NCBI RefSeq assembly: GCF_003626975.1
Contig: NZ_CP032616.1
Coordinates: 3,162,001-3,226,000 of the forward strand
Length of the DNA stretch: 64,000 bases
Reading direction: 5' to 3'
DNA from: Pseudomonas sp. DY-1
GTDB taxonomy: Bacteria; Pseudomonadota; Gammaproteobacteria; Pseudomonadales; Pseudomonadaceae
Position 1 is the first letter of the stretch. Every line of letters begins with the position of its first letter. Under the pieces are notes generated by a model that was not told where the DNA came from, made no database searches, and saw only the letters and a list, made by a program, of their open reading frames with translations. The position numbers and the translations under genes were made by a program. Positions 1-64,000 of the stretch are shown piece after piece.

Positions 1-1091
1 GTCTGGTTGATCCACATTTCAGTCGTGGTGTCGCGGCCGGAAGCCTGAGGGCCCGCTGGACGATACCGGCCCGCCGGCACACCGGTGAGGTTCACGTGGG
101 AGGCGGAGACGATGGTGTTGCGGTCGATACGGCTGTAGCGGGTCAGGTTCTGCAGACGCAGGCTGTCGCTGAAATCGTGCTCGAAGTTCGCGGTGAATGC
201 ACTCTGCTCGATTTCATCCTTGTCCAGGTTATCCCAGCCGAAGTAATCCTCGCGGCTGACGCCAGCGAGCTTCTTGCCATTCAGGGCCGGTACGCCGTAG
301 TCGGGCAGGTTGTCATCGGTCTGATGGAAGGCACTCAGGGTCAGGCGGGTAGCGTCGTTGAGGCCCAGACGCAGGGACGGGGCAACACCCCAACGCTCGC
401 GGTCAATCTCGTCGCGGCCGGGCACGTCGTTTTCATGGGCCATCAGGTTCACGCGGAAGGCGCTGTTGCTGCCCACGCCTTCCAGAGGTTGGTTGGCGTC
501 CAGGGTGAGGCGATGGTAGTTGTCGGTGCCGAGGCCCCCACCCAGGGTGGTAAAGGCGCGGTCCATCGGCTGCTTGCTGATGATGTTGATGCTGCCGCCG
601 GTAGTACCAGCGCCGCCGAACACCGAGTTCGGGCCTTTGATGACCTCGACCTGCTCGATGTTGAAAGTATCGGTACGGCTGGTCTGTGCGCTGTCACGCA
701 GGCCATCGATCTGGATGTTGTTGTTCGCGGAGAAGCCGCGAATGTTGATGCTGTCGCCGGAACCACCGCCGCCCTCACCGGCGTTGAAGGTGATGCCGGA
801 TACGTTGGACAGCACCTGGCGCAGGCTAAGAGCCTGCTGCTCCTGGATCACTTCCTTGGGCACGACCGTGATGGTCTGCGGAGTATCCAGCAGAGGGGCG
901 GTGTACTTCGCAGAGGAGGATTGCTCGACCTTGTAGGTTTTCTTGGCCGCCTTACCGTCGACGTTAACGGTGCCAAGTTCGAGGGCCTTGCTTTGCTCCG
1001 CAGCCAGAGCCAGGCCGGCGGTAGAGGCAGTGGCGATACCGATCGCGGAAGCAAGAAGAGCACGTTGCGGCAGGTTATTCTTTTTGATCAT
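1..1091 (-). CDS. TonB-dependent siderophore receptor (PiuA/Fiu-like), C-terminus beyond window
   Basis: Only the N-terminal ~363 residues are present; the gene runs off the left edge. The ATG at 1091 has GGGGAG about 8 nt upstream and opens a signal peptide (MIKKNNLPQRALLASAIGIA, cleavage near ALAA). A plug domain follows, with the DTPQTITVVP motif, an NIRGF segment and IEVIKGPNSVFGGAGTTGG-like residues (residues ~60-190), then the first beta-barrel strands. Proteins of this type sit in the outer membrane and import ferric, often catecholate, siderophores using TonB energy. The proximity to speC fits PA4514 (piuA) in PAO1, but the substrate cannot be read from sequence. Iron control through Fur is likely; only a weak Fur-like sequence is visible upstream. 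Confidence 0.9.
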   Translation of the reverse strand, partial: MIKKNNLPQRALLASAIGIATASTAGLALAAEQSKALELGTVNVDGKAAKKTYKVEQSSSAKYTAPLLDTPQTITVVPKEVIQEQQALSLRQVLSNVSGITFNAGEGGGGSGDSINIRGFSANNNIQIDGLRDSAQTSRTDTFNIEQVEVIKGPNSVFGGAGTTGGSINIISKQPMDRAFTTLGGGLGTDNYHRLTLDANQPLEGVGSNSAFRVNLMAHENDVPGRDEIDRERWGVAPSLRLGLNDATRLTLSAFHQTDDNLPDYGVPALNGKKLAGVSREDYFGWDNLDKDEIEQSAFTANFEHDFSDSLRLQNLTRYSRIDRNTIVSASHVNLTGVPAGRYRPAGPQASGRDTTTEMWINQ

Positions 1092-1424
1092 AAGAATCAC
1101 TCCCCAGTGAATTTGAGGCGCGATTCTATTTGCGAACGTTTATCAGTAAAGTTTTTTGTGCTGACTTTACATACTCTTTACATTTCTCAAGACCTGGAAC
1201 GGGATCACGAAGCAAGCTTATCTACCGCAAAAAACCTCAATCATGGCGCTATAGAAAGCAATAAATGCTAAAAAACTCGATCCATCAGAATCGATAATCT
1301 GCGCCAAAGCAATTTCGACTGATCAGTCACTTTTCAGCCTTGATACATGAACCGACCAACGCCTTGATCGGTATCAGCCAAGATCACGGTCTGTTTCAGG
1401 GCTGTCGCGTACCGCAGGGACGAT
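1092..1424. other. Intergenic region, receptor promoter side
   Basis: This A/T-richer stretch of about 330 bp separates the receptor start from the stop of the hydroxy-acid oxidase gene. It should hold the receptor promoter. A partial Fur-like sequence (GCAAATAGAATCGC on the minus strand, near 1120-1136) matches only about half of the 19-bp consensus. I see no convincing gene, repeat or strong terminator here. Confidence 0.4.
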
Positions 1425-2513
1425 TCAGCGCCAAACGAGTGAGGCCTTGATATCAGTCAGCGTGGAGCAGCCGGTAAGTGCCATGGCTACCTCCAGCTCG
1501 GTGCGCAGCAGATGAAGCACATGGGCGACACCGGCGGCACCCGCCGTAGCCAGCCCGTGAACGTAGGGTCGCCCGATCATCACTGCAGTGGCCCCCAGGG
1601 CAAGCGCCTTGAACACATCCGTACCGCGGCGTACGCCACCATCCAGCAGCAACGGCACCCTTCCCTGCACCGCCTGCGCGATGGCCGGTAGCACGTCGAG
1701 GGTCGCGGGCAGGCCATCCAGGGTGCGACCGCCGTGGTTGGATACCACCACGCCGGCCACGCCATGCTCCACTGCTCGCACGGCATCCAGAGGGTTCATC
1801 ACGCCCTTGACCAGCACCGGGAGCCGAGTAATCGATTGCAGCCACTCAAGGTCCTTCCAGGTCGGCGCGCTGGCCAGCAGCGGGCTGCCGAACAATGGGC
1901 TGGACCCCGGCTGGGCGACGCTTGGTGGCAGACTGCGCATCCCCCTCAGGTTGACCGCCTCGACACCATCGGGAAGCGCGAACGCGGCTCGCTGCTCGCG
2001 GTTGCGCATGCCGTTCACCGGTGCGTCCACTGTCACCACCAGGGCTCTATAACCAACAGTTTCAGCTCGCCACACCAGCTCACGGGTGAACTCGCGGTCC
2101 GGCTGGATATAGAGCTGGAACCAGAGCGGTGTTTGCGCCGCCCGGGCGATGTCTTCCAGGCTGACACTGGCCTGGGTACTGACCACCAGCGCCGCGCCCA
2201 TGGCCGAGGCGCCGAGCGCACTGGCCAGTTCACCATCGGCGTGAGCCAGCTTCTGGTAGGCCACCGGGGCGAGCAGGATCGGATAGTCGAGGTCGAGACC
2301 ACAGAGCTGGAGTCTTGTATGCCCGCCGCGAAGATCGCCCAGCACGCGATTGAGCAAACGCACACGCTGAAAGGCGGCCTGGTTGTCGGCCAGGGTAAGC
2401 TCATCCGCCGCACCACCACTGAGGTAGGCCCAGGCCGAAGGCGTCATGCGCTCGCGGGCGAACGCCTCGTAGTCGGAGACAGCAGCAATATCGGCGGGAA
2501 TCTGGGCAGTCAT
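1425..2513 (-). CDS. FMN-dependent alpha-hydroxy-acid oxidase (LldD/glycolate oxidase family)
   Basis: A TIM-barrel flavoenzyme of about 362 residues that oxidises a 2-hydroxy acid to the 2-keto acid. Family landmarks are visible: YLSGGAADE near the N-terminus, PILLAPVA, the FQLY strand, VTVDAPVNG, the FMN-binding lysine in VLVKGV, the catalytic VSNHGGRTLDG motif and the phosphate-binding LLDGGVRRGTDVFKALALGA region. Family size is about 350-390 residues, so it looks complete. The reading frame also allows a GTG at 2525, but ATG 2513 has GGAG about 11 nt upstream, so 2513 is preferred. No membrane anchor is seen. Which acid it oxidises (lactate, glycolate, mandelate or other) is not determined by the neighbours. 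Confidence 0.88.
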   Translation of the reverse strand: MTAQIPADIAAVSDYEAFARERMTPSAWAYLSGGAADELTLADNQAAFQRVRLLNRVLGDLRGGHTRLQLCGLDLDYPILLAPVAYQKLAHADGELASALGASAMGAALVVSTQASVSLEDIARAAQTPLWFQLYIQPDREFTRELVWRAETVGYRALVVTVDAPVNGMRNREQRAAFALPDGVEAVNLRGMRSLPPSVAQPGSSPLFGSPLLASAPTWKDLEWLQSITRLPVLVKGVMNPLDAVRAVEHGVAGVVVSNHGGRTLDGLPATLDVLPAIAQAVQGRVPLLLDGGVRRGTDVFKALALGATAVMIGRPYVHGLATAGAAGVAHVLHLLRTELEVAMALTGCSTLTDIKASLVWR

Positions 2514-2637
2514 GGCGGTAGGCACTCCAGGCTCGGAACGAGCCGACTGATACTCGTTTGCAATTGAAAGTGGCGCCTATCTTACTGCCATGGGTTACCC
2601 CGAGGAACGGAGCCATACGGCCAGGGCGCAGAAACGA

Positions 2638-2664
2638 CAAGGCCCGCCATGAAGGCGGGCCTTG
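2638..2664 (-). terminator. Hairpin after speC
   Basis: A perfect 11-bp inverted repeat (CAAGGCCCGCC / GGCGGGCCTTG, 5-nt loop) lies 18 bp beyond the speC stop codon. The minus-strand tail is only moderately T-rich, so this is a probable intrinsic terminator rather than a textbook one. Confidence 0.65.
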
Positions 2665-2682
2665 TATGAAGCGCTCGATGGC

Positions 2683-3846
2683 TTACAGGTAGAAGGCCTT
2701 CAGCGGCGGGAAGCCGTTGAATTCCACCGCGCTGTAACTGGTGGTGTAGGCACCGGTGGACAGCCAGTAGAGGCGGTCTTCGGCGGCCAGGTTCAGCGGC
2801 AGGCCGTACTTGTAGTTCTCGTACATGATGTCCGCGCTGTCGCAGGTTGGGCCGGCGATCACCACTTCTTCCATCTCGCCTTTCTTCTCGACCCAGATCG
2901 GGAACTTGATGGCTTCGTCCATGGTTTCGATCAGGCCGGAGAACTTGCCCACGTCGGTGTAGATCCAGCGCTCGACCGCGGTACGCGACTTGCGCGCCAC
3001 CAGCACGACTTCGCTGACCAGGATGCCGGCGTTGGCGATCAGGGAACGGCCCGGCTCCAGGATGATTTCCGGCAGTTCGTCGCCGAAGTCTTCCTTGAGG
3101 AAGCGGATGATTTCCTCGGCGTAGGTTTCCAGGCTGTTGGTGCGCTGGATGTAGTTGGCCGGGAAGCCACCACCCATGTTGATCATCTGCAGGGTGATGC
3201 CGTCTTCTTCCTTCAGGCGCTCGAAGATCACCTTGACCTTGGCGATGGCGGCGTCCCAGACGTCGATGTCGCGCTGCTGCGAGCCAACGTGGAAGGACAC
3301 GCCGTAAGGCACCAGGCCCAGTTGCTTGGCGAGGATCAGCAGGTCGAGGGCCATGTCCGGGTTGCAACCGAATTTGCGCGACAGCGGCCAGTCGGCCGAG
3401 GTGGAGCCCTCGGTGAGGATACGGACATAGACCTTGGCGCCCGGAGCGGCCTTGGCGATGTTGCGCAGGTCAGCTTCGGAGTCGGTGGCAAACAGGCGCA
3501 CACCCTTCTCATAGAAGTAACGGATGTCGCGGGCTTTCTTGATGGTGTTGCCGTAGCTGATGCGTTCCGGGCCAACGCCGGTCTTCATCACCTTGTCCAG
3601 CTCATAGATGGAGGCGATGTCGAAGTTGGAACCCTTGTCGCGCAGCAGTTCGGTAATCTCGGTGGCCGGGTTGGCCTTCACCGCGTAGTAGACCTTGGCG
3701 AAGGGGAAGCAACTGACCAACTGATCGTAGGAATCAGAAATGGTCTGCTTGTCGATCACCACGAACGGGGTTTCTTGCTTGTCGGCGAATGCCTTCATGC
3801 GCTGGAAAGTTTCGGGCGAGAAATAGTCTTCGACCTTGATCGACAT
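2683..3846 (-). CDS. speC: Ornithine/lysine decarboxylase, fold III (SpeC)
   Basis: A 387-residue PLP-dependent decarboxylase expected to convert ornithine to putrescine in polyamine synthesis. It belongs to the alanine-racemase-fold (eukaryote-like) group: the PLP lysine is in YAVKANP, the phosphate loop is in the GRSLIANAG region, and the cross-subunit catalytic cysteine is in GPTCDSAD near residue 320. The start MSIKVEDYF at 3846 has GGAG 8 nt upstream, so the further in-frame upstream start is rejected. From memory PAO1 SpeC (PA4519) has the same length. Expected to be cytosolic and homodimeric. Confidence 0.93.
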   Translation of the reverse strand: MSIKVEDYFSPETFQRMKAFADKQETPFVVIDKQTISDSYDQLVSCFPFAKVYYAVKANPATEITELLRDKGSNFDIASIYELDKVMKTGVGPERISYGNTIKKARDIRYFYEKGVRLFATDSEADLRNIAKAAPGAKVYVRILTEGSTSADWPLSRKFGCNPDMALDLLILAKQLGLVPYGVSFHVGSQQRDIDVWDAAIAKVKVIFERLKEEDGITLQMINMGGGFPANYIQRTNSLETYAEEIIRFLKEDFGDELPEIILEPGRSLIANAGILVSEVVLVARKSRTAVERWIYTDVGKFSGLIETMDEAIKFPIWVEKKGEMEEVVIAGPTCDSADIMYENYKYGLPLNLAAEDRLYWLSTGAYTTSYSAVEFNGFPPLKAFYL

Positions 3847-4286
3847 GCGAGGGACTCCATATGGCAAAACAAACGAAAGTTGTTAGGGGTGGCCAGTGTT
3901 GCGTTGGACAACAGGCCTGAACGTCTGATCAGTTTCCCCACTTTGGTTCGCCTACTTCCCAAGGCATGTCGCCGAGGATCTTCAGTCGTTTCCGACATCA
4001 AACCTCTCGTCGTCAGTACTTGAGCCGGATGGATCGTTGCCAGCATGGACGTTCGGGCGCGAACTTTAGGACCACAGGAAGCGCAGATCAATCAAAAATT
4101 GCCGCTTTCTTGCATCCCTTTGTCGCATCACCAGTTGACTGTTTCGAATCCTCAACAAAACGTCATGGAATGCTGCACAGACCCCGCATTTTCCTCTCGC
4201 CCGATGGGCGCCGCGAAGACCGTGAATACCGGTATAATCGCCGCCTTTTTTGACAGACCGACTACTCGTCGACGGATTCCATCTCA
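3847..4286. other. Divergent intergenic region between speC and prfC
   Basis: About 440 bp separate the two divergent genes. A TATAAT hexamer at 4233-4238 points toward prfC. The rest contains only short open frames with no recognisable product and no clear repeat. Confidence 0.5.
4233..4238 (+). promoter_or_regulatory. Candidate -10 box of prfC
   Basis: A perfect TATAAT lies 49 bp upstream of the prfC start in the context GGTATAATCGCC. No good -35 hexamer is visible at 16-18 bp, so the promoter is only partly supported. Confidence 0.4.
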
Positions 4287-5870
4287 ATGACCATCCAGGC
4301 CGCAGAAGTCGCGAAACGCCGCACGTTCGCGATCATCTCCCACCCCGACGCCGGTAAGACCACCATTACCGAAAAGCTGCTGCTGATGGGCAAGGCCATC
4401 GCCGTAGCCGGTACCGTGAAGTCGCGTAAATCCGACCGGCACGCCACCTCCGACTGGATGGAGATGGAAAAGCAGCGCGGCATCTCCATCACCACCTCGG
4501 TGATGCAGTTCCCTTACCGCGAGCACATGATCAACCTGCTCGACACCCCCGGCCACGAAGACTTCTCCGAAGACACCTACCGCACCCTGACCGCGGTGGA
4601 CTCGGCACTGATGGTCCTCGACGGCGGTAAGGGCGTTGAGCCGCGCACCATCGCCCTGATGGAAGTCTGCCGCCTGCGCGACACGCCCATCGTCAGCTTC
4701 ATCAACAAGCTGGACCGTGACATCCGCGACCCTATCGAGCTGCTAGACGAGATCGAAGCGGTGCTGAAGATCAAGGCCGCGCCGATCACCTGGCCGATCG
4801 GTTGCTACAAGGACTTCAAGGGCGTGTACCACCTGGCCCAGGACAAGGTCATCGTCTACACCCCGGGCCATGGCCACGAGCGCACCGAGATCAAGGTGAT
4901 CGACAAGCTCGACTCCGACGAGGCCCGCGCCCATCTGGGCGACCTCTACGACAATTTCGTCGAGGAGCTGGAACTGGTGCAGGGCGCCTGCCACGAGTTC
5001 GACAAGGAAGCTTTCCTCCAGGGTCATATGACCCCAGTGTTCTTCGGTACCGCCCTGGGCAACTTCGGCGTCGATCAGGTGCTCGACTGCATCGTCGACT
5101 GGGCGCCGAAACCGCTGTCCCGCGCCACCCATGAGCGCAGCGTCGAACCCACCGAAGAGAAATTCTCCGGTTTCGTGTTCAAGATCCAGGCAAACATGGA
5201 CCCGAAACACCGCGACCGTATCGCCTTCATGCGCATCTGCTCGGGCAAGTACGAGAAGGGCATGAAGATGCGCCACGTGCGCCTGGGCAAAGACGTGAAG
5301 ATCGGCGACGCCCTGACCTTCTTCTCCAGCGAGCGCGAGCAACTGGAGGAGGCTTTTGCCGGCGACATCATCGGCCTGCACAACCACGGCACCATCCAGA
5401 TCGGCGACACCTTCACCGAAGGCGAAGCGCTCGGTTTCACCGGCATCCCGCACTTCGCCCCGGAACTCTTCCGCCGCGTACGCCTGAAAGACCCGCTGAA
5501 GTCCAAGCAGCTTCGCCAGGGCCTGCAGGAGCTGGCTGAGGAAGGTGCCACCCAGGTGTTCTTCCCCGAGCGCAACAACGACATCATCCTCGGCGCCGTG
5601 GGCGTGCTGCAGTTCGATGTGGTCGCCAGTCGCCTGAAGGAGGAATACAAGGTCGAGTGTGCCTACGAGGCGATCAACGTCTGGTCGGCACGCTGGATCG
5701 AATGCAAGGACGAGAAGAAGCTCAAGGAGTTCCAGGACAAGGCCTTCGAAAACCTTGCCGTGGACGGCGGCGGCCACCTCACTTACCTGGCCCCGACCCG
5801 CGTGAACCTCAGCCTGATGGAAGAGCGCTGGCCGGACGTGAAATTCCGCGCCACCCGCGAGCACCACTGA
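4287..5870 (+). CDS. prfC: Peptide chain release factor 3
   Basis: A 527-residue translational GTPase that recycles RF1/RF2 from the ribosome after termination. Motifs in order: G1 P-loop [11 protein letters not shown] (residues ~19-29), the switch region [11 protein letters not shown]3 DTPGHEDF, and G4 INKLDRD, followed by domains II and III typical of RF3. The length equals the family norm. The start is ATG 4287 ([12 protein letters not shown]); the ribosome site is weak. The gene is divergent from speC. In PAO1 prfC lies elsewhere (PA3903 from memory), so its presence here marks a rearranged block relative to that strain. Confidence 0.97.
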
Positions 5871-5882
5871 AGACGTAAACCT

Positions 5883-5941
5883 GTAGGAGCCAGCTTGTTG
5901 GCGAATCGGAACATCCCTTTCGCCAGCAAGCTGGCTCCTAC
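5883..5941. repeat. REP palindrome pair between prfC and RAYT
   Basis: GTAGGAGCCAGCTTGTTGGC and the inverted GCCAGCAAGCTGGCTCCTAC form two facing REP units separated by a short spacer. They begin 12 bp after the prfC stop and may act as its transcription end. The unit is close in sequence to the tandem array downstream of the RAYT gene, so the RAYT is flanked by REPs on both sides. Confidence 0.9.
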
Positions 5942-6010
5942 ATCGGGCTCCCTTGCCCCTCTTGAAGCCCTGAGCAAACCTCCGTGTTTTCTTCGTAGGG
6001 AGCGCAATGG

Positions 6011-6463
6011 ATGCGCTATCAAGGAAGGAACCTGCGCAAAGGCCGCTTCTCCGAGCCCGGCCGAATCTACCTGCTGACAACCGTCACTCATGAGCGAACG
6101 CCCGTGTTCGCACATTGGAGTTCCGGCTACCTGGTCGCCCGGGCGATTTATGCCATGCGGAATGGACACTCGCTGGAAACCCTCGCCTGGGTATTGATGC
6201 CTGACCATCTACATTGGCTCGTCCAGCTGCAGTCCGGAACCCTGGAACAGCACGTCAGCCGACTGAAGTCCCGCTCGGCGATTGCCTTGAATTCAATGAA
6301 GAAAAGTAGCGGGCGTGTGTGGCAGAAGGGTTTTCATGACCATGCCCTTCGCAGAGAGGAAGACGTGCGGACCGTGGCCCGCTATGTCGTTGCCAATCCC
6401 TTGCGTGCTGGTCTGGTGGAGAAGTTGGCGGACTATCCGTTCTGGGACGCAATCTGGTTGTAG
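6011..6463 (+). mobile_element. REP-associated tyrosine transposase (RAYT, Y1/HUH family)
   Basis: A 150-residue single-domain Y1 transposase of the IS200/IS605-related RAYT group. Landmarks: MPDHLHWLVQL supplies the HUH metal-binding histidines (residues ~60-70), and YVVANPLRAGLV near residue 120 supplies the nucleophilic tyrosine. These enzymes bind and nick REP hairpins and are thought to have spread them. The start ATG 6011 has GGGAG 8 nt upstream. The gene is flanked by a REP pair on the left and eight tandem REP pairs on the right, and its TAG stop (6461-6463) lies inside the first REP of that array. It looks intact. RAYTs are usually single-copy, domesticated genes rather than active insertion sequences. 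Confidence 0.92.
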
Positions 6464-7079
6464 GAGCGAGCTTGCTCGCGAACCTCACCCACGCCATTCG
6501 CCAGCAAGCTGGCTCCTACAACCGAGCCCCGCATGCCCCTGTAGGAGCGAGCTTGCTTGCGTACCTCACCTACGCCATTCGCCAGCAAGCTGGCTCCTAC
6601 AACCGAGCCCCGCATGCCCCTGTAGGAGCGAGCTTGCTCGCGAACCTCCCCACGCCATTCGCCAGCAAGCTGGCGCCTACATCCGAGCAAGCGCGCCCCT
6701 GTAGGAGCGAGCTTGCTCGCGAACCTCACCCACGCCATTCGCCAGCAAGCTGGCTCCTACATCCGAGCAAGCGCGCCCCTGTAGGAGCGAGCTTGCTCGC
6801 GAACCTCACCTACGCCATTCGCCAGCGAGCTGGCGCCTACATCCGAGCAAGCGCGCCCCTGTAGGAGCGAGCTTGCTCGCGAACCTCACCTACGCCATTC
6901 GCCAGCGAGCTGGCTCCTACATCCGAGCAAGCGCGCCCCTGTAGGAGCGAGCTTGCTCGCGAACCTCACCTACGCCATTCGCCAGCGAGCTGGCTCCTAC
7001 ATCCGAGCAAGCGCGCCCCTGTAGGAGCGAGCTTGCTCGCGAACCGGAGTCCCTCTTTCGCCAGCGAGCTGGCTCCTAC
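6460..7079. repeat. Tandem array of eight 80-bp REP pairs (BIME-like)
   Basis: The unit begins GTAGGAGCGAGCTTGCTCGC and ends with the inverted arm GCCAGCAAGCTGGCTCCTAC. Copies begin at 6460, 6541, 6622, 6701, 6781, 6861, 6941 and 7021, a period of 79-81 bp. Copies 1-3 have a spacer with CCGCATGCCCCT and later copies one with GAGCAAGCGCGCCCCT. The right arms of copies 5-8 read GCCAGCGAG instead of GCCAGCAAG. This graded divergence indicates stepwise tandem amplification. Open reading frames inside the array are artefacts of the repeat. It separates the RAYT from the next, convergent gene. Confidence 0.95.
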
Positions 7080-7089
7080 GACAGGGCTG

Positions 7090-8103
7090 TTACGGGTCGA
7101 GGGGGCCTGAGGTCCAGGTGCTCGACGGCAGTAAACCGGTGAACTTGGCCACTATCGCGCCCTCAGGGACCAGCCGGTCGCGATAGCGGGTGACCATCAG
7201 GCCCGCCTGGGGCGCCAGCAGCCGGTGTTCGCTGGACGGGTCGCCAGGAATGGCGATGACACGCGCGAAGCACTCACCGGCCTGCACCGCATCACCAAGC
7301 TCCCGCTCGAAAACCAGCACCCCGGCGGTCGGCGCGAACACGGTTTCCATATGCCCGATAGGCACTGCCGTACCCTGCCATACCGGTAATTGCGCCGGCT
7401 CGGCGACAACGCCGCGGCCACAGAGGAAGGTATAGAGGCCGTCGGCATCCTGCTGAGCCAGGGCGTCACTGACATCCCCCTGCCCGCGCAACTCGACGGT
7501 GGACACTAGCCGCCCCTCGACACGCCCCTCCGCAAGCCAGGGCGCAATCACCACCTCCTCGAAGGCGCCATCTCCGTCTCCCTCCCAGATGATCGCCACC
7601 TCGGCCCCAAGGGCTGCCGCAAGATCCTGCCCTGCTGGCCAGAAGCACTGGTGCAGGTAGACGTATTGCAACGCTTCGTCGTCCGTGTGCAGGTCCAGGA
7701 CGATGTCGGCATCGGCCGCGAGCCCGGCCAATGCCTTCTGCCAGACCGCCAGGTTGCCAACTGGCCGGGCCTGCGTCGCTGATGCGATGAAGCCGCGATT
7801 GAAATTACGACTGCTGGACTCGTGCACCCGACCCAGGATGCGCCCATGACGAAACTGGCCGATGCCTAGGGGATTGGCTTGGGGCACGACGGTCACGCAG
7901 CCGTACAACAGACCGTTTTCAGCAGCCTGGACCAGGCGCGGCAAGAGTTTGTGCAGCACCAGCATGCCGGCGATCTCGTCGGCATGGACCCCAGCCTGCA
8001 AGTGGACCCTGGGGCCCGGCTTGCCGCTGTCCAGGCGCCATGCCGGCACCCGCAGGCGTGCGCCGGAATCCCCTGGAATATTCAGGGAGACATCTTCGAT
8101 CAT
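7090..8103 (-). CDS. Succinylglutamate desuccinylase/aspartoacylase-family amidohydrolase
   Basis: A 337-residue zinc carboxypeptidase-fold (M14-like) enzyme of the AstE/AspA family, which removes acyl groups from N-acyl amino acids or related compounds. The zinc ligands are visible as GVHADE (His and Glu, residues ~38-43) and the later DLHTDDE histidine; the phosphate/carboxylate arginine-asparagine region SSSRNFNRG is also present. The C-terminal beta domain (residues ~245-330) resembles biotinyl-like carriers typical of the family. It starts at 8103, 98 bp from the divergent TetR gene. With the regulator and ABC transporter genes next door it probably processes the imported compound. The exact substrate is unknown; it is not the canonical arginine-pathway astE context. 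Confidence 0.8.
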   Translation of the reverse strand: MIEDVSLNIPGDSGARLRVPAWRLDSGKPGPRVHLQAGVHADEIAGMLVLHKLLPRLVQAAENGLLYGCVTVVPQANPLGIGQFRHGRILGRVHESSSRNFNRGFIASATQARPVGNLAVWQKALAGLAADADIVLDLHTDDEALQYVYLHQCFWPAGQDLAAALGAEVAIIWEGDGDGAFEEVVIAPWLAEGRVEGRLVSTVELRGQGDVSDALAQQDADGLYTFLCGRGVVAEPAQLPVWQGTAVPIGHMETVFAPTAGVLVFERELGDAVQAGECFARVIAIPGDPSSEHRLLAPQAGLMVTRYRDRLVPEGAIVAKFTGLLPSSTWTSGPLDP

Positions 8104-8201
8104 GTCCTACCTCCTCTGGGCCGCCGGACGAGTCCGGACGGTTGGTTTGTCGCCGGGCCAGGCGGTACTATCCCGGCCCATCGAGCGAAGGAAATCGCCC
8201 C

Positions 8202-8825
8202 TTGGATACGCCCCGCGAAAGACAGCCACGCACCAACCCCGACGAGCGCCGCGAGCATCTGGTGCGCGCCGCCCTGCGCTGCCTGGTTGCCGAGGGCCAC
8301 GCCGGTATTTCGGTGCGCCGCATCGCCAAGGAGGCCAACGTCGCCGTTGGCCTGATCAATCACTATTTCGGCAGCATCGATGCGCTGGTCGCGCAGGCCT
8401 ACGAGACCCTCGCCAGCGAGGTCAACCAGGCCCTGGTGGCTCGCATCGACGCAGCCGGCCCGAAACCTGCCGCGCGTCTCGAAGCCTTCCTGACCGGCTA
8501 CTTCTCGCCGGTCACCCTGGACCCCGACCTGCTCAGCCCCTGGGTTGTGTTCTGGAGCCTGATCCGCCATTCCCCGCAAGTGAACGAAGCCCACGAACGC
8601 ACCTACGGCGGCTCGCTGGTACTGCTGGAAAAACTGCTCTCCGAGTTGGCCCGCGAAGAAGGCTTTTCCATCGCCAAGCCGCGCCTGGCGGCCATCGGCC
8701 TCTCTGCCATGCTCGATGGCCTATGGCTGGAGTGGTGCCTCAATCCCGCCAACTTCAGCGCCGAAGAAGGCCTTGAGATCAGCCGCCGCTGGGTCGACAG
8801 CCTGCGACGCGGGGCCTATGCCTGA
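8202..8825 (+). CDS. TetR-family regulator, BetI-like
   Basis: A 207-residue one-component repressor. The N-terminal helix-turn-helix is clear (VRRIAKEANVAVGLINHYF, residues ~38-56), and the C-terminal part (LLSPWVVFWSL ... LDGLWLEWCLNP) matches the BetI-type ligand-binding domain. The frame is open upstream to 8040, but that extension is antisense to the neighbouring amidohydrolase. The best start is TTG 8202, with AGGA 9 nt upstream, giving the usual family length. It is divergent from the amidohydrolase and converges on the ABC operon, so it probably controls one or both. The ligand is unknown. Confidence 0.85.
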   Translation: MDTPRERQPRTNPDERREHLVRAALRCLVAEGHAGISVRRIAKEANVAVGLINHYFGSIDALVAQAYETLASEVNQALVARIDAAGPKPAARLEAFLTGYFSPVTLDPDLLSPWVVFWSLIRHSPQVNEAHERTYGGSLVLLEKLLSELAREEGFSIAKPRLAAIGLSAMLDGLWLEWCLNPANFSAEEGLEISRRWVDSLRRGAYA

Positions 8826-8841
8826 GCGGCATGGAGAATCT

Positions 8842-8937
8842 GCAGGAGCGAATTCATTCGCGAAGCAAGCCACAGGCCTGCCCTATCGCAAACGCGGTCG
8901 CCCGTTCGGGACGATTCGCGAATGAGTTCGCTCCCAC
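8842..8937. repeat. REP-type inverted pair after the TetR gene
   Basis: GCAGGAGCGAATTCATTCGC at the left and the facing GCGAATGAGTTCGCTCCCAC at the right form a long inverted repeat between two convergent genes. The stem core (CGAATTCATTCG) is a different REP class from the array at 6460-7079, although the outer AGGAGC...GCGAA bases are shared. It may serve as a bidirectional terminator. Confidence 0.8.
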
Positions 8938-8943
8938 ATTTCC

Positions 8944-9642
8944 TTAATTCGCCCGACGAAACATGCTTCGTCGCTCCGCCAGGCCAAACCCGGTCTCGAT
9001 CATGAACGTCAGGCAGACGTAGATACCCGCGACAAGCAACAGCGGCTGGTAGATCTGGAAGGTCTGGGCACGCACCACGTTGGCGGCCCCCAGCAGATCA
9101 ACCACGGCAACGGTGGAGGCCAGGGCGGTGGACTTGAGCAGCATCACCGTTTCGCCGGCCAGGGTCGGTAGCAACAGGCGAATTGCCCTGGGCAGCCAGA
9201 CCCGGAACAGCACCAAGCGCTGGCGCATGCCGAAAGCCGCCGCGGCCTCCAGTTCGCCCCTGGGCACGGACTTCATGCCGCCACGAATGACTTCGCCGAC
9301 ATAGGCTCCCACCGAGAGCACAAGAGCGAAGACGATGTACCAGAAGCCATCACGCAGGTAGGGCCAGAGGAAGCTGCCACGAATCAACGGGAACTGGGCA
9401 AACAGGCTGCCCAGTCCGTAGTAGAAGATGTAGATCTGCACCAGTAGCGGCGTCCCGCGAATCACGCTGGTGTAGGCAAGGCTCGTCCCCGCCAGCAACG
9501 GATTGCGCGACATCCGCGCCAACGCCACCAACAGCGCCAGGACAAAGCCCAGCCCCGCGGAGATGACGAGGATGAGCAAGGTGGTGCCAAGGCCGCTGAG
9601 CAGCAGTTTGCCGTAGTCGAATATCCAGGTAGCGGTCATCAC
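8944..9642 (-). CDS. Polar amino-acid ABC transporter permease (HisM/ArtM type)
   Basis: A 232-residue inner-membrane permease with about five membrane helices. The cytoplasmic EAA loop that docks the ATPase is visible as EVIRGGMKSVPRGELEAAAA (residues ~120-140). It is the last gene of the transporter operon, after the other permease (9653-10363), from which it is separated by 10 bp. Together with the binding protein and the fused ATPase it makes a complete importer of the HAAT (polar amino acid) family. The substrate is not identifiable from sequence alone. Confidence 0.88.
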   Translation of the reverse strand: MMTATWIFDYGKLLLSGLGTTLLILVISAGLGFVLALLVALARMSRNPLLAGTSLAYTSVIRGTPLLVQIYIFYYGLGSLFAQFPLIRGSFLWPYLRDGFWYIVFALVLSVGAYVGEVIRGGMKSVPRGELEAAAAFGMRQRLVLFRVWLPRAIRLLLPTLAGETVMLLKSTALASTVAVVDLLGAANVVRAQTFQIYQPLLLVAGIYVCLTFMIETGFGLAERRSMFRRAN

Positions 9643-9652
9643 ACGCCCTCGC

Positions 9653-10363
9653 TCACACCGACGGGGTCCAGCGGCGGAAGCGCCGTTCGAGCCAGCCGGA
9701 AAACAGGTTGGAGAGCACCGTCAGCAGGTAATAGAAGGCTGCGGCGGTGAGGTAGAAGGTCAGGTAGTGGCGAGTCGAGCCGGCCGCCTGCTTGGCCGTG
9801 AAAAGCAGTTCGTTGGTGCCGACGACGCTGATAAGGGCACTGTCCTTGATCAGGTTGACCCAGAGGTTGGCCATGCCGGCCAGCGCATTGGGCGCCATGA
9901 TCGGCAAGGTCACCCGGCGGAACAGGCCGAACCCGCTCAAGCCGAAGGCCCGTGCAGCCTCGATCTGCCCATGGGGAATAGCCTGGATGGCCCCCCGGAA
10001 GATCTCCGAGGCATAAGCACCCTGCACCAGTCCGAGCACAGCGATGGCCACCACGGTGCCGTTGAGTTTGAGGTCGCCGTAGCCGAGCCAGGCGAACAGC
10101 TGGTTGAGCCCCATCGACCCCACGTAGTAGAGGAGCAGAATCAGCAGCAGCTCGGGTATTGCGCGGCAAAGGGTGGTGTAGCCACGCATCAGCTGCGCCA
10201 CTGGGCGCGGGCCGTTGAGCTTGCCCATGGCAACCGCCAGGCCGATCAGCATGCCCACCAGGAAGGCGCCGACGGAAATCTGCAGGGTTACCAACAACCC
10301 TTTGAGCAGCGCCGGTCCCCAACCCTGGGCACCGAAGCCGACCAGTTCAAAGTAAGACTGCAT
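9653..10363 (-). CDS. Polar amino-acid ABC transporter permease (HisQ/ArtQ type)
   Basis: A 236-residue inner-membrane permease with an N-terminal periplasmic/amphipathic segment followed by about five helices. The EAA motif reads EIFRGAIQAIPHGQIEAARA (residues ~120-140). It lies between the binding-protein gene and the partner permease. HisQ/HisM-type importers use such a heterodimer as the translocation path. Confidence 0.9.
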   Translation of the reverse strand: MQSYFELVGFGAQGWGPALLKGLLVTLQISVGAFLVGMLIGLAVAMGKLNGPRPVAQLMRGYTTLCRAIPELLLILLLYYVGSMGLNQLFAWLGYGDLKLNGTVVAIAVLGLVQGAYASEIFRGAIQAIPHGQIEAARAFGLSGFGLFRRVTLPIMAPNALAGMANLWVNLIKDSALISVVGTNELLFTAKQAAGSTRHYLTFYLTAAAFYYLLTVLSNLFSGWLERRFRRWTPSV

Positions 10364-10423
10364 TGCAGGCCCTCATCGAGGCGGAAATGCGCCACCCCGG
10401 CAGGGCCGGGATGGCTCCGGAGG

Positions 10424-11209
10424 TCACTGCTTCGGCGCGACGCTGACGTCGAAGTACTTGGCGGAGATGGTCTTGTAGTCCTCACTGGCCAGCAGCTTGC
10501 CGATGGCTTCGTCGAGCTTCGCCTTGAGGGCGACGTCGTCCTTGCGCAGGCCGGCCCCCACGCCGCGACCGAACAACGGATCGTAGGGCACCTCGCCCTT
10601 GTTCTCGATTCCGGCAGCCTGGGCATCGGGAGATTTGACGAAGGCGCTGACGGCGATCCCGTCGGCCATCATCAGGTCGATACGTCCTGCCACCAGATCG
10701 GCGTTCACCGAATCCTGGGTGTCGTAGTAGCGCACGTCGGCGATGCCTTCGTAGTGCTGCTTCAGGTAGTTGGAGCTGACAGTGGAGAGCTGCACGCCGA
10801 CCACCTTTCCTTTCAGACCTTCGGGACTGACGGTGACGTCCAGCGCAGCAGGCGCGGCCACTGCAACCGGGGTGTCGTAGTAGGCGCGGCTGAAGGCGAT
10901 CTGCTTCTCGCGCTCCTCAGTGACGGACATGGAGTTGAAGATCACATCCACCTTCTTCGCCATCAGGGCTGGAATCAGGCCATCCCAGGCCACCTCGTCG
11001 ATCTCGCACTGGGCCTGCATCTGCGCGCAGAGGGCGCGGATCAGGTCCGGTTCGAAGCCTGCCCACTGGCCGTCGGGCTGCTTGCTGGAAAACGGTGGAT
11101 ACGGTTCCGCCGCCATCGCGAACCTCAGGGTTTCGGCCTGCGCGCCCGCCGCGCCAGCCATGAGCATTACCGCACCCGCCATCCAACGTGCCAGTTGAGA
11201 CTTCTTCAT
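10424..11209 (-). CDS. Periplasmic amino-acid binding protein (SBP family 3)
   Basis: A 261-residue solute-binding protein. The signal peptide ends near AGAQA (residues ~20-25). The mature part begins LRFAMAAEPYPPFSS, the typical family-3 opening, followed by GFEPDLIRALC, the VDVIFNSMSVTEER motif and a ligand-contacting GVQLSTVSSNY region. It delivers the ligand to the two permeases encoded just downstream. The acidic DLMMAD and the family resemblance suggest a lysine/arginine/ornithine-type or derivatised amino-acid ligand, but this is inference. Confidence 0.9.
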   Translation of the reverse strand: MKKSQLARWMAGAVMLMAGAAGAQAETLRFAMAAEPYPPFSSKQPDGQWAGFEPDLIRALCAQMQAQCEIDEVAWDGLIPALMAKKVDVIFNSMSVTEEREKQIAFSRAYYDTPVAVAAPAALDVTVSPEGLKGKVVGVQLSTVSSNYLKQHYEGIADVRYYDTQDSVNADLVAGRIDLMMADGIAVSAFVKSPDAQAAGIENKGEVPYDPLFGRGVGAGLRKDDVALKAKLDEAIGKLLASEDYKTISAKYFDVSVAPKQ

Positions 11210-11276
11210 GGTTTCTGCCCTGCTTGATGTTGTTGTGGTTAGAGCTTGTCGAGCTGGCCGCGCCCGGCGGCCGGAA

Positions 11277-13280
11277 TCAGCGATTCTGGTGGGCTGTGAC
11301 GAACTGTCGGCAGCGCTCGCTGCGCGGTCTCAGGAAAACCTCCTGCGGAGACCCTTCCTCTTCGATACGCCCCTGGTGGAGGAAGGCGACGTGGCTGGAA
11401 ACGTCACGAGCGAAGGCCATTTCGTGGGTCACCAGGATCATGGTGCGACCCTCTTCCGCCAGAGAACGGATCACCCGCAGCACTTCACCCACCAGTTCCG
11501 GGTCCAGCGCCGAAGTGGGCTCGTCGAACAGCATGACCTTGGGTTCAACCGCCAGCGCACGGGCAATCGCCACACGCTGCTGCTGGCCACCGGACAGGAA
11601 AGATGGATACTCGTGGCGCTTGGCGGCGAGCCCCACCCGCTCCAGCAGTGCCTCGGCCCGCTCGATGGCTTCGGCGCGGCTTTCCCGCAGCACCTGGATA
11701 GGCGCTTCGATCAGGTTCTCCAGCACAGTGCGGTGGGGCCAGAGGTTGAAGCTCTGGAACACCATGCCGAGGCGGGAGCGAATCCGGGTCAGTTGCTTCT
11801 GGTCTGCCACCATCGGTTCGCCGATTCGACTGGTAGTGAGACGAATACTCTCGCCATCTACCGTAACAGTCCCCTGGTTGGGAATTTCCAGCATGTTGAT
11901 GCAGCGCAGCAAGGTGCTCTTGCCCGAGCCGCTGGCGCCAATCAGGGACACCACGCCGCCCTCCCGGGCGGTCAGCGAAACGCCCTTGAGCACCTCGAAC
12001 TGGCCAAAGCGCTTGTGGATCGAATCCACCTCCACCATTTTTGGCCGCTCCACTTTCGCAGACTGGATATCGACAGAAGCGGCCGAGCGCACCTCGATGA
12101 TCGAACCAGTCCCCAGGGTGGAGGCAAAGCGGCGGATGCGTGCGCACGCATCGGCTAGCTGGGCTTCACCCAGGCTATAGGACAGTCGCACGAAGCCGGC
12201 GGCGGATGGACCGAAGGCCGCAGCGTCCAGAACCGAGACGCCGGTTTCGCGGAACAGTCTCCAGGCAAAGTCCAGGGAACTGAGGCCACTGCCGCGAACA
12301 TCGAGCAGGACGAACATGCCCGCTTCGGGCTTCAGCACCTTGAGCGGCGCGCATTGCTGCAACGCATCGACCACCAGGTCGCGACGACGCCGATAGAGCT
12401 CGCGCATTTCCCCAGTCACCTGGTCGTAGGCGCGCACGGCGGTCAACGCCGCCTCCTGCACGAAGCCAGGAAGCCCATACAGCACGTTCAGCGCCAGGTT
12501 CTCGATGTGCGCCACCAACTCGGGGGCAGCGACCACCCAGCCGGTACGCCAGCCGGTCATGGCGTGGGATTTGGACAGGCTGCCGATGCTCACGGTGCGC
12601 TCGTGCATGCCCGGCAAAGTGGCGAAGTATTGGTGCGGCTGTTCGAAGGCCAGGCTCTCGTAGACCTCATCCACAACGACCCACAGGTCATGCTGCTGCG
12701 CCAGTTCGGCGATAGCCTGCATTTCCTCGGTATTGAGCACCACGCCGGTCGGATTGTTGGGGTTGGCGAAGAAGATCGCGCGGGTACGTTCACTCATGGC
12801 TGAGCGCAAGGCGTCGAGGTCAGGCCGGAAACCACCCTCCGCCGGACACGGGACCCGCACCAGGGTAGCCCCGGTAGCCTTCAACGTAGCTTCGTAGGTG
12901 ACGTAGACCGGATCGAAGACGATGACTTCATCACCGGCTTCCAGCAGGCACATGGCCGCGGCATAGAGTCCGTTCTGTGCGCCGGCCACGAGGATCGCGC
13001 TGTCTGCCGACACCGGTCGGCCGGTCAGGCGACCGTGCAGATCGGCGATGGCCTGGCGCAGCTCGGGGCGGCCGGCGACGTCACAGTAATGGGTGTCACC
13101 GGCCTGCAAGGCCTGGATGGCAGCTGTAGTGATGGGTTCTGGCGTGGCGAAATCCGGGTCGCCAATGCTGAGAACGATGACGTCCTCGCCTGCACGTTGA
13201 GCGGCGATGGCCGCGTAGTGAATATCCCAGGCGGCGGTGCCTGGCCCTGCCATTCTCTCCACAAGCGAAGCGAAACGCAT
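11277..13280 (-). CDS. In-frame fusion: class I/II aminotransferase + amino-acid ABC ATPase
   Basis: A single 667-residue frame. Residues ~1-390 form a complete fold-type I PLP aminotransferase: GDPDFATPEPI, NPNNPTGVVLN, a VVDEVYE aspartate/tyrosine motif and the PLP lysine in SLSKSHAMTGWR. Residues ~391-414 are a linker. Residues 415-667 form a complete HisP/GlnQ-type ATPase with Walker A GASGSGKST (448-456), signature LSGGQQQR and Walker B VMLFDEPTSALD. An internal ATG at 12038, preceded by GTGGAG about 9 nt upstream, would give a free 253-residue ATPase, the usual family size. No stop interrupts the linker. The gene heads the operon with the binding protein and permeases, and it holds the only ATPase in the locus. 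Either a true bifunctional protein or two products from one frame is possible; a sequencing error removing a stop is less likely but not excluded. Confidence 0.85.
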   Translation of the reverse strand: MRFASLVERMAGPGTAAWDIHYAAIAAQRAGEDVIVLSIGDPDFATPEPITTAAIQALQAGDTHYCDVAGRPELRQAIADLHGRLTGRPVSADSAILVAGAQNGLYAAAMCLLEAGDEVIVFDPVYVTYEATLKATGATLVRVPCPAEGGFRPDLDALRSAMSERTRAIFFANPNNPTGVVLNTEEMQAIAELAQQHDLWVVVDEVYESLAFEQPHQYFATLPGMHERTVSIGSLSKSHAMTGWRTGWVVAAPELVAHIENLALNVLYGLPGFVQEAALTAVRAYDQVTGEMRELYRRRRDLVVDALQQCAPLKVLKPEAGMFVLLDVRGSGLSSLDFAWRLFRETGVSVLDAAAFGPSAAGFVRLSYSLGEAQLADACARIRRFASTLGTGSIIEVRSAASVDIQSAKVERPKMVEVDSIHKRFGQFEVLKGVSLTAREGGVVSLIGASGSGKSTLLRCINMLEIPNQGTVTVDGESIRLTTSRIGEPMVADQKQLTRIRSRLGMVFQSFNLWPHRTVLENLIEAPIQVLRESRAEAIERAEALLERVGLAAKRHEYPSFLSGGQQQRVAIARALAVEPKVMLFDEPTSALDPELVGEVLRVIRSLAEEGRTMILVTHEMAFARDVSSHVAFLHQGRIEEEGSPQEVFLRPRSERCRQFVTAHQNR

Positions 13281-13509
13281 GTTCGGGCCCCATTGCTAAG
13301 GGTGGAATCCGGGTCACGGGACTGCATCGGCGAACCGGCGAGTGGGCCCAACCATAGCCCAGCATGAACGAGTGTTCAATAGCGTTTTCAGCCTTGTTTT
13401 CCCAGCCCTTGGCGATGCCCCGGGGCAGAGCGGATGCACCGAAAAAAGCCGCCCGAACGCCCCGGAAATGGGCGTGTCGGACCGGGAAAGAGCGGTATAT
13501 GCTGGCGCC

Positions 13510-14292
13510 ATGCTGATCGATACCCACAACCACCTGGACTTCCCCGACTTCGACGCCGACCGCGACGAGGTACTGGCGCGCTGCCGCTCTCTGGGTGTGC
13601 GACGCCAGGTACTGCTCGGCGTATTCCGTGAGAACTGGCGTCGAGTCTGGGACATGGCCCACGCGGGAGATGATTTCTACACCGCCCTCGGCCTGCATCC
13701 GATCTACCTGGCGCAGCACCGGGACGAGCACGTGCTGGAACTGCGTGAGTGGCTGGAACGCCATGCGGACGATCCCAAGCTCTGCGCAGTGGGGGAAATC
13801 GGTCTGGATTACTTCGTCACCGAGCTGGACCGCGATGCCCAGCAGCGTCTGTTCGAGGCGCAGCTGGCGTTGGCGGCGGAATTCGAGCTACCGCCACTGC
13901 TGCACGTAAGGCGCAGCCATGCGGCGGTGATCGCAACGCTGAAACGCTTTCGCCTCAAGCGCCCCGGCATCGTCCACGCCTTCGCCGGCAGCCTCGAGGA
14001 AGCGAAGGAGTACCGCAAACTGGGCTTCCGCCTGGGTCTCGGTGGCGCCCCCACCTGGCCCCAGGCCAACCGCCTGCGCAAGGTCGTGGCACAGCTGCCA
14101 CTGGAAGACATCGTGCTGGAAACCGACTCGCCGGACATGGCCCCCGCCATGCACCCTTACGGCCGCAACAGTCCGGAGTTCCTGCCAGACATCTGCGTAG
14201 CCCTGGCGGAGATTCGCGGTGTTACGCCCGACGAGCTGGCCGAAGCCAGCACGCGGAATACCTGTGAAGTGTTTGGCTGGGAGTCGATATGA
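13510..14292 (+). CDS. TatD-family metal-dependent hydrolase (YjjV-like)
   Basis: A 260-residue TIM-barrel metallohydrolase. Motifs: DTHNHLDF (HxH metal pair, residues ~4-11), the GLHP loop, EIGLDYF (metal-bridging Glu, ~residue 97), the LHVRRSH histidines, and ETDSPDMAP near residue 205. Family members are 3'-5' exonucleases or DNases with a housekeeping role. ATG 13510 immediately precedes the conserved MLIDTHNH start; a longer in-frame start at 13467 exists but adds residues unlike the family. The gene is divergent from the fused aminotransferase-ATPase gene and is followed by a REP. Confidence 0.9.
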   Translation: MLIDTHNHLDFPDFDADRDEVLARCRSLGVRRQVLLGVFRENWRRVWDMAHAGDDFYTALGLHPIYLAQHRDEHVLELREWLERHADDPKLCAVGEIGLDYFVTELDRDAQQRLFEAQLALAAEFELPPLLHVRRSHAAVIATLKRFRLKRPGIVHAFAGSLEEAKEYRKLGFRLGLGGAPTWPQANRLRKVVAQLPLEDIVLETDSPDMAPAMHPYGRNSPEFLPDICVALAEIRGVTPDELAEASTRNTCEVFGWESI

Positions 14293-14322
14293 GATGTGCT
14301 GACAGAAGCGCGATTCTGCTCC

Positions 14323-14404
14323 TGTAGGAGCGAATTCATTCGCGAAGGGCAGCGCAGCTGCCCTCGTCTTGTTCCGCAATCGCGACTGAAGTCGCTCCTG
14401 CAAC
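14323..14404. repeat. REP-type inverted pair after the TatD gene
   Basis: GTAGGAGCGAATTCATTCGC faces GCGACTGAAGTCGCTCCTGC, with a small GGGCAGCGCAGCTGCCC palindrome between. It lies between convergent tatD-like and chemoreceptor genes and may end both transcripts. It belongs to the same stem class as the element at 8842-8937. Confidence 0.85.
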
Positions 14405-14423
14405 AGAACCGTCGGTATCTCAC

Positions 14424-16454
14424 TCAGACCCGGAACGCACCAATCAGCTGCTTGAGCTGCGCAACCTGCCCGGACAGCTCGCGGCTAGCCTTCTCGGTCT
14501 GGTTCGCCCCTTCGGCGGTGCGCTCGCCAGCGTGATTGATCTCCACGATGTTCTGGTCGATATCGTGGGCCACCGCGGTCTGCTGTTCAGCGGCAGCGGC
14601 GATCTGCTGGTTCTGGTCGACGATCATGCCTACAGCACCGAGGATGTTCTCCAGGGCCGCCTGCACCTTGCCGGACTGGTTGACGGTGCCGTCGGCCATC
14701 TGATGGCTGACATTCATCGCCTTGACTGCGGCGCCGACACCGCCTTGCAGCTTGACGATCATCTGCTCGATTTCTTCGGTGGACTGCTGGGTACGCTTGG
14801 CCAGCGTACGTACCTCGTCCGCCACCACGGCGAAGCCGCGCCCCTGCTCACCGGCACGCGCCGCTTCGATGGCAGCGTTCAGGGCCAGCAGGTTGGTCTG
14901 CTCGGCAATGCCCTTGATCACCTCCAGCACGCGGCTGATTGAGGCGCTGTCCGCAGCCAGCTGGTTGATCACATTCACCGACTGGTCGATCTCGCTGGCC
15001 AGTTTCTCGATGCTGCCCAGCTGGGACTCCACCAGGGCGCGGCCACTGACGGTTTCCTGGTTGACGCTCTGGGCGCTGTCCACTGCCGCGGCGGCGCTGC
15101 GTGCCACTTCCTGTGCGGTGGCGGACATCTGATTCATGGCCGTGGCCACCTGTTCGATCTGGCTGCGCTGCCCGGCAACGGCGATGTTGCTTTCACCCGA
15201 AACCTGCTCCACGCGGCCAGCCTGGCGCTCCACTTCAGACACGGTGTGGCCAACCAGTTCGATCAGGTCATGGATCTTCGCCACGGTGCCGTTAAATACC
15301 TGGCCCAGCTCACCCAATTCATCACGGCTTTCAGCCCGGAAGCTCACGGTCATATCGCCGCCGGCAACCTGATCCATCACCTTGCCCAAGCTCTTCAGCG
15401 TTGTGCGCGTGGACACGTAGAAGCCGCTGTAGAGGTAAACGATGGCGAGGAACACCACCAACAGCGCCACCACCAGCAGCACGGTCTGCACGCGCTTGCC
15501 GGCCAGCCGGCTTTCCAGCTCAGCCTTGAGGAAGCCCAGGGAGCCGTCGTTGAGCTGGTAAGTCTTCTCCAGTGAGGCACTGACCTGGTCGTAGAACTGC
15601 TGCCACGGCGTGTCGAGGGTATCGGCCATGATGACCTTGTCCTCGAACAATGTGGCGTTCTGCTTGATGGTGTCACGGCTCGCGGCGGTCAGGGCGTCCA
15701 GCGCCTGGTGCGCGCGCGGGCTGCCGTCGAGGGCGTCGGCGATCTTCAGGCCATACTCGGCGTTGAGCTTGTCCAGGTCCAGCAGCAGGTCGTCCAGCTT
15801 CGTGCTGGCTGCGGAGTTGAGGAAGCCCTGGCCAAGGGAATAGGCGCCAATGGCGCGCCCTTTGCCAAGCGCCATGGTGACTTGCGGCGTGGTGGTGGTA
15901 ATCAGTTCGGTGATCTGGCGAACGTCAGCCTGGTCGTCCTGGCTGAGCCCGGCCTGGCCGGAGACGAATTTCATGAAGACCTGGGAGTTGCCCAGCAGCT
16001 TCTCGATCATCGCGCTCTTGCTCTGCAGCGACGTCTCGCCCTTGGCGGCCTGCAGGGCGGCAATCAACTCGTCGCGCTTGGTATTGAAGGCCTCTACCTG
16101 CTCAGGCTCGGAAGCCACCGGCGCGAGTCCTTGCAGGGTCGCGAGCACCTCCTGTTCGAGACTGGAAATGCGCTTTTCCAGGTCACCGGCCTGACCCGAC
16201 TGGCCGATCATCGAGTTGATCAGGACCAGGTCGTTGAGGCTTTCGAGATTGCGCCGTACGTTCAGGCTGGCACCCAGCAGGTCCAGGCTCTGCAGCTCAG
16301 AGCGGGTACTGACGAACTGGCGGTAGGAGTCGCGCACCAGATAGAAATTGGTGATCAACATCGGCAGGAAGAACAGAACACTGATCAGACTGAACTTCAT
16401 GCCGAAGCTGAGTCGGTTCATCAGGGCGATGGCAGGATACAACAGGGTCTTCAC
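14424..16454 (-). CDS. Methyl-accepting chemotaxis transducer
   Basis: A 676-residue chemoreceptor. There is a TM helix near residues 18-40, a large periplasmic region (~41-312) rich in helix, a second TM helix (VQTVLLVVALLVVFLAIVYL, ~314-335), a HAMP domain (~336-395) and a cytoplasmic signalling domain whose hairpin tip reads LLALNAAIEAARAGEQGRGF. It should sense an extracellular signal and control CheA, or possibly the pilus-linked Chp pathway. The position next to ampDE matches PA4520 of PAO1. The ligand is unknown, and no C-terminal CheR-tethering pentapeptide is seen. Confidence 0.93.
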   Translation of the reverse strand: MKTLLYPAIALMNRLSFGMKFSLISVLFFLPMLITNFYLVRDSYRQFVSTRSELQSLDLLGASLNVRRNLESLNDLVLINSMIGQSGQAGDLEKRISSLEQEVLATLQGLAPVASEPEQVEAFNTKRDELIAALQAAKGETSLQSKSAMIEKLLGNSQVFMKFVSGQAGLSQDDQADVRQITELITTTTPQVTMALGKGRAIGAYSLGQGFLNSAASTKLDDLLLDLDKLNAEYGLKIADALDGSPRAHQALDALTAASRDTIKQNATLFEDKVIMADTLDTPWQQFYDQVSASLEKTYQLNDGSLGFLKAELESRLAGKRVQTVLLVVALLVVFLAIVYLYSGFYVSTRTTLKSLGKVMDQVAGGDMTVSFRAESRDELGELGQVFNGTVAKIHDLIELVGHTVSEVERQAGRVEQVSGESNIAVAGQRSQIEQVATAMNQMSATAQEVARSAAAAVDSAQSVNQETVSGRALVESQLGSIEKLASEIDQSVNVINQLAADSASISRVLEVIKGIAEQTNLLALNAAIEAARAGEQGRGFAVVADEVRTLAKRTQQSTEEIEQMIVKLQGGVGAAVKAMNVSHQMADGTVNQSGKVQAALENILGAVGMIVDQNQQIAAAAEQQTAVAHDIDQNIVEINHAGERTAEGANQTEKASRELSGQVAQLKQLIGAFRV

Positions 16455-16664
16455 GAGACGTCTCCTGTTCTCATTTATTGTTATGGGCGCGTTCCGAATA
16501 CCTGACAGCGCTCGGCCAGAGCCTTGCAGCTTCTCCCCTCCGCAAGGCGGCCGTCGGATTTCAATCAGCCGCTTCTGTGAGCTGTGTCAGAAAATTCTGG
16601 CGCGCTCATCTGTGTACCCGATATCGGCAGGAGTTTCTGTAACTAAAGGTTAAGCAGGGCGGGA

Positions 16665-16690
16665 CCTGCCCGACGGTTGCGTCGGGCAGG
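16665..16690 (-). terminator. Hairpin beyond ampE
   Basis: A perfect 11-bp stem (CCTGCCCGACG / CGTCGGGCAGG) with a 4-nt loop lies 15 bp past the ampE stop. It lacks a clear T-run, so it may be an mRNA-end or stability hairpin. Confidence 0.5.
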
Positions 16691-16704
16691 CGATGGAGCT
16701 GGGA

Positions 16705-17541
16705 TCAGAACAACAGAGCCCACACAGCGAAGCCGGCGTACCAGAGCACAGCGGCGCGAACCAGGAGTTGCCAAAGAGCGTCCAGGGTTGCCACACCGGC
16801 ATCGCCACTGACGGGCTCCGGCAGTTCGGCGGCAGCGCGACCGGCCAGATCGATGTACTGGCGCGCCGAAATGTCCCAGTTCAGCAACTCATGCAGCAGC
16901 ACCCTGCTGACTCCGACGAAATTGCCGACCAGCGAGAAACTCGCTGCCAGCACCCGCACGGGCAACCAGTCGAAGGCATGGCGGATCGATTCCGCGCGCT
17001 CTTGCAGTGCGGGTGCCGCCGCATTCTCGGCCGCCAGCGCGAACAGCCGGTAGGCCAGGGCCGCCACGGGCCCCAACAGCGCATACCAGAAGATCACAGC
17101 AAAGAAGCCCTCATAGGCTTGCCAGAGCTGGTAACCCTGCACCTGTTGCAACAGATCGCCGCCCTCCTCCGCCTCCAGGCCGAGGTCGCGTTCGGCGACG
17201 TGATAGGCAGCCTGGGTATCACCACGCCGCCAGGCATCGCGGAAGGGGCCGAGGTCGGCCAGGACGTCTCCGCGCCCAAGGCTGTAGATGATCACCAGCA
17301 GGTGCACCGGCAACGCCAGCCAGCCGTAGGCTACTGGCTCCAAGACCAGAAGCAGGAGTGCCAGCAACACCAAGGGAGGCAATACCAGTAGCGCCAGAAT
17401 CGCCCAAGGGCGCTCGCTCAGACGCGGATTGGTCTCTGCCTTGGCCAGTTCGCGTAGCCAGAAGCCGTCTTGCTGGATATGCCGACGCCAGGCGGAGAAC
17501 TTCTCGATCCAGAGCACCAGCAACAACACCAGAAAATACAT
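16705..17541 (-). CDS. ampE: AmpE inner-membrane protein
   Basis: A 278-residue membrane protein with helices near residues 1-12, ~45-75 (LLVLPPLVLLALLLLVL), ~135-160 and the C-terminus (LWYAGFAVWALLF). It matches AmpE, the putative sensory partner of AmpD in cell-wall recycling and AmpC beta-lactamase control; its biochemical role is not settled. It starts 15 bp after ampD with GGAGG upstream, so the two form the classical ampDE operon. No ampC or ampR is in the window. Confidence 0.88.
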   Translation of the reverse strand: MYFLVLLLVLWIEKFSAWRRHIQQDGFWLRELAKAETNPRLSERPWAILALLVLPPLVLLALLLLVLEPVAYGWLALPVHLLVIIYSLGRGDVLADLGPFRDAWRRGDTQAAYHVAERDLGLEAEEGGDLLQQVQGYQLWQAYEGFFAVIFWYALLGPVAALAYRLFALAAENAAAPALQERAESIRHAFDWLPVRVLAASFSLVGNFVGVSRVLLHELLNWDISARQYIDLAGRAAAELPEPVSGDAGVATLDALWQLLVRAAVLWYAGFAVWALLF

Positions 17542-17556
17542 GGGTTCCTCCTCTTC

Positions 17557-18105
17557 CTAAGGTTTCAAGGCAGCCCGCAGGCGATCCCAATCGAATGCCG
17601 GCCCCGGATCGGTCTTGCGCCCCGGGGCGATATCGCTGTGGCCGCAGATCCGCTCCGGCGTGATGGCCGGGAATGCCAGCCGTAACTGCTCCACCAATGC
17701 GATCAGCGCAGCGTACTGAGGTTCCGTGAACGGCAGATCATCGGTGCCTTCCAGTTCTATTCCCAGGGAGAAATCGTTGCAGTTGTCCCGCCCATCGAAC
17801 AGGGAAATGCCTGCGTGCCACGCACGCTCATTGCAGGAAACGAACTGGGTGACGGCGCCATCCCGCTCGATCAGGAAATGCGCGGACACCTTGAGATCGC
17901 GAATGCCCTCGAAATAGGGATGCTCGGCGGGATCAAGGCGATTCTGGAAGAACTCCTGCACCTTCCCCGTGCCGAACTGCGCGGGTGGCAGGCTGATGTT
18001 GTGAATCACCAGCAGGGACACCTCCCGCTGCGGGCGACAGTTGAAGTTGGGTGATGGGCAGTGGCTGATGCCCTGGCACCAACCGGAAGCGAGGTCCAGC
18101 TGCAT
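17557..18105 (-). CDS. ampD: 1,6-anhydro-N-acetylmuramyl-L-alanine amidase AmpD
   Basis: A 182-residue cytosolic zinc amidase that cleaves the peptide from anhydromuropeptides during peptidoglycan recycling and so prevents AmpC induction. Zinc ligands are visible in VIHNISLPP and in CGHSDIAPGRKTDPG (His and Asp), with SAHFLIERDG and FSLGIELEG as family motifs. The start MQLDLASG at 18105 has AAGGAG 5 nt upstream; the upstream in-frame extension is rejected. It is in an operon with ampE. Confidence 0.93.
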   Translation of the reverse strand: MQLDLASGWCQGISHCPSPNFNCRPQREVSLLVIHNISLPPAQFGTGKVQEFFQNRLDPAEHPYFEGIRDLKVSAHFLIERDGAVTQFVSCNERAWHAGISLFDGRDNCNDFSLGIELEGTDDLPFTEPQYAALIALVEQLRLAFPAITPERICGHSDIAPGRKTDPGPAFDWDRLRAALKP

Positions 18106-18265
18106 GTCGGCTCCTTGGTCTTCTGCCCACTTTAGGCGCAGCGGAGCCATTTTAGCGAGAGGCGGAAACCGCGGCGTGCTGCTCGGCTCAGGGCCTCCCC
18201 CTGGTTGCGCCTGACGATGCGGCACCTTGTGTCTGCATTAGGTGTTGCAGGCAGTTGTATTGCCC

Positions 18266-18320
18266 GTAGGAGCTGGCTTGCCAGCGAATGGCCCCGTTTC
18301 GCTGGCAAGCCAGCTCCTAC
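18266..18320. repeat. REP inverted pair, class GTAGGAGCTGGCTTGCCAGC
   Basis: A nearly perfect 23-bp inverted repeat with a short spacer lies in the 330-bp gap between the DUF1631 gene and ampD. The same element, with a different spacer, is at 30190-30244. The rest of this gap shows no gene. Confidence 0.92.
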
Positions 18321-18434
18321 AAGGCGCTTGGCCGGAGGGTAAATCGTTCGCGACAGCTGACGCAGACATAGCGATTGAAATCGCCCCCCACAGAACAGCG
18401 CCCACCCGGATCAGCCTGGTGCGCACTGCGCACC

Positions 18435-20711
18435 CTAGGCGCCCTTGAGCCGCCGGAGGTTGCCGATCACCGATTCCAGCGCGCGGTCGAACAGCAGGGC
18501 ATCGTCCAGCAGGCGGATCGCATTGCGGCGGAACTCCACGGCCAGGCCCATGCGGGTCTTCTCCAGCACTTTCATGCCGGTGCGGTTGACGAAGATGTAC
18601 TTACCGGTGGGCTTGATCAGCGCTGCCAGCTTGCAACGCAGCTTGTGCTCTTCGTCTTCCTGGAATTCGACCCAACTGCCGACCCGCAGGTTGTCGACGA
18701 AACCAAGGGCCTCGTCGTCATCCGCCAGGCTGACCTCGGGCTCCTGAACTGGGGTTTCACCAGGTGCGGCCAGGACGATTTCCTCGACAACGGCGACCAT
18801 GGCCGGTGCAGACTCATCTTCCGATTCATCCTCATCCGGCAGGTCGAGCAGCAGGGGCGGCGACTCCAGTCCGTCGTCGGCAACCACTTCCACCGGCTCG
18901 GGCTTGCGGAAACGCTGGAAGGCCTGGACGTGCAAGGCCTCCAGCTGGCTGAAGAATTCACTGGTGGAGAAGGGATCGAACGCAGCGCTGGCCAGTCCTT
19001 CGCGCAGGGCCTTGAGCAGACCCGGCACCAGTTCCAGCAGGCGGGCACGCGCCTCGGGCGCCTCGTGGGGCTCCACGCTCCAGATCAGGTCGTCCATGGT
19101 CTGCTGGCTGGCCTGCCATTCAGACGACTCCACGCCGTGCTTGAGGCAGCTCAACAGCATGACCTTGCTCCAGGCTTCCTGCAGCAGGCGCACGACCACT
19201 TCCGGCAAGGTGCGACCCAGAAGGCGCTGATTGAGTGCCTCCTCAACTCGCCGACGAGCCAGCTCCGCCTTGGCGCGACCTTCTTCGGCGTCGCGGGTGC
19301 GCTGCTCCAGCAGTTCGCTGCGACGGCGCTCGTCACCGGTGTAGGAAAGGAATTCGGCCAGTAGCTCGGAGAAGATCGCCGGATCATCGACGAAGTCATT
19401 CAGCAGGCGTTGCACCACCTGCTCGATACGCTGGTAGAGGTTGTCGCGCTGGGCATCGTCCTGGTCCACCCAACCCAGGGCAGCAGAGGCGATTTCGTTG
19501 AGCAGGCGACGCGCGGGATGGCTGCCACGGCTGAAGAAGGTCTTGTCCAGCAGGGCGACCTTGAGCATGGGAATCTGCATCCGGCCGATAAGGGCCTTGA
19601 GCGAATCCGGCAGGGTGCGGTCGTCGAGAATGAACTCGAAGAGCATGGAAACCAGGTTGATGACGTCATCGTCCACCTGCCCCACTACCCGTGCACGGCC
19701 ACTGCGGGCGCTGGCGCGGGTCAGCAACTGGTCGAGGCTCACGCGCAGGTCGTACTCATCGCTGTGCTGCTGTGGCAGGTGCTGCTGCAGGTGGGACAGC
19801 AGTCGCATCAGGTCGACACTACTGACCGGCACTGCATCGGCAGGATGCTGGCGGACAGGCAGCGCAGTACCGCGAACCTGGGACAGCAGGTCCTGGAGAA
19901 CACTGAAGACTTCTTGAACACTCTCCTCATGCACCTGGCCAGCGCCCCCGGTCGCAGCGCCAGGCTGGGCCGACGGTGCGCCGGTCGCAGAACGCTCCGG
20001 CTGACGCCGCGCTGGAGCCGAACGCAGGTCCGGCAGCACACCGGCCGCCACCAACTGCTGGTTGGCTTCGGCATAGATCTGGTCCAGCTCGGTGAGTACG
20101 TATTTCTCGAACAGCTTGAGGATGATCAGCTTGACCTTGATCTCGACGCCAAGACTGCGGCATGCGTCGAGGAAAACCTCGCACAGCAGGCGCGGGCCCA
20201 ATGGGTTGGACTTGTCCTCGACCTTCTTGCTGACGAGCGTGTTGAGACGGGTAGTGAGATGGCCCAGGGCAATGCCATCGCGGGCCATCACCTTGGCGAC
20301 CATGGCATCCAGCGCCACGGCCTCCTCGAGTTCATCGTTCTGCACCAGCGACAGGCTGTCGAAAGACACCGCGCCCAGTTGCGCTGCCTTGCCTATTTCG
20401 TACTGGCTGAGGGACGAGAATGACTCGAAGACCTTCTCTAGGAAGGTCCGCTCGATGCTCTTGCGCTTGAGCCGCAGGTCGCGCATCGCCTCGAAGAAGG
20501 CATTTTGCTCGGCGTTGCTGGTGGCACGGTCCGCCATCTCGAAGAGGGTGTCGTCCGCATTGTCGAACAGCACCTGAAGCGCCTGCTTCAGCTGCAATGC
20601 CACTTTGTCGCGCACCTGGATCAAGGCCACGGGCAGCCTTCCTACCGGCGAGGTTGGCGATTGCTGGGTGGCCCCCTTGTTCAGCGGCACCACCTTAGCG
20701 TCGGTCTGCAT
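18435..20711 (-). CDS. DUF1631 family protein (first paralogue)
   Basis: A 758-residue mostly helical protein of the DUF1631 family, annotated in older genomes as a thymidine-phosphorylase-like protein without proof. The C-terminal part (~residues 645-740) has the WVEFQEDEEHKLRCKLAALI and YIFVNRTGMKVLEKTR segments that resemble a small beta-barrel (PilZ-like) domain. The start MQTDAKVV at 20711 has GGGAGG 6 nt upstream. It sits between nadC and ampD as PA4523 does in PAO1. A second family member is encoded at 34953-37268. Function unknown; a c-di-GMP-related role is only a guess from the C-terminal domain. Confidence 0.85.
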   Translation of the reverse strand: MQTDAKVVPLNKGATQQSPTSPVGRLPVALIQVRDKVALQLKQALQVLFDNADDTLFEMADRATSNAEQNAFFEAMRDLRLKRKSIERTFLEKVFESFSSLSQYEIGKAAQLGAVSFDSLSLVQNDELEEAVALDAMVAKVMARDGIALGHLTTRLNTLVSKKVEDKSNPLGPRLLCEVFLDACRSLGVEIKVKLIILKLFEKYVLTELDQIYAEANQQLVAAGVLPDLRSAPARRQPERSATGAPSAQPGAATGGAGQVHEESVQEVFSVLQDLLSQVRGTALPVRQHPADAVPVSSVDLMRLLSHLQQHLPQQHSDEYDLRVSLDQLLTRASARSGRARVVGQVDDDVINLVSMLFEFILDDRTLPDSLKALIGRMQIPMLKVALLDKTFFSRGSHPARRLLNEIASAALGWVDQDDAQRDNLYQRIEQVVQRLLNDFVDDPAIFSELLAEFLSYTGDERRRSELLEQRTRDAEEGRAKAELARRRVEEALNQRLLGRTLPEVVVRLLQEAWSKVMLLSCLKHGVESSEWQASQQTMDDLIWSVEPHEAPEARARLLELVPGLLKALREGLASAAFDPFSTSEFFSQLEALHVQAFQRFRKPEPVEVVADDGLESPPLLLDLPDEDESEDESAPAMVAVVEEIVLAAPGETPVQEPEVSLADDDEALGFVDNLRVGSWVEFQEDEEHKLRCKLAALIKPTGKYIFVNRTGMKVLEKTRMGLAVEFRRNAIRLLDDALLFDRALESVIGNLRRLKGA

Positions 20712-20964
20712 CACAAGCCTCCCGCAGGCCGAGCCCATCCACAGGGCCTATCGGACCACGATTCGAACATGGGGAGTCATCCATAACGTCAAGCAACTGG
20801 CGTCAAAAATAGAAATTTCCGATGTCATTATATGGATGATGCTGTGACAACCAAGCGGAGATTTCCTACAGACATGAATCAAGTCACAGATGCAGGAACA
20901 CCGACCGACAAGCGCACAGCATGTCCTCCTGACTGTCTAGCAGAAAGCGCGAGCCGGTTGTTGA

Positions 20965-21876
<912 letters not shown>

Positions 21877-21936
21877 ATCCCACCTCGCCGAGCCCCGGGT
21901 GTTGCCATGCGCCCCGGGCAAAGCTGTGGTGCGGCC

Positions 21937-22150
21937 GTCCTGGCAAATTCCAGGACCGGGTTTGGCGACCCGAAACGCAAAAGGCGCACAAGCGCTGACC
22001 ATCCGATTGCCGGCGCTTTTTTGTGCCGGCAACGTCGCGTCACGGCGGCTGTGCGCGGGAGACCGAAAGGTCTGCCAGGTTCCTTTTGCACCGGTTCGCC
22101 AACCTGCGCACAGCTGCCACCCATTCGTTTGGCGACGATTCGTGGCAGCT
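21937..22150 (+). promoter_or_regulatory. Structured leader RNA candidate upstream of small ORF
   Basis: A chain of perfect stems lies between nadC and the small gene. They are GTCCTGG/CCAGGAC (21937-21956), CGGGT/ACCCG (21957-21972), and a terminator-like AAGCGC/GCGCTT with a T6 run (21990-22022). A three-way junction follows: outer stem GCTGTGCGC (22048-22056) with GCGCACAGC (22106-22114), enclosing AGACC-GAAA-GGTCT (22060-22073, GNRA loop) and CAGGTT/AACCTG (22076-22081/22101-22106). Last is AGCTGCCAC/GTGGCAGCT (22112-22120/22142-22150), which overlaps the junction's closing strand by 3 nt. An AAGGAG follows at 22160. The layout suggests a cis-regulatory leader; I recall similar leaders before small Pseudomonas genes but could not check. 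Early hairpins could alternatively terminate nadC. Confidence 0.6.
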
Positions 22151-22173
22151 CCCAAGCAGAAGGAGCTTTGACC

Positions 22174-22485
22174 ATGCACAACCGCATACCTGCAAGGAAT
22201 GCAGGCCCCCCAGGCAGCCAGCATTACCCCGGACCTGAGAAGCGCCGGAGGTGGGCTATGAACAACGTCGCCCGCATTGCCGACCTCCAGGGCGACCGCC
22301 TCCTGACGGCCAGCTACGCCCTCAACACCATCGCCGACTTGCTGGGCTGCGACGGCCTCGAACACCACCTGAGCGACAACGACCTGAAAGGCCTGCACCA
22401 CGCCGTCAAGACCATCTCGGACCTGATGAAGTGCTCGGCCATGGACCTGTACAACGTTGCGGAAAAGGTGGACAGAAAAGACTGA
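22174..22485 (+). CDS. Small helical protein of unknown function
   Basis: The frame encodes 103 residues from ATG 22174 (AAGGAG 8 nt upstream) or 75 residues from ATG 22258 (MNNVARIADLQ, with GGAGG upstream). Both starts have good ribosome sites, so the start is uncertain. The shared part is helical (LTASYALNTIADLLGCDG, then LHHAVKTISDLMKCSAMDL). It resembles small DUF3077/DUF6124-type Pseudomonas proteins in size and in its leader arrangement, but I cannot assign it. It is followed by a strong terminator. Confidence 0.65.
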   Translation: MHNRIPARNAGPPGSQHYPGPEKRRRWAMNNVARIADLQGDRLLTASYALNTIADLLGCDGLEHHLSDNDLKGLHHAVKTISDLMKCSAMDLYNVAEKVDRKD

Positions 22486-22531
22486 GAAGCGAGCGCCCCG
22501 CCGCCACGAAGCAAGCCGAACCCCGAAAAAC

Positions 22532-22562
22532 AAAAAGCCCCGCAGAACCTGCGGGGCTTTTT
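22532..22562 (+). terminator. Intrinsic terminator after small ORF
   Basis: GCCCCGCAG/CTGCGGGGC stem with a T5 tail and a matching A5 on the left, so it may also act in the opposite direction after tRNA-Thr. Confidence 0.9.
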
Positions 22563-22572
22563 GCTTGGATCA

Positions 22573-22648
22573 TGGTGCCGGTAAGAGGAATCGAACCCCC
22601 GACCTTCTCATTACGAATGAGCTGCTCTACCGACTGAGCTACACCGGC
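22573..22648 (-). tRNA. tRNA-Thr (CGT)
   Basis: A 76-nt cloverleaf with encoded CCA. The acceptor is GCCGGTG/TACCGGC, the D arm is GCTCAGTCGGTAGAGC, the anticodon loop is TTCGTAA (anticodon CGT, reads ACG) and the T arm is GGGGGTTCGATTCCTC. It lies just downstream of the pilin accessory gene, the position of tRNA-Thr in P. aeruginosa pilA loci. Confidence 0.97.
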
Positions 22649-22682
22649 GCGGGGCGTAAGTTAGCAACCAACTAGTCGAATT

Positions 22683-24356
22683 TCAATCGGTCGACTCAGC
22701 CGAGAGCATTCCTGCCAATTGCGGATAACGCTTGGAAAGAATGACCAATCCTCGCTGGGCCTCGGCATACGTTTCGTCGCCATGTAGCGCTTGCAGGCGC
22801 ATCATTTCCAACCTTGCAGCCTGCGAATGGCCATTTAGGCCAAGAGCCAAGGAGTACCGAAACAGACTGGGCGGATAAGGGTACCGATGCGCCACTCGCC
22901 TCATCCATTCAAGTTCGCCGACAGGCATATCTGGACGAGCCTCAGTTCTTGCGAATCGCACAAACTCCCTCAAATTGCTCAAAAGCCATACATCAGGCGC
23001 AGATTGCCCGGCCCTGTGGTCACCGATTCGAGCGGTCTCAAAACGCATCAACCGATAATCATCTTCCAGTTTCCTGTACTCCACCCAGACCAGTCCCAAT
23101 ACCAGCACACCGACCATCCAGATGCCCCCCCCCAGGAAACGGGGTAGAGACACCAAATCTGGAGCCCCCTGCTCCGCCTCAATCAAGCCAATCAAAAAGC
23201 CAACGGGGATCAGGAAATATGCATACTCAAGCGGAAGCTCCAACATTCCGTGTAAAAAAACCAGCCCAATTACTAGCCACGCATAAAAGCCTTCCGAACT
23301 ATCTGATCTACTGGCTAGCCGCAAGAAATGGAAAGAGATAAGAGCAACAGCTGCCAAACCTAACAAGGGGCCATTCCAGATCAGCATGTCCAACACAATA
23401 TTGTGTGCATGTTCTGTCATAATGGAGACCGGTTCGATCAACGAGACAGCGACTTGCGCTGTGCTGACTTGGTTCCACCCATATCCCCACCAACCGCCGT
23501 GATAGACGGCGACCAACATCTGCTTCCATAGCGCCAAACGATGAAGCGCCTGAGCGCGTTCAGCAACACTGTAGGCTGTCAAGTGCATGGCATCCGCGAT
23601 GACAGGGAGCGCCAACACCAACAGCGCATATACAGCGATCCAAGGCAATAACCTGATAGGCGAAAGCCTCAAACCAAATGCTCTATAACAGTAGAAATGC
23701 CAACCGAAGAGACACAAGACTCCCAACCAAGGCGTTCGGGACTGCGTCAGAACCAGACAAAATATGAGGGTCAAGGCAATCATGCTTGCCGACCACCACT
23801 GCAATCGCCGCTTTTCCCTCAGATACAAGAGTGACGCAACGGCCATGAGGAGCAGAGTTGCCAGGTTGTTAGGCTGAGCTAGATTCGCGTATGGGCGCCC
23901 GTCAAGACGCATGTCGACGACCCAGATTCCTCCATCAAGTCTCAGCCATTGGACCAGAACAACCCAACAGGACAGTATTGCTCCGACCAAAAAGACCCAT
24001 GACAATATCTCGAAAGAATCCCGCCCCCAAGATGTGAATGCCATTCTCCCAAGAATTACAGCATATGCCAGCCCCGCGAGATAAAGGCTGGAGATCGACG
24101 CATCCCCCAAAAAGACCACTTGACCTGCTAGCCACTGCCCCCAAGGAACCAGCGCGAGCAATAGCAGCAATATCGAACACGCCGAGAGTGACAGCCTTCG
24201 GTGGAAAACGAAGCACACACCCAGAGTTCCCAATGCCAGAAATGCCAGATAGTCGCTGTAGAACGCGACCCATGGATAATAGTGATTAGGTAGCACCCAA
24301 GACAATACCAACATGATGCCGCTGGCCAGCACCGGAACTATAGGAACCCTTTCCAT
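22683..24356 (-). CDS. PglL/TfpO-type O-oligosaccharyltransferase (Wzy_C family)
   Basis: A 557-residue polytopic inner-membrane protein with about 11-13 hydrophobic helices in the first ~430 residues and a soluble C-terminal region. Signs of the O-antigen ligase/PglL group: RPYANLAQPNNLATLLLM (residues ~155-175), the EHAHNIVLDMLIWNGP loop (~313-328, the periplasmic His motif) and LELPLEYAYFLIPVG (~370). Such enzymes transfer lipid-linked glycan to pilin serine or threonine. It lies 67 bp after pilA, beyond a terminator, and before tRNA-Thr. Its sequence is visibly richer in A/T than neighbouring genes, suggesting acquisition together with the pilin allele. It is longer than the ~460-residue TfpO of P. 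aeruginosa group I strains as I recall it, and nearer to PglL enzymes in size. Confidence 0.8.
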   Translation of the reverse strand: MERVPIVPVLASGIMLVLSWVLPNHYYPWVAFYSDYLAFLALGTLGVCFVFHRRLSLSACSILLLLLALVPWGQWLAGQVVFLGDASISSLYLAGLAYAVILGRMAFTSWGRDSFEILSWVFLVGAILSCWVVLVQWLRLDGGIWVVDMRLDGRPYANLAQPNNLATLLLMAVASLLYLREKRRLQWWSASMIALTLIFCLVLTQSRTPWLGVLCLFGWHFYCYRAFGLRLSPIRLLPWIAVYALLVLALPVIADAMHLTAYSVAERAQALHRLALWKQMLVAVYHGGWWGYGWNQVSTAQVAVSLIEPVSIMTEHAHNIVLDMLIWNGPLLGLAAVALISFHFLRLASRSDSSEGFYAWLVIGLVFLHGMLELPLEYAYFLIPVGFLIGLIEAEQGAPDLVSLPRFLGGGIWMVGVLVLGLVWVEYRKLEDDYRLMRFETARIGDHRAGQSAPDVWLLSNLREFVRFARTEARPDMPVGELEWMRRVAHRYPYPPSLFRYSLALGLNGHSQAARLEMMRLQALHGDETYAEAQRGLVILSKRYPQLAGMLSAESTD

Positions 24357-24380
24357 CCCCCCTCCCGAATCACAAACAAA

Positions 24381-24407
24381 AAGGGGGGATGCAATGCATC
24401 CCCCCCT
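24381..24407 (-). terminator. pilA terminator
   Basis: AAGGGGGGAT/ATCCCCCCTT stem with a GCAATGC loop, followed on the minus strand by TTTTTGTTTG. It separates the abundant pilA transcript from the glycosyltransferase gene, which would need read-through or its own promoter. Confidence 0.9.
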
Positions 24408-24423
24408 TATACAAATTAACTAG

Positions 24424-24900
24424 TTAGTTGCCGCGGCAGGAGCCTGGCAGGAACTTAGCCGGTACGCCGTTGGAGCTAGCAGGCCCGCACTTCCACGCAG
24501 CAACAGTCTTACCGGCATCGCTGGCAGTCAGAGCAGCGGTAGCAGCACCATCAGTGTAAGGAGTCAAGGTGATGTACTTGTCATCAATAGCAGTATCGTT
24601 GAAGCCAGTTGCCTGCACGCTAATCACACCTGCAGCAGTAGTAGAAACTGCCTTGACGTAGCGGGAGGTCTGGGAAGCGGACTCACAGCCCCACGCATCA
24701 GCGGCAGGCAGTGAAGTACTAGAAGACTGCACAACTTCAGTCACGGTGGTACGGCATGCGGAAGCCGCCAGAACAACCTCCGACATTTTGGCTCGCTTGG
24801 TGTAGTCCTGATAGGCCGGCAGGGCGACTGCAGCGAGAATGCCGATAATCGCTACCACAATCATCAGCTCGATCAACGTAAAACCTTTCTGGGCTTTCAT
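24424..24900 (-). CDS. pilA: Type IV major pilin PilA
   Basis: A 158-residue prepilin. The leader MKAQKG is cut by PilD before Phe1 of [18 protein letters not shown], with the essential Glu5 present. Mature protein is 152 residues. The C-terminal disulfide loop is Cys138-Cys155 (16 residues between), and there is a further cysteine pair (ASACRT, WGCES). The C-terminus is SCRGN, so the C-terminal serine that serves as glycan site in P. aeruginosa group I pilins is absent. It is divergent from pilB, with a sigma-54 promoter upstream and a hairpin terminator downstream. It is the fibre subunit for twitching, adhesion and DNA uptake. Confidence 0.96.
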
Positions 24901-24945
24901 CTAGTCATCCTCAAATGTTGTAGGCCGTTTGCCTACGCAGACTCA

Positions 24946-24962
24946 AGCAGGGGCCGTGCCAA
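24946..24962 (-). promoter_or_regulatory. Sigma-54 promoter of pilA
   Basis: The minus strand reads TTGGCACGGCCCCTGCT, matching the -24/-12 consensus TGGCAC-N5-TTGCT with one change, with GG and GC correctly spaced. It lies 46 bp upstream of the pilA start. PilR encoded at 47014-48351 is the expected activator. Confidence 0.9.
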
Positions 24963-25161
24963 CTTCTTTAAATGCCCTGAAGCGCGTCCTTCAATAGGCG
25001 ACCACATACCCCATCCGTGAGACGGCTATCACCTCAACAAGCACGTATAAACGCCATAGCCGGCCACATACCGACCAAATTTGTCACCCAACAGCTGCAG
25101 ATTTGGCGCTATAGACCATCTACGTTATAAGGCTGTGAACATTCTTCTTTGGCACCGCCCC

Positions 25162-26868
25162 ATGACCGACTCCGCCCCTACACTTTCCGGCCTGGCCAAG
25201 CAACTGGTCATCACCAATCTGCTAGATGAACGGAGTGCGCTGCAGGCCCATACGCAGGCGCAGCGCAACAAGATTCCGCTTATCACCTACCTGGTACAGA
25301 ACAAGCTGCTGAAGAGTCGGGATCTGGCGGAAATGGCGGCTGAGCAGTTTGGCGTGGCGTTTCTCGACCTTTCCAGCGTCGACAAGGAATCCCAGCCGAA
25401 AGACCTAGTGAGCGAAAAGCTGGTGCGCCAGCACCGCGCCCTGCCACTCTGGCGCCGTGGCAACAAGCTATTCGTGGGAATTTCCGACCCCACCAATCAC
25501 CAAGCCGTGACCGACATCCAGTTCAGTACCGGCCTCAATACCGAGGCCATCCTGGTTGAGGATGACAAGCTGGGCGATGCCATCGAGAAGTTCTTCGACT
25601 CCGCCAACAGCGGCATGGAGGACCTCGGTGACGTCGACCTGGATGGCGTGGATGTCGAGGCAGTCGAAGACGACAAAAAGGACAGCCCCGGTGGCGTGGA
25701 CGCCGACGACGCGCCGGTGGTGCGCTTCGTCAACAAGATGCTGCTGGATGCGATCCGCGGCGGCTCCTCGGACCTGCACTTCGAGCCCTATGAGCGCTCC
25801 TACCGGGTGCGCTTCCGTACCGACGGCATGTTGCATGAAGTGGCCAAGCCGCCGATCCAGCTGGCCAGCCGCATTGCCGCGCGCCTGAAGGTAATGGCCG
25901 CGCTGGATATTTCCGAGCGCCGCAAGCCCCAGGACGGTCGGATCAAGATGAAGATTTCCAAGTCGAAATCCATCGACTTCCGCGTCAACACCCTACCGAC
26001 GCTGTGGGGCGAGAAGATCGTGATGCGGATTCTCGACCCCACCAGCGCACAGATGGGTATCGACGCCCTGGGGTACGAAGAGGAGCAAAAGGAGCTGTAC
26101 CTGGCCGCCCTGAAGCAGCCCCAGGGGATGATCCTGGTCACCGGCCCCACCGGTTCGGGCAAGACGGTATCGCTCTACACCGGCATCAATATCCTCAATA
26201 CCGTGGACATCAACATCTCCACCGCCGAAGACCCGGTGGAGATCAACCTGGAAGGCATCAACCAGGTCAATGTCAACCCGAAGCAGGGCATGGACTTTGC
26301 CCAGGCCCTGCGCGCCTTCCTGCGTCAGGACCCGGACGTGATCATGGTGGGTGAAGTTCGTGACCTGGAAACCGCCGAGATCGCCATCAAGGCCGCCCAG
26401 ACTGGTCACATGGTGTTGTCTACCCTGCACACCAACAGTGCGGCGGAAACCTTGACCCGCCTGCGCAATATGGGCGTGCCGGCCTTTAACATCGCCACCT
26501 CGGTCAACCTGATCATCGCCCAGCGCCTGGCACGCAAATTGTGTAGCCATTGCAAGAAGGAAGTGGACGTGCCGCGTGAGGTGCTGGTCAAGGAAGGCTT
26601 TCCGGAGGCCAGGATCGGCAGCTTCAAGCTGTATGGCCCGGTCGGCTGCGAGAACTGCAACCAGGGCTACAAGGGCCGTGTGGGTATTTATGAAGTGGTT
26701 AAAATCACGCCGGCCATGCAGCAGCTTATTATGGAAGAAGGCAACTCCATCCAGATCGCCCAGCAGGCGCGCCGAGATGGCTTCAATGACCTGCGAACCT
26801 CAGGCCTGGTTAAAGCCATGAACGGCATTACCAGCCTTGAGGAAGTCAACCGCGTGACCAAGGATTAA
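25162..26868 (+). CDS. pilB: Type IV pilus extension ATPase PilB
   Basis: A 568-residue GspE-family AAA+ motor that drives pilin polymerisation. The N-terminal domain (residues ~1-180) is followed by the ATPase core: Walker A TGPTGSGKTVSLY (~332-344), the Asp box, Walker B IMVGEVRDLETAEIA, the His box STLHTNSAAET, and a tetracysteine zinc motif (CSHCKKEV ... GCENCNQG, ~480-530). The start MTDSAPTLSG at 25162 matches the known PilB N-terminus; the longer upstream frame is rejected. It is the first gene of pilBCD. Confidence 0.97.
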   Translation: MTDSAPTLSGLAKQLVITNLLDERSALQAHTQAQRNKIPLITYLVQNKLLKSRDLAEMAAEQFGVAFLDLSSVDKESQPKDLVSEKLVRQHRALPLWRRGNKLFVGISDPTNHQAVTDIQFSTGLNTEAILVEDDKLGDAIEKFFDSANSGMEDLGDVDLDGVDVEAVEDDKKDSPGGVDADDAPVVRFVNKMLLDAIRGGSSDLHFEPYERSYRVRFRTDGMLHEVAKPPIQLASRIAARLKVMAALDISERRKPQDGRIKMKISKSKSIDFRVNTLPTLWGEKIVMRILDPTSAQMGIDALGYEEEQKELYLAALKQPQGMILVTGPTGSGKTVSLYTGINILNTVDINISTAEDPVEINLEGINQVNVNPKQGMDFAQALRAFLRQDPDVIMVGEVRDLETAEIAIKAAQTGHMVLSTLHTNSAAETLTRLRNMGVPAFNIATSVNLIIAQRLARKLCSHCKKEVDVPREVLVKEGFPEARIGSFKLYGPVGCENCNQGYKGRVGIYEVVKITPAMQQLIMEEGNSIQIAQQARRDGFNDLRTSGLVKAMNGITSLEEVNRVTKD

Positions 26869-26870
26869 CC

Positions 26871-28088
26871 ATGGCGGAAAAAGCGCTGAAAACAAGTACC
26901 TTCGCCTGGGAAGGTACGGACAAGAAAGGCAGCAAGGTCAGGGGCGAACTTAGTGGCCAGAACCCGGCGCTGGTGAAGGCGCAACTGCGCAAACAGGGCA
27001 TCAACCCCACCAAGGTACGCAAGAAATCCACTTCTCTGCTGAGCGCAGGGAAGAAGATCAAGCCCTTGGACATCGCCCTGTTCACCCGCCAGCTAGCCAC
27101 CATGATGAAGGCCGGCGTGCCCCTGATGCAGTCCTTCGACATCATTGGCGAGGGCTTCGAGAAGCCGGCGATGCGTACGCTGGTGAACGAGGTCAAGCAG
27201 GAGGTTTCCTCGGGCAACAGCCTGGCCAACTCCCTGCGCAAGAAACCGGAATACTTCGACGAGTTGTATTGCAACCTGGTGGACTCAGGCGAACAGGCAG
27301 GTGCCCTGGAAACGCTGCTTGACCGGATTGCCACCTACAAGGAAAAGACCGAGGCCCTGAAGGCCAAGATCAAGAAGGCGATGAACTATCCGATTGCGGT
27401 GGTCGTGGTCGCGATCATTGTTTCCGCGATTCTGCTGATCAAGGTGGTGCCTCAGTTCCAGTCGGTGTTCGCGAATTTTGGTGCTGAGCTTCCGGCCTTC
27501 ACCCTAATGGTCATTAACCTTTCCGAACTCCTTCAGGAATGGTGGTTCATTGTGTTGCTTGGCTTCTTCGCGGCTGGCTTTCTAATTCAACAGACCCACA
27601 AGAAGTCTGAAAAATTCCGCGACTGGGTTGATCACACCGTGCTCAAGCTCCCGATCGTCGGCGATATCCTCTACAAGTCTGCAGTAGCTCGCTTTGCCCG
27701 CACGCTGGCCACCACCTTCGCCGCTGGCGTTCCTCTTGTGGACGCATTGGATTCAGTAGCAGGCGCCAGCGGTAACGTCGTTTTCAAGAACGCCGTACTC
27801 AAGGTCAAGCAGGACGTGTCCACCGGTATGCAGCTGAACTTCTCCATGCGCACCACGGGAGTCTTCCCCGCCATGGCCGTGCAAATGACCGCCATCGGCG
27901 AAGAATCCGGCGCACTGGATGACATGCTCGACAAGGTCGCCAGCTTCTATGAAGCCGAAGTGGACAACGCCGTCGATGGCCTTACCGCTCTCATGGAGCC
28001 CATGATCATGGCCGTGCTCGGCGTGCTGGTCGGCGGTTTGATCATTGCGATGTACCTCCCCATCTTCCAGCTCGGCAACGTCGTCTAA
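26871..28088 (+). CDS. pilC: Type IV pilus inner-membrane platform protein PilC
   Basis: A 405-residue GspF-family protein with two repeated cytoplasmic helical domains (residues ~65-185 and ~270-395) and three membrane segments (near 170-190, 220-240 and 375-400). It couples PilB (and PilT) to the growing pilus. It starts 2 bp after the pilB stop. The typical motif FTRQLATMMKAGVPL is present, with its repeat FARTLATTFAAGVPL. Confidence 0.96.
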   Translation: MAEKALKTSTFAWEGTDKKGSKVRGELSGQNPALVKAQLRKQGINPTKVRKKSTSLLSAGKKIKPLDIALFTRQLATMMKAGVPLMQSFDIIGEGFEKPAMRTLVNEVKQEVSSGNSLANSLRKKPEYFDELYCNLVDSGEQAGALETLLDRIATYKEKTEALKAKIKKAMNYPIAVVVVAIIVSAILLIKVVPQFQSVFANFGAELPAFTLMVINLSELLQEWWFIVLLGFFAAGFLIQQTHKKSEKFRDWVDHTVLKLPIVGDILYKSAVARFARTLATTFAAGVPLVDALDSVAGASGNVVFKNAVLKVKQDVSTGMQLNFSMRTTGVFPAMAVQMTAIGEESGALDDMLDKVASFYEAEVDNAVDGLTALMEPMIMAVLGVLVGGLIIAMYLPIFQLGNVV

Positions 28089-28091
28089 ACC

Positions 28092-28964
28092 ATGCAATTG
28101 ATCGACTTTCTGGCCAGCCACGCGCTGGCCTTTGTTTTCTGCGCGCTGCTGCTTGGCCTGCTGGTGGGCAGCTTCCTCAATGTGGTGATTCACCGCCTGC
28201 CGAAGATGATGGTTAGCGATTGGCAGGAGCAGGCCCGTGAAGCATTGAGCCTGCCGGCGGAACCCAAGGGACCGGTGTTCAACCTGATCCTGCCGAACTC
28301 CCGCTGCCCCCATTGCAGCCATGAGATTCGCGCCTGGGAGAACATCCCGGTGGTGAGCTACCTGGCGCTGGGCGGCAAGTGCTCGTCCTGCAAGGCCCCC
28401 ATCAGCAAGCGCTATCCCTTGGTTGAGCTGTTTTGCGGCGCGCTATCTGCCTATGTGGCATGGCATTTCGGATTCAGCTGGCAGACCGGAACTTTCCTGG
28501 TGCTGACCTGGGGCCTGCTGGCGATGAGCATGATCGACGTCGACCACCAGTTGCTGCCGGACGTGCTGGTCCTGCCTCTGCTCTGGCTTGGCCTCATCCT
28601 CAACAGCCAGGGCCTGTTCGCCAGCCTGGAAGACGCGCTCTGGGGAGCGGTTGCCGGCTACATGAGCCTGTGGTCGGTTTACTGGGTGTTCAAGCTGGTG
28701 ACTGGCAAGGAAGGTATGGGCCACGGCGACTTCAAGTTGCTGGCGATGCTCGGCGCCTGGGGTGGCTGGCAGGTGCTACCGCTGACTATCCTGCTGTCAT
28801 CCCTCGTGGGTGCGGTGCTGGGTGTGATCATGCTGCGTCTGCGCAACCAGGACACGGCAACCCCCATCCCCTTCGGTCCGTACCTGGCGATTGCCGGCTG
28901 GATTGCATTGCTCTGGGGTGATCAAATAACGGCGACCTATCTGCAATTCGCCGGTTTCAAATGA
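28092..28964 (+). CDS. pilD: Prepilin peptidase / N-methyltransferase PilD
   Basis: A 290-residue A24 aspartyl protease of the inner membrane that cleaves prepilin leaders and methylates the new N-terminus. The N-terminal cytoplasmic loop has the zinc cysteines (CPHCSHEI and CSSCKAPI), and the catalytic aspartates are in [12 protein letters not shown] and MGHGDFKLL. It also processes all the minor pilins encoded at 48-63 kb and probably type II secretion pseudopilins. It overlaps coaE by 4 nt. Confidence 0.97.
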
Positions 28965-29572
28965 ACAAACCCTGGATTCTTGGCCTCACGGGCGGTATCG
29001 GAAGTGGCAAGAGCGCTGTCGCTGCCCACTTCAGCGAGCTTGGTGTGCACCTGGTGGATGCCGACCATGCTGCACGCTGGGTAGTCGAGCCCGGCCGCCC
29101 TGCCCTGGCGAAGATCGCCGAGCATTTCGGTAGCGATGTGCTGCAAGCGGATGGCCAACTGGACCGCGCTGCATTGCGGCAACGCATTTTCGAGAACGCG
29201 GACGAACGCCGCTGGCTGGAAACGCTGCTGCATCCACTGATTGGTCAGGAAATTAGCCAGTACCTGGCGCGCGCCGAATCCCCCTACGCCATTCTGGTCT
29301 CGCCACTGCTCATTGAATCCGGCCAGCATCGCCTCACCCAGCGCGTGCTGCTGGTGGACGCGCCGGAAGCCATGCAGGTTCAGCGCACCATGCAACGGGA
29401 CAAAGTGCCCGAAGAGCAGGTCCAAGCCATATTGAAAGTGCAGGCCAGTCGCGAGCATCGCCTCAAGCATGCCCACGACGTGCTGCTCAACGACCGCGGC
29501 CTGGATTGGCTGCGTGCCGAAGTGGAGCGCTTGCACAACTTCTACCTGACCCTGCGAGGAGGCCAGCCATGA
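28961..29572 (+). CDS. coaE: Dephospho-CoA kinase
   Basis: A 203-residue P-loop kinase for the last step of coenzyme A synthesis. Walker A is [13 protein letters not shown] (residues ~8-20); the [14 protein letters not shown] region and SPLLIES are family motifs. It overlaps pilD and yacG by ATGA junctions, indicating coupled translation in the pilBCD-coaE-yacG operon. Confidence 0.96.
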
Positions 29573-29769
29573 GTCAACCCGTCACTGTGGAGTGCCCCAC
29601 TTGCGGCGCCCCGGTGGAATGGGGCCCGCAAAGCCCGTCCCGTCCTTTCTGTTCCGAACGCTGCAAGCTGATCGACCTAGGGGCCTGGGCCGCCGAAGAA
29701 CATGCGATTCCCGGCGACAATACAGAAGACGAGCTCTTCTCCGGCGACCTGCCGCCGCGGGAGCACTGA
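29569..29769 (+). CDS. yacG: DNA gyrase inhibitor / zinc protein YacG
   Basis: A 66-residue four-cysteine zinc protein ([10 protein letters not shown] and [13 protein letters not shown]). In E. coli YacG binds GyrB and inhibits gyrase. ATG 29569 overlaps the coaE stop; the longer open frame upstream lies inside coaE. Acidic C-terminus. Confidence 0.93.
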
Positions 29770-29780
29770 AGCGGCAGTGC

Positions 29781-29867
29781 GTAGGATGGCGTTGAGCGAA
29801 GCGAAACCCATCGATTGCAGACCAAGAACTCGCTCGTTGGGCTTCGCTACGCGCTGCGCCAACCTAC
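29781..29867. repeat. Imperfect long inverted repeat (second repeat family)
   Basis: GTAGGATGGCGTTGAGCGAA... and the facing ...TGCGCCAACCTAC give arms of about 30 bp with roughly three-quarters identity. It lies between the convergent yacG and small PA4531-like genes. It resembles dispersed GTAGG(G/A)TGG-type repeats of Pseudomonas and is unrelated to the REP stems elsewhere here. Confidence 0.65.
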
Positions 29868-29889
29868 GCAACGCGGGCGCCAAGCCCAC

Positions 29890-30105
29890 TCAAGGCCGCA
29901 TGAAGCTGTAGTCCCGCTCCGGGTCGAGGTTGTCGGCCAGGAAGGTCAGCTCCTGAGCCAGATCATCTGCCGGGCGCAGCATTGCACTGCGCTCGACGAC
30001 TGCACTCAGCAGGGCGCGTAGTGCCAACTCGTCGCTGAAGCCCTCGCGTTTGGCTGCCTCCAGGCTCTGTTCCAGGGCGGTTCTTGCCCAGTCGTGAATC
30101 CCCAT
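29890..30105 (-). CDS. Small conserved hypothetical protein (PA4531-like)
   Basis: A 71-residue helical, acidic protein (HDWARTALEQSLEAAKREGF ... DDLAQELTFLADNL). No signal peptide or known motif. Its place between yacG and a CbiM-like gene agrees with PA4531 in PAO1 as remembered, which supports it being a real gene. Function unknown. Confidence 0.7.
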   Translation of the reverse strand: MGIHDWARTALEQSLEAAKREGFSDELALRALLSAVVERSAMLRPADDLAQELTFLADNLDPERDYSFMRP

Positions 30106-30189
30106 GTCGTCTGCCCCTTATGTTGGTGGATGGAAACGCTACGTCTGCGTTAGCTGTTGCGAGAGATTGACCATCGGGCCAAGAGCCTT

Positions 30190-30244
30190 GTAGGAGCTGG
30201 CTTGCCAGCGAAACGCCGCCATTCGCTGGCAAGCCAGCTCCTAC
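30190..30244. repeat. REP inverted pair, class GTAGGAGCTGGCTTGCCAGC
   Basis: The arms are identical to those at 18266-18320; only the spacer differs. It lies in the 278-bp gap between two minus-strand genes; nothing else is seen in that gap. Confidence 0.92.
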
Positions 30245-30383
30245 GGGCAATGCAGCTGCCTACAACACGTCCTGCGGACATAGCCGATGGAAAAGCACCA
30301 TCCACGCTACGAAACCGAGCGGCATGAGATCCTTGACGCAAATCAGGTGTCAGCCGGGAATAAGGCGAGCGAATCCTGGGAGA

Positions 30384-31073
30384 TCAACGCGGCGTGTCGT
30401 CATCCTTCCAAGGTGCCTGGAGGTAACGGGTGCGGTTGAAGGTCTCCAGCCAATCCGGGCAGAACACCACCAGGGCAGTCACGGCCGTGCCGTTGATAAA
30501 GGCTTCAGGGAACATCACCAGCCAGAGGTAGCCAACGAAGTCTTCCAGCCAGGGCGGCATCGGGAAGACGCCATCCATCCACAACAACCCCAGCCCGATC
30601 AGCACGCAAAACAGTGCTGCCAGGGCTGCCGGAAAGAATCCACAGCAGAAGATGTATACGAACAGATTGCGTGGCTGGTAGTGCTCAACCCACTTGGCGC
30701 AAAGCTCGGTAACCAGGACCGGCAGCAGCACCAGCAGGGCGCCGTTGATGCCCACGGCTGCCAGATCCTGCTTGCCCAACGCCAACAGGCCGAGTTGTGC
30801 GACCAATCCACCCAGCACTGCCAAAGGCCAATCCAGCAACAGGGTAACCGCGGTTAGTCCGATGAAGTGATAAGACAAGCCCGACTCGAAATCCCGTCGC
30901 ATCAGCCAGAGCAGGAAGAGCACCATCACAGTGCCGAACACCAGGTGCTGACGGCGGGAGTCACTGAACAGTTCGAGCCAAGGCGCTCGCCAGATTGCCC
31001 AGGCAATCACTGGGAGGTAGATCGCCCAGCCAAGCGTCAGGGTTTCGGGAGAGAGAAGTTCTGCGGCAATCAC
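30384..31073 (-). CDS. CbiM-like energy-coupling-factor transporter membrane protein
   Basis: A 229-residue polytopic membrane protein with about six to seven helices (IYLPVIAWAIWRAPW, LVFGTVMVLFLLWLM, LTAVTLLLDWPLAVLGGL and others). The HFIGLTAVTLLL and INGALLVLLPVL segments resemble the CbiM/NikM family of cobalt/nickel ECF transporters, but the N-terminal metal-binding histidine of true CbiM (Met-His) is not evident. It starts at a GTG that overlaps the upstream stop by 4 nt. Metal transport is an inference. Confidence 0.7.
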   Translation of the reverse strand: MIAAELLSPETLTLGWAIYLPVIAWAIWRAPWLELFSDSRRQHLVFGTVMVLFLLWLMRRDFESGLSYHFIGLTAVTLLLDWPLAVLGGLVAQLGLLALGKQDLAAVGINGALLVLLPVLVTELCAKWVEHYQPRNLFVYIFCCGFFPAALAALFCVLIGLGLLWMDGVFPMPPWLEDFVGYLWLVMFPEAFINGTAVTALVVFCPDWLETFNRTRYLQAPWKDDDTPR

Positions 31074-31537
31074 GGCACCAGCGACTCCAGCGCGGCGCGA
31101 AGTACCGCAGCGTCACTGAACGCCTTGCGCTCCGTCAGCGTACCGTGGTCCAGCTGCAGCCAGAGCACGTGCGACTCGTCGCCCGGATAACGGCTGGCAA
31201 CGCGGGAGTCGCGATCCAACAGGACGCGATAGTTGTACTCCTGCATGGCGGGCACCGCAAAGAGCGAGGAAACAAGCGATGGCATACGACTGATGTCTGC
31301 CACGAACACCGCATGACGCGCTTCCAGATACCCCTTTGGCTTACCGTCCAGTGCTGACTTCACCAGCTTACCGCCGTCCATGCCACGCGCCACCAGCAGC
31401 ACCTTCAGCCCGTCGTCAAGGCTATAGGGCTGATCGAACTGGTCCAGAAGTGTCCATGGGGCGAGTCGCTCCCCGACTTCCAGCGCTTGACTGAAAGTGG
31501 TGAGCAGGCAAAGCAACAGGCCAACGTAGATCCGCAT
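31070..31537 (-). CDS. Secreted thioredoxin-fold-like hypothetical protein (PA4533-like)
   Basis: A 155-residue exported protein. The signal peptide is MRIYVGLLLCLLTTFSQA; the mature part begins LEVGERLAPWTLLDQFDQPY, a peroxiredoxin/thioredoxin-like opening, but no CxxC is present. It contains VLLDRDSRVASRYPGD, reminiscent of a redoxin fold. The start has GGAG 9 nt upstream. It is translationally coupled to the CbiM-like gene and preceded by the acetyltransferase gene. Function unknown. Confidence 0.75.
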   Translation of the reverse strand: MRIYVGLLLCLLTTFSQALEVGERLAPWTLLDQFDQPYSLDDGLKVLLVARGMDGGKLVKSALDGKPKGYLEARHAVFVADISRMPSLVSSLFAVPAMQEYNYRVLLDRDSRVASRYPGDESHVLWLQLDHGTLTERKAFSDAAVLRAALESLVP

Positions 31538-31541
31538 CGAT

Positions 31542-31964
31542 TCAATCTCCAGTGGTCGAGTAGACCCGAATGTCTTCGCGCTCCGACCAGCCCCGTTGCA
31601 TCTGCCAGAACGCCAGCGCCTCAGGCGCATCTTCCAGCACGAACACATGGGACTTGCGGATACCCAGTGCAGTCAGCCGACGTAATGCTTCCTGCAACAA
31701 GGCGCGCGCCCAACCCTTGCCCCGAAATGGCCGGTCTACCACCAGGTGCTGCAGGTAACCGCGGCGACCGTCATGCCCTACGAGCAGGCTTCCAACCAGA
31801 TGTCCGTGGTCATCTTCGAGCAGCAGGGAGAGGGCTGGGTTGCGCTGCAAGTAGGTGCAGAACGGTTCCAGCTCATCTTCTGCGCGTACGCGAACTCCGG
31901 GCGTGCGACGCCAGAGCTCGAGCAGGGAGGCGTGGTCCGCGGCAGTGACGGGACGAATGTGCAT
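31542..31964 (-). CDS. GNAT-family N-acetyltransferase
   Basis: A 140-residue acetyltransferase. The acetyl-CoA motif is YLQHLVVDRPFRGKGWARAL (residues ~69-88), preceded by LVGSLLVGHDG and followed by RKSHVFVLEDAPEALAFW. The substrate cannot be predicted. It is the first gene of a three-gene minus-strand operon and divergent from the DUF1780 gene. Confidence 0.9.
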   Translation of the reverse strand: MHIRPVTAADHASLLELWRRTPGVRVRAEDELEPFCTYLQRNPALSLLLEDDHGHLVGSLLVGHDGRRGYLQHLVVDRPFRGKGWARALLQEALRRLTALGIRKSHVFVLEDAPEALAFWQMQRGWSEREDIRVYSTTGD

Positions 31965-32098
31965 GGTGAACTCCAGGCAATTGCTGGAAGTTTACACCGC
32001 ACCGGCGCCGGTCAAGCTGTGCGCATTTGTCGCGATAGCGTCTCCGCTGGCGCGTCAGGGGTACCCAGGGGCCCGACTGGAAGGCTAAGCTGCGGATC

Positions 32099-32725
32099 AT
32101 GAACGAGTCCGACTACCTGCGCCTGCTGACGCGGCAGGCCGAGCAAGCCAACGACTTTCTGTCGAATGCGCGCAAGTGGGAACGCGAGCGCTGGGTCTGC
32201 CAGCGGCTCCTGCAGGCGCTCAACCTGCCCTATCGACTCGACGAGTTCACTACCAGTCAGGAACCGCCGGACGTGCAGTTCCGCGAAGCCAACTTCGAGG
32301 TGTTCTTCGTATTGGACGAAGGGCGCCGCCTCAACGAGGAATGGCGCGCCGAACTGGAACGGCGGCGCAGCGCCTTTTCCCTGGCACAACTGGTGCGCCG
32401 GGAAAGTCGCCCAAAGCGCATCGCCGCCGCCGAGCTCCAGGCACGCCTGGCGCCAACCCTGCGCAAGAAGGCCCGCAATTATAATGAGCGGGGCCTCGAC
32501 CTGGGCGAGCTCGACCTGCTGGCCTTCGTCAACCTCAAGCGCGCCACACCCGACTTCAACAGCCCGTTTCCACCTCCCACCGAATACTTGCGCCAAGGCT
32601 GGCGCTCGCTGTCGCTGGTGGGGTCGAATTTCGCCCGGGTGCTCTTCGCCCATGGCGACGCACCGGACTTCCTGCGCAGCAACCTCGGCCGAACCATTCT
32701 TTTCGACGTAGGAGTCGGACTTTGA
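32099..32725 (+). CDS. DUF1780 family protein
   Basis: A 208-residue soluble protein (MNESDYLRLLTRQAEQANDF...). It matches the gammaproteobacterial DUF1780 family (PA4535 in PAO1 by position). No catalytic motif is recognised; several charged residues in EFTTSQEPPDVQF and FEVFFVLDEGRR suggest a nuclease-like fold only weakly. Function unknown. Confidence 0.82.
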   Translation: MNESDYLRLLTRQAEQANDFLSNARKWERERWVCQRLLQALNLPYRLDEFTTSQEPPDVQFREANFEVFFVLDEGRRLNEEWRAELERRRSAFSLAQLVRRESRPKRIAAAELQARLAPTLRKKARNYNERGLDLGELDLLAFVNLKRATPDFNSPFPPPTEYLRQGWRSLSLVGSNFARVLFAHGDAPDFLRSNLGRTILFDVGVGL

Positions 32726-32813
32726 CCGGCTTCGTTCAAATTTCCCCCGCCGCGCGTTGAGCGCCTGTGAATTCGCCGGCTAGAATGCCCACCACTACAA
32801 AGTCGAGGCCCCC

Positions 32814-32987
32814 ATGCCCAGCCGCCTGACGCCCGAAGACCAGCAAAAGGTCGACCAGTACCTGAATCTCCCCCAGCACCAGGTGGAACGCCAGCCGTTC
32901 CGCCCGTGGCGCCTGCTGTGGATTGTGCTGGCCATCGTCGTCGTGCTGGGCCTCCTCAGCCGCCTCCTGAGCCGACTGGTGCTATGA
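32814..32987 (+). CDS. DUF3094 family small membrane protein
   Basis: A 57-residue protein: a hydrophilic N-terminus (MPSRLTPEDQQKVDQYL) followed by one transmembrane helix (LLWIVLAIVVVLGLLSRLL, residues ~34-52). The size and the opening LTPEDQ match DUF3094. The start has GAGG about 9 nt upstream, and a TAGAAT -10-like hexamer lies at 32781. It precedes ndh by 60 bp and may be cotranscribed with it. Confidence 0.8.
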   Translation: MPSRLTPEDQQKVDQYLNLPQHQVERQPFRPWRLLWIVLAIVVVLGLLSRLLSRLVL

Positions 32988-33047
32988 GCTGCCTCCTGCG
33001 CTCGCCCTCGGCGAACACGAATTCCTATAGCCTTGCGAGACTTTCCC

Positions 33048-34346
33048 ATGTCCCATCGTATCGTGATCGTCGGCGGCGGCGCCGGCGGCCTGGAGCTCGC
33101 TACCCGTCTGGGTAGAACCCTCGGCAAGAAAGGCCTGGCCAAGATCGTCCTGGCCGATGCCAACCTCACCCACATCTGGAAACCCCTGCTTCATGAAGTG
33201 GCGGCCGGCTCGCTGAACTCCACCGAGAACGAGCTGAACTATGTCGCCCAGGCCAAGTGGAACCACTTCGAGTTCCAGCTCGGCCGCATGAGCGGGCTGG
33301 ACCGCAAGCGCAAGGTCATCCAGCTGGCGGCCACCCATGATGAAGATGGGCGCGAGCTGGTGCCTGCCCGCGAACTGGACTACGACAGCCTGGTCATTGC
33401 GGTCGGCAGCACCACCAACGACTTCGGCACCGAAGGCGCGGCGCAGCACTGCATTTTCCTCGACACCCGTGAGCAGGCCGAGCGCTTTCACCGCAAGCTG
33501 CTCAGCCACTACCTGCGCGCCCACGCCCAGCAGAACGCCCACGATCAGATCAGTGTCGCCATCGTCGGAGCCGGTGCCACTGGCGTCGAACTGGCCGCTG
33601 AGCTGCATCACGCGGCCCATGAACTGGCCGCCTACGGCCTGGATCGCATTCAGCCGGAAAACATGCGCATTACCCTGATCGAAGCCGGCCCGCGCGTTCT
33701 TCCCGCACTGCCGGAGCGCATCAGCGCGCCGGTGCATCGCACCCTGGAGAAGCTGGGAGTCACCGTGATGACCGGTGCGGCAGTGAAGGAAGTGACAGCC
33801 GAGGGCCTATTGACGGCACAAGGTGAAACGATTCCCGCCAGCCTCAAAGTCTGGGCCGCCGGCATTCGCGCCCCGGCGTTCCTCAAGGACCTGGATGGTC
33901 TGGAGAGCAACCGTATCAACCAGCTCGTTGTGCGCCCGACCCTGCAAACGACCCGAGATGACGATATTTTCGCCTTCGGCGACTGCGCGGCCTGTCCTAT
34001 GGGGGACGGCACTGAACGCAACGTGCCGCCTCGCGCGCAAGCGGCGCACCAGCAGGCCTCGCTGCTGGTGAAGTCGTTCAAGTCACGCCTGCAAGGCCAG
34101 CCACTGCACGACTATCAGTACAAGGACTACGGTTCGCTGATTTCGCTCTCGAGCTTCAGTGCCGTCGGCAACCTGATGGGCAATCTGATGGGTAGCGTGA
34201 AACTGGAAGGCTGGCTGGCACGGATGTTCTACATCTCGCTCTACCGCATGCACCAGATGGCACTTTATGGCGCCTTCCGCACTGGCCTGCTGATGCTGAG
34301 CGATCGCATCGGCCGCAGCACGGACCCGCGCCTGAAGCTTCACTGA
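33048..34346 (+). CDS. ndh: NADH dehydrogenase type II
   Basis: A 432-residue flavoprotein that passes electrons from NADH to ubiquinone without pumping protons. Rossmann motifs: IVIVGGGAGGLELATRLG (FAD, residues ~4-21) and VAIVGAGATGVELAAEL (NADH, ~168-184). The FAFGDCAAC motif contacts FAD. The C-terminal amphipathic region (~380-432) gives peripheral membrane binding. The length equals PA4538. The ATG 33048 start (MSHRIVIVGG) is preferred to the TTG five codons upstream. Confidence 0.95.
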   Translation: MSHRIVIVGGGAGGLELATRLGRTLGKKGLAKIVLADANLTHIWKPLLHEVAAGSLNSTENELNYVAQAKWNHFEFQLGRMSGLDRKRKVIQLAATHDEDGRELVPARELDYDSLVIAVGSTTNDFGTEGAAQHCIFLDTREQAERFHRKLLSHYLRAHAQQNAHDQISVAIVGAGATGVELAAELHHAAHELAAYGLDRIQPENMRITLIEAGPRVLPALPERISAPVHRTLEKLGVTVMTGAAVKEVTAEGLLTAQGETIPASLKVWAAGIRAPAFLKDLDGLESNRINQLVVRPTLQTTRDDDIFAFGDCAACPMGDGTERNVPPRAQAAHQQASLLVKSFKSRLQGQPLHDYQYKDYGSLISLSSFSAVGNLMGNLMGSVKLEGWLARMFYISLYRMHQMALYGAFRTGLLMLSDRIGRSTDPRLKLH

Positions 34347-34446
34347 CGCACTCAAGGCAAGGTGGGATTTCGAGTACCGGAGTCCGCCTTGCCTAACTCA
34401 TCGCGATCCAGCCCAGCAGCGACGCAAAAAATCGTTGCAAACAAAA

Positions 34447-34474
34447 AAGCGGTAAGGCTTTCGCCTTACCGCTT
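34447..34474 (-). terminator. Terminator of the tRNA operon
   Basis: AAGCGGTAAGGC/GCCTTACCGCTT with a TTTC loop; the minus-strand tail is TTTTTTGTTTG. It ends the Asn-Pro-Lys tRNA transcript and can also stop ndh from the other side. Confidence 0.9.
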
Positions 34475-34500
34475 CTTCGGACCTCCCGAGAGGTCTTGTA

Positions 34501-34576
34501 TGGTGGGTCGTGTAGGATTCGAACCTACGACCAATTGGTTAAAAGCCAACTGCTCTACCGACTGAGCTAACGACCC
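34501..34576 (-). tRNA. tRNA-Lys (TTT)
   Basis: A 76-nt cloverleaf with encoded CCA; acceptor GGGTCGT, anticodon loop CTTTTAA (TTT), T arm GTAGGTTCGAATCCTAC. Last of three tRNAs in the operon. Confidence 0.98.
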
Positions 34577-34586
34577 AAATGTGAGG

Positions 34587-34663
34587 TGGTCGGGGTAGAG
34601 AGATTCGAACTCCCGACATCCTGCTCCCAAAGCAGGCGCGCTACCGGACTGCGCTATACCCCG
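34587..34663 (-). tRNA. tRNA-Pro (TGG)
   Basis: A 77-nt cloverleaf with encoded CCA; 5' CGGGGTATAGCGC typical of tRNA-Pro, anticodon loop TTTGGGA (TGG), T arm CGGGAGTTCGAATCTCT. Confidence 0.98.
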
Positions 34664-34671
34664 TAGGAAGT

Positions 34672-34747
34672 TGGCTCCGCGACCTGGACTCGAACCAGGG
34701 ACCCAATGATTAACAGTCATTTGCTCTACCGACTGAGCTATCGCGGA
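34672..34747 (-). tRNA. tRNA-Asn (GTT)
   Basis: A 76-nt cloverleaf with encoded CCA; 5' TCCGCGATAGCTC, anticodon loop TGTTAAT (GTT), T arm CCTGGTTCGAGTCCAGG. First tRNA of the operon. Confidence 0.98.
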
Positions 34748-34808
34748 ACTTCGGTCTTCCAACTCTTCTTCGCTTCACCGCTTTGGTTTAGCGCTTCAGA
34801 GGCGCGCC

Positions 34809-34836
34809 ATTTTACGGATAGCGAACAGCCTGTCAA
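34809..34836 (-). promoter_or_regulatory. Sigma-70 promoter of the tRNA operon
   Basis: On the minus strand TTGACA, a 16-bp spacer and TAAAAT are followed directly by GGCGCGCC. The GC-rich discriminator is typical of stable-RNA promoters under stringent control. It lies about 62 bp upstream of tRNA-Asn. Confidence 0.85.
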
Positions 34837-34952
34837 CCCCTAAAAAAACGAATTCCTACAATGATTTGCAGATAGCCACCCGAGTGCTATACCTGAGCCG
34901 TGGCGAGATCGTTGCAGGTCGTGGTCGCGACCTGTCTCCCTACAGGACGGCT

Positions 34953-37268
34953 ATGAGCAATCAGGATCGACCCCCAACTCCTCCCGGCCCCGTGACGACC
35001 CTGGCCAGCCGCGGCATACAACCGCGCTTCGGTGATTTGGTGCAAAGCTGCCGCAAGCTGGTGATGAACCGGTTGGCGGAACATCTGACGGGGGTTTTCG
35101 GCCAGGTTGACGACACGCTCTTCGAATGCGCCGAGAAGGCCGAGAACAATCAGGTCCAGACGCTGTTCTTCGACAGCATGCGGGACATCCGCAAGCAACG
35201 CCCCCAAATAGAACGCGCGTACCACCAGCGTATCGCCAAGAGTTTCGAAGACTTCCTCGGCGGCAAGCTGAAGCCCGAGCTGAAAGCTGGCGAGCTGGAT
35301 GCCGACCACCTCCAGTTGATGGAAAACGAGGAGTACGAAGAAAGCCTGCTGGTCACCAATATGGTTAGCCGGGTCAAGTCGCGTTGTTCGCAGTCCCTGT
35401 TCGCCCTCGATCAGCGCCTGGCGGTACTCAATGGCGGGCGCAAGTTGGGAGACGACGACAACCCGTTCGGCCCGCAGGCTGTGGCACTGGCCTTCCGCGA
35501 AGCGCTGGAGCCCCACCCCTTCCCGCTGCGGATCAAAACCATCCTCTATATGCTTTTCGACCAGCATGTGATGCATGGCCTGGACAGCGTCTATGAGGCC
35601 CTCAACCAACGTTTGATCCAGGCCGGCGTGCTGCCCAACCTCAAGTACAGCGTGCAGCGCTCCACCAGTGTGCCCCATCCGCCCTCATCGGCAGCGGGTA
35701 AGACACCACCCGGGGACAAAGCGGCGCAACCGCCCACTCAATCGCCGCCCGCGCCCCAGGCAAGCGGCCCACTGGACCTGACCGGCGCACCACCCAGCGA
35801 CCCCGGCCAGTTGTTCAGCGGACTGGCCGCCCTGCTGGGCGAGCGCCGCATGCACCACAGCGACGCCCCGCTCCCCGGCGGAACCCCGAGCATCTCGAGC
35901 TTTGCCCCGCGAGGCGCAACCCGCACCTATAGCGCGGCGGAACTGCTCGAAGCTCTGAACCGCCTGCAACAACAGTCCGCCCAGGACCTTGCCAGCAAGC
36001 TACGCCAGCCGCAGCGCGTTGAAGGTCTGAAAGCCGACCTGCAACAACAACTGGAAAGCCACAGCAACCTGCCCGGACAACAGAAACTGTCCGATTACGA
36101 AGCGGACGTGATCGACCTGGTGGGCATGCTCTTCGATTTCATCCTCGACGACGACAACCTGGCCGATGTCTACAAGACCGCCCTCTCCCACCTGCACACG
36201 CCCTATTTAAAGGTCGCCCTGCAGGACAAGGCACTCTTCACCCAGCATCACCACCCGGCCCGCCGACTACTCAACTGCATGGCACAAGCCGGTGTGCTCT
36301 ACGTCGGTGAAGGTGAGGAACGCGGGCTGCTGGCGAAGATGCACTGGGTCGTCGAGCGTGTCGTGCATGGCTTCAGCGGAGACCTGCTGCTGTTCGACAG
36401 CCTGTTAGATGAGTTCAACGAGTACGTCGGCACATTGAGGCATAAGGTGGAACTGCGCGAACAGCGCGCCGTGGAAGCCGCCAAGGGCCGCGACAAGCTG
36501 CTCGGTGCCCGTCAGCAGGCAGTCGACACAGTGGGCCGGTTCCTGGCCGGTCGCGAACTGCCCGGCATCATCCAGCACTTCCTCGAACTCACCTGGACCG
36601 ACGTACTGGTCTTCGTCCTGCTCCGCCATGGCGACCGCAGCAACGAGTGGCAGCGCTCGGTGGAGGTCGCCGAGCAGTTGGCGTGGAGCGGAACCCCGCT
36701 GGACGCCGACGGCCGTGCCCGCCTTCAACAACTGCGTGTTCCAATGCTGGAAGACCTACGCAAAGGCCTGGAATTGCTGGGTGGCTATCACGAAGACGGT
36801 ATTCGCCGCCTACTTCAGGATCTCGTCGCTTGCCAGCATGCCGTTCAGTCGCAGCAGCCGCAGGTGGCTGCACGTATCGACAGCCCGCTGCCGGAAAGCA
36901 AGCTGGGCGAGATGCTCGGCGAGGACTCGGAGCTGGCCAACACACCGAGCCCTGTCAGCCTATCCAATCGTGCCCAAGACTTGATCCGGGATCTCTCGCG
37001 CCTGGAGTTCGGTACCTGGTTCGAATTCATCGACGGCCCCGACACCCGAGCTCTCAAGCTGTCCTGGTACAGCCCTACCACGCGCAACTATATGTTCGTC
37101 GACCACAGCGGCCAGCGAGTGGCGATCGTGCCCATTACCCAGCTGGCCATGGACATGGAGCAAGGGCTGGCCCGCCTGGTTCCGCCGGAACGCAGCGCCC
37201 CACTGGTGGACCGCGCCCTGGGCGCTATCTACCGGGTACTGCAGCGCTTTACCGGCCGCACCACCTAG
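34953..37268 (+). CDS. DUF1631 family protein (second paralogue)
   Basis: A 771-residue helical protein of the same family as the one at 18435-20711. It shares the N-terminal pattern (…VDDTLFECAEKAENN…FFDSMRDIRKQRPQIER), the central VIDLVGMLFDFILDD and PYLKVALQDKALFTQHHHPARRLLN blocks, and the C-terminal beta-domain (FGTWFEFI ... MFVDHSGQRV). Residues ~245-330 are a low-complexity Pro/Gln/Ala linker. The start MSNQDRPP at 34953 has AGGA 5 nt upstream. A PilZ gene follows 19 bp downstream, hinting at c-di-GMP-linked function. From memory PAO1 has different genes between these tRNAs and clpB. Function unknown. Confidence 0.82.
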   Translation: MSNQDRPPTPPGPVTTLASRGIQPRFGDLVQSCRKLVMNRLAEHLTGVFGQVDDTLFECAEKAENNQVQTLFFDSMRDIRKQRPQIERAYHQRIAKSFEDFLGGKLKPELKAGELDADHLQLMENEEYEESLLVTNMVSRVKSRCSQSLFALDQRLAVLNGGRKLGDDDNPFGPQAVALAFREALEPHPFPLRIKTILYMLFDQHVMHGLDSVYEALNQRLIQAGVLPNLKYSVQRSTSVPHPPSSAAGKTPPGDKAAQPPTQSPPAPQASGPLDLTGAPPSDPGQLFSGLAALLGERRMHHSDAPLPGGTPSISSFAPRGATRTYSAAELLEALNRLQQQSAQDLASKLRQPQRVEGLKADLQQQLESHSNLPGQQKLSDYEADVIDLVGMLFDFILDDDNLADVYKTALSHLHTPYLKVALQDKALFTQHHHPARRLLNCMAQAGVLYVGEGEERGLLAKMHWVVERVVHGFSGDLLLFDSLLDEFNEYVGTLRHKVELREQRAVEAAKGRDKLLGARQQAVDTVGRFLAGRELPGIIQHFLELTWTDVLVFVLLRHGDRSNEWQRSVEVAEQLAWSGTPLDADGRARLQQLRVPMLEDLRKGLELLGGYHEDGIRRLLQDLVACQHAVQSQQPQVAARIDSPLPESKLGEMLGEDSELANTPSPVSLSNRAQDLIRDLSRLEFGTWFEFIDGPDTRALKLSWYSPTTRNYMFVDHSGQRVAIVPITQLAMDMEQGLARLVPPERSAPLVDRALGAIYRVLQRFTGRTT

Positions 37269-37287
37269 CCCGCCGTAGGAGTTCGCC

Positions 37288-37629
37288 ATGGAAGAACGTC
37301 GCCAGCACAGTCGTCATGCCACAGAGCTACAGCTGGAAGTATTCGATCTGCATTCGGGACAGCGCCTGGGACGCATCGTCGACTTGTCGATGGATGGCTT
37401 CATGCTGCTGAGCGAGCTGCCACTGGTCGCCGACTCGGTGTGGGAGTGCAGGCTCGTCCCACTGACTTGGGTGGAAGGCCTGGAGGAAATCCGACTGGGC
37501 GCCGATTGCCTGTGGACGCGCAAGGGCGAAGATCAGCACAACTGCTGGGCAGGCTTCCATATCATCGACCTGGCAGAAGACCAGGCAACCGTTCTTGAAG
37601 ACCTGCTGCAGTCCATTCGCACGCCCTGA
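37288..37629 (+). CDS. PilZ domain protein
   Basis: A 113-residue stand-alone PilZ protein. The c-di-GMP-binding motifs are present: MEERRQHSRHA (RxxxR-type, residues 4-10) and IVDLSMDGFML (D/NxSxxG, residues ~30-40). GGAG lies 6 nt before the ATG. It directly follows the second DUF1631 gene and is probably cotranscribed with it. It would act as a c-di-GMP effector, partner unknown. Confidence 0.88.
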   Translation: MEERRQHSRHATELQLEVFDLHSGQRLGRIVDLSMDGFMLLSELPLVADSVWECRLVPLTWVEGLEEIRLGADCLWTRKGEDQHNCWAGFHIIDLAEDQATVLEDLLQSIRTP

Positions 37630-37644
37630 CTACACAAGAACCAC

Positions 37645-37673
37645 AAAAAAGCCCCGCATAGCGGGGCTTTTTT
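37645..37673. terminator. Bidirectional terminator between PilZ gene and clpB
   Basis: GCCCCGC/GCGGGGC stem with A6 on the left and T6 on the right, serving both converging genes. Confidence 0.92.
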
Positions 37674-37686
37674 GTGTCGCCGGAGA

Positions 37687-40251
37687 TTAGCTGAAAACGA
37701 TCTCGTCGCCTTCCACCTTGGCGGAGATGCTGCTGCCAGGCGCGAACTGGCCGGCAAGGATCTGCTGGGCCAGCGGGTTCTCGATCCAGCGCTGGATTGC
37801 CCGCTTCAGCGGGCGGGCGCCGTAGACCGGGTCGTAACCCACGGCAATCAGCTTGTCCAAGGACTCTGGGCTCAGCTCCAGGCTCAGCTCGCGCTCGGCC
37901 AGGCGTTTGCGCAGTCGCTGCAGCTGGATCTCGGCGATACCACCGATCTGGTCACGGCCCAGGGGCTCAAACACCACCACTTCGTCGATACGGTTGATGA
38001 ACTCGGGACGGAAGTGCGCACTCACCGCGTCCATCACCGCCGCACGCTGAGCTTCCCGATCCCCCACCAGCTCCTGAATCTGCGAGGAGCCCAGGTTGGA
38101 GGTCATCACCACCACCGTATTGCGGAAATCCACGGTGCGACCGTGACTGTCAGTCAGACGGCCATCCTCCAGCACCTGGAGCAACACGTTGAACACGTCT
38201 GGGTGAGCCTTTTCCACTTCGTCCATCAGCACGACAGAGTACGGTTTGCGGCGAACGGCTTCGGTCAGGTAGCCGCCTTCCTCGTAGCCGACATAGCCCG
38301 GCGGCGCACCGATCAGGCGAGCCACGGAATGTTTCTCCATGAACTCGGACATATCGATGCGCACCATCGCCTCTTCGGTATCGAAGAGGAACTCAGCGAG
38401 GGCCTTGCACAGTTCGGTCTTGCCCACCCCGGTCGGCCCCAGGAACAGGAAGGAACCGCTGGGGCGATTCGGATCGGCCAGGCCGGCGCGGGAGCGGCGC
38501 ACGGCGTTGGCCACGGCGACGACCGCCTCGTGCTGGCCGATGACGCGCTTGTGCAGCCCTTCTTCCATATGCAGCAGCTTCTCGCGCTCGCCCTCCATCA
38601 TCTTGGCAACCGGGATACCGGTCCATTTGGAGACGACCTCGGCGATTTCTTCGTCAGTGACCTTGTTGCGCAGCAGCTGGTTCTCGGTCTTACCGTGCTG
38701 ATCAACCATTTGCAGGCTGCGTTCCAGGTCCGGGATCACGCCGTACTGCAACTCAGCCATGCGCTGCAGATCGCCCTTGCGCCGCGCGGCGTCCATATCC
38801 TGGCGAGCCTGCTCGATCTTCTGCTGGATCTGCGCCGAACCTTGCACCTCGGCCTTCTCGGACTTCCAGATTTCCTCCAGATCGGCGTATTCGCGCTCGA
38901 GCTTCTGGATGTCCTCTTCCAGCTTGGCCAGACGCTTCCTGGTGGCTTCGTCCTCTTCCTTCTTCAGGGCCTCGCGCTCGATTTTCAGCTGGATCAGGCG
39001 GCGATCGAGCCGATCAAGGGCTTCCGGCTTGGAGTCGATTTCCATGCGGATGCGGCTGGCGGCTTCGTCGATCAGGTCGATGGCCTTGTCCGGCAATTGG
39101 CGGTCAGTGATATAGCGGTGCGACAGCTTGGCGGCGGCGATGATGGCGCCATCGGTGATGGTCACACCGTGGTGCACCTCATAGCGCTCCTTCAGGCCCC
39201 GCAGGATGGCGATGGTGTCCTCCTCGCTCGGCTCGTCCACCAGTACTTTCTGGAAACGACGTTCCAGCGCCGCATCCTTCTCGATGTACTGGCGGTACTC
39301 GTCCAGGGTGGTCGCGCCAACGCAATGCAGCTCGCCTCTGGCAAGAGCCGGCTTGAGCATGTTGCCTGCATCCATGGCGCCCTCAGCCTTGCCGGCACCA
39401 ACCATGGTGTGCAGTTCGTCGATGAAGAGAATGACCCGACCTTCCTGCTTGGAGAGCTCGTTGAGTACGCCCTTCAGGCGCTCCTCGAACTCGCCGCGGA
39501 ACTTGGCGCCGGCGATCAGCGACCCCATGTCCAGGGCCAGCAGGCGCTTGTCCTTGAGTCCATCCGGCACCTCGCCATTAACGATGCGCTGGGCCAGGCC
39601 TTCGGCGATGGCCGTCTTGCCGACGCCGGGCTCGCCAATCAGCACGGGGTTGTTCTTGGTGCGGCGCTGCAGGACCTGGATAGTGCGGCGGATTTCGTCA
39701 TCACGACCTATAACCGGGTCCAGCTTGCCTTCTTCGGCGCGCTTGGTCAGATCGACGGTGAACTTGTCCAGCGCCTGGCGGGACTCCTCGACATTGGGAT
39801 CATTCACGGCCTGGCCACCACGCAGGTTGGCGATGGCATTCTCCAGCGCCTTGCGGGTCACGCCCTGGCCGAGCAGGAGCTTGCCGAGACGGGTGTTCTC
39901 GTCCATGGAAGCGAGCAGCACCAGCTCACTGGAGATGAACTGGTCGCCCTTTTGCTGGGACAGCCGATCGGCCTGGTTGAGCAGGCGCGCCAGGTCCTGG
40001 GACAGGTTCACATCGCCAGTGGGGTTCTGGATCTTCGGCAGATGGTCAAGCTCACGGGTCAGGCCCTGGCGCAGGGCCGCCACGTCGAAGCCCACCTGCA
40101 TCAGCAGAGGCCTGATGGAACCGCCCTGCTGATCGAGCAGGGCCAGTACCAGGTGTACGGGTTCTATAGCGGGGTGGTCGTGGCCAACCGCCAGGGACTG
40201 CGCATCAGAAAGCGCCAGTTGCAGCTTGCTGGTCAAACGGTCAATTCGCAT
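37687..40251 (-). CDS. clpB: ATP-dependent disaggregase ClpB
   Basis: An 854-residue Hsp100 chaperone that, with DnaK, pulls proteins from aggregates. The domains are: N-domain (1-~145), AAA-1 with Walker [14 protein letters not shown] (~204), a coiled-coil M domain (~410-525, rich in Glu/Lys/Arg), AAA-2 with [13 protein letters not shown] (~604) and the C-domain. The start is ATG 40251 ([14 protein letters not shown]). A heat-shock promoter is visible upstream. Confidence 0.98.
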
Positions 40252-40324
40252 GGGTTCGTCCTTCCTTCAGATAGCGGGCGGCACGATGAAGGCGCCTGAT
40301 ACGAAAACCCGCCGGGATGAAGCT

Positions 40325-40353
40325 TAGATAGGGACGATTCTGTGTGATTCAAC
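40325..40353 (-). promoter_or_regulatory. Sigma-32 heat-shock promoter of clpB
   Basis: The minus strand reads GTTGAA, a 14-bp spacer and CCCTATCTA, close to the RpoH consensus CTTGAA-N13/14-CCCCATnTA. It lies about 75 bp before the clpB start. Confidence 0.8.
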
Positions 40354-40454
40354 CTTTGTGCGATTGACCGGAATCAAGAGACGTTGCGGCGGGCTTCCAG
40401 ACTGGAGGGAAATTGCCCGTAATACGATTCGCTCCGGCCAGGGCGCGAAATCTG

Positions 40455-41180
40455 TCAGTCGGTCAGCCAGACCAGGCTGGCGAAACGGCCGGTGCGAGAG
40501 GCGCGACGATAGGAATAGAAGCGGGGATCACTGACGGTGCAAAAGCCTCCGCCATAAACGGCATGCACGCCCCGCGCGGCCAAGCGAATGCGCGCAAGTT
40601 GGTAGATATCGGCCATGAACTTGCCAGCATTGGCACTGGGCCGGAAGGCCTGTCCAGCCTCCTGATGGTTAGCCACGAAAGCTTCACGCACTTCGGGGCC
40701 GACTTCGAATGCAGCGGGGCCAATGGCCGGGCCTAGCCAGACCAGCACCTCTTCAGGCGACAAGGCCAGCGCATCCAGGGTGGCCTCCAGCACACCGTTG
40801 GCCAGTCCACGCCAGCCGGCATGGGCAGCGGCAACCTTGGTACCGGCGCGATCGCAAAACAGCGCGGGCAGGCAGTCTGCGGTCAAAACAGCGCTGGCAA
40901 CGCCCGGCTCGTCGGTCCAGCTGCCGTCCGCTTCGTCCACTCGGGCCGGGTCGGCCCTGGAAACCTGAACGCCATGCACCTGGCTAAGCCATGCAGGACG
41001 GCAGCCCAGGCTGGACATCAATAGAAGACGGTTCTGTTCCACGGCCTGCGGATCATCGCCGACATGGCTGCCGAGGTTCAGGCCTTCATACGGCGACTGG
41101 CTGAATCCGTCCTCGCGAGTGGTGACGCACGCGTTCACCCGCGCCGAGGCGGGCCAGTCAGGCGTCAGCCAGGTGTTCAT
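40455..41180 (-). CDS. pgeF: Peptidoglycan editing factor PgeF (YfiH, laccase-domain family)
   Basis: A 241-residue cytosolic protein of the COG1496 family. Metal-site motifs are LTADCLPALFCD and AAAHAGWRGLANG (residues ~98-130), with a further histidine in SQVHG (~residue 65). In E. coli PgeF removes misincorporated amino acids from cell-wall precursors; older annotations call it polyphenol oxidase. It overlaps the rluD stop by 4 nt, so both are cotranscribed. Confidence 0.92.
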   Translation of the reverse strand: MNTWLTPDWPASARVNACVTTREDGFSQSPYEGLNLGSHVGDDPQAVEQNRLLLMSSLGCRPAWLSQVHGVQVSRADPARVDEADGSWTDEPGVASAVLTADCLPALFCDRAGTKVAAAHAGWRGLANGVLEATLDALALSPEEVLVWLGPAIGPAAFEVGPEVREAFVANHQEAGQAFRPSANAGKFMADIYQLARIRLAARGVHAVYGGGFCTVSDPRFYSYRRASRTGRFASLVWLTD

Positions 41181-42151
41181 TGCTCGAAGGACTCGCGATC
41201 CTGGCGCAGGAGGCTCAGCAGCCAGACGAAGTCGTCAGGCAACGGGGACTCCCACTTCATGCGCACGCCGCTCACAGGGTGGTCCAGTTCGAGGAACCGC
41301 GCATGCAGAGCCTGGCGCGGAAACTCCTTGAGGGTCTGGACCAGCGTCGGACTCGCGGCTGGAGGAATGCGGAAGCGACCGCCGTAGACCGGATCACCCA
41401 CCAGCGGGAAGTTCACATAAGCCATGTGCACACGAATCTGGTGGGTACGGCCGGTTTCCAGCTTCACGCGTGTGTGCGTATGGGAACGGAAGCGCTCCAG
41501 CACCCGGTAATGGCTGACGGCGGGCTTGCCCCCGGCGACGACGGCCATGCGCTGACGCTGCTGGCCATGACGGCCGATAGGCGCATCTACCTTGCCACCG
41601 GAAGTGATCACCCCGACCACTACAGCCTCGTACACGCGACTCACGCTACGCGCCTGCAGCTGTGCGACCAGGCTGGTATGAGCCTCGAGGGTCTTGGCGA
41701 CCACCATCAGACCGGTGGTGTCCTTGTCCAGGCGATGGACGATGCCGGCACGCGGCACGTTCTCGAGCCCCGGCACATGGTGCAGCAGGGCGTTGAGCAG
41801 TGTGCCATCGGCATGCCCAGCAGCTGGATGCACCACCAGTCCGGCGGGCTTGTCCAGCACCAGCAGGTGATCGTCCTCGAAGACGATATCCAGCTCGATG
41901 TCCTGGGCTATCCACTCGCCCTGCGACTCCTGCTCGGCATTCAGCTCCAGCAGAGCGCCGCCGTGCACGATGTCGCGCGGACGCAGCACGCTGCCGTCAA
42001 CGGTGAGGAGCCCGTCCTTGATCCAGCCGGAAAGGCGGGAGCGGGAGTGCTCGGAAAAGAGTTGCGCAGCGATCTGGTCGAGACGTTGCCCGCCCAGTTC
42101 GGAAGGCACTTCGGCGCTGAGTTGAATGACGTGCTTGGTATTGGAAGGCAT
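41177..42151 (-). CDS. rluD: 23S rRNA pseudouridine synthase RluD
   Basis: A 324-residue enzyme that makes pseudouridines 1911, 1915 and 1917 in helix 69 of 23S rRNA. It has an N-terminal S4 RNA-binding domain (residues ~17-80) and a catalytic domain with GIVHRLDKDTTGLMVVA (catalytic Asp) and GRTHQIRVHMAY. The true start is MPSNTKHVIQL at 42151; the frame stays open far upstream only because it is antisense to bamD. It is divergent from bamD. Confidence 0.95.
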   Translation of the reverse strand: MPSNTKHVIQLSAEVPSELGGQRLDQIAAQLFSEHSRSRLSGWIKDGLLTVDGSVLRPRDIVHGGALLELNAEQESQGEWIAQDIELDIVFEDDHLLVLDKPAGLVVHPAAGHADGTLLNALLHHVPGLENVPRAGIVHRLDKDTTGLMVVAKTLEAHTSLVAQLQARSVSRVYEAVVVGVITSGGKVDAPIGRHGQQRQRMAVVAGGKPAVSHYRVLERFRSHTHTRVKLETGRTHQIRVHMAYVNFPLVGDPVYGGRFRIPPAASPTLVQTLKEFPRQALHARFLELDHPVSGVRMKWESPLPDDFVWLLSLLRQDRESFEQ

Positions 42152-42298
42152 GCTCGGGAACGGAGGGGGCGCAGCCTTTGGTTTCAGTTGCGCGCTTGTG
42201 GTTAAATACTGCGTCTTTGTCCCGGGGGTTCCGGGGCGCCCATCATAACAGGACGGCTCCAGCCAAGACAGCCAGCCGTCACAGGGACGCAAGCCGCC

Positions 42299-43318
42299 AT
42301 GCAAGTGAAACACCTGCTGCTGATCGCCACTCTCGCCCTCACCGCCGCCTGTTCCTCCAACAAAGAAGTGGTGGACGAGAACCTGAGCGAAGCCGAGCTG
42401 TATCAGCAGGCCCAGGCCGATCTGGACAACAGCAGCTACACCCCCGCCATCGCCAAGCTCAAGGCCCTCGAATCCCGCTATCCGTTCGGCCGCTATGCCG
42501 AACAGGCCCAGCTCGAGCTGATCTACGCCTATTACAAGAACGTCGAGCCGGAGGCCGCCAAGTCCGCTGCGGAGCGTTTCATCCGCCTGCACCCGCAACA
42601 TCCGAACGCCGACTACGCCTACTACCTGAAAGGTCTGGCGTCCTTCGAGCAAGACCGCGGCCTGCTGGCGCGCTTCCTCCCGCTGGACATGACCAAGCGT
42701 GACCCGGGTGCCGCCCGCGACTCCTACAACGAGTTCGCGCAACTCACCAGCCGCTACCCGAACAGCCGTTATGCCCCGGATGCCAAGCAGCGCATGATCT
42801 ACCTGCGCAACCTGCTGGCCGCCTACGAAATCCACGTTGCCGACTACTACCTGACCCGTCAGGCCTATGTCGCCGCTGCCAACCGCGGCCGCTACGTAGT
42901 GGAAAACTTCCAGGAAACCCCCGCTGTCGGCGACGGTCTGGCTGTGATGGTTGAGGCTTACCAACGCCTGGGCCTGAACGACCTGGCTGCTTCCAGCCTG
43001 GAAACCCTGAAACTGAACTACCCGGAGCACCCGCAACTGGTAGACGGGCAGTTCGTGGCTCGCGAAGAAGAAGCCGACAACCGCTCCTGGCTGGCCAAGG
43101 CTACCTTGGGCCTGATCGAGAGCGACGCGCCGCTGCCCCCGGGCGAAACCCGCGCTGCCCAGGATGTGATCAAGCAGTACGAAAACGCCAAGGAAGAAAT
43201 TCCGGCAGAACTGCTGCCGGAGAATCAGGATGAAGTGCAGGAAGAAGAGCACGAGTCCGAAGCCAACCAGAACGACCGTTCCTGGTTCAGCTACATGACT
43301 TTCGGCTTGTTCGATTGA
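42299..43318 (+). CDS. bamD: Outer membrane assembly lipoprotein BamD
   Basis: A 339-residue lipoprotein of the BAM complex that inserts beta-barrel proteins into the outer membrane. The signal peptide ends in the lipobox LTAAC (Cys18). About five TPR units follow (residues ~30-245; [40 protein letters not shown]). An acidic C-terminal tail follows. Also known as ComL; it corresponds to PA4545 by position. Confidence 0.95.
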
Positions 43319-43335
43319 GCAACGCCATATGCAAT

Positions 43336-43366
43336 GAAGAAGGGAGGCCAATGGCCTCCCTTCTTC
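43336..43366. terminator. Bidirectional terminator between bamD and nadE
   Basis: A perfect 14-bp stem (GAAGAAGGGAGGCC / GGCCTCCCTTCTTC) with a 3-nt loop lies between the convergent genes; GTTTTA follows on the plus strand. Confidence 0.88.
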
Positions 43367-43379
43367 GTTTTAGTCTGCA

Positions 43380-45011
43380 TCAGTCTCCCAGCCGCCATCC
43401 GGAAGTAACCGGATAACGCCGATCCCTGCCGAATCCCCGCTGGGTCACCCGGATGCCGATCGCTGCCTGGCGCCGCTTGTGCTCGTTACGATCCACCATA
43501 CCCAGCACCCGATTCACCGTATCCTCGTCGAATCCCTCGGCAATGATGGCGTTGGCTGACAGGTCGTGCTCAATGTAGAGCTTGAGAATCTCGTCCAGCA
43601 CTGGGTAGGGCGGTAGCGAATCCTCATCCTGCTGCCCGGGTGCCAGTTCCGCAGACGGCGGCCTTTCGATCACCCGCGGCGGAATCACCGGCCCAAGACT
43701 ATTGCGGTACTCGGCAAGACGGAACACCAAGGTCTTGGGCACATCCTTTAGCACATCGAAGCCGCCAGCCATGTCGCCATACAAAGTCGCGTAGCCCACG
43801 GCCAGTTCGCTCTTGTTGCCAGTGGTCAGAACCAGGCTGCCCTTCTTGTTGGAAATTGCCATCAGGATCGAGCCGCGACAGCGTGCCTGCAGGTTTTCCT
43901 CGCTGGCATCGCGCGAATGACCATCGAACACCGGCGCGAGAATCTGCTGGAAAGCATCCAGGGCCGGGGCGATGGGGAGTACGCGATAGGCCACGCCGAG
44001 TAGACGCGCCTCGGTCTCGGCATCCTCCAGACTGATCTGCGACGTGTAGTGGTAGGGCATCATCACCGCTTCCACTCGTTCGGCGCCCAAGGCATCCACG
44101 GCCACCGCGAGGGTCAGAGCCGAGTCGATACCACCGGAAAGCCCCAGCACCACGCCCTTGAAGCCATTTTTTTGCACATAGTCGCGAACCCCCACCACCA
44201 GCGCCTGGTAAACGCTCGCTTCCACGTCGGGCAGCTCGGCGCAGTGGGTCAGGCGCGGCAGCCAGCGCCCTTCCAGCAGCTGCAGATCCACCGGATACAG
44301 GCCTTCGACGAAGGCCGGCGCGCGTTGGCAAATCATCCCGCTGGCGTCCATGACACAGCTTCCACCGTCGAACACCAGCTCATCCTGGCCGCCGACCTGG
44401 TTCACGTAGATCACCGGCATCTCGCCCTCGGCAACCCGTTCGGCCAGTACTTCCTCACGCTCCAGTTGCTTGTCCAGATGGAAGGGCGAAGCGTTCAAGC
44501 TGAGCATCAGCTTCGCCCCGGCAGTGCGGGCCTGGGCCATGGGCTCGGGGAACCAGATGTCCTCGCAGATCGACAGCGCCACCGGCACACCCTTGATATC
44601 CACTATGCAAGGCTGTTGCCCGGGCTCGAAATAGCGCTTCTCGTCAAACACTCGGTAGTTGGGCAGACATTGCTTGTAGTAGCTAGCCAGCAGCTGGCCA
44701 TCGGCAATCACCGCGCAAGCGTTGTAGCGCAGCTCTTCTTCCAACCAGGGATACCCCACAACCAGGTAGATGCCACGAACCTCGTCGCGCAACTGCCGAA
44801 GCCCCTGCTCGATACGCCGCTGCATGCTGGAGCGCAGCAAAAGGTCTTCCGGCGGATATCCGCACAGGGACAACTCGGGGAAGACGATGACATCCGCTTC
44901 CCAGGCCCCACGCGCCGCGTTCGCTTCCTCGATCATCCGCTCGACATTGCCCTGGACATCACCGACTCGGAGATTGAGCTGGGCCATCACGATTCGCAGG
45001 CTCTGGCGCAT
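43380..45011 (-). CDS. nadE: Glutamine-dependent NAD+ synthetase
   Basis: A 543-residue two-domain enzyme that amidates deamido-NAD with glutamine nitrogen. The N-terminal nitrilase-type glutaminase (residues 1-~245) shows the triad Glu (VFPELSLCGYP), Lys (KQCLPNYRVFDEKRYF) and Cys (SICEDIWFPEP). The C-terminal synthetase (~270-543) has the PP-loop LGLSGGIDSALTLA and TGNKSELAVGYATLYGD. The start MRQSLRIVMAQLNL at 45011 fits the family. PAO1 has a shorter ammonia-dependent NadE elsewhere, so this gene is an addition relative to that strain (from memory). It joins nadC in the window as a second NAD pathway gene. Confidence 0.95.
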   Translation of the reverse strand: MRQSLRIVMAQLNLRVGDVQGNVERMIEEANAARGAWEADVIVFPELSLCGYPPEDLLLRSSMQRRIEQGLRQLRDEVRGIYLVVGYPWLEEELRYNACAVIADGQLLASYYKQCLPNYRVFDEKRYFEPGQQPCIVDIKGVPVALSICEDIWFPEPMAQARTAGAKLMLSLNASPFHLDKQLEREEVLAERVAEGEMPVIYVNQVGGQDELVFDGGSCVMDASGMICQRAPAFVEGLYPVDLQLLEGRWLPRLTHCAELPDVEASVYQALVVGVRDYVQKNGFKGVVLGLSGGIDSALTLAVAVDALGAERVEAVMMPYHYTSQISLEDAETEARLLGVAYRVLPIAPALDAFQQILAPVFDGHSRDASEENLQARCRGSILMAISNKKGSLVLTTGNKSELAVGYATLYGDMAGGFDVLKDVPKTLVFRLAEYRNSLGPVIPPRVIERPPSAELAPGQQDEDSLPPYPVLDEILKLYIEHDLSANAIIAEGFDEDTVNRVLGMVDRNEHKRRQAAIGIRVTQRGFGRDRRYPVTSGWRLGD

Positions 45012-45183
45012 GGCCGCCTCCCGGGCGTTGATCAAGACACCGAATACGTATCAACGCCAACATACTCCGCAGCGCCTGTAGCGAAAACCACGCAAGTCGC
45101 GACAGCGTGCGACCGGTCTCTGTGCGCGGACAACCGGCTTGGCTAAACTGCCAGCTTTCCATCAAGAAGAGAGCACCTTCGGC

Positions 45184-45420
45184 ATGTTTCGCCTGCTGTT
45201 CTGGATAGTCGTGATCTTCGCCGCCATCTGGCTGTGGCGCCGCTTCAAGACCCCTTCGAAGCCCCGCCCCGAGCCGCGCCAGCAGGACGACAACAAGCCC
45301 ATGGTCCGCTGCGCACAATGCGGCGTGCACGTCCCCCGTAGCCACGCCCTGTCCCAGGACAATCGCTGGTATTGCAGCCGGGCCCACCTGGAACAGGACC
45401 AGAGCCCTGGTGAGCGCTGA
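45184..45420 (+). CDS. PP0621-family small membrane protein with zinc ribbon
   Basis: A 78-residue protein. One N-terminal transmembrane helix (MFRLLFWIVVIFAAIWLW) is followed by a basic linker and a four-ligand metal site (CAQCGVHVPRSH ... WYCSRAH). It matches the small family usually called PP0621 found upstream of pilS. Its end overlaps the pilS GTG start by 11 bp, so translation is probably coupled. Function unknown. Confidence 0.8.
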   Translation: MFRLLFWIVVIFAAIWLWRRFKTPSKPRPEPRQQDDNKPMVRCAQCGVHVPRSHALSQDNRWYCSRAHLEQDQSPGER

Positions 45421-47011
45421 TACCCTCCCCGCCCCGACAGCACTCAGCGCCCAAGGGCGGCGCATCTTCCGCCTCTACAGCCTGTATCGGCTGTTGATTG
45501 GTGTAGCACTGGTCGTACTGATCTCCAGCGAACTGGACGACAGCCTCCTGGACCTGGCGCGACCGGAGCTGTTCCGCAATGCCAGCTGGTTCTACCTGAT
45601 CCTCAATACCCTGATCGCCGCGCTGGTGCCTCGCCCCCGCAGCATGGTGCAGGTCTTCAGCCTGGCCGTGGTGGACGTAATGCTGTTGTCCTGCCTGTTC
45701 TTCGCGGCAGGCGGCACGCCCAGCGGCATCGCCAACCTCATGGTGGTTTCGGTCGCCATCTCCAACATCCTGCTGCGCGGGCGCATCGGCCTGCTGGTAG
45801 CGGCCGTGGCGGCGATCGGGCTGATCTACCTGACCTTCTACCTCAGCATCAGCCACCCGCAGGCCTCCAGTCAGTTCGTCCAGGCCGGCGGCTTCGGCGC
45901 GCTGTGCTTCGCCGCGGCACTGTTCATCCAGGGGCTGAGCCGGCGCCTGCAACTCAGCGAAACCCTCGCGGAGCAGCGCGCGGCCGACGTGGCCAACCTG
46001 GAAGCACTTAACGCTCAGATTCTGGAACGCATGCGCACTGGCATCCTGGTGCTCGACCCGGGCAATCAGATCCTGCTCGCCAACAACGGTGCGCAAACCC
46101 TGCTGGGCAAGGAAAACCTGAAAGGCCGCGCGCTGGACAGCCAATGCCGTGAGCTGCTGGCCAGCCTTCAGCACTGGCTGGCCAACCCCACCCTGCGGCC
46201 ACAGAGCCTCCAGGCCTTCGCCAATGGCCCTACCCTGCAACCCAGCTTCGTTCACTTGCAGCGTGGCAATCAGCTAAACACCCTGGTTTTTCTCGAAGAC
46301 ATCTCGCAAATCGCCCAGCAGGCCCAGCAGCTGAAACTCGCCTCCCTCGGTCGCCTGACTGCAGGCATCGCCCACGAGATCCGCAACCCCCTGGGCGCCA
46401 TCAGCCACGCAGCGCAACTCCTGCAGGAGTCGGAAGAGCTCCAGGGCCCCGATCGGCGGCTGGCGCACATTATCCAGGACCATTCGCGGCGCATGAACCT
46501 GGTGATCGAGAACGTGCTCCAACTGTCCCGACGCCGCCAGTCGGAGCCGCAGTTGCTGGACCTGAAGTACTGGCTCACCCGATTCGCCAGCGAGTTCCGC
46601 AGCTCCTCCAGCCCCAACCAGACCCTGCACCTGTCTACCCTCGGCAGTACGTTGCAGACCCGCATGGACCCCCAACAGTTGACCCAGGTGCTGACCAACC
46701 TGGTGCAGAACGGCCTGCGCTACAGCGCCAAGAAAAACGCCCAGGGCCAGGTCTGGCTCAAGCTGTTCCGTGATGCCGAAAGCGACCTGCCCATACTTGA
46801 AGTGGAGGACGATGGGGACGGCGTCCCGCCCGAGCAGGTGCACAATATCTTCGAGCCCTTCTTCACCACTGAAAGCAAGGGCACCGGCCTTGGCCTGTAC
46901 ATCTCCCGCGAGCTCTGCGAGAGCAACCAGGCCCGCCTCGACTACAAACCGCGCGAACAAGGCGGCAGCTGCTTCCGCATCACGTTCGCCCACCCGCGCA
47001 AACTGAGCTGA
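45410..47011 (+). CDS. pilS: Type IV pilus sensor histidine kinase PilS
   Basis: A 533-residue kinase. Six membrane helices lie in the first ~180 residues, then a PAS-like domain (~200-290), HisKA with the phosphorylated His322 in HEIRNPLGAISHAAQLLQE, and HATPase with NLVQNGLRYSA (N box) and GTGLGLY (G box). PilS senses PilA in the membrane and phosphorylates PilR. The start is GTG 45410 (MSADTLPAP), overlapping the upstream small gene; its length is close to the ~530 residues of PAO1 PilS. Confidence 0.97.
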   Translation: MSADTLPAPTALSAQGRRIFRLYSLYRLLIGVALVVLISSELDDSLLDLARPELFRNASWFYLILNTLIAALVPRPRSMVQVFSLAVVDVMLLSCLFFAAGGTPSGIANLMVVSVAISNILLRGRIGLLVAAVAAIGLIYLTFYLSISHPQASSQFVQAGGFGALCFAAALFIQGLSRRLQLSETLAEQRAADVANLEALNAQILERMRTGILVLDPGNQILLANNGAQTLLGKENLKGRALDSQCRELLASLQHWLANPTLRPQSLQAFANGPTLQPSFVHLQRGNQLNTLVFLEDISQIAQQAQQLKLASLGRLTAGIAHEIRNPLGAISHAAQLLQESEELQGPDRRLAHIIQDHSRRMNLVIENVLQLSRRRQSEPQLLDLKYWLTRFASEFRSSSSPNQTLHLSTLGSTLQTRMDPQQLTQVLTNLVQNGLRYSAKKNAQGQVWLKLFRDAESDLPILEVEDDGDGVPPEQVHNIFEPFFTTESKGTGLGLYISRELCESNQARLDYKPREQGGSCFRITFAHPRKLS

Positions 47012-47013
47012 CC

Positions 47014-48351
47014 ATGACCCGACAGAGAGCCCTGATCGTCGACGACGAGCCCGATATCCGCGAACTGCTGGAGATCACCCTCGGGCGGATGAAGCTCGAC
47101 ACCCGCAGCGCCCGCAACCTCAAGGAAGCCCGCGATTGGCTCGCGCGCGAGCCCTTCGACCTGTGCCTGACCGACATGCGCCTGCCCGACGGCACCGGTC
47201 TGGAACTGGTGCAGTACATCCAGCAGCGCCACCCCATGGTTCCGGTGGCGATGATCACCGCCTACGGCAGCCTCGACACCGCGGTGAACGCCCTCAAGGC
47301 CGGCGCCTTCGACTTCCTCACCAAACCGGTAGACCTTGGCCGGCTGCGCGAACTGGTCAACACCGCCTTGCGCCTGAGCGCCCCGGAAGACGGTGAGCAA
47401 CCGGTGGACGGTCGTTTGCTGGGCACCTCGCCGCCCATGAGCGCCCTGCGCAAGCAGATCCAGAAGCTCGCCCGCAGCCAGGCACCGGTGTACATCAGCG
47501 GTGAGTCGGGCAGCGGCAAGGAACTGGTGGCGCGGCTGATCCATGAGGAGGGGCCGCGCATCGACCGTCCCTTCGTACCGGTCAACTGCGGCGCCATCCC
47601 GTCCGAGCTGATGGAAAGCGAATTCTTCGGCCATAAGAAGGGCAGCTTCACCGGTGCGGTGGAAGACAAGCAGGGCCTGTTCCAGGCAGCGAATGGCGGC
47701 ACCCTCTTCCTCGACGAGGTAGCCGACCTGCCACTGGCGATGCAGGTCAAACTGCTGCGCGCCATCCAGGAAAAAGCCGTGCGCGCCGTGGGGGGGCAGC
47801 AGGAAGTAGTCGTGGACGTGCGCATCCTCAGCGCCACCCACAGGGACCTCGCCGCGGAAGTCGCCGCAGGCCGATTCCGCCAGGATCTCTACTACCGCCT
47901 CAATGTGATTGAACTCAGCGTGCCGCCACTGCGCGAGCGCCGGGAAGACATCCCGCTGCTGGCCGAAAGCATGCTCAAGCGCCTGGCCCAGCAGAGCGGC
48001 CTACCCGCCGCGAGCCTCGCTCCGGAGGCCCTGGACAAGCTCAAGTGCTATCGCTTTCCCGGTAACGTCCGCGAATTGGAGAACATGCTCGAGCGTGCCT
48101 ACACGCTCTGCGAAGACGACCAGATCCAGGCACGCGACCTGCGCCTGGCCGACGCCACCGGCCCAGCCGAGGGGGGCGAGGCCAGCCTGGCACAGATCGA
48201 CAACCTGGAAGACTACCTGGAAGACATCGAGCGCAAGCTGATCATGCAGGCACTCGAAGAAACCCGCTGGAACCGCACGGCGGCGGCGCAACGCCTGGGC
48301 CTGACGTTCCGCTCCATGCGCTATCGCCTGAAGAAGCTGGGCATCGACTGA
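47014..48351 (+). CDS. pilR: Sigma-54 response regulator PilR
   Basis: A 445-residue NtrC-type activator. The receiver domain (1-~120) has phospho-acceptor Asp54 in LTDMRLPDG. The AAA+ domain (~135-370) has Walker A GESGSGKE, the sigma-54-contacting GSFTGA loop and Walker B GGTLFLDEVADL. The C-terminal Fis-type helix-turn-helix is WNRTAAAQRLGLTFRSMRYRL. It starts 2 bp after pilS. It is the expected activator of the pilA sigma-54 promoter at 24946-24962. Confidence 0.97.
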   Translation: MTRQRALIVDDEPDIRELLEITLGRMKLDTRSARNLKEARDWLAREPFDLCLTDMRLPDGTGLELVQYIQQRHPMVPVAMITAYGSLDTAVNALKAGAFDFLTKPVDLGRLRELVNTALRLSAPEDGEQPVDGRLLGTSPPMSALRKQIQKLARSQAPVYISGESGSGKELVARLIHEEGPRIDRPFVPVNCGAIPSELMESEFFGHKKGSFTGAVEDKQGLFQAANGGTLFLDEVADLPLAMQVKLLRAIQEKAVRAVGGQQEVVVDVRILSATHRDLAAEVAAGRFRQDLYYRLNVIELSVPPLRERREDIPLLAESMLKRLAQQSGLPAASLAPEALDKLKCYRFPGNVRELENMLERAYTLCEDDQIQARDLRLADATGPAEGGEASLAQIDNLEDYLEDIERKLIMQALEETRWNRTAAAQRLGLTFRSMRYRLKKLGID

Positions 48352-48416
48352 TGCCCAGCGCCGCCACTCCAGGCGAGCATGTCGTCAAGTAACTCGTCCG
48401 GGAAGGCGGTACTCCA

Positions 48417-48833
48417 CTACCAGCACTGGGCCGCCGTGCGAGTGGCATTGGCCAGCGTACGCTCGCCGGTGTGGCTGATCTGGAAGTCGCCGCACGGATC
48501 GTTCGCCATACTGCCGGTACGGGTAGCCCGCAACTGGTAAGTGGTAGCTGTCGTTGCGCCTTGGGCGGCGATGGTGTAGTTGGCCGCCCCCGAAGCCGGC
48601 GCCTGGGAGGCGAAGCTATCGGCAAAATTGCCTTCGGCGTCCAGGTAGGAGCCGTGGGTGGAGTAATAGCGCTCCAGCGCCTGTGCACCCTCCATCAAGG
48701 CAGCCTTCACCTCAGCCCGCTTGCCCCGCCGCACATGCTCTGTGTAGTTGGGATAAGCGATCGCGGCGAGGATGCCGATCACCACTACCACGATCATCAG
48801 CTCAATCAGGGTGAACGCCTTGCTGCTTCTCAT
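48417..48833 (-). CDS. pilE: Minor pilin PilE (operon 1)
   Basis: A 138-residue pilin-like protein with N-terminus MRSSKA then [22 protein letters not shown]. Glu5 is present, but the residue before the cleavage point is Ala (codon GCG) instead of the usual Gly, which may slow PilD processing. A C-terminal cysteine pair (PCGDFQ ... AAQCW) is typical. The ATG at 48833 overlaps the pilY1 stop (ATGA). It is the last gene of operon 1 and converges with pilR. It should prime pilus assembly with the other minor pilins. Confidence 0.92.
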   Translation of the reverse strand: MRSSKAFTLIELMIVVVVIGILAAIAYPNYTEHVRRGKRAEVKAALMEGAQALERYYSTHGSYLDAEGNFADSFASQAPASGAANYTIAAQGATTATTYQLRATRTGSMANDPCGDFQISHTGERTLANATRTAAQCW

Positions 48834-51800
48834 CGAATCTGGTTCCAAGACTGACGGCCTTCGAGAACATTGATGGTATTGGCGGCCGGAATGCAGTCAT
48901 TCACCCCGGTACCGCGGCAAAGCCAGTACTTCTGCGGATCGATCAGGTCGAACGAGCCGGTGGGAATGCTACCGGACGAGCCAATGCCGGACGGTGGAAG
49001 CTTGCGGTCACCAACAGTCACCATGTCCGCTTCGGTGAACTTGCCATCCTTGTTCAAGTCCAGCAGGACATAATTGAGCCGCCCGCCAGTAGCCATATCG
49101 AGCACCATTGTCCAGCCGGAGCCACCGGCCAAGCAGGGGTCAGAAGAGGGAATGGCAGTTTCGACGACCAGACGATTGAGCAGGATGCGCGGAGCGAAAA
49201 TAACCCGCTCGCCCTGGGCGCCTTTGATCGGAGAAGTCAGTTCGAGATACCAGCCACGCTTGTTGCTCCAGTCAATTGCGGTGGCCGGTGCGTCGAGTAC
49301 CCGCACATCCCGATCGAAGGCTTCCCCCTCGAACAGGATTGAGCGCTGGTCAAGGTTCGAACGGCCAATGAAAGCGGTTGAGGCGCCGGTGCTCGTCAGC
49401 TTGTCCCAGATGCCGTAGAAGCTCTGTTTGGACGTGTCGACCACATCACTAGCGGTGTAGAGCCGGCCGGTGCCGAAGTAGACGACGACGCCCTGCGACA
49501 CGCCATCCGGGTGGTAGGCGATTTCCGGCTTGACGGTGATCGGTTGGCGCGCGCCAGCGGTATCTGTAGCAACGTACAGCGGCTGTGGTTTGTTGCCTGA
49601 GCTCAGGTTGACTTCGAAATCGCCAACACCGGAACCATTGCCCTTGAGGTTGAACTTCCACAGGTTTCCGCTCAGGTCGCCGGCATACACATCCTTCACG
49701 TAGATGTTGCCCGAGCTGTCAGTGGCGTATACGAAGGATGGGCTGGACAGGCCGCCCGTCGCCTTGCCCGCGCGAACTTTGTTCACGGCGCCGGTCGCCA
49801 GATCGACGATGAACAACACCGAGTCATCATTGGTGCTGCCGTAGCCATTACCGAAGATCGCCGCCCAGCTGCCGTCCTTCATGCGCCCGACCAACGGCTC
49901 GCCGAAGTTGTAGCCCAGATCGGCATCATCCTTGATCTCCCACAACACCTTGCTGGCGCTGAAGCCCGTGCCGGAGGCGTCTGTGACGTCCAGGGCAAAG
50001 ACGCTTTTCCCTCCGGCCCCGAGGCTGCCCAGAAGCACGGTACGCCACGCACCATTCAGACGGGCATCGCGAATGTGCAGCTTTCCGTCCACGAAGTAGC
50101 GGTGCTTGTAGTCGCTATTAGCCAGGAGTTTGGCATTACCCAAGACGCCGTTGGGCATGTAGGCGAACAACTCATTGCCATTGTTGGCGTTGAAGGCGTG
50201 CAGGAAGCCATCGTTAGCGCCGACGAACAGCACCGGTGGCTTGCTCGACTTGGCTGCGACGAACTCGGCGTAGGTCTGGTCGCCGCTTGCTACGGGTACT
50301 CGCCCATGGAAGCCCCAGTCCTGCTTGTTGGCCAACACCAGGGTGGAGTTGACGACATCGCCGAGCAGGGTCGAGCGTTTGCGGAACTTCCTGCCGGCCG
50401 GCGCCTCGTTCGTCCGGCTGCCCATCAGGTAGTTGAACAGCGCCTCATCATCGTTGAAATACACCTTGAGTTCTGCGCCAAGGCTGCTCCAGTTCAAAGC
50501 CAGGCCATGGTTGGTGCCCGCCGCACCATCGTGAGTGAACAGACTTCGCGAGCTGAGCCCCAGTTTCTGCCCCGCCTCCCAGACTTCCTCGAAAACGATG
50601 CCGGCGCTGGTCTGCATGGGCTTTTTCGCGAGCAATTTTCCGGACCAGTCCGAGCTGGTATAGAAGGCCTCGTAGACCAGGGTGTTGCTGTCTAGACGAC
50701 GGGCATTGGGCACGGCCGAGGTGTTCGACCCGGTACGATCGCTGATCGACGCGAGAGTCTCACCCAAGGCGCTGGCGAACTGCTGCGGGTCCTGGGCGCT
50801 GAAGAAACCTCCCCGACCATTCATCGCCGCGTGCAGCAGGTCATCCAGCTTCGCCGGCTCGCTGCTGGTCGGGCTTGGCCAAGTCACCGATGCACCATTC
50901 TTGACAGCGGCGAATGCAGTCTGCGGGTCGACGGTCCCGCTCATGCCCAGTCCGACCCCGAAGGTCACCATGTGCTGCCAGAACGCGGGGTCGGCCGAAT
51001 CGGTCGGCACACGGTTGTCCAGGGCGTTATGCAGGTCGCGACTCCAGTAGTACATGGCGACGTCCGCCAGGGTGTTCTCCGAGCTGTCGCTGAACGGCGC
51101 TTTGGGCACATAGCGATAGCTCCGCCCATCCGGCCCGCTGATGGTCGGGCCGTTACTGTTATCAACGTTGGCGCGCGCGCCCTCCTTGGAGGCGGCGTCA
51201 CCGTTCCAGTAGCCGTCCGTGGTCAGGATCGTGTAGCTCTGGCGGCAGGCATACTCCTTGCCCCCGGTCTGGCCCGGAGTCGAACTCCAGGGCCCCGACT
51301 CGTCCTTGCGCGAGTAATACTCGCCTGCATCACCTAGCGCCTTGCGCAGGGGGGTACCTCCCGAGGCGCTGGCAGCGAACAGCCAGTCATAAAACTCGGA
51401 GCGCCCGGTTCCCTCAAATCGACGCACGCCGCGCGCCAGGGTATCGGTCAGGTTGATTGCACCGTAGCCAACCCGAATATCCCCGGGCAGCGCGGAAAAC
51501 GCCTGGCTGACCCCTGCCTTGGCCGACATGATGCGAGTCCGATAGTAGGAGAACCAGTTGGCGAAGTTCTGCTGCTCGGAGGTGCCTACGCTACGCTCGG
51601 CATAGCAGGCATCCTGGCGGGGGTTGCTTGCACAGCTGCCCCCTCCAACATATTCGTAATAGAAAGCGGCACCTGCGCCACTCTCCGCCCCCACGGCAAA
51701 ACCGTTGTAGTACTCGACGTTGCTGCAACGCCTGTTCAAGCACTCGTAGCTATTGGGCGAGAAGTAGTCATCCATGATCGCCATGTAGTCGTTGCCGAGG

Positions 51801-52255
51801 TTGACCGTCTGCCCCCCCGTATAACCATCCACGAATGCGGCTGCGAAGGTTGCATTGGCATAGCGTTGGCCGTCGCTCTTGACTGGCGGCAGGTACTGTA
51901 CGGCCGGGTTGTAGTAGGACTTGTTCAGGTGGCTGGAAGCCAGGTAGCGATGACTCGCCTTCGAGCAGAAATGCAGGTTCTTGCCGGCATAGCTGCCCCG
52001 CCCCGTGCACTCCCGCCGCTCGTACCATTCGCCCGTGCGCTCCAGATACGCGGGCTTGAGCTCATCGGGGAGGAAGCCCCAGCGCATCGAGCCGGAATCA
52101 TCCAGGATAAACATGAGGTTGGGCTCGACCTGACCACCCAGGTTCAACGGAACCTGCCCGGGTACAAATGCTGCCAGGGCACTATGGCTGACCATAAAAG
52201 TCAGCAGGCCGGCCACCAGTGCCCGTACCGCAAACGCATATTTCGAGCGGATCAT
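48830..52255 (-). CDS. pilY1: Type IV pilus tip adhesin PilY1 (operon 1)
   Basis: A 1141-residue secreted protein. The signal peptide is followed by an N-terminal von Willebrand A-like region with a MIDAS sequence FILDDSGSM (residues ~68-76), and a C-terminal PilC beta-propeller domain (~560-1050; VLFVGANDGFLHAFN). An EF-hand-like DLNKDGKFTEAD is at ~1066-1077. PilY1 acts at the pilus tip in adhesion, mechanosensing and retraction control. I see no RGD motif. The start MIRSKYAFAV at 52255 is chosen because the earlier start overlaps pilX. No pilY2 lies between it and pilE. Confidence 0.93.
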   Translation of the reverse strand: MIRSKYAFAVRALVAGLLTFMVSHSALAAFVPGQVPLNLGGQVEPNLMFILDDSGSMRWGFLPDELKPAYLERTGEWYERRECTGRGSYAGKNLHFCSKASHRYLASSHLNKSYYNPAVQYLPPVKSDGQRYANATFAAAFVDGYTGGQTVNLGNDYMAIMDDYFSPNSYECLNRRCSNVEYYNGFAVGAESGAGAAFYYEYVGGGSCASNPRQDACYAERSVGTSEQQNFANWFSYYRTRIMSAKAGVSQAFSALPGDIRVGYGAINLTDTLARGVRRFEGTGRSEFYDWLFAASASGGTPLRKALGDAGEYYSRKDESGPWSSTPGQTGGKEYACRQSYTILTTDGYWNGDAASKEGARANVDNSNGPTISGPDGRSYRYVPKAPFSDSSENTLADVAMYYWSRDLHNALDNRVPTDSADPAFWQHMVTFGVGLGMSGTVDPQTAFAAVKNGASVTWPSPTSSEPAKLDDLLHAAMNGRGGFFSAQDPQQFASALGETLASISDRTGSNTSAVPNARRLDSNTLVYEAFYTSSDWSGKLLAKKPMQTSAGIVFEEVWEAGQKLGLSSRSLFTHDGAAGTNHGLALNWSSLGAELKVYFNDDEALFNYLMGSRTNEAPAGRKFRKRSTLLGDVVNSTLVLANKQDWGFHGRVPVASGDQTYAEFVAAKSSKPPVLFVGANDGFLHAFNANNGNELFAYMPNGVLGNAKLLANSDYKHRYFVDGKLHIRDARLNGAWRTVLLGSLGAGGKSVFALDVTDASGTGFSASKVLWEIKDDADLGYNFGEPLVGRMKDGSWAAIFGNGYGSTNDDSVLFIVDLATGAVNKVRAGKATGGLSSPSFVYATDSSGNIYVKDVYAGDLSGNLWKFNLKGNGSGVGDFEVNLSSGNKPQPLYVATDTAGARQPITVKPEIAYHPDGVSQGVVVYFGTGRLYTASDVVDTSKQSFYGIWDKLTSTGASTAFIGRSNLDQRSILFEGEAFDRDVRVLDAPATAIDWSNKRGWYLELTSPIKGAQGERVIFAPRILLNRLVVETAIPSSDPCLAGGSGWTMVLDMATGGRLNYVLLDLNKDGKFTEADMVTVGDRKLPPSGIGSSGSIPTGSFDLIDPQKYWLCRGTGVNDCIPAANTINVLEGRQSWNQIR

Positions 52256-52271
52256 CCGTGTCTTCCTTCGA

Positions 52272-52784
52272 TCAGTTCTGGCTGCGGATGGCAATGGCCA
52301 CGGTGGAGCGCAGGTGCACTTCGGCATCCCCGCCGGCATAACCGGTGGCCTCGACGTTGAACAGATAGGTCCGGCTCAGGCAGTCGAACGCCCGGTTCTC
52401 GGCAATCGAACCGTCGGTTTCGCAGACGAAGCTGGTCGCGCCACCCGACGCTCCGTAAAAGTTGCGAACCTGACAGACCGGCTGCCGCGGTTTGTTGTGA
52501 AGTTCGGCGGGAGGGGTCCATTGCGTAGCCGTCACCGTCGGGCAATCGGCCTTCGCCAGGAACAACTGGGTAGGATCGACGCTGGCTTCCACCTGCTGTC
52601 GCACATAGGCCTCGCCCACCCGCAAGGCGCTCTCGGCTGCCTGGAACGCCACGTTGTAGTCCCGCGCGCCGCCGGCCATACGCTCCTGCAGGGTGCTGCC
52701 GGACATCGCCGTAACCCCCAACACGGTTAGTGCCAGGAGTGCGATCAGGCAAACCAGCAGCACTGCTCCTTTTTGCTTTTGCAT
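52272..52784 (-). CDS. pilX: Minor pilin PilX (operon 1)
   Basis: A 170-residue minor pilin: leader MQKQKG, then a hydrophobic helix AVLLVCLIALLALTVLG. It lacks Glu5, as is usual for PilX-type pilins. It has the GGARDYNVAFQAAESALR motif typical of PilX/PilX_N. AAGGA lies 5 nt before ATG 52784; the upstream in-frame extension is rejected. It works with PilV, PilW and PilE in the tip complex that carries PilY1. Confidence 0.9.
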   Translation of the reverse strand: MQKQKGAVLLVCLIALLALTVLGVTAMSGSTLQERMAGGARDYNVAFQAAESALRVGEAYVRQQVEASVDPTQLFLAKADCPTVTATQWTPPAELHNKPRQPVCQVRNFYGASGGATSFVCETDGSIAENRAFDCLSRTYLFNVEATGYAGGDAEVHLRSTVAIAIRSQN

Positions 52785-52800
52785 GCTTATCCTTGCCTCA

Positions 52801-53832
52801 TCAGTCGACCCGATTGCGCAGGGCCACAACTGTGCTGAATACCTGGCGCAGGCGCCCATCCGCCGCCACTGCCGCCCCCCCGAACTGGACAGCCTGGTCC
52901 AGCGCTCCCACCACTCGCTCATTGCTGACCAGCAGCAGATCGATCTTCACCGTGCGGACATCATCCCAACGGTTCGCCGCTTCCACCTCGGCCGGGCTCA
53001 GGTAGGTCTGCACACCAACACTGTTATTCACCGCCACGCCGAAACTGGTGCGCAGCGACTCCACACCCTCCACGACCTCGTTGGTCTGCGGTGGAACCTG
53101 CGCCGCATCGCGGACAAACAATGCACGGATAGGCTGCCCGTTTGCCGTGACGCGGCCGGTATCCGCCACGTAAAAGGTCCTGTAGGCGAAGCCCACTACT
53201 CGCGCAGGGCTGTTGAATGCGATATCCGAGAATTTGAAGCCGCCGCATTTGGCGTTCTTGTCATTGGTGCTCGCGGCATGAGTCAGTGTCACCTGGCCTG
53301 AACCCGACGAGTTCGGCTTGTTGGTGATGCGGATGACTACCGCCTTCTCCATGTCTTGCACCATCACCGCATGGTCCTGCTGCATGCTTGGGCAATAGGC
53401 CGTAACCTTGAGATTCGCATTGAGTGACGGTTTGAGCAGTTCACCCGCGGTCAGAAAGGACTCGCAGCCATCGTTGGCGAAGATCGCCACCTGGTCAGTG
53501 CCTACCGCCCCAAGCTCGTCGGTTGCCGTGATGCGCCGGCCCCATATGGGGCGATTCATGGCACTCCATCCACCTGGGTCTCCGTTGGCGGCGACCACGC
53601 AGATGTCCTCCTCATCAAGCCGAGCCCCCACCCCAACGCCCGCAGTGCGCAGTTCGGCAGCCAGGTATTGCAGGGCGAAGCGCCCGTTTTCCTGCAGGTT
53701 TCCCGCGACCCCCCGGAGAAGGAAGGTGTTCTTGTTGCTGATGAAGACCTGGAGAACCGCCAGACTGATGACCAAGCCAATCGCCATGGCCACCATCAGC
53801 TCCACCAGGCTCAAGCCGCGTTGCTTGTGCAT
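52801..53832 (-). CDS. pilW: Minor pilin PilW (operon 1)
   Basis: A 343-residue, large minor pilin. The leader MHKQRG is followed by LSLVELMVAMAIGLVISLAV with Glu5, then GVAGNLQENGRFALQYLAAELR, a PilW hallmark. GTG 53838 is two codons upstream of the chosen ATG 53832. Positioned between pilV and pilX. Confidence 0.92.
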   Translation of the reverse strand: MHKQRGLSLVELMVAMAIGLVISLAVLQVFISNKNTFLLRGVAGNLQENGRFALQYLAAELRTAGVGVGARLDEEDICVVAANGDPGGWSAMNRPIWGRRITATDELGAVGTDQVAIFANDGCESFLTAGELLKPSLNANLKVTAYCPSMQQDHAVMVQDMEKAVVIRITNKPNSSGSGQVTLTHAASTNDKNAKCGGFKFSDIAFNSPARVVGFAYRTFYVADTGRVTANGQPIRALFVRDAAQVPPQTNEVVEGVESLRTSFGVAVNNSVGVQTYLSPAEVEAANRWDDVRTVKIDLLLVSNERVVGALDQAVQFGGAAVAADGRLRQVFSTVVALRNRVD

Positions 53833-53842
53833 GAGCACCCCG

Positions 53843-54280
53843 TCAAATCTGCGTGACGAAGGAGAATTGCTGGGCGGCGCTACCCCCCACCCGCTCCTCG
53901 TTCCATTGAACGATTACCGTGAAGCGGCCACCGTTCTGCACGACACCGCCATTCCCCTCTGGTAGTTGCCTGGCAAGGTTGGCGCGCCATTCCGCCAGGT
54001 CCCGCTGGAAAGGCAGGCAGGTTTCCTTCGCCGGATCACAGGCCAAGGCGGCACCGACCGCCAGGTTGTAGAACCCTGCCTGCGCATCGCCTCGCGCGGC
54101 GCGCATGCGATCAGCCATCTCATAGGCCAGGAAGGTCGCATGGGAGCGCACGGACGCTAGCTGGTTGGCCTTAAGCGCGGTGAGCTGCATGGCTGCCAGA
54201 CCCATTACTCCGATGGAGAAAAGGAGCACCGCGACCAGGACTTCGATGAGGGAGGCTCCCCGCTGGTACGACACCCTCAT
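53843..54280 (-). CDS. pilV: Minor pilin PilV (operon 1)
   Basis: A 145-residue minor pilin: leader MRVSYQRG, then ASLIEVLVAVLLFSIGVMGLA with Glu5. The helix continuation AMQLTALKANQLASVRSHA and MADRMRAARGDA are PilV features. It overlaps the fimU stop by ATGA. Confidence 0.92.
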   Translation of the reverse strand: MRVSYQRGASLIEVLVAVLLFSIGVMGLAAMQLTALKANQLASVRSHATFLAYEMADRMRAARGDAQAGFYNLAVGAALACDPAKETCLPFQRDLAEWRANLARQLPEGNGGVVQNGGRFTVIVQWNEERVGGSAAQQFSFVTQI

Positions 54281-54744
54281 TTGCAGCTTCCCCTCTTCAG
54301 AGAAATCGAACCGGACAGTTCAATGGAAACACTGCGATTGAAGGTGGCGCAGCCCAGCGACGTATCCTTTGCCGTCAGGGTAAGCGCCATCTTCGCCGCG
54401 CTTACCAGCCGGCCCTGCGAGTCGAAGAGGATGTTTTGCAGCCCTGTCGGGGTGACCGCCAATGCGTTCAGGGGAGGGAAACGGCGCAACTCCAAGCTGT
54501 CCCGCTCGCGCAACAACTGCCAGCTACCATCGGTTGCCAGCGGCCCCTTCAGCCTGATGGTCTGCGCTCCCTGGACTGCTTCGCGGCGCGCATAGTTGAG
54601 CATGCCGGAGAACGCATCAAGTTCTGCCGCTGCCTGGCTCTCGCGAAGTAATTGGGAGAAGTTCGGTGCTGCCAATCCGATCAATACTGCGAGCACGACA
54701 AGCGTGACCAGCAGTTCGATCAACGTAAATCCTCGCTGCGACAT
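54277..54744 (-). CDS. fimU: Minor pilin FimU/GspH type (operon 1)
   Basis: A 155-residue GspH-family pilin: MSQRG then FTLIELLVTLVVLAVLIGLA with Glu5, and MLNYARREAVQ typical of FimT/FimU. It is first in operon 1 by order fimU-pilV-pilW-pilX-pilY1-pilE, as in P. aeruginosa. FimU rather than FimT is chosen from position. Confidence 0.88.
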   Translation of the reverse strand: MSQRGFTLIELLVTLVVLAVLIGLAAPNFSQLLRESQAAAELDAFSGMLNYARREAVQGAQTIRLKGPLATDGSWQLLRERDSLELRRFPPLNALAVTPTGLQNILFDSQGRLVSAAKMALTLTAKDTSLGCATFNRSVSIELSGSISLKRGSCK

Positions 54745-54830
54745 TCCCTGCCCTCAAAGGATGGTGCAAACCTGAGCGGGCAGACACCCGCGCGACGGAG
54801 TTTCCTACCCCGACCTTGCCGACCTTCCAT

Positions 54831-54839
54831 GACGAGCGG
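54831..54839 (-). promoter_or_regulatory. Possible AlgR site upstream of fimU operon
   Basis: The minus strand reads CCGCTCGTC, one base from the AlgR box CCGTTCGTC, about 87 bp upstream of fimU. AlgR activates the fimU operon in P. aeruginosa. A nine-base near match may be chance. Confidence 0.3.
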
Positions 54840-55017
54840 TCGATAATTAACGACCGGCGGCAATTTACGCGCGAATAGTAGCTGATTGGTACTACCGTTT
54901 TAAATCACGTTTTATGAACTGCGAGCTTGCCCACAAGATTGACCGGGACGGTGCAGCAGAACGGGCCACCGGGCCTGGCCTGGTAATCACGCACTGTCCC
55001 TAACGCCAAGGCGTCCG

Positions 55018-56109
55018 TCAGCCCACGCGCCCCTCTGGCGCATAGGGCTGCGGGTCGATAATCGGCTCGCGGCCAAGCATCAGATCCATCAGCAGTCGGC
55101 AGGATGCTGGGGCCAGCACCAGCCCGTTACGGTAATGGCCGCAGTTCAGCCACAGACCGTCCGCGCCTGGCACAGGGCCGATGAAGGGAATGCCTTCAGG
55201 CGAGCTGGGACGTAATCCCGCCCAATGTCCTACCACCTCGGAATTGGCCAGTTCCGGCAACAGCTCGAAAGCGGATGCCTTGAGGCTCTCCAGGGCTTCG
55301 TCGGTAGGGGTCTTGTCGAAACCGGCATGTTCCAGGGTGCTGCCCACCAGGATATGGCCATCCCGGCGCGGGATCGCATAACGCCCTTTCGCCAACACCA
55401 TCGCCGGCAAGAAATCTTCGGCACACTTGAAGAGGATCATCTGCCCCTTCACCGGTTCCACCGGAAGCGCCAGCCCCAGGCGGGCGAGCAGTTCGCCACT
55501 CCAGGCGCCAGCCGCGAGCACCACACGATCGGCCAGGATCTCACCTTCGACCGTATTCACCCCAACTACGCGTGCTCCATCGCGGATAAAGCTCTGCACT
55601 TCGCACGACTCATGCAGCGTCACGTTCGGCATACGCAGCAGTGCCTCACGCAGGGCACGCGTTAGCCGCGGATTTCGCACGTTAGCCACGCCGGCCATAT
55701 GGATAGCGTGCCGGAAACCCGGCCCTAGCGGCGGCACGGCGGCGTGTACTTGGGCAATATCCACCGACGTCAGGGGTCGCCCTTCGCGAGCGGCCCAAGC
55801 CAGGGCCTCCGCTTCGTCGTCCAGGTCCAGCCAGTACAGGCCCGTCTCTTGAACTTCGGGGTCTATACCGGTTTCAGCGAACAAGCGCTGGCCGAACTGC
55901 GGGTAGTAGTCCTGGGACCAATGCGCCAGAGCCGTTACAGCCGAGGAATAGCGCCAGGGATAGAGTGGCGAAACGATTCCGCCACCGGCCCAAGAGGATT
56001 CGCGACCGCAGGGGCCTTTATCCAGCAGACAGACTTCCAGTCCATCCTTCGCCAACAGGTATGCAGACAGCAACCCGATAGCTCCTCCTCCAACCAGCAA
56101 AACCCGCAT
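55018..56109 (-). CDS. thiO: FAD-dependent glycine/D-amino-acid oxidase (ThiO-like)
   Basis: A 363-residue DAO-family flavoenzyme. The FAD motif is VLLVGGGAIGLLSAYLLAKDG (residues ~3-23, read in parts), with RESSWAGGGIVSPLYPW, the VVLAAGAWSGELL stretch and LWLNCGHYRNGLVLAP near the C-terminus. ThiO oxidises glycine to the imine used for the thiazole of thiamine; a general D-amino-acid oxidase is the alternative. GGAGG precedes ATG 56109. It lies between the two minor-pilin operons, as PA4548 lies beside fimT in PAO1. Confidence 0.9.
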   Translation of the reverse strand: MRVLLVGGGAIGLLSAYLLAKDGLEVCLLDKGPCGRESSWAGGGIVSPLYPWRYSSAVTALAHWSQDYYPQFGQRLFAETGIDPEVQETGLYWLDLDDEAEALAWAAREGRPLTSVDIAQVHAAVPPLGPGFRHAIHMAGVANVRNPRLTRALREALLRMPNVTLHESCEVQSFIRDGARVVGVNTVEGEILADRVVLAAGAWSGELLARLGLALPVEPVKGQMILFKCAEDFLPAMVLAKGRYAIPRRDGHILVGSTLEHAGFDKTPTDEALESLKASAFELLPELANSEVVGHWAGLRPSSPEGIPFIGPVPGADGLWLNCGHYRNGLVLAPASCRLLMDLMLGREPIIDPQPYAPEGRVG

Positions 56110-56307
56110 GGAACCTCCAGAACAACAGAATTACCTGGCGTGACGCGGGCACTAGCAAACCAGAAGCCTGCCTCGCACAAACGACGTACGAACAATATGG
56201 GCACAGCAACAGAGAATGCTGGCCGAGCCCGCAACCGGGAGGGGCATTCTATGGCAGTGGCGTCCGCAGGTGTGCGTCCGCTTGCTAGATCGGCGACGCA
56301 GCGTCGC

Positions 56308-56844
56308 TCAAGGGCATTCGCCTGTTGTGGTCTTGGACACCGAGGGCCGTCCAGTGAGGCTGAGCGAGACAAGACGCTCCTGTTCGCCCTCATCTGGCGA
56401 GGCACGACATACCTTCAATACGGCGCTCGCCGAGGCGGTGCCGGTCGGTTGGAAGGCAATGCTGTGCACGCTGGAGGAGATCACGAAACCGCTCGGTGCA
56501 GCCGGGTGGCTCTGCACTACCGTGCCGTCGGAACCGCGCACTATCCAGCCCTGTTGCCAGCCACCCGAAGAGGCGCAGGTCGAACCGTTTGCCGATGCGC
56601 AAAGGGTCACCGGTTGGTTGCGCTTGATCGCCTCGCTTCTTGCCAGTGTGGCGCCAGCGACCAGATCATTGGCCTGGCTCCGCAGCTTGCTGCCCAGGGT
56701 CACGCCAGTGAAAGACGGAATCGCAATACCGAGCAGCACCGCCAAGACCGCCAGTGTGACCATCAGCTCAATCAGGGTGAAGCCGACGGAGCCGCGCATC
56801 CCAGCGGCTCTGCCGTCATCCAGTCCCAAAGCTAAACGACTCAT
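56308..56844 (-). CDS. fimT: FimT/GspH-type minor pilin (operon 2)
   Basis: A 178-residue pilin-like protein. A long leader of about 20 residues (start MSRLALGLDDGRAAG, ATG 56844 overlapping the pilY1-2 stop) precedes GSVG then FTLIELMVTLAVLAVLLGIA with Glu5. The RSEAIKRNQPVTLCAS block is typical of FimT. A shorter start at 56799 (MRGSVG) is possible and would give a normal 5-residue leader. It is last in operon 2. Confidence 0.85.
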   Translation of the reverse strand: MSRLALGLDDGRAAGMRGSVGFTLIELMVTLAVLAVLLGIAIPSFTGVTLGSKLRSQANDLVAGATLARSEAIKRNQPVTLCASANGSTCASSGGWQQGWIVRGSDGTVVQSHPAAPSGFVISSSVHSIAFQPTGTASASAVLKVCRASPDEGEQERLVSLSLTGRPSVSKTTTGECP

Positions 56845-59800
56845 TCTCTGTCGATGCTCCAGTAAACCCGGCCCTTGGGTTGTGTCACAGAGGAGAACTC
56901 GGGATCTGGCTCGAAGCACTCGAGGGTGCAGACGAACGGCAATTCCGTACCATCATCCAGCCTAACTTTGCCCGCCACTGGAGAAGGTGAAAGCCCGCCT
57001 CCGTCGAGAACGACGAACCGGTCGCCATCGAGGCCAGAAGCATCCTTATAGGCGATGTTGTAAGCCCGGTTGGTGCCCAGACCGGAACAGGCATTCGGAT
57101 CCGGCGGGGTCGGTTGATGGGTATTGAAGACGATTCGGCCGAAAACCGTCACTGCCGAAGTCACTACCTGTTCGGAGGCCTCCAGGCCAAGGTACCAGCC
57201 CTTGGGCTTGGCATTCAGTTGCTCCTGGGTCGGAGTGGAATCGCCGGATATCGCCAGCAGGGAATCTAGACAGATGAAGTCTTCCCCGTCATCCGAACAG
57301 GTGTCATCAGTGCTAAGCCAGTCCGATTCGGTAGGCCTATCCTTGAAATTGAAGAAGTAATTGGTAACCCCCGCGGTTGCAGTGAAGGTGCTCAACGGCT
57401 TCTCCCGGTCGCCGGAGCCAATCTGGAGCAGATAGCCATCACTGGCAACCACCACCTCAGGGGCGAACATGAATTTCCGGTTGCTAGAGCAACTTTCCTC
57501 ATCCGCACAGCCGAACGAAGCAATCCGGGTGATATCCCAATCGTCCGGCTCGTCATTGCCGATGGTTATGCGGTAGACATTGCCTCCGACATCGGCGGCA
57601 TAGGCATATTTCGCCAATCCCGAACTGTCGGGCACTACAGTGATATCTCCGACCACACCACGCTTGGTATCCAGTACCGCCAGCACGGCTCCGGTATTGG
57701 CATCCAGCACGTAGATCTTGTTGCCCTTGCTGGAGGCGGTACAGGAGTGATTGACCGTGCCGTTATCGGTATCCTCGCAGTTGTCATAACCCCCGCCCAT
57801 AATAAGCATCGGCGAGTTGCCGGCCCCATAACCCGCAGCCTTCAATACCACTGCCGAGGACCAGGTCTGCCCAATGCCGCTCATCTGGCTGGAGCAGCCA
57901 TCATCATTCGCAAGGTTCGGGCAGCCAACCTTCCATTTCAGCGAGGGGCTGGCCGGGGTTGTGACATCGAATGCATAGAGGGCCCGCCCACCACGCCGCA
58001 TGCCGGCATAGATAAAGGTCTTCTCCGTAGTGTCGACGCTGCCGCGGAAGGCCGTGATGGGGCCATCGATACCATAGCTCTTCGGCTGGCCGCCGGTACT
58101 GCCCTGGAAGCTGATGGTCGGGGACTCCGCGCGCAACCGACCCAGCTTGCCGTAGAACTCGGGCGGGACGAAGGACCACAGCTCGCCACCCGCTGCAACG
58201 GAGCCAATGCTATCGGCGCGATTTCCGTTGATCGCCCGGAATACACCATCGTTGCCTCCATAGAAAACCACGACCCGAGGCGAACCGGTGGTGCCGTAGT
58301 CAATTGCCACCGGGCGCGAATGCACCACGTCACCATGGGCGGACTGACGCTTTTCGGCGGTGGTGACCGAATCCTGATCCTCGTTATTCACGTCCAGGCC
58401 GCGCGCCCAGTTGATCAGATTGCTCCGCTCGGAATCGGCGACGCCCAGCAGGGACGAGGTGATGTCCGGGTTGGTGCTGTCAAAGCTGGTGAGTTGGTTA
58501 CAGGAGGCGAAAGACGGATTGCAGGTGTAGACCGTCCGGTTGGCATCGCTGCGCAGCAGGTAACCCTGTCCGCCCTTCTCGACCACGTTGCCGTCCGGCG
58601 TATTCGAGATGTCGGAATTGGCCACCGTCAGGCAGGCGCCCTGCGGCTTGTTCTGCCAGTAGGTATCGAGGCTCGTGGGCGTCCAGAAGCTACGGGCGCA
58701 CTCAGTGATGAAGTTGGTCGAAGTGTTGATCGCCGTGTTTCCGGCGGCGTCCTGCAGTCGCAGGGCACCATTGCTGAGGCCCAGCTTGTATTGCTTGAGA
58801 TTGCCGGCCCAGCGTGGTCCCAGGTTCTCATCGGGGCGGAACATCCCGATGAAGACCTGGTTCAGATAGGTCCCCTGGGTGTTCACGCTCACCGGCAAGC
58901 TAACCGAGGCGAAGGCACTGTTCACCGACTGGATCTCTGAAAGAGCTGTCTTCAGCGCATCGGCAATTTCGCTACCACTGCTGGTCACGTTGAAGTACTT
59001 GCCACCGCTGACGCTCGCCATACTCTTGAGCAGCGCCGTCCAGCCTGGCCCCTGGCCAGTGGTCACCTTGTTGACGTCGATTGTGTAGGTAACGATGCCG
59101 TGCTCACTGGACTTCATGAAGCGCGCCCACTCATCCGCCACATTGTCCTGCGAACCACTGGGCGAAATGGGAATGGTGGTCGTCCTGCCCCCGGCCGCGG
59201 CCAAGGCTGACGTGCCGGCAGTAATGTCGGCGTTGTTGTCCTGGGCCGCCCCATTACTGATATAGATGATGAAGTTCTTGGCACATCCCGAGGCTATCGG
59301 CGTGTTGTATACCGTCGCATCCTTTGCGGCCAGGGCATTGCCGGCCAGGGCATAGACCGCGTTCGACGCTGTGGTACCCAAGGCGTTGCCGGTGTAATCC
59401 GTCTTCTTCTTGCCATTGCCCGCGTGGGGCGCTCCGGCGGAGAAGTACTGGTAGGCCTCCCACATGGCCAGGCCTACCTTGCCGCCATTCGACTTGTCGT
59501 CTGTGATATGCAGGCTTTGCACGAGCTGCTGGTACTTGGTTTTGTTGCTGCTATCCAGCAAGCGAATGGCGGCGCGCACATAAGCACCATCCGTGTTGGA
59601 GTTGCCCTGCCCGGTTTCGGTGAACATCATCAGTCCAAGGCGAAACTTGTTGGCATCCAGGCCACCCAGCACGGTACTCAGCGCAGCCATTTCATTAGTG
59701 AAGGCGTTGTTCCAGTTCGCGGTGTTGTCCAACACAATCAGTACATTCGGCACATCGTTGTCGCTGGGTGTAGTACCCACGAACAGGTCAATGTCCTCCG

Positions 59801-59867
59801 CCTGGACGGGCAAGCAGAACGACAGGGCCGACGCCGCCAAAACTCCTTTCAAGAACCCCGTTCTCAT
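56841..59867 (-). CDS. PilY1-like pilus tip protein (operon 2)
   Basis: A 1008-residue second PilY1-family protein. The signal peptide ends near PVQA; the N-terminal von Willebrand-like region has VLIVLDNTANW (residues ~40-50), so the MIDAS DxSxS is degenerate here. The C-terminal PilC-type propeller (~500-900; VVFYGGNDGVFRAING, YAADVGGNVYRI) is conserved. It is shorter and divergent from PilY1 of operon 1, mainly in the N-terminal half. AGGAG lies 6 nt before ATG 59867. It may give an alternative tip adhesin. Confidence 0.9.
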   Translation of the reverse strand: MRTGFLKGVLAASALSFCLPVQAEDIDLFVGTTPSDNDVPNVLIVLDNTANWNNAFTNEMAALSTVLGGLDANKFRLGLMMFTETGQGNSNTDGAYVRAAIRLLDSSNKTKYQQLVQSLHITDDKSNGGKVGLAMWEAYQYFSAGAPHAGNGKKKTDYTGNALGTTASNAVYALAGNALAAKDATVYNTPIASGCAKNFIIYISNGAAQDNNADITAGTSALAAAGGRTTTIPISPSGSQDNVADEWARFMKSSEHGIVTYTIDVNKVTTGQGPGWTALLKSMASVSGGKYFNVTSSGSEIADALKTALSEIQSVNSAFASVSLPVSVNTQGTYLNQVFIGMFRPDENLGPRWAGNLKQYKLGLSNGALRLQDAAGNTAINTSTNFITECARSFWTPTSLDTYWQNKPQGACLTVANSDISNTPDGNVVEKGGQGYLLRSDANRTVYTCNPSFASCNQLTSFDSTNPDITSSLLGVADSERSNLINWARGLDVNNEDQDSVTTAEKRQSAHGDVVHSRPVAIDYGTTGSPRVVVFYGGNDGVFRAINGNRADSIGSVAAGGELWSFVPPEFYGKLGRLRAESPTISFQGSTGGQPKSYGIDGPITAFRGSVDTTEKTFIYAGMRRGGRALYAFDVTTPASPSLKWKVGCPNLANDDGCSSQMSGIGQTWSSAVVLKAAGYGAGNSPMLIMGGGYDNCEDTDNGTVNHSCTASSKGNKIYVLDANTGAVLAVLDTKRGVVGDITVVPDSSGLAKYAYAADVGGNVYRITIGNDEPDDWDITRIASFGCADEESCSSNRKFMFAPEVVVASDGYLLQIGSGDREKPLSTFTATAGVTNYFFNFKDRPTESDWLSTDDTCSDDGEDFICLDSLLAISGDSTPTQEQLNAKPKGWYLGLEASEQVVTSAVTVFGRIVFNTHQPTPPDPNACSGLGTNRAYNIAYKDASGLDGDRFVVLDGGGLSPSPVAGKVRLDDGTELPFVCTLECFEPDPEFSSVTQPKGRVYWSIDRE

Positions 59868-59892
59868 ACCGCTCTCCTGAAACAACATTCGG

Positions 59893-60390
59893 TTACGGAC
59901 ACACGCTTTCCTTCTCGATCTCCGACAGTAACACCCGCACGCCAGACCGCACGCGCGCGGATGCACCGCTAACCGGATCGGAGACTGTCGCCACCAACTC
60001 CCAGACCGTGTTCCATTGCGAATCTGGCGGCTCCACCCCAGCGCGCAAGCCACTGAGCTGATCCTCGGTCGCGACAGGAAGCTCGGTTTCGCTCATGCAG
60101 ACTGGGGTAGCGATGTCCACTGTGTAGTCGGCGGTACCGTCATTATTGATGTCCACGTTAATCGACTCGGCCGCCGGCGCATCGGTGAATGGCGAACTCA
60201 CAACCTGTTCGATTGCGATGTTGGCGGCGGCCAGCGCCTCGTCTCGAGCCTGCATATTCCCAACCGATTTGAGGCTGCTGCCACTCATGGTGAACGCACT
60301 GCCCACCAGAAGGGTAAGCATCAGCAGCATGATCAGTCCGACGACGAGCGTCGCGCCTTGTTGATCGCGGTGCGCAGCCCTCATGATCAT
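59893..60390 (-). CDS. PilX-like minor pilin (operon 2)
   Basis: A 165-residue pilin: short leader ending QQG, then ATLVVGLIMLLMLTLLVGSA without Glu5, and SVGNMQARDEALAAANIAIE. It contains DINNDGTADYTVD (residues ~92-104), which resembles a calcium-binding EF-hand/dockerin loop and has no counterpart in the operon 1 PilX. It overlaps the PilW-like stop by ATGA. Confidence 0.88.
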   Translation of the reverse strand: MIMRAAHRDQQGATLVVGLIMLLMLTLLVGSAFTMSGSSLKSVGNMQARDEALAAANIAIEQVVSSPFTDAPAAESINVDINNDGTADYTVDIATPVCMSETELPVATEDQLSGLRAGVEPPDSQWNTVWELVATVSDPVSGASARVRSGVRVLLSEIEKESVCP

Positions 60391-61532
60391 GGTGTTTCCC
60401 TCCGTCCCGAGACGTTGACCAGGCGAGCAGTGGTTGAATAGACGTGACGTTTGTAGTTACTACCGACGATCTCCGCTGCCGGATCGGCCGCCCCCAAGGC
60501 GTAGCTCTTGCTGTCGCTGAAACCCAGCGAAGGCTGAACGCCACGGACTAGCAGGTAGACCTTGACCGCGACCACGTCAATGAGCTGTTCCTCTGAGCAA
60601 CCTGCGGCCGGGCAACGCACGAACTCGCCGTCCGCGGTCCCGTTGCCCCGATTGATCGGTCGCGAACGATCAACGTCGCCCTGGGCATTCAGGGCGAAAT
60701 TGATCGCTTCGCTGTAATCATTGGCCACGCCACCATCGCCGACGCTGTCGATGCCCAGCTCAACCCGGAAGCCCTCGATGCCTTCGATCAGCGCTTCCCC
60801 TGCACCCGGCGTAGCTCCCGAACCGAAAGTCGAACGCATGAGCGTCGGTATGCCATCCCCGGCGGTAACCGAATAATCGCGGATGTAATAGAGATTGGAG
60901 ACGAACCTGCGCTTGTCCGATAGTGTGGCGCAGTCCCTTTTCCTCAAGGTGAAGCCACTGGTGCCCAGCACGTAGCGAACCGCGTCATCCGCGCAGAAGG
61001 AGGACTGGAAGTAGAGCTTTCCAGATTGCTCGGCCTCGCAGTTGCCGACTCCGGGACGACACGTTTCAGCATGCCGCACCACGAGTACATCCGTATTGGC
61101 CTTCTTGTTGGTGACTATTCCAGAGCAGCCAGGCGGCACGCCGTCATATACCTGCACGGAGATGCCCAAAAGGTTCGCGTTATCGGCGGCGGTCCAGGAA
61201 CACGGCTCTGGTACCGAGTCGGGAACGTCGGTAGGCACTGCGCTGCTGCTCAGGTCATCGAACTCGGGAACATAGCCACTCCAGAATCCTGCATGAGCCA
61301 GATCCTCTTGGAGCAGTTGCAACGCAAAGCGGCCATTCTCAATCTGCGCGTTAGTTTTGGCCATTTCATCGTTGGTCCTCGACACGTCTAGGAAAAGCGT
61401 CAGGACCGCCGCCATTATCAGTAGGCTGATGACGGCCGCGATCATCAGCTCGACCAGGCTAAATCCCGACTGTCGTAGGCGGCCACAAGTTCCGGATGCG
61501 AGGCCGCGAAAAGCGGTATTCATGTCATTCAT
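60387..61532 (-). CDS. PilW-like minor pilin (operon 2)
   Basis: A 381-residue PilW-family pilin. After a leader of about 22 residues comes QSG then FSLVELMIAAVISLLIMAAV with Glu5, and NAQIENGRFALQLLQEDLAHAGFW, the PilW signature. ATG 61532 overlaps the PilV-like stop (ATGA); ATG 61523 is an alternative. Confidence 0.88.
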   Translation of the reverse strand: MNDMNTAFRGLASGTCGRLRQSGFSLVELMIAAVISLLIMAAVLTLFLDVSRTNDEMAKTNAQIENGRFALQLLQEDLAHAGFWSGYVPEFDDLSSSAVPTDVPDSVPEPCSWTAADNANLLGISVQVYDGVPPGCSGIVTNKKANTDVLVVRHAETCRPGVGNCEAEQSGKLYFQSSFCADDAVRYVLGTSGFTLRKRDCATLSDKRRFVSNLYYIRDYSVTAGDGIPTLMRSTFGSGATPGAGEALIEGIEGFRVELGIDSVGDGGVANDYSEAINFALNAQGDVDRSRPINRGNGTADGEFVRCPAAGCSEEQLIDVVAVKVYLLVRGVQPSLGFSDSKSYALGAADPAAEIVGSNYKRHVYSTTARLVNVSGRRETP

Positions 61533-62101
61533 AGGTTTGCGACACGCACAATGGTGGTTACCACACGCCGACAAAGGTCATTCGCACAAGCGGACCCGGT
61601 TACGCCGTTATAACTGTTAGCCCCGCACGCTACACCTGACGGTGGAGCCGAGATTGGTGTAAGCCCTTGCCAGGCAACGGTGACCAGATACTGATTGCTA
61701 CCTATAGACTCCACGCAGCCCCTTGCCCCTACCATCGCACCGACCCTGGCCGTGCCGCTGGTCTCCGTCACGCCTTGCAAGGTATTGCACCACTCGCTGA
61801 TGTCCCGGTCTCTAGGGGACGAACTCGACGTCACGCTTGCGCAGGTCATTCCAGCGCCCAGGGGAGATGTCGTTCCGGTGACATAACTAACCGCCGCGTT
61901 GCGATTGGCAGCAATGCGGTTTGCCATATCATCAAGCAGCAGCAAGGCCTGGGCACGCTGATACGCCTCCATTTCGGACTGCTGTAGCCGGGCCTGAAGG
62001 CCAGCCATACCCAGCAGCCCGATGGACAGGATGAGGATAGTGACCAGCACCTCGATAAGGGTCAGGCCGCGCTGCGGGGTCAACCACAATGAAGGATTCA
62101 T
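61529..62101 (-). CDS. PilV-like minor pilin (operon 2)
   Basis: A 190-residue pilin: leader MNPSLWLTPQRG, then LTLIEVLVTILILSIGLLGMA with Glu5, and the ALLLLDDMANRIAANR block of PilV proteins. It starts 6 bp after the PilE-like stop; a GTG at 62113 is an alternative start. Confidence 0.88.
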   Translation of the reverse strand: MNPSLWLTPQRGLTLIEVLVTILILSIGLLGMAGLQARLQQSEMEAYQRAQALLLLDDMANRIAANRNAAVSYVTGTTSPLGAGMTCASVTSSSSPRDRDISEWCNTLQGVTETSGTARVGAMVGARGCVESIGSNQYLVTVAWQGLTPISAPPSGVACGANSYNGVTGSACANDLCRRVVTTIVRVANL

Positions 62102-62106
62102 TGCAC

Positions 62107-62490
62107 CTACCACTTGGCCGGAGGGTTCTTGACCCCCTCATTATTGAGGGTCAAGTTTCCATCACTCGCCTGCGACCCAGCCGCCGTGAAGGTGATGGTG
62201 AAGCTGGGGACGGAACCGGAGCCCAGAGTGATGCTATCGGTGTACTTGCCGACCAGGTCGCTCTCAAGGCTATAGCCCAGTTGCTCCTTGGTCGCATACG
62301 TACGATTGGCGAGGAAGTACTGCTGCTGGCGATTGGCGATATCCATCATCTGCGCCTGTGCAGCCGCACGATTACCGCGAATCACATACTGCTGGTAACT
62401 CGGATAGGCGATTGCTGCAAGGATGCCGACTATCGCAACCGTGATCATGAGTTCTATGAGGGTAAAGCCACGCTGCTTCGTTCTGCCCAC
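62107..62490 (-). CDS. PilE-like minor pilin (operon 2)
   Basis: A 127-residue pilin that opens operon 2. GTG 62490 gives leader MGRTKQRG with the normal Gly before [20 protein letters not shown] (Glu5 present); AAGGTG lies just upstream. Also typical is [28 protein letters not shown], a ComE/PilE-family block. Here PilE is first rather than last as in operon 1. Confidence 0.88.
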
Positions 62491-62923
62491 CGAGTCACCT
62501 TCTTGGGTTGACGACCAGAGTAGTGCCTGATTCGACTGCTTAATCCCTGATTCAGCTGAAATCCCTTCAGTTGCCGCCATTGTCCATTCTCCGACTGCTG
62601 TCGCAACTTCACCCGATTCTCGTCTCAGTTTCAGTGCGCACAACGGGTATCAGTCACCGACAGTGTAATGCGCGCTTTACACATGCTTTCCTAGGACATC
62701 CATACCCACAGCATGCGTCATTCCTTTATGGCGCGAAGTGATCTGCCGCCAATTTCCGGAGTTTTCCCTAATTCACCGTCGACCTGGTGATCTTGAGAAA
62801 TCCCTTCAATTCCAGAAGCTTACAGGCCAGGCCTGATTCCGGTCCTTTTGTCGGCGACGGGCGGACAAAGGTCAGGGACGACAGGCCGATATTCCCTGAA
62901 TTCTCAAGAAGGGCAAGGATGCC
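62491..62923. other. Divergent regulatory region between operon 2 and fimT-like gene
   Basis: A 430-bp stretch, richer in A/T near 62640-62780. It must contain the promoters for operon 2 and for the divergent fimT-like gene. A palindrome lies at 62663-62682. No protein of its own is convincing here. Confidence 0.5.
62663..62682. promoter_or_regulatory. Candidate operator palindrome
   Basis: GTGTAA and TTACAC in inverted orientation around 8 bp (GTGTAATGCGCGCTTTACAC). The spacing and length fit a dimeric regulator site between the two divergent pilin transcription units. The regulator is unknown. Confidence 0.35.
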
Positions 62924-63439
62924 ATGGTCAAAACCCCACACGGATTCACCCTTATCGAAGCATTGATCGTACTGACACTTGTCGCGCTGTCCATCAGCCT
63001 TGGCGTTCCGGCGCTCAGCCAGTTCATCCGGGCGCAGGAATTGACTTCCGCCAATCAGGCACTGATCACAAGCTTTGCCTATGCGCGCCAAGCATCGGTA
63101 ACACGGAGGGTCGCGGTGCTCGTTGATAACCAGGACGGAAACTGGTCTACAGGGTGGCTGATCTACGCCGACCGGAACGACAATGGTCGATGGGACTACG
63201 ACGACCCCGTACTGAAGCAGGTCGGTCCACAGCCGGAAGGGTTGGTCATCAAGGGCAATTCGCCAGTACGACGTTATGTGCGCTACACGCCAATGGGCCG
63301 AACAGCCTTGATAGGCGGCGCCTTCCAAGCCGGCACATTGACGCTTTGCCATGCCAATGGCCAACTGCCGGTCAGGCAGTTGGTACTAAATGCAACAGGC
63401 AGGGTACGCAACGTCAAGAAGAGGCCTGACAAGTGCTGA
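62924..63439 (+). CDS. FimT/GspH-type pilin on the plus strand
   Basis: A 171-residue prepilin: MVKTPHG, then FTLIEALIVLTLVALSISLG with Glu5, FAYARQASVTRRVAVLV and a loop DRNDNGRWDYDDP that resembles a calcium-binding sequence. The GspH/FimT fold is likely. It is divergent from operon 2 and converges with ispH, in the position where the fimT/pilE end meets ispH in P. aeruginosa. It is a third GspH-like pilin in the window and may be a second FimT/FimU. Confidence 0.88.
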   Translation: MVKTPHGFTLIEALIVLTLVALSISLGVPALSQFIRAQELTSANQALITSFAYARQASVTRRVAVLVDNQDGNWSTGWLIYADRNDNGRWDYDDPVLKQVGPQPEGLVIKGNSPVRRYVRYTPMGRTALIGGAFQAGTLTLCHANGQLPVRQLVLNATGRVRNVKKRPDKC

Positions 63440-63526
63440 CTCGCGGCTGCCCCGGTCTGCAGCAGTTTCAGCTCCGGATGGGCAAAGACTCTCGCACGCC
63501 TCCGGATTTGGGCGGTATGGGTAGTG

Positions 63527-64000
63527 TCAACCTACGTTGACCACCCGCAATTCCTTCGGCATGGAGAAGGTCACGTTCTCCGGCCTTCCATCCAGCTCTA
63601 CCGCGACCTCCGCGCCCCACTCCCGGAGCTGGTCAATCACTCCTTGCACCAGCACCTCAGGCGCGGAAGCGCCGGCGGTGATGCCGACACGCTGTGCCTT
63701 GTCGAACCATTCGCGTTTGAGGTCCTCGGCGCCGTCGATCAGGTAGGCGGGGGTGTCCATGCGCTCAGCCAGCTCGCGCAAGCGGTTTGAGTTGGAGCTG
63801 TTGGGGCTACCGACCACCAGGACGATGTCGCTCTCGTTGGCCAGTTGCTTGACCGCATCCTGGCGGTTCTGGGTGGCGTAGCAGATGTCGTCCTTGCGCG
63901 GCCCACCGATGCTGGGGAACTTCGCGCGCAACGCGTCGATGACGCGACTGGTGTCATCCATGGACAGGGTGGTCTGGGTTACGAAGGACAATGCTTCCGG
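63527..64000 (-). CDS. ispH: 4-hydroxy-3-methylbut-2-enyl diphosphate reductase IspH (5' part beyond window)
   Basis: Only the C-terminal ~157 residues are present. Visible motifs: [23 protein letters not shown] (iron-sulfur cysteine), [12 protein letters not shown] and [14 protein letters not shown]. The enzyme makes IPP and DMAPP in the MEP pathway. The gene runs off the right edge. Confidence 0.96.

What the first reader, a model, noticed from the sequence alone, without database searches (positions are those of the whole stretch)
11277..13280. Aminotransferase fused in frame to the ABC ATPase of an amino-acid importer
One uninterrupted frame holds a full PLP aminotransferase (to about residue 390) and a full HisP-type ATPase (415-667). 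An internal ATG at 12038 has its own ribosome-binding-like sequence, so a free ATPase might also be made. This is the locus's only ATPase, so the fusion would tether a metabolic enzyme to the membrane transporter, coupling import to transamination. I know of no well-described example of this architecture.
Basis: partly seen in the sequence, partly recalled or inferred. Interest (0 to 1): 0.72.

Follow-up and report, generated by a model that had tools for sequence, protein, structure and literature searches.

The report
Aminotransferase fused to amino-acid importer ATPase
In many Pseudomonas-type bacteria one gene encodes both a metabolic enzyme and the motor of the amino-acid importer beside it, and the motor appears to be made mainly as part of this fusion, so enzyme and importer are produced together.

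Summary
Window 11277-13280 (minus strand) is one 667-aa frame: a complete class I/II aminotransferase, a linker, and a complete HisP-type ABC ATPase, followed by a binding protein and two permeases with no other ATPase. It is no assembly accident: 13 of 18 genus genomes and 53 of 398 family genomes carry it; 12 of 12 checked functional residues are invariant in 99 of 99 unique genes and both domains are under purifying selection. The ATPase halves form one clade. Burkholderia keeps matching parts, and the same palindrome, as separate genes. A free ATPase from the internal ATG is poorly supported: codon and ribosome-binding-like sequence are not conserved. Six of 67 genomes in one sample have gutted or excised the aminotransferase, in frame every time and keeping promoter and start codon, so the ATPase is most likely made from the upstream start. 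They also show that the transporter can be kept without the enzyme. A second enzyme-ATPase fusion (DUF2817) arose separately in Rhizobiales. Tethering is likely; coupling beyond co-production is unproven; substrate probably arginine-like.

The parts
11277..13280 (-). Fused gene: aminotransferase - linker - HisP-type ABC ATPase, 667 aa
12117..13280 (-). Aminotransferase domain (residues 1-388); PLP lysine = Lys237 (role recalled); N176, D204, Y207, R245, R365 also invariant
12039..12116 (-). Linker (residues 389-414), hypervariable (1 of 26 columns invariant in 99 genes); residues 392-410 have pLDDT under 50
11280..12038 (-). ABC ATPase domain (residues 415-667), Walker A K454, Q509, signature S563, D586, E587, H619
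12036..12038 (-).
10424..11209 (-). Periplasmic solute-binding protein, nearest to arginine and lysine/arginine/ornithine binders (SBP_bac_3)
9653..10363 (-). HisQ-like permease
8944..9642 (-). HisM-like permease
8040..8825 (+). BetI-like TetR-family regulator (ORF as listed; true start probably further in)
7090..8103 (-). AstE/AspA-family hydrolase; homologues near many other fused loci and in the Burkholderia unfused operons
13365..13378 (.). Palindrome TGAAC-N4-GTTCA, presumed operator; one copy in the 250 nt upstream of the start, 54-86 nt before it, in 99 of 99 unique fused genes
13374..13379 (-). -35-like element TTGAAC overlapping the palindrome
13351..13356 (-). -10-like element TATGGT, 17-nt spacer; TATGTT or TATGGT at this place in 102 of 105 genes

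Best explanation
A conserved bifunctional protein. An AruH-like PLP aminotransferase is joined by a flexible linker to the sole ATPase of a polar-amino-acid ABC importer of the lysine/arginine/ornithine type. Shown or strongly implied here: both domains are intact and under selection; the ATPase is produced as the C-terminal half of the fusion from the upstream start and one conserved promoter that carries a palindrome. Inferred: the fused ATPase pairs in the transporter, so each importer (two ATPases) carries two aminotransferases, that is one enzyme dimer, at the point where substrate enters; the substrate is probably a basic or guanidino amino acid whose amino group is passed to a 2-oxo acid, the 2-oxo product going to an AruI-type decarboxylase where present; the BetI-like TetR represses the promoter until substrate appears. 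Main selected benefit: fixed 1:1 co-production, perhaps with proximity at the membrane.
For: Frame and domains. Single clade of fused ATPases (98/96). 12 of 12 functional residues invariant in 99 of 99 genes; in 20 chosen pairs dN/dS 0.05-0.19 for the aminotransferase and 0.004-0.14 for the ATPase, against 0.14-1.15 for the linker (18 of 20 pairs computable). Six in-frame losses keeping palindrome, promoter hexamers, start codon and first residues. Matching parts as separate genes in Burkholderia (order the same in 3 of 3 mapped; palindrome in 6 of 6). AruI-family decarboxylase (NF005712, cut-off 500) next to related aminotransferases: 770.8 in L058, 765.7 in L148 (a fused locus), 774.2 in L086, 730.7 in L080, 638.1 in L221. 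Binding protein nearest to arginine and LAO binders. Model: two confident domains, linker 392-410 not confident.
Against: No experiment. The transporter is kept without a working enzyme in 6 of 67 genomes, and 10 of 398 family genomes hold a free aminotransferase of 64-67% identity; in the 8 such loci mapped no binding-protein or permease homologue lies within about 8 kb, only ATPase-domain proteins of 30-31% identity in four. AruI was found at 1 of 4 intact fused loci searched for it and is not among the window's genes near the locus that were scanned. The Burkholderia TetR is only 34% identical. Side-chain-binding residues of LAO (recalled) are only partly kept in the alignment, so the substrate is unsure. 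pTM 0.58: the model does not fix how the domains sit.
Confidence: 0.62

Rival explanations
1. Co-production only: the fusion fixes stoichiometry and shared control, but enzyme and importer work independently and being tethered has no effect.
For: Both kinds of parting occur in nature: gutted or excised aminotransferase with intact importer, and free aminotransferases nested inside the fused clade (L109, L070). Linker sequence is hardly constrained and holds a translated REP element in three g9 genomes checked.
Against: Fusion kept in three genera with both domains under strong selection; a second enzyme-ATPase fusion arose separately in Rhizobiales.
Confidence: 0.35
2. Two products: the internal ATG also gives a free ATPase.
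For: ATG with GGAG 9 nt upstream in the window; ATG kept in 77 of 98 located genes. Among these 77, three or more Shine-Dalgarno bases stand upstream in 57, against 655 of 1385 other in-frame ATGs.
Against: GTG, GTC, GTA or CGC in the other 21; matches of four or more bases not enriched (9 of 77 against 183 of 1385). Six of six aminotransferase-loss genes kept frame and upstream start.
Confidence: 0.1
3. The fusion is cut by a protease in the linker into two ordinary proteins.
For: The linker is variable and low in model confidence.
Against: No conserved cleavage motif: 1 of 26 linker columns invariant. No direct evidence either way.
Confidence: 0.1
4. The aminotransferase domain is a sensor that gates the ATPase (trans-inhibition by bound substrate), as regulatory domains do in MetN or MalK (recalled).
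For: Position on the ATPase and the two-fold symmetry of both partners would allow it (inference).
Against: Six of six checked aminotransferase residues conserved in 99 of 99, more than a mere sensor would need; loose linker; transporter kept after the domain is gone.
Confidence: 0.08
5. Sequencing or assembly artefact.
For: None found.
Against: Fused in 53 of 398 family genomes, some of them single-contig assemblies.
Confidence: 0.01

Closest known systems
Histidine/LAO importer HisP-HisQ-HisM (PDB 1b0u for HisP)
   Same: ATPase (417-662 matches 1b0u, E 4.5e-96), two HisQ/HisM-type permeases, LAO-type binding protein
   Different: The ATPase carries a 390-residue enzyme at its N-terminus; the score stays below the HisP equivalog cut-off (358.3 of 466)
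AruH/AruI arginine transaminase pathway of Pseudomonas (pathway recalled; AruI family = NF005712)
   Same: The domain is 52% identical to the aminotransferase that sits next to an AruI-family decarboxylase in the window's own genome (L086)
   Different: Distinct clade, fused, with its own importer; substrate untested
Burkholderia unfused operon (L201, L206, L208): TetR, ABC, SBP, HisQ, HisM, aminotransferase, AstE
   Same: Matching parts and same palindrome
   Different: Separate genes; aminotransferase after the permeases, not before the ATPase; TetR only 34% identical
DUF2817-ABC ATPase fusions of Rhizobiales (L232, L233)
   Same: N-terminal domain, linker, HisP-type ATPase, then SBP, HisQ, HisM
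   Different: Different N-terminal domain (PF10994, function unknown in Pfam); ATPases form a separate clade
Mycoplasma penetrans MetRS with appended aminotransferase (PMC7694997; abstract and four passages seen)
   Same: PLP aminotransferase fused N-terminally to a partner that handles the same amino acid; domains work independently
   Different: Partner is a tRNA synthetase, not a transporter

Membership tests
Polar amino acid (HAAT/PAAT) ABC importer | ATPase with Walker A, Q-loop, LSGGQ, Walker B, H-switch | tested here: met
   one or two residues of each invariant in 99 of 99 fused genes; PF00005
Polar amino acid (HAAT/PAAT) ABC importer | Two BPD_transp_1 permeases and a family 3 binding protein in the operon | tested here: met
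Polar amino acid (HAAT/PAAT) ABC importer | ATP-driven uptake of a polar amino acid | not testable with these tools
   needs a transport assay
HisP equivalog (NF007908) | score above curated cut-off 466 | tested here: not met
   358.3 bits
Class I/II PLP aminotransferase (PF00155) | score above gathering cut-off and catalytic K, N, D, Y, R, R (motif roles recalled) | tested here: met
   240.5 bits against 19.7; residues invariant in 99 of 99
AruH arginine:pyruvate transaminase | groups with the AruH-type enzyme next to AruI | tested here: not met
   separate clade, 52% identity
AruH arginine:pyruvate transaminase | arginine:pyruvate activity | not testable with these tools
   needs an enzyme assay
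GntC (NF041364) | score above curated cut-off 415 | tested here: not met
   303 bits
BetI regulator | score above BetI cut-offs (118 for NF001978, 201.3 for TIGR03384) | tested here: not met
   100.7 and 99.5 bits: BetI-like only

The most novel reading that the evidence does not exclude
Enzyme-armed importers are a recurrent class: an enzyme fused N-terminally to the ATPase of an amino-acid importer (aminotransferase in Pseudomonadaceae, the hydrolase-like DUF2817 in Rhizobiales, from separate ATPase lineages). The enzyme dimer rides on the ATPase pair and consumes substrate as it leaves the channel, a covalent transport metabolon.
Probability: 0.3. Interest if true: 0.8.

Novelty: new variant of a known kind. 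Interest (0 to 1): 0.58.

Why it matters
Whether enzymes physically attached to transporters gain anything over mere co-expression is an old question with few clean bacterial tests (my judgement, from recall). Here nature supplies fused, gutted, excised and separate versions of related systems, plus a second, separately arisen enzyme-ATPase fusion, so the question can be put directly by comparing fused and split versions. It also warns that naming by one domain hides transporters: many of the 120 listed database names call the protein only an aminotransferase.

Tried and rejected
Assembly artefact: rejected by the relatives. Internal start: tested by codon and Shine-Dalgarno conservation and by natural losses; rejected as the main route. 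The background had wrongly included the tested sites; one search repeats it without them and shows an excess of three-base matches at the site, told in the rival. Fusions outside the family: no full-length aminotransferase-ATPase match besides the window's own among 274 class genomes at E up to 1e-90, and none outside Pseudomonadaceae among 349 phylum genomes at E up to 1e-100. L234, whose ATPase lies in a 584-aa open frame, I read as a chance frame, not a fusion. A linker or ATPase remnant behind the free aminotransferases: none found in 9 of 9, so their origin from the fusion rests on the tree alone. The first REP pattern was ill-chosen and gave low counts near the control; the corrected one gave 411, 568 and 828 matches on both strands in three genomes, controls 0. 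Literature: eight searches answered; no title or abstract start listed there describes an aminotransferase-ABC ATPase fusion. The library holds open-licence PMC papers only, so absence there is weak. Substrate from binding-site residues: inconclusive; residue roles of LAO were recalled.

Rows dropped before counts: 129 fused frames were reduced to 99 unique proteins; one of the 99 was not located by the linker pattern, hence 98. Trees used chosen subsets: 38 of 99 fused, 11 of 99 fused and 10 of 120 listed DUF2817 hits; one of the ten free g14 aminotransferases was left out of the tree. The dN/dS table used 20 chosen pairs.

Full report
What is there. Window 11277-13280, minus strand, is one open frame of 667 codons. 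Pfam finds a full class I/II aminotransferase (33-382) and a full ABC ATPase (431-590). Downstream on the same strand, with gaps of 67, 60 and 10 nt, follow an SBP_bac_3 binding protein, a HisQ-like and a HisM-like permease; a BetI-like TetR gene and an AstE/AspA-type hydrolase lie beyond. The locus has no other ATPase, though the genome has other HisP-type ATPases elsewhere (65, 60 and 56% identical).

Is it real. Thirteen of 18 genomes of the window's genus and 53 of 398 sampled family genomes, in three genera (13, 21 and 19 genomes), have a full-length match in one frame. In a separate sample of 398 genomes of genus g14, 67 have a match at E up to 1e-125: 61 in frames of 669 codons or more (frame length only; part of them read in full), 3 with a gutted aminotransferase and 3 with the ATPase alone. 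Named holders include P. citronellolis, P. nitroreducens, P. boanensis, P. mandelii, P. simiae, P. brassicacearum and P. yamanorum. Outside the family no further such fusion was matched: class sample of 274, phylum sample of 349.

Are both halves working. Across 99 unique fused proteins six aminotransferase residues (N176, D204, Y207, K237, R245, R365) and six ATPase residues are invariant (motif roles recalled). In 20 chosen pairs dN/dS is 0.05-0.19 for the aminotransferase and 0.004-0.14 for the ATPase, but 0.14-1.15 for the linker in the 18 pairs where it could be computed. The linker varies in length and keeps 1 of 26 columns. In three g9 genomes checked it holds an inverted repeat that is a genomic REP element (411, 568 and 828 matches on both strands), translated in frame. 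The AlphaFold2 model has mean pLDDT 85.7, pTM 0.58, and under 50 at 1-15 and 392-410: two folded domains on a loose tether, relative placement not determined.

Origin. In the ATPase tree all 38 fused, 3 gutted and 3 excised sequences used form one clade (98/96) with the unfused ones outside. In the aminotransferase tree the 38 fused sequences group with 9 free g14 aminotransferases (90/79, so not firm); two of the free ones (L109, L070) are nested inside a fused subclade with 100/97 support, the others lie at the base of the g14 group. One fusion with later releases is the simplest reading, but no linker remnant was found behind the 9 free ones. Burkholderia loci carry TetR, ABC, SBP, HisQ, HisM, aminotransferase and AstE as separate genes in that order (3 of 3 mapped; TetR only 34% identical) with the same palindrome (6 of 6 loci; between TetR and ATPase in the 3 mapped), a plausible picture of the state before fusion. 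Pseudomonads also have a second unfused operon with AruI-family decarboxylase and amidohydrolases; P. vancouverensis has both, so that one is a paralogous system.

One product or two. The internal ATG is ATG in 77 of 98 located genes, otherwise GTG (11), GTC (8), GTA (1) and CGC (1). Shine-Dalgarno matches of four or more bases stand upstream of 9 of these 77, against 183 of 1385 other in-frame ATGs; matches of three or more do favour the site, 57 of 77 against 655 of 1385, which keeps the idea alive. Nature's own deletions speak more plainly. In three genomes (L071, L147, L072) the aminotransferase has lost about 111 residues of its C-terminal part, a short piece near residue 145, part of the NPNNPTG region and different N-terminal stretches; the TGWR arginine is changed in all three and the PLP lysine in one, yet the frame runs on into an almost unchanged ATPase. 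In three more (L144, L145, L146) the enzyme is excised except for its first residues, joined in frame to the linker. Counting about eight separate deletions (my count from the alignments), chance would keep every one in frame about once in 6,500 times (one third to the eighth power; rough, assumes independence). Six of six keep the palindrome, the -35 and -10 hexamers and the start codon. A free ATPase from the internal start would have made frame-keeping unnecessary, and ATPase-only forms would still have been caught by the search. I therefore take the fusion as the main source of ATPase.

Control. The palindrome TGAAC-N4-GTTCA occurs once in the 250 nt before the start, 54-86 nt away, in 99 of 99 unique fused genes; 36 further copies lie elsewhere in these loci, in g14 for instance near the TetR and AstE genes. 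TTGAAC at its edge with TATGTT or TATGGT 17 nt on forms a promoter-like pair in 102 of 105 genes, the 99 plus the six loss genes. The window's copy at 13365-13378 is its only perfect match; allowing one mismatch, 4 matches were found and 4 or more arose in 5 of 100 shuffles, so the count in the window alone means little and the positional conservation carries the case. The palindrome is absent from the unfused loci L058, L190 and L229, and 80 of 230 loci held at that time have none. That the TetR neighbour binds it is inference from position.

Substrate. AruI-family decarboxylases (NF005712, above cut-off) adjoin related aminotransferases in five loci, one of them fused, and the binding protein is nearest to arginine and lysine/arginine/ornithine binders. 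I infer a basic or guanidino amino acid. Against certainty: the enzyme is in a different clade from the AruH-type enzyme of the same genome (52% identity), AruI is at 1 of 4 intact fused loci searched, and binding-site residues (recalled) are only partly kept.

A second case. Inspection of long frames led to Rhizobiales genes in which the domain PF10994 (DUF2817) precedes a HisP-type ATPase, followed by SBP, HisQ and HisM. Of 120 listed homologues 118 carry PF10994 with PF00005; 4 of 151 genomes of that family sample have it over nearly the full length. Some of the listed proteins also match PF24827, the AstE/AspA domain. Their ATPases form their own clade (100/99) away from the Pseudomonas fusion, with a warning about long branches. 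No paper in the library holds both 'DUF2817' and 'ABC transporter'.

Verdict. The fusion is real, shared by three genera of the family, and intact by the sequence tests made here. Co-production with tethering is the best reading; a metabolon is the bold one. Databases already give some of these proteins a double name, but the eight answered paper searches listed no study of one by title or abstract start.

Noticed in passing
L232:3279-5291 (+) and the corresponding gene of L233: An independent fusion of a DUF2817 domain to a HisP-type importer ATPase, found in Mesorhizobium, Rhizobium, Agrobacterium and relatives (4 of 151 sampled family genomes).
   Followed up: partly
L033, L040, L041, L045 (genus g9), linker of the fused gene: A REP doublet sits in the interdomain linker and is translated in frame; hundreds of matches elsewhere in the three genomes searched.
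   Followed up: partly
window 6011-6463 (+): IS200-like (Y1) transposase-type gene near the locus, possibly of the REP-associated kind (recalled).
   Followed up: no
window 2683-3867 (-): Ornithine/arginine/DAP decarboxylase-family gene about 3 kb beyond the AstE-like gene; relation to the locus unknown.
   Followed up: no
L063, L148, L149, L150 and other g14 loci: An EamA-type transporter gene follows HisM in the g14 loci mapped but not in the window; in L147 its match is split into two pieces.
   Followed up: no
L190 (Aureimonas glaciei): A free aminotransferase 65% identical to the fused domain, closer than the Pseudomonas paralogues, with importer genes convergent to it.
   Followed up: partly
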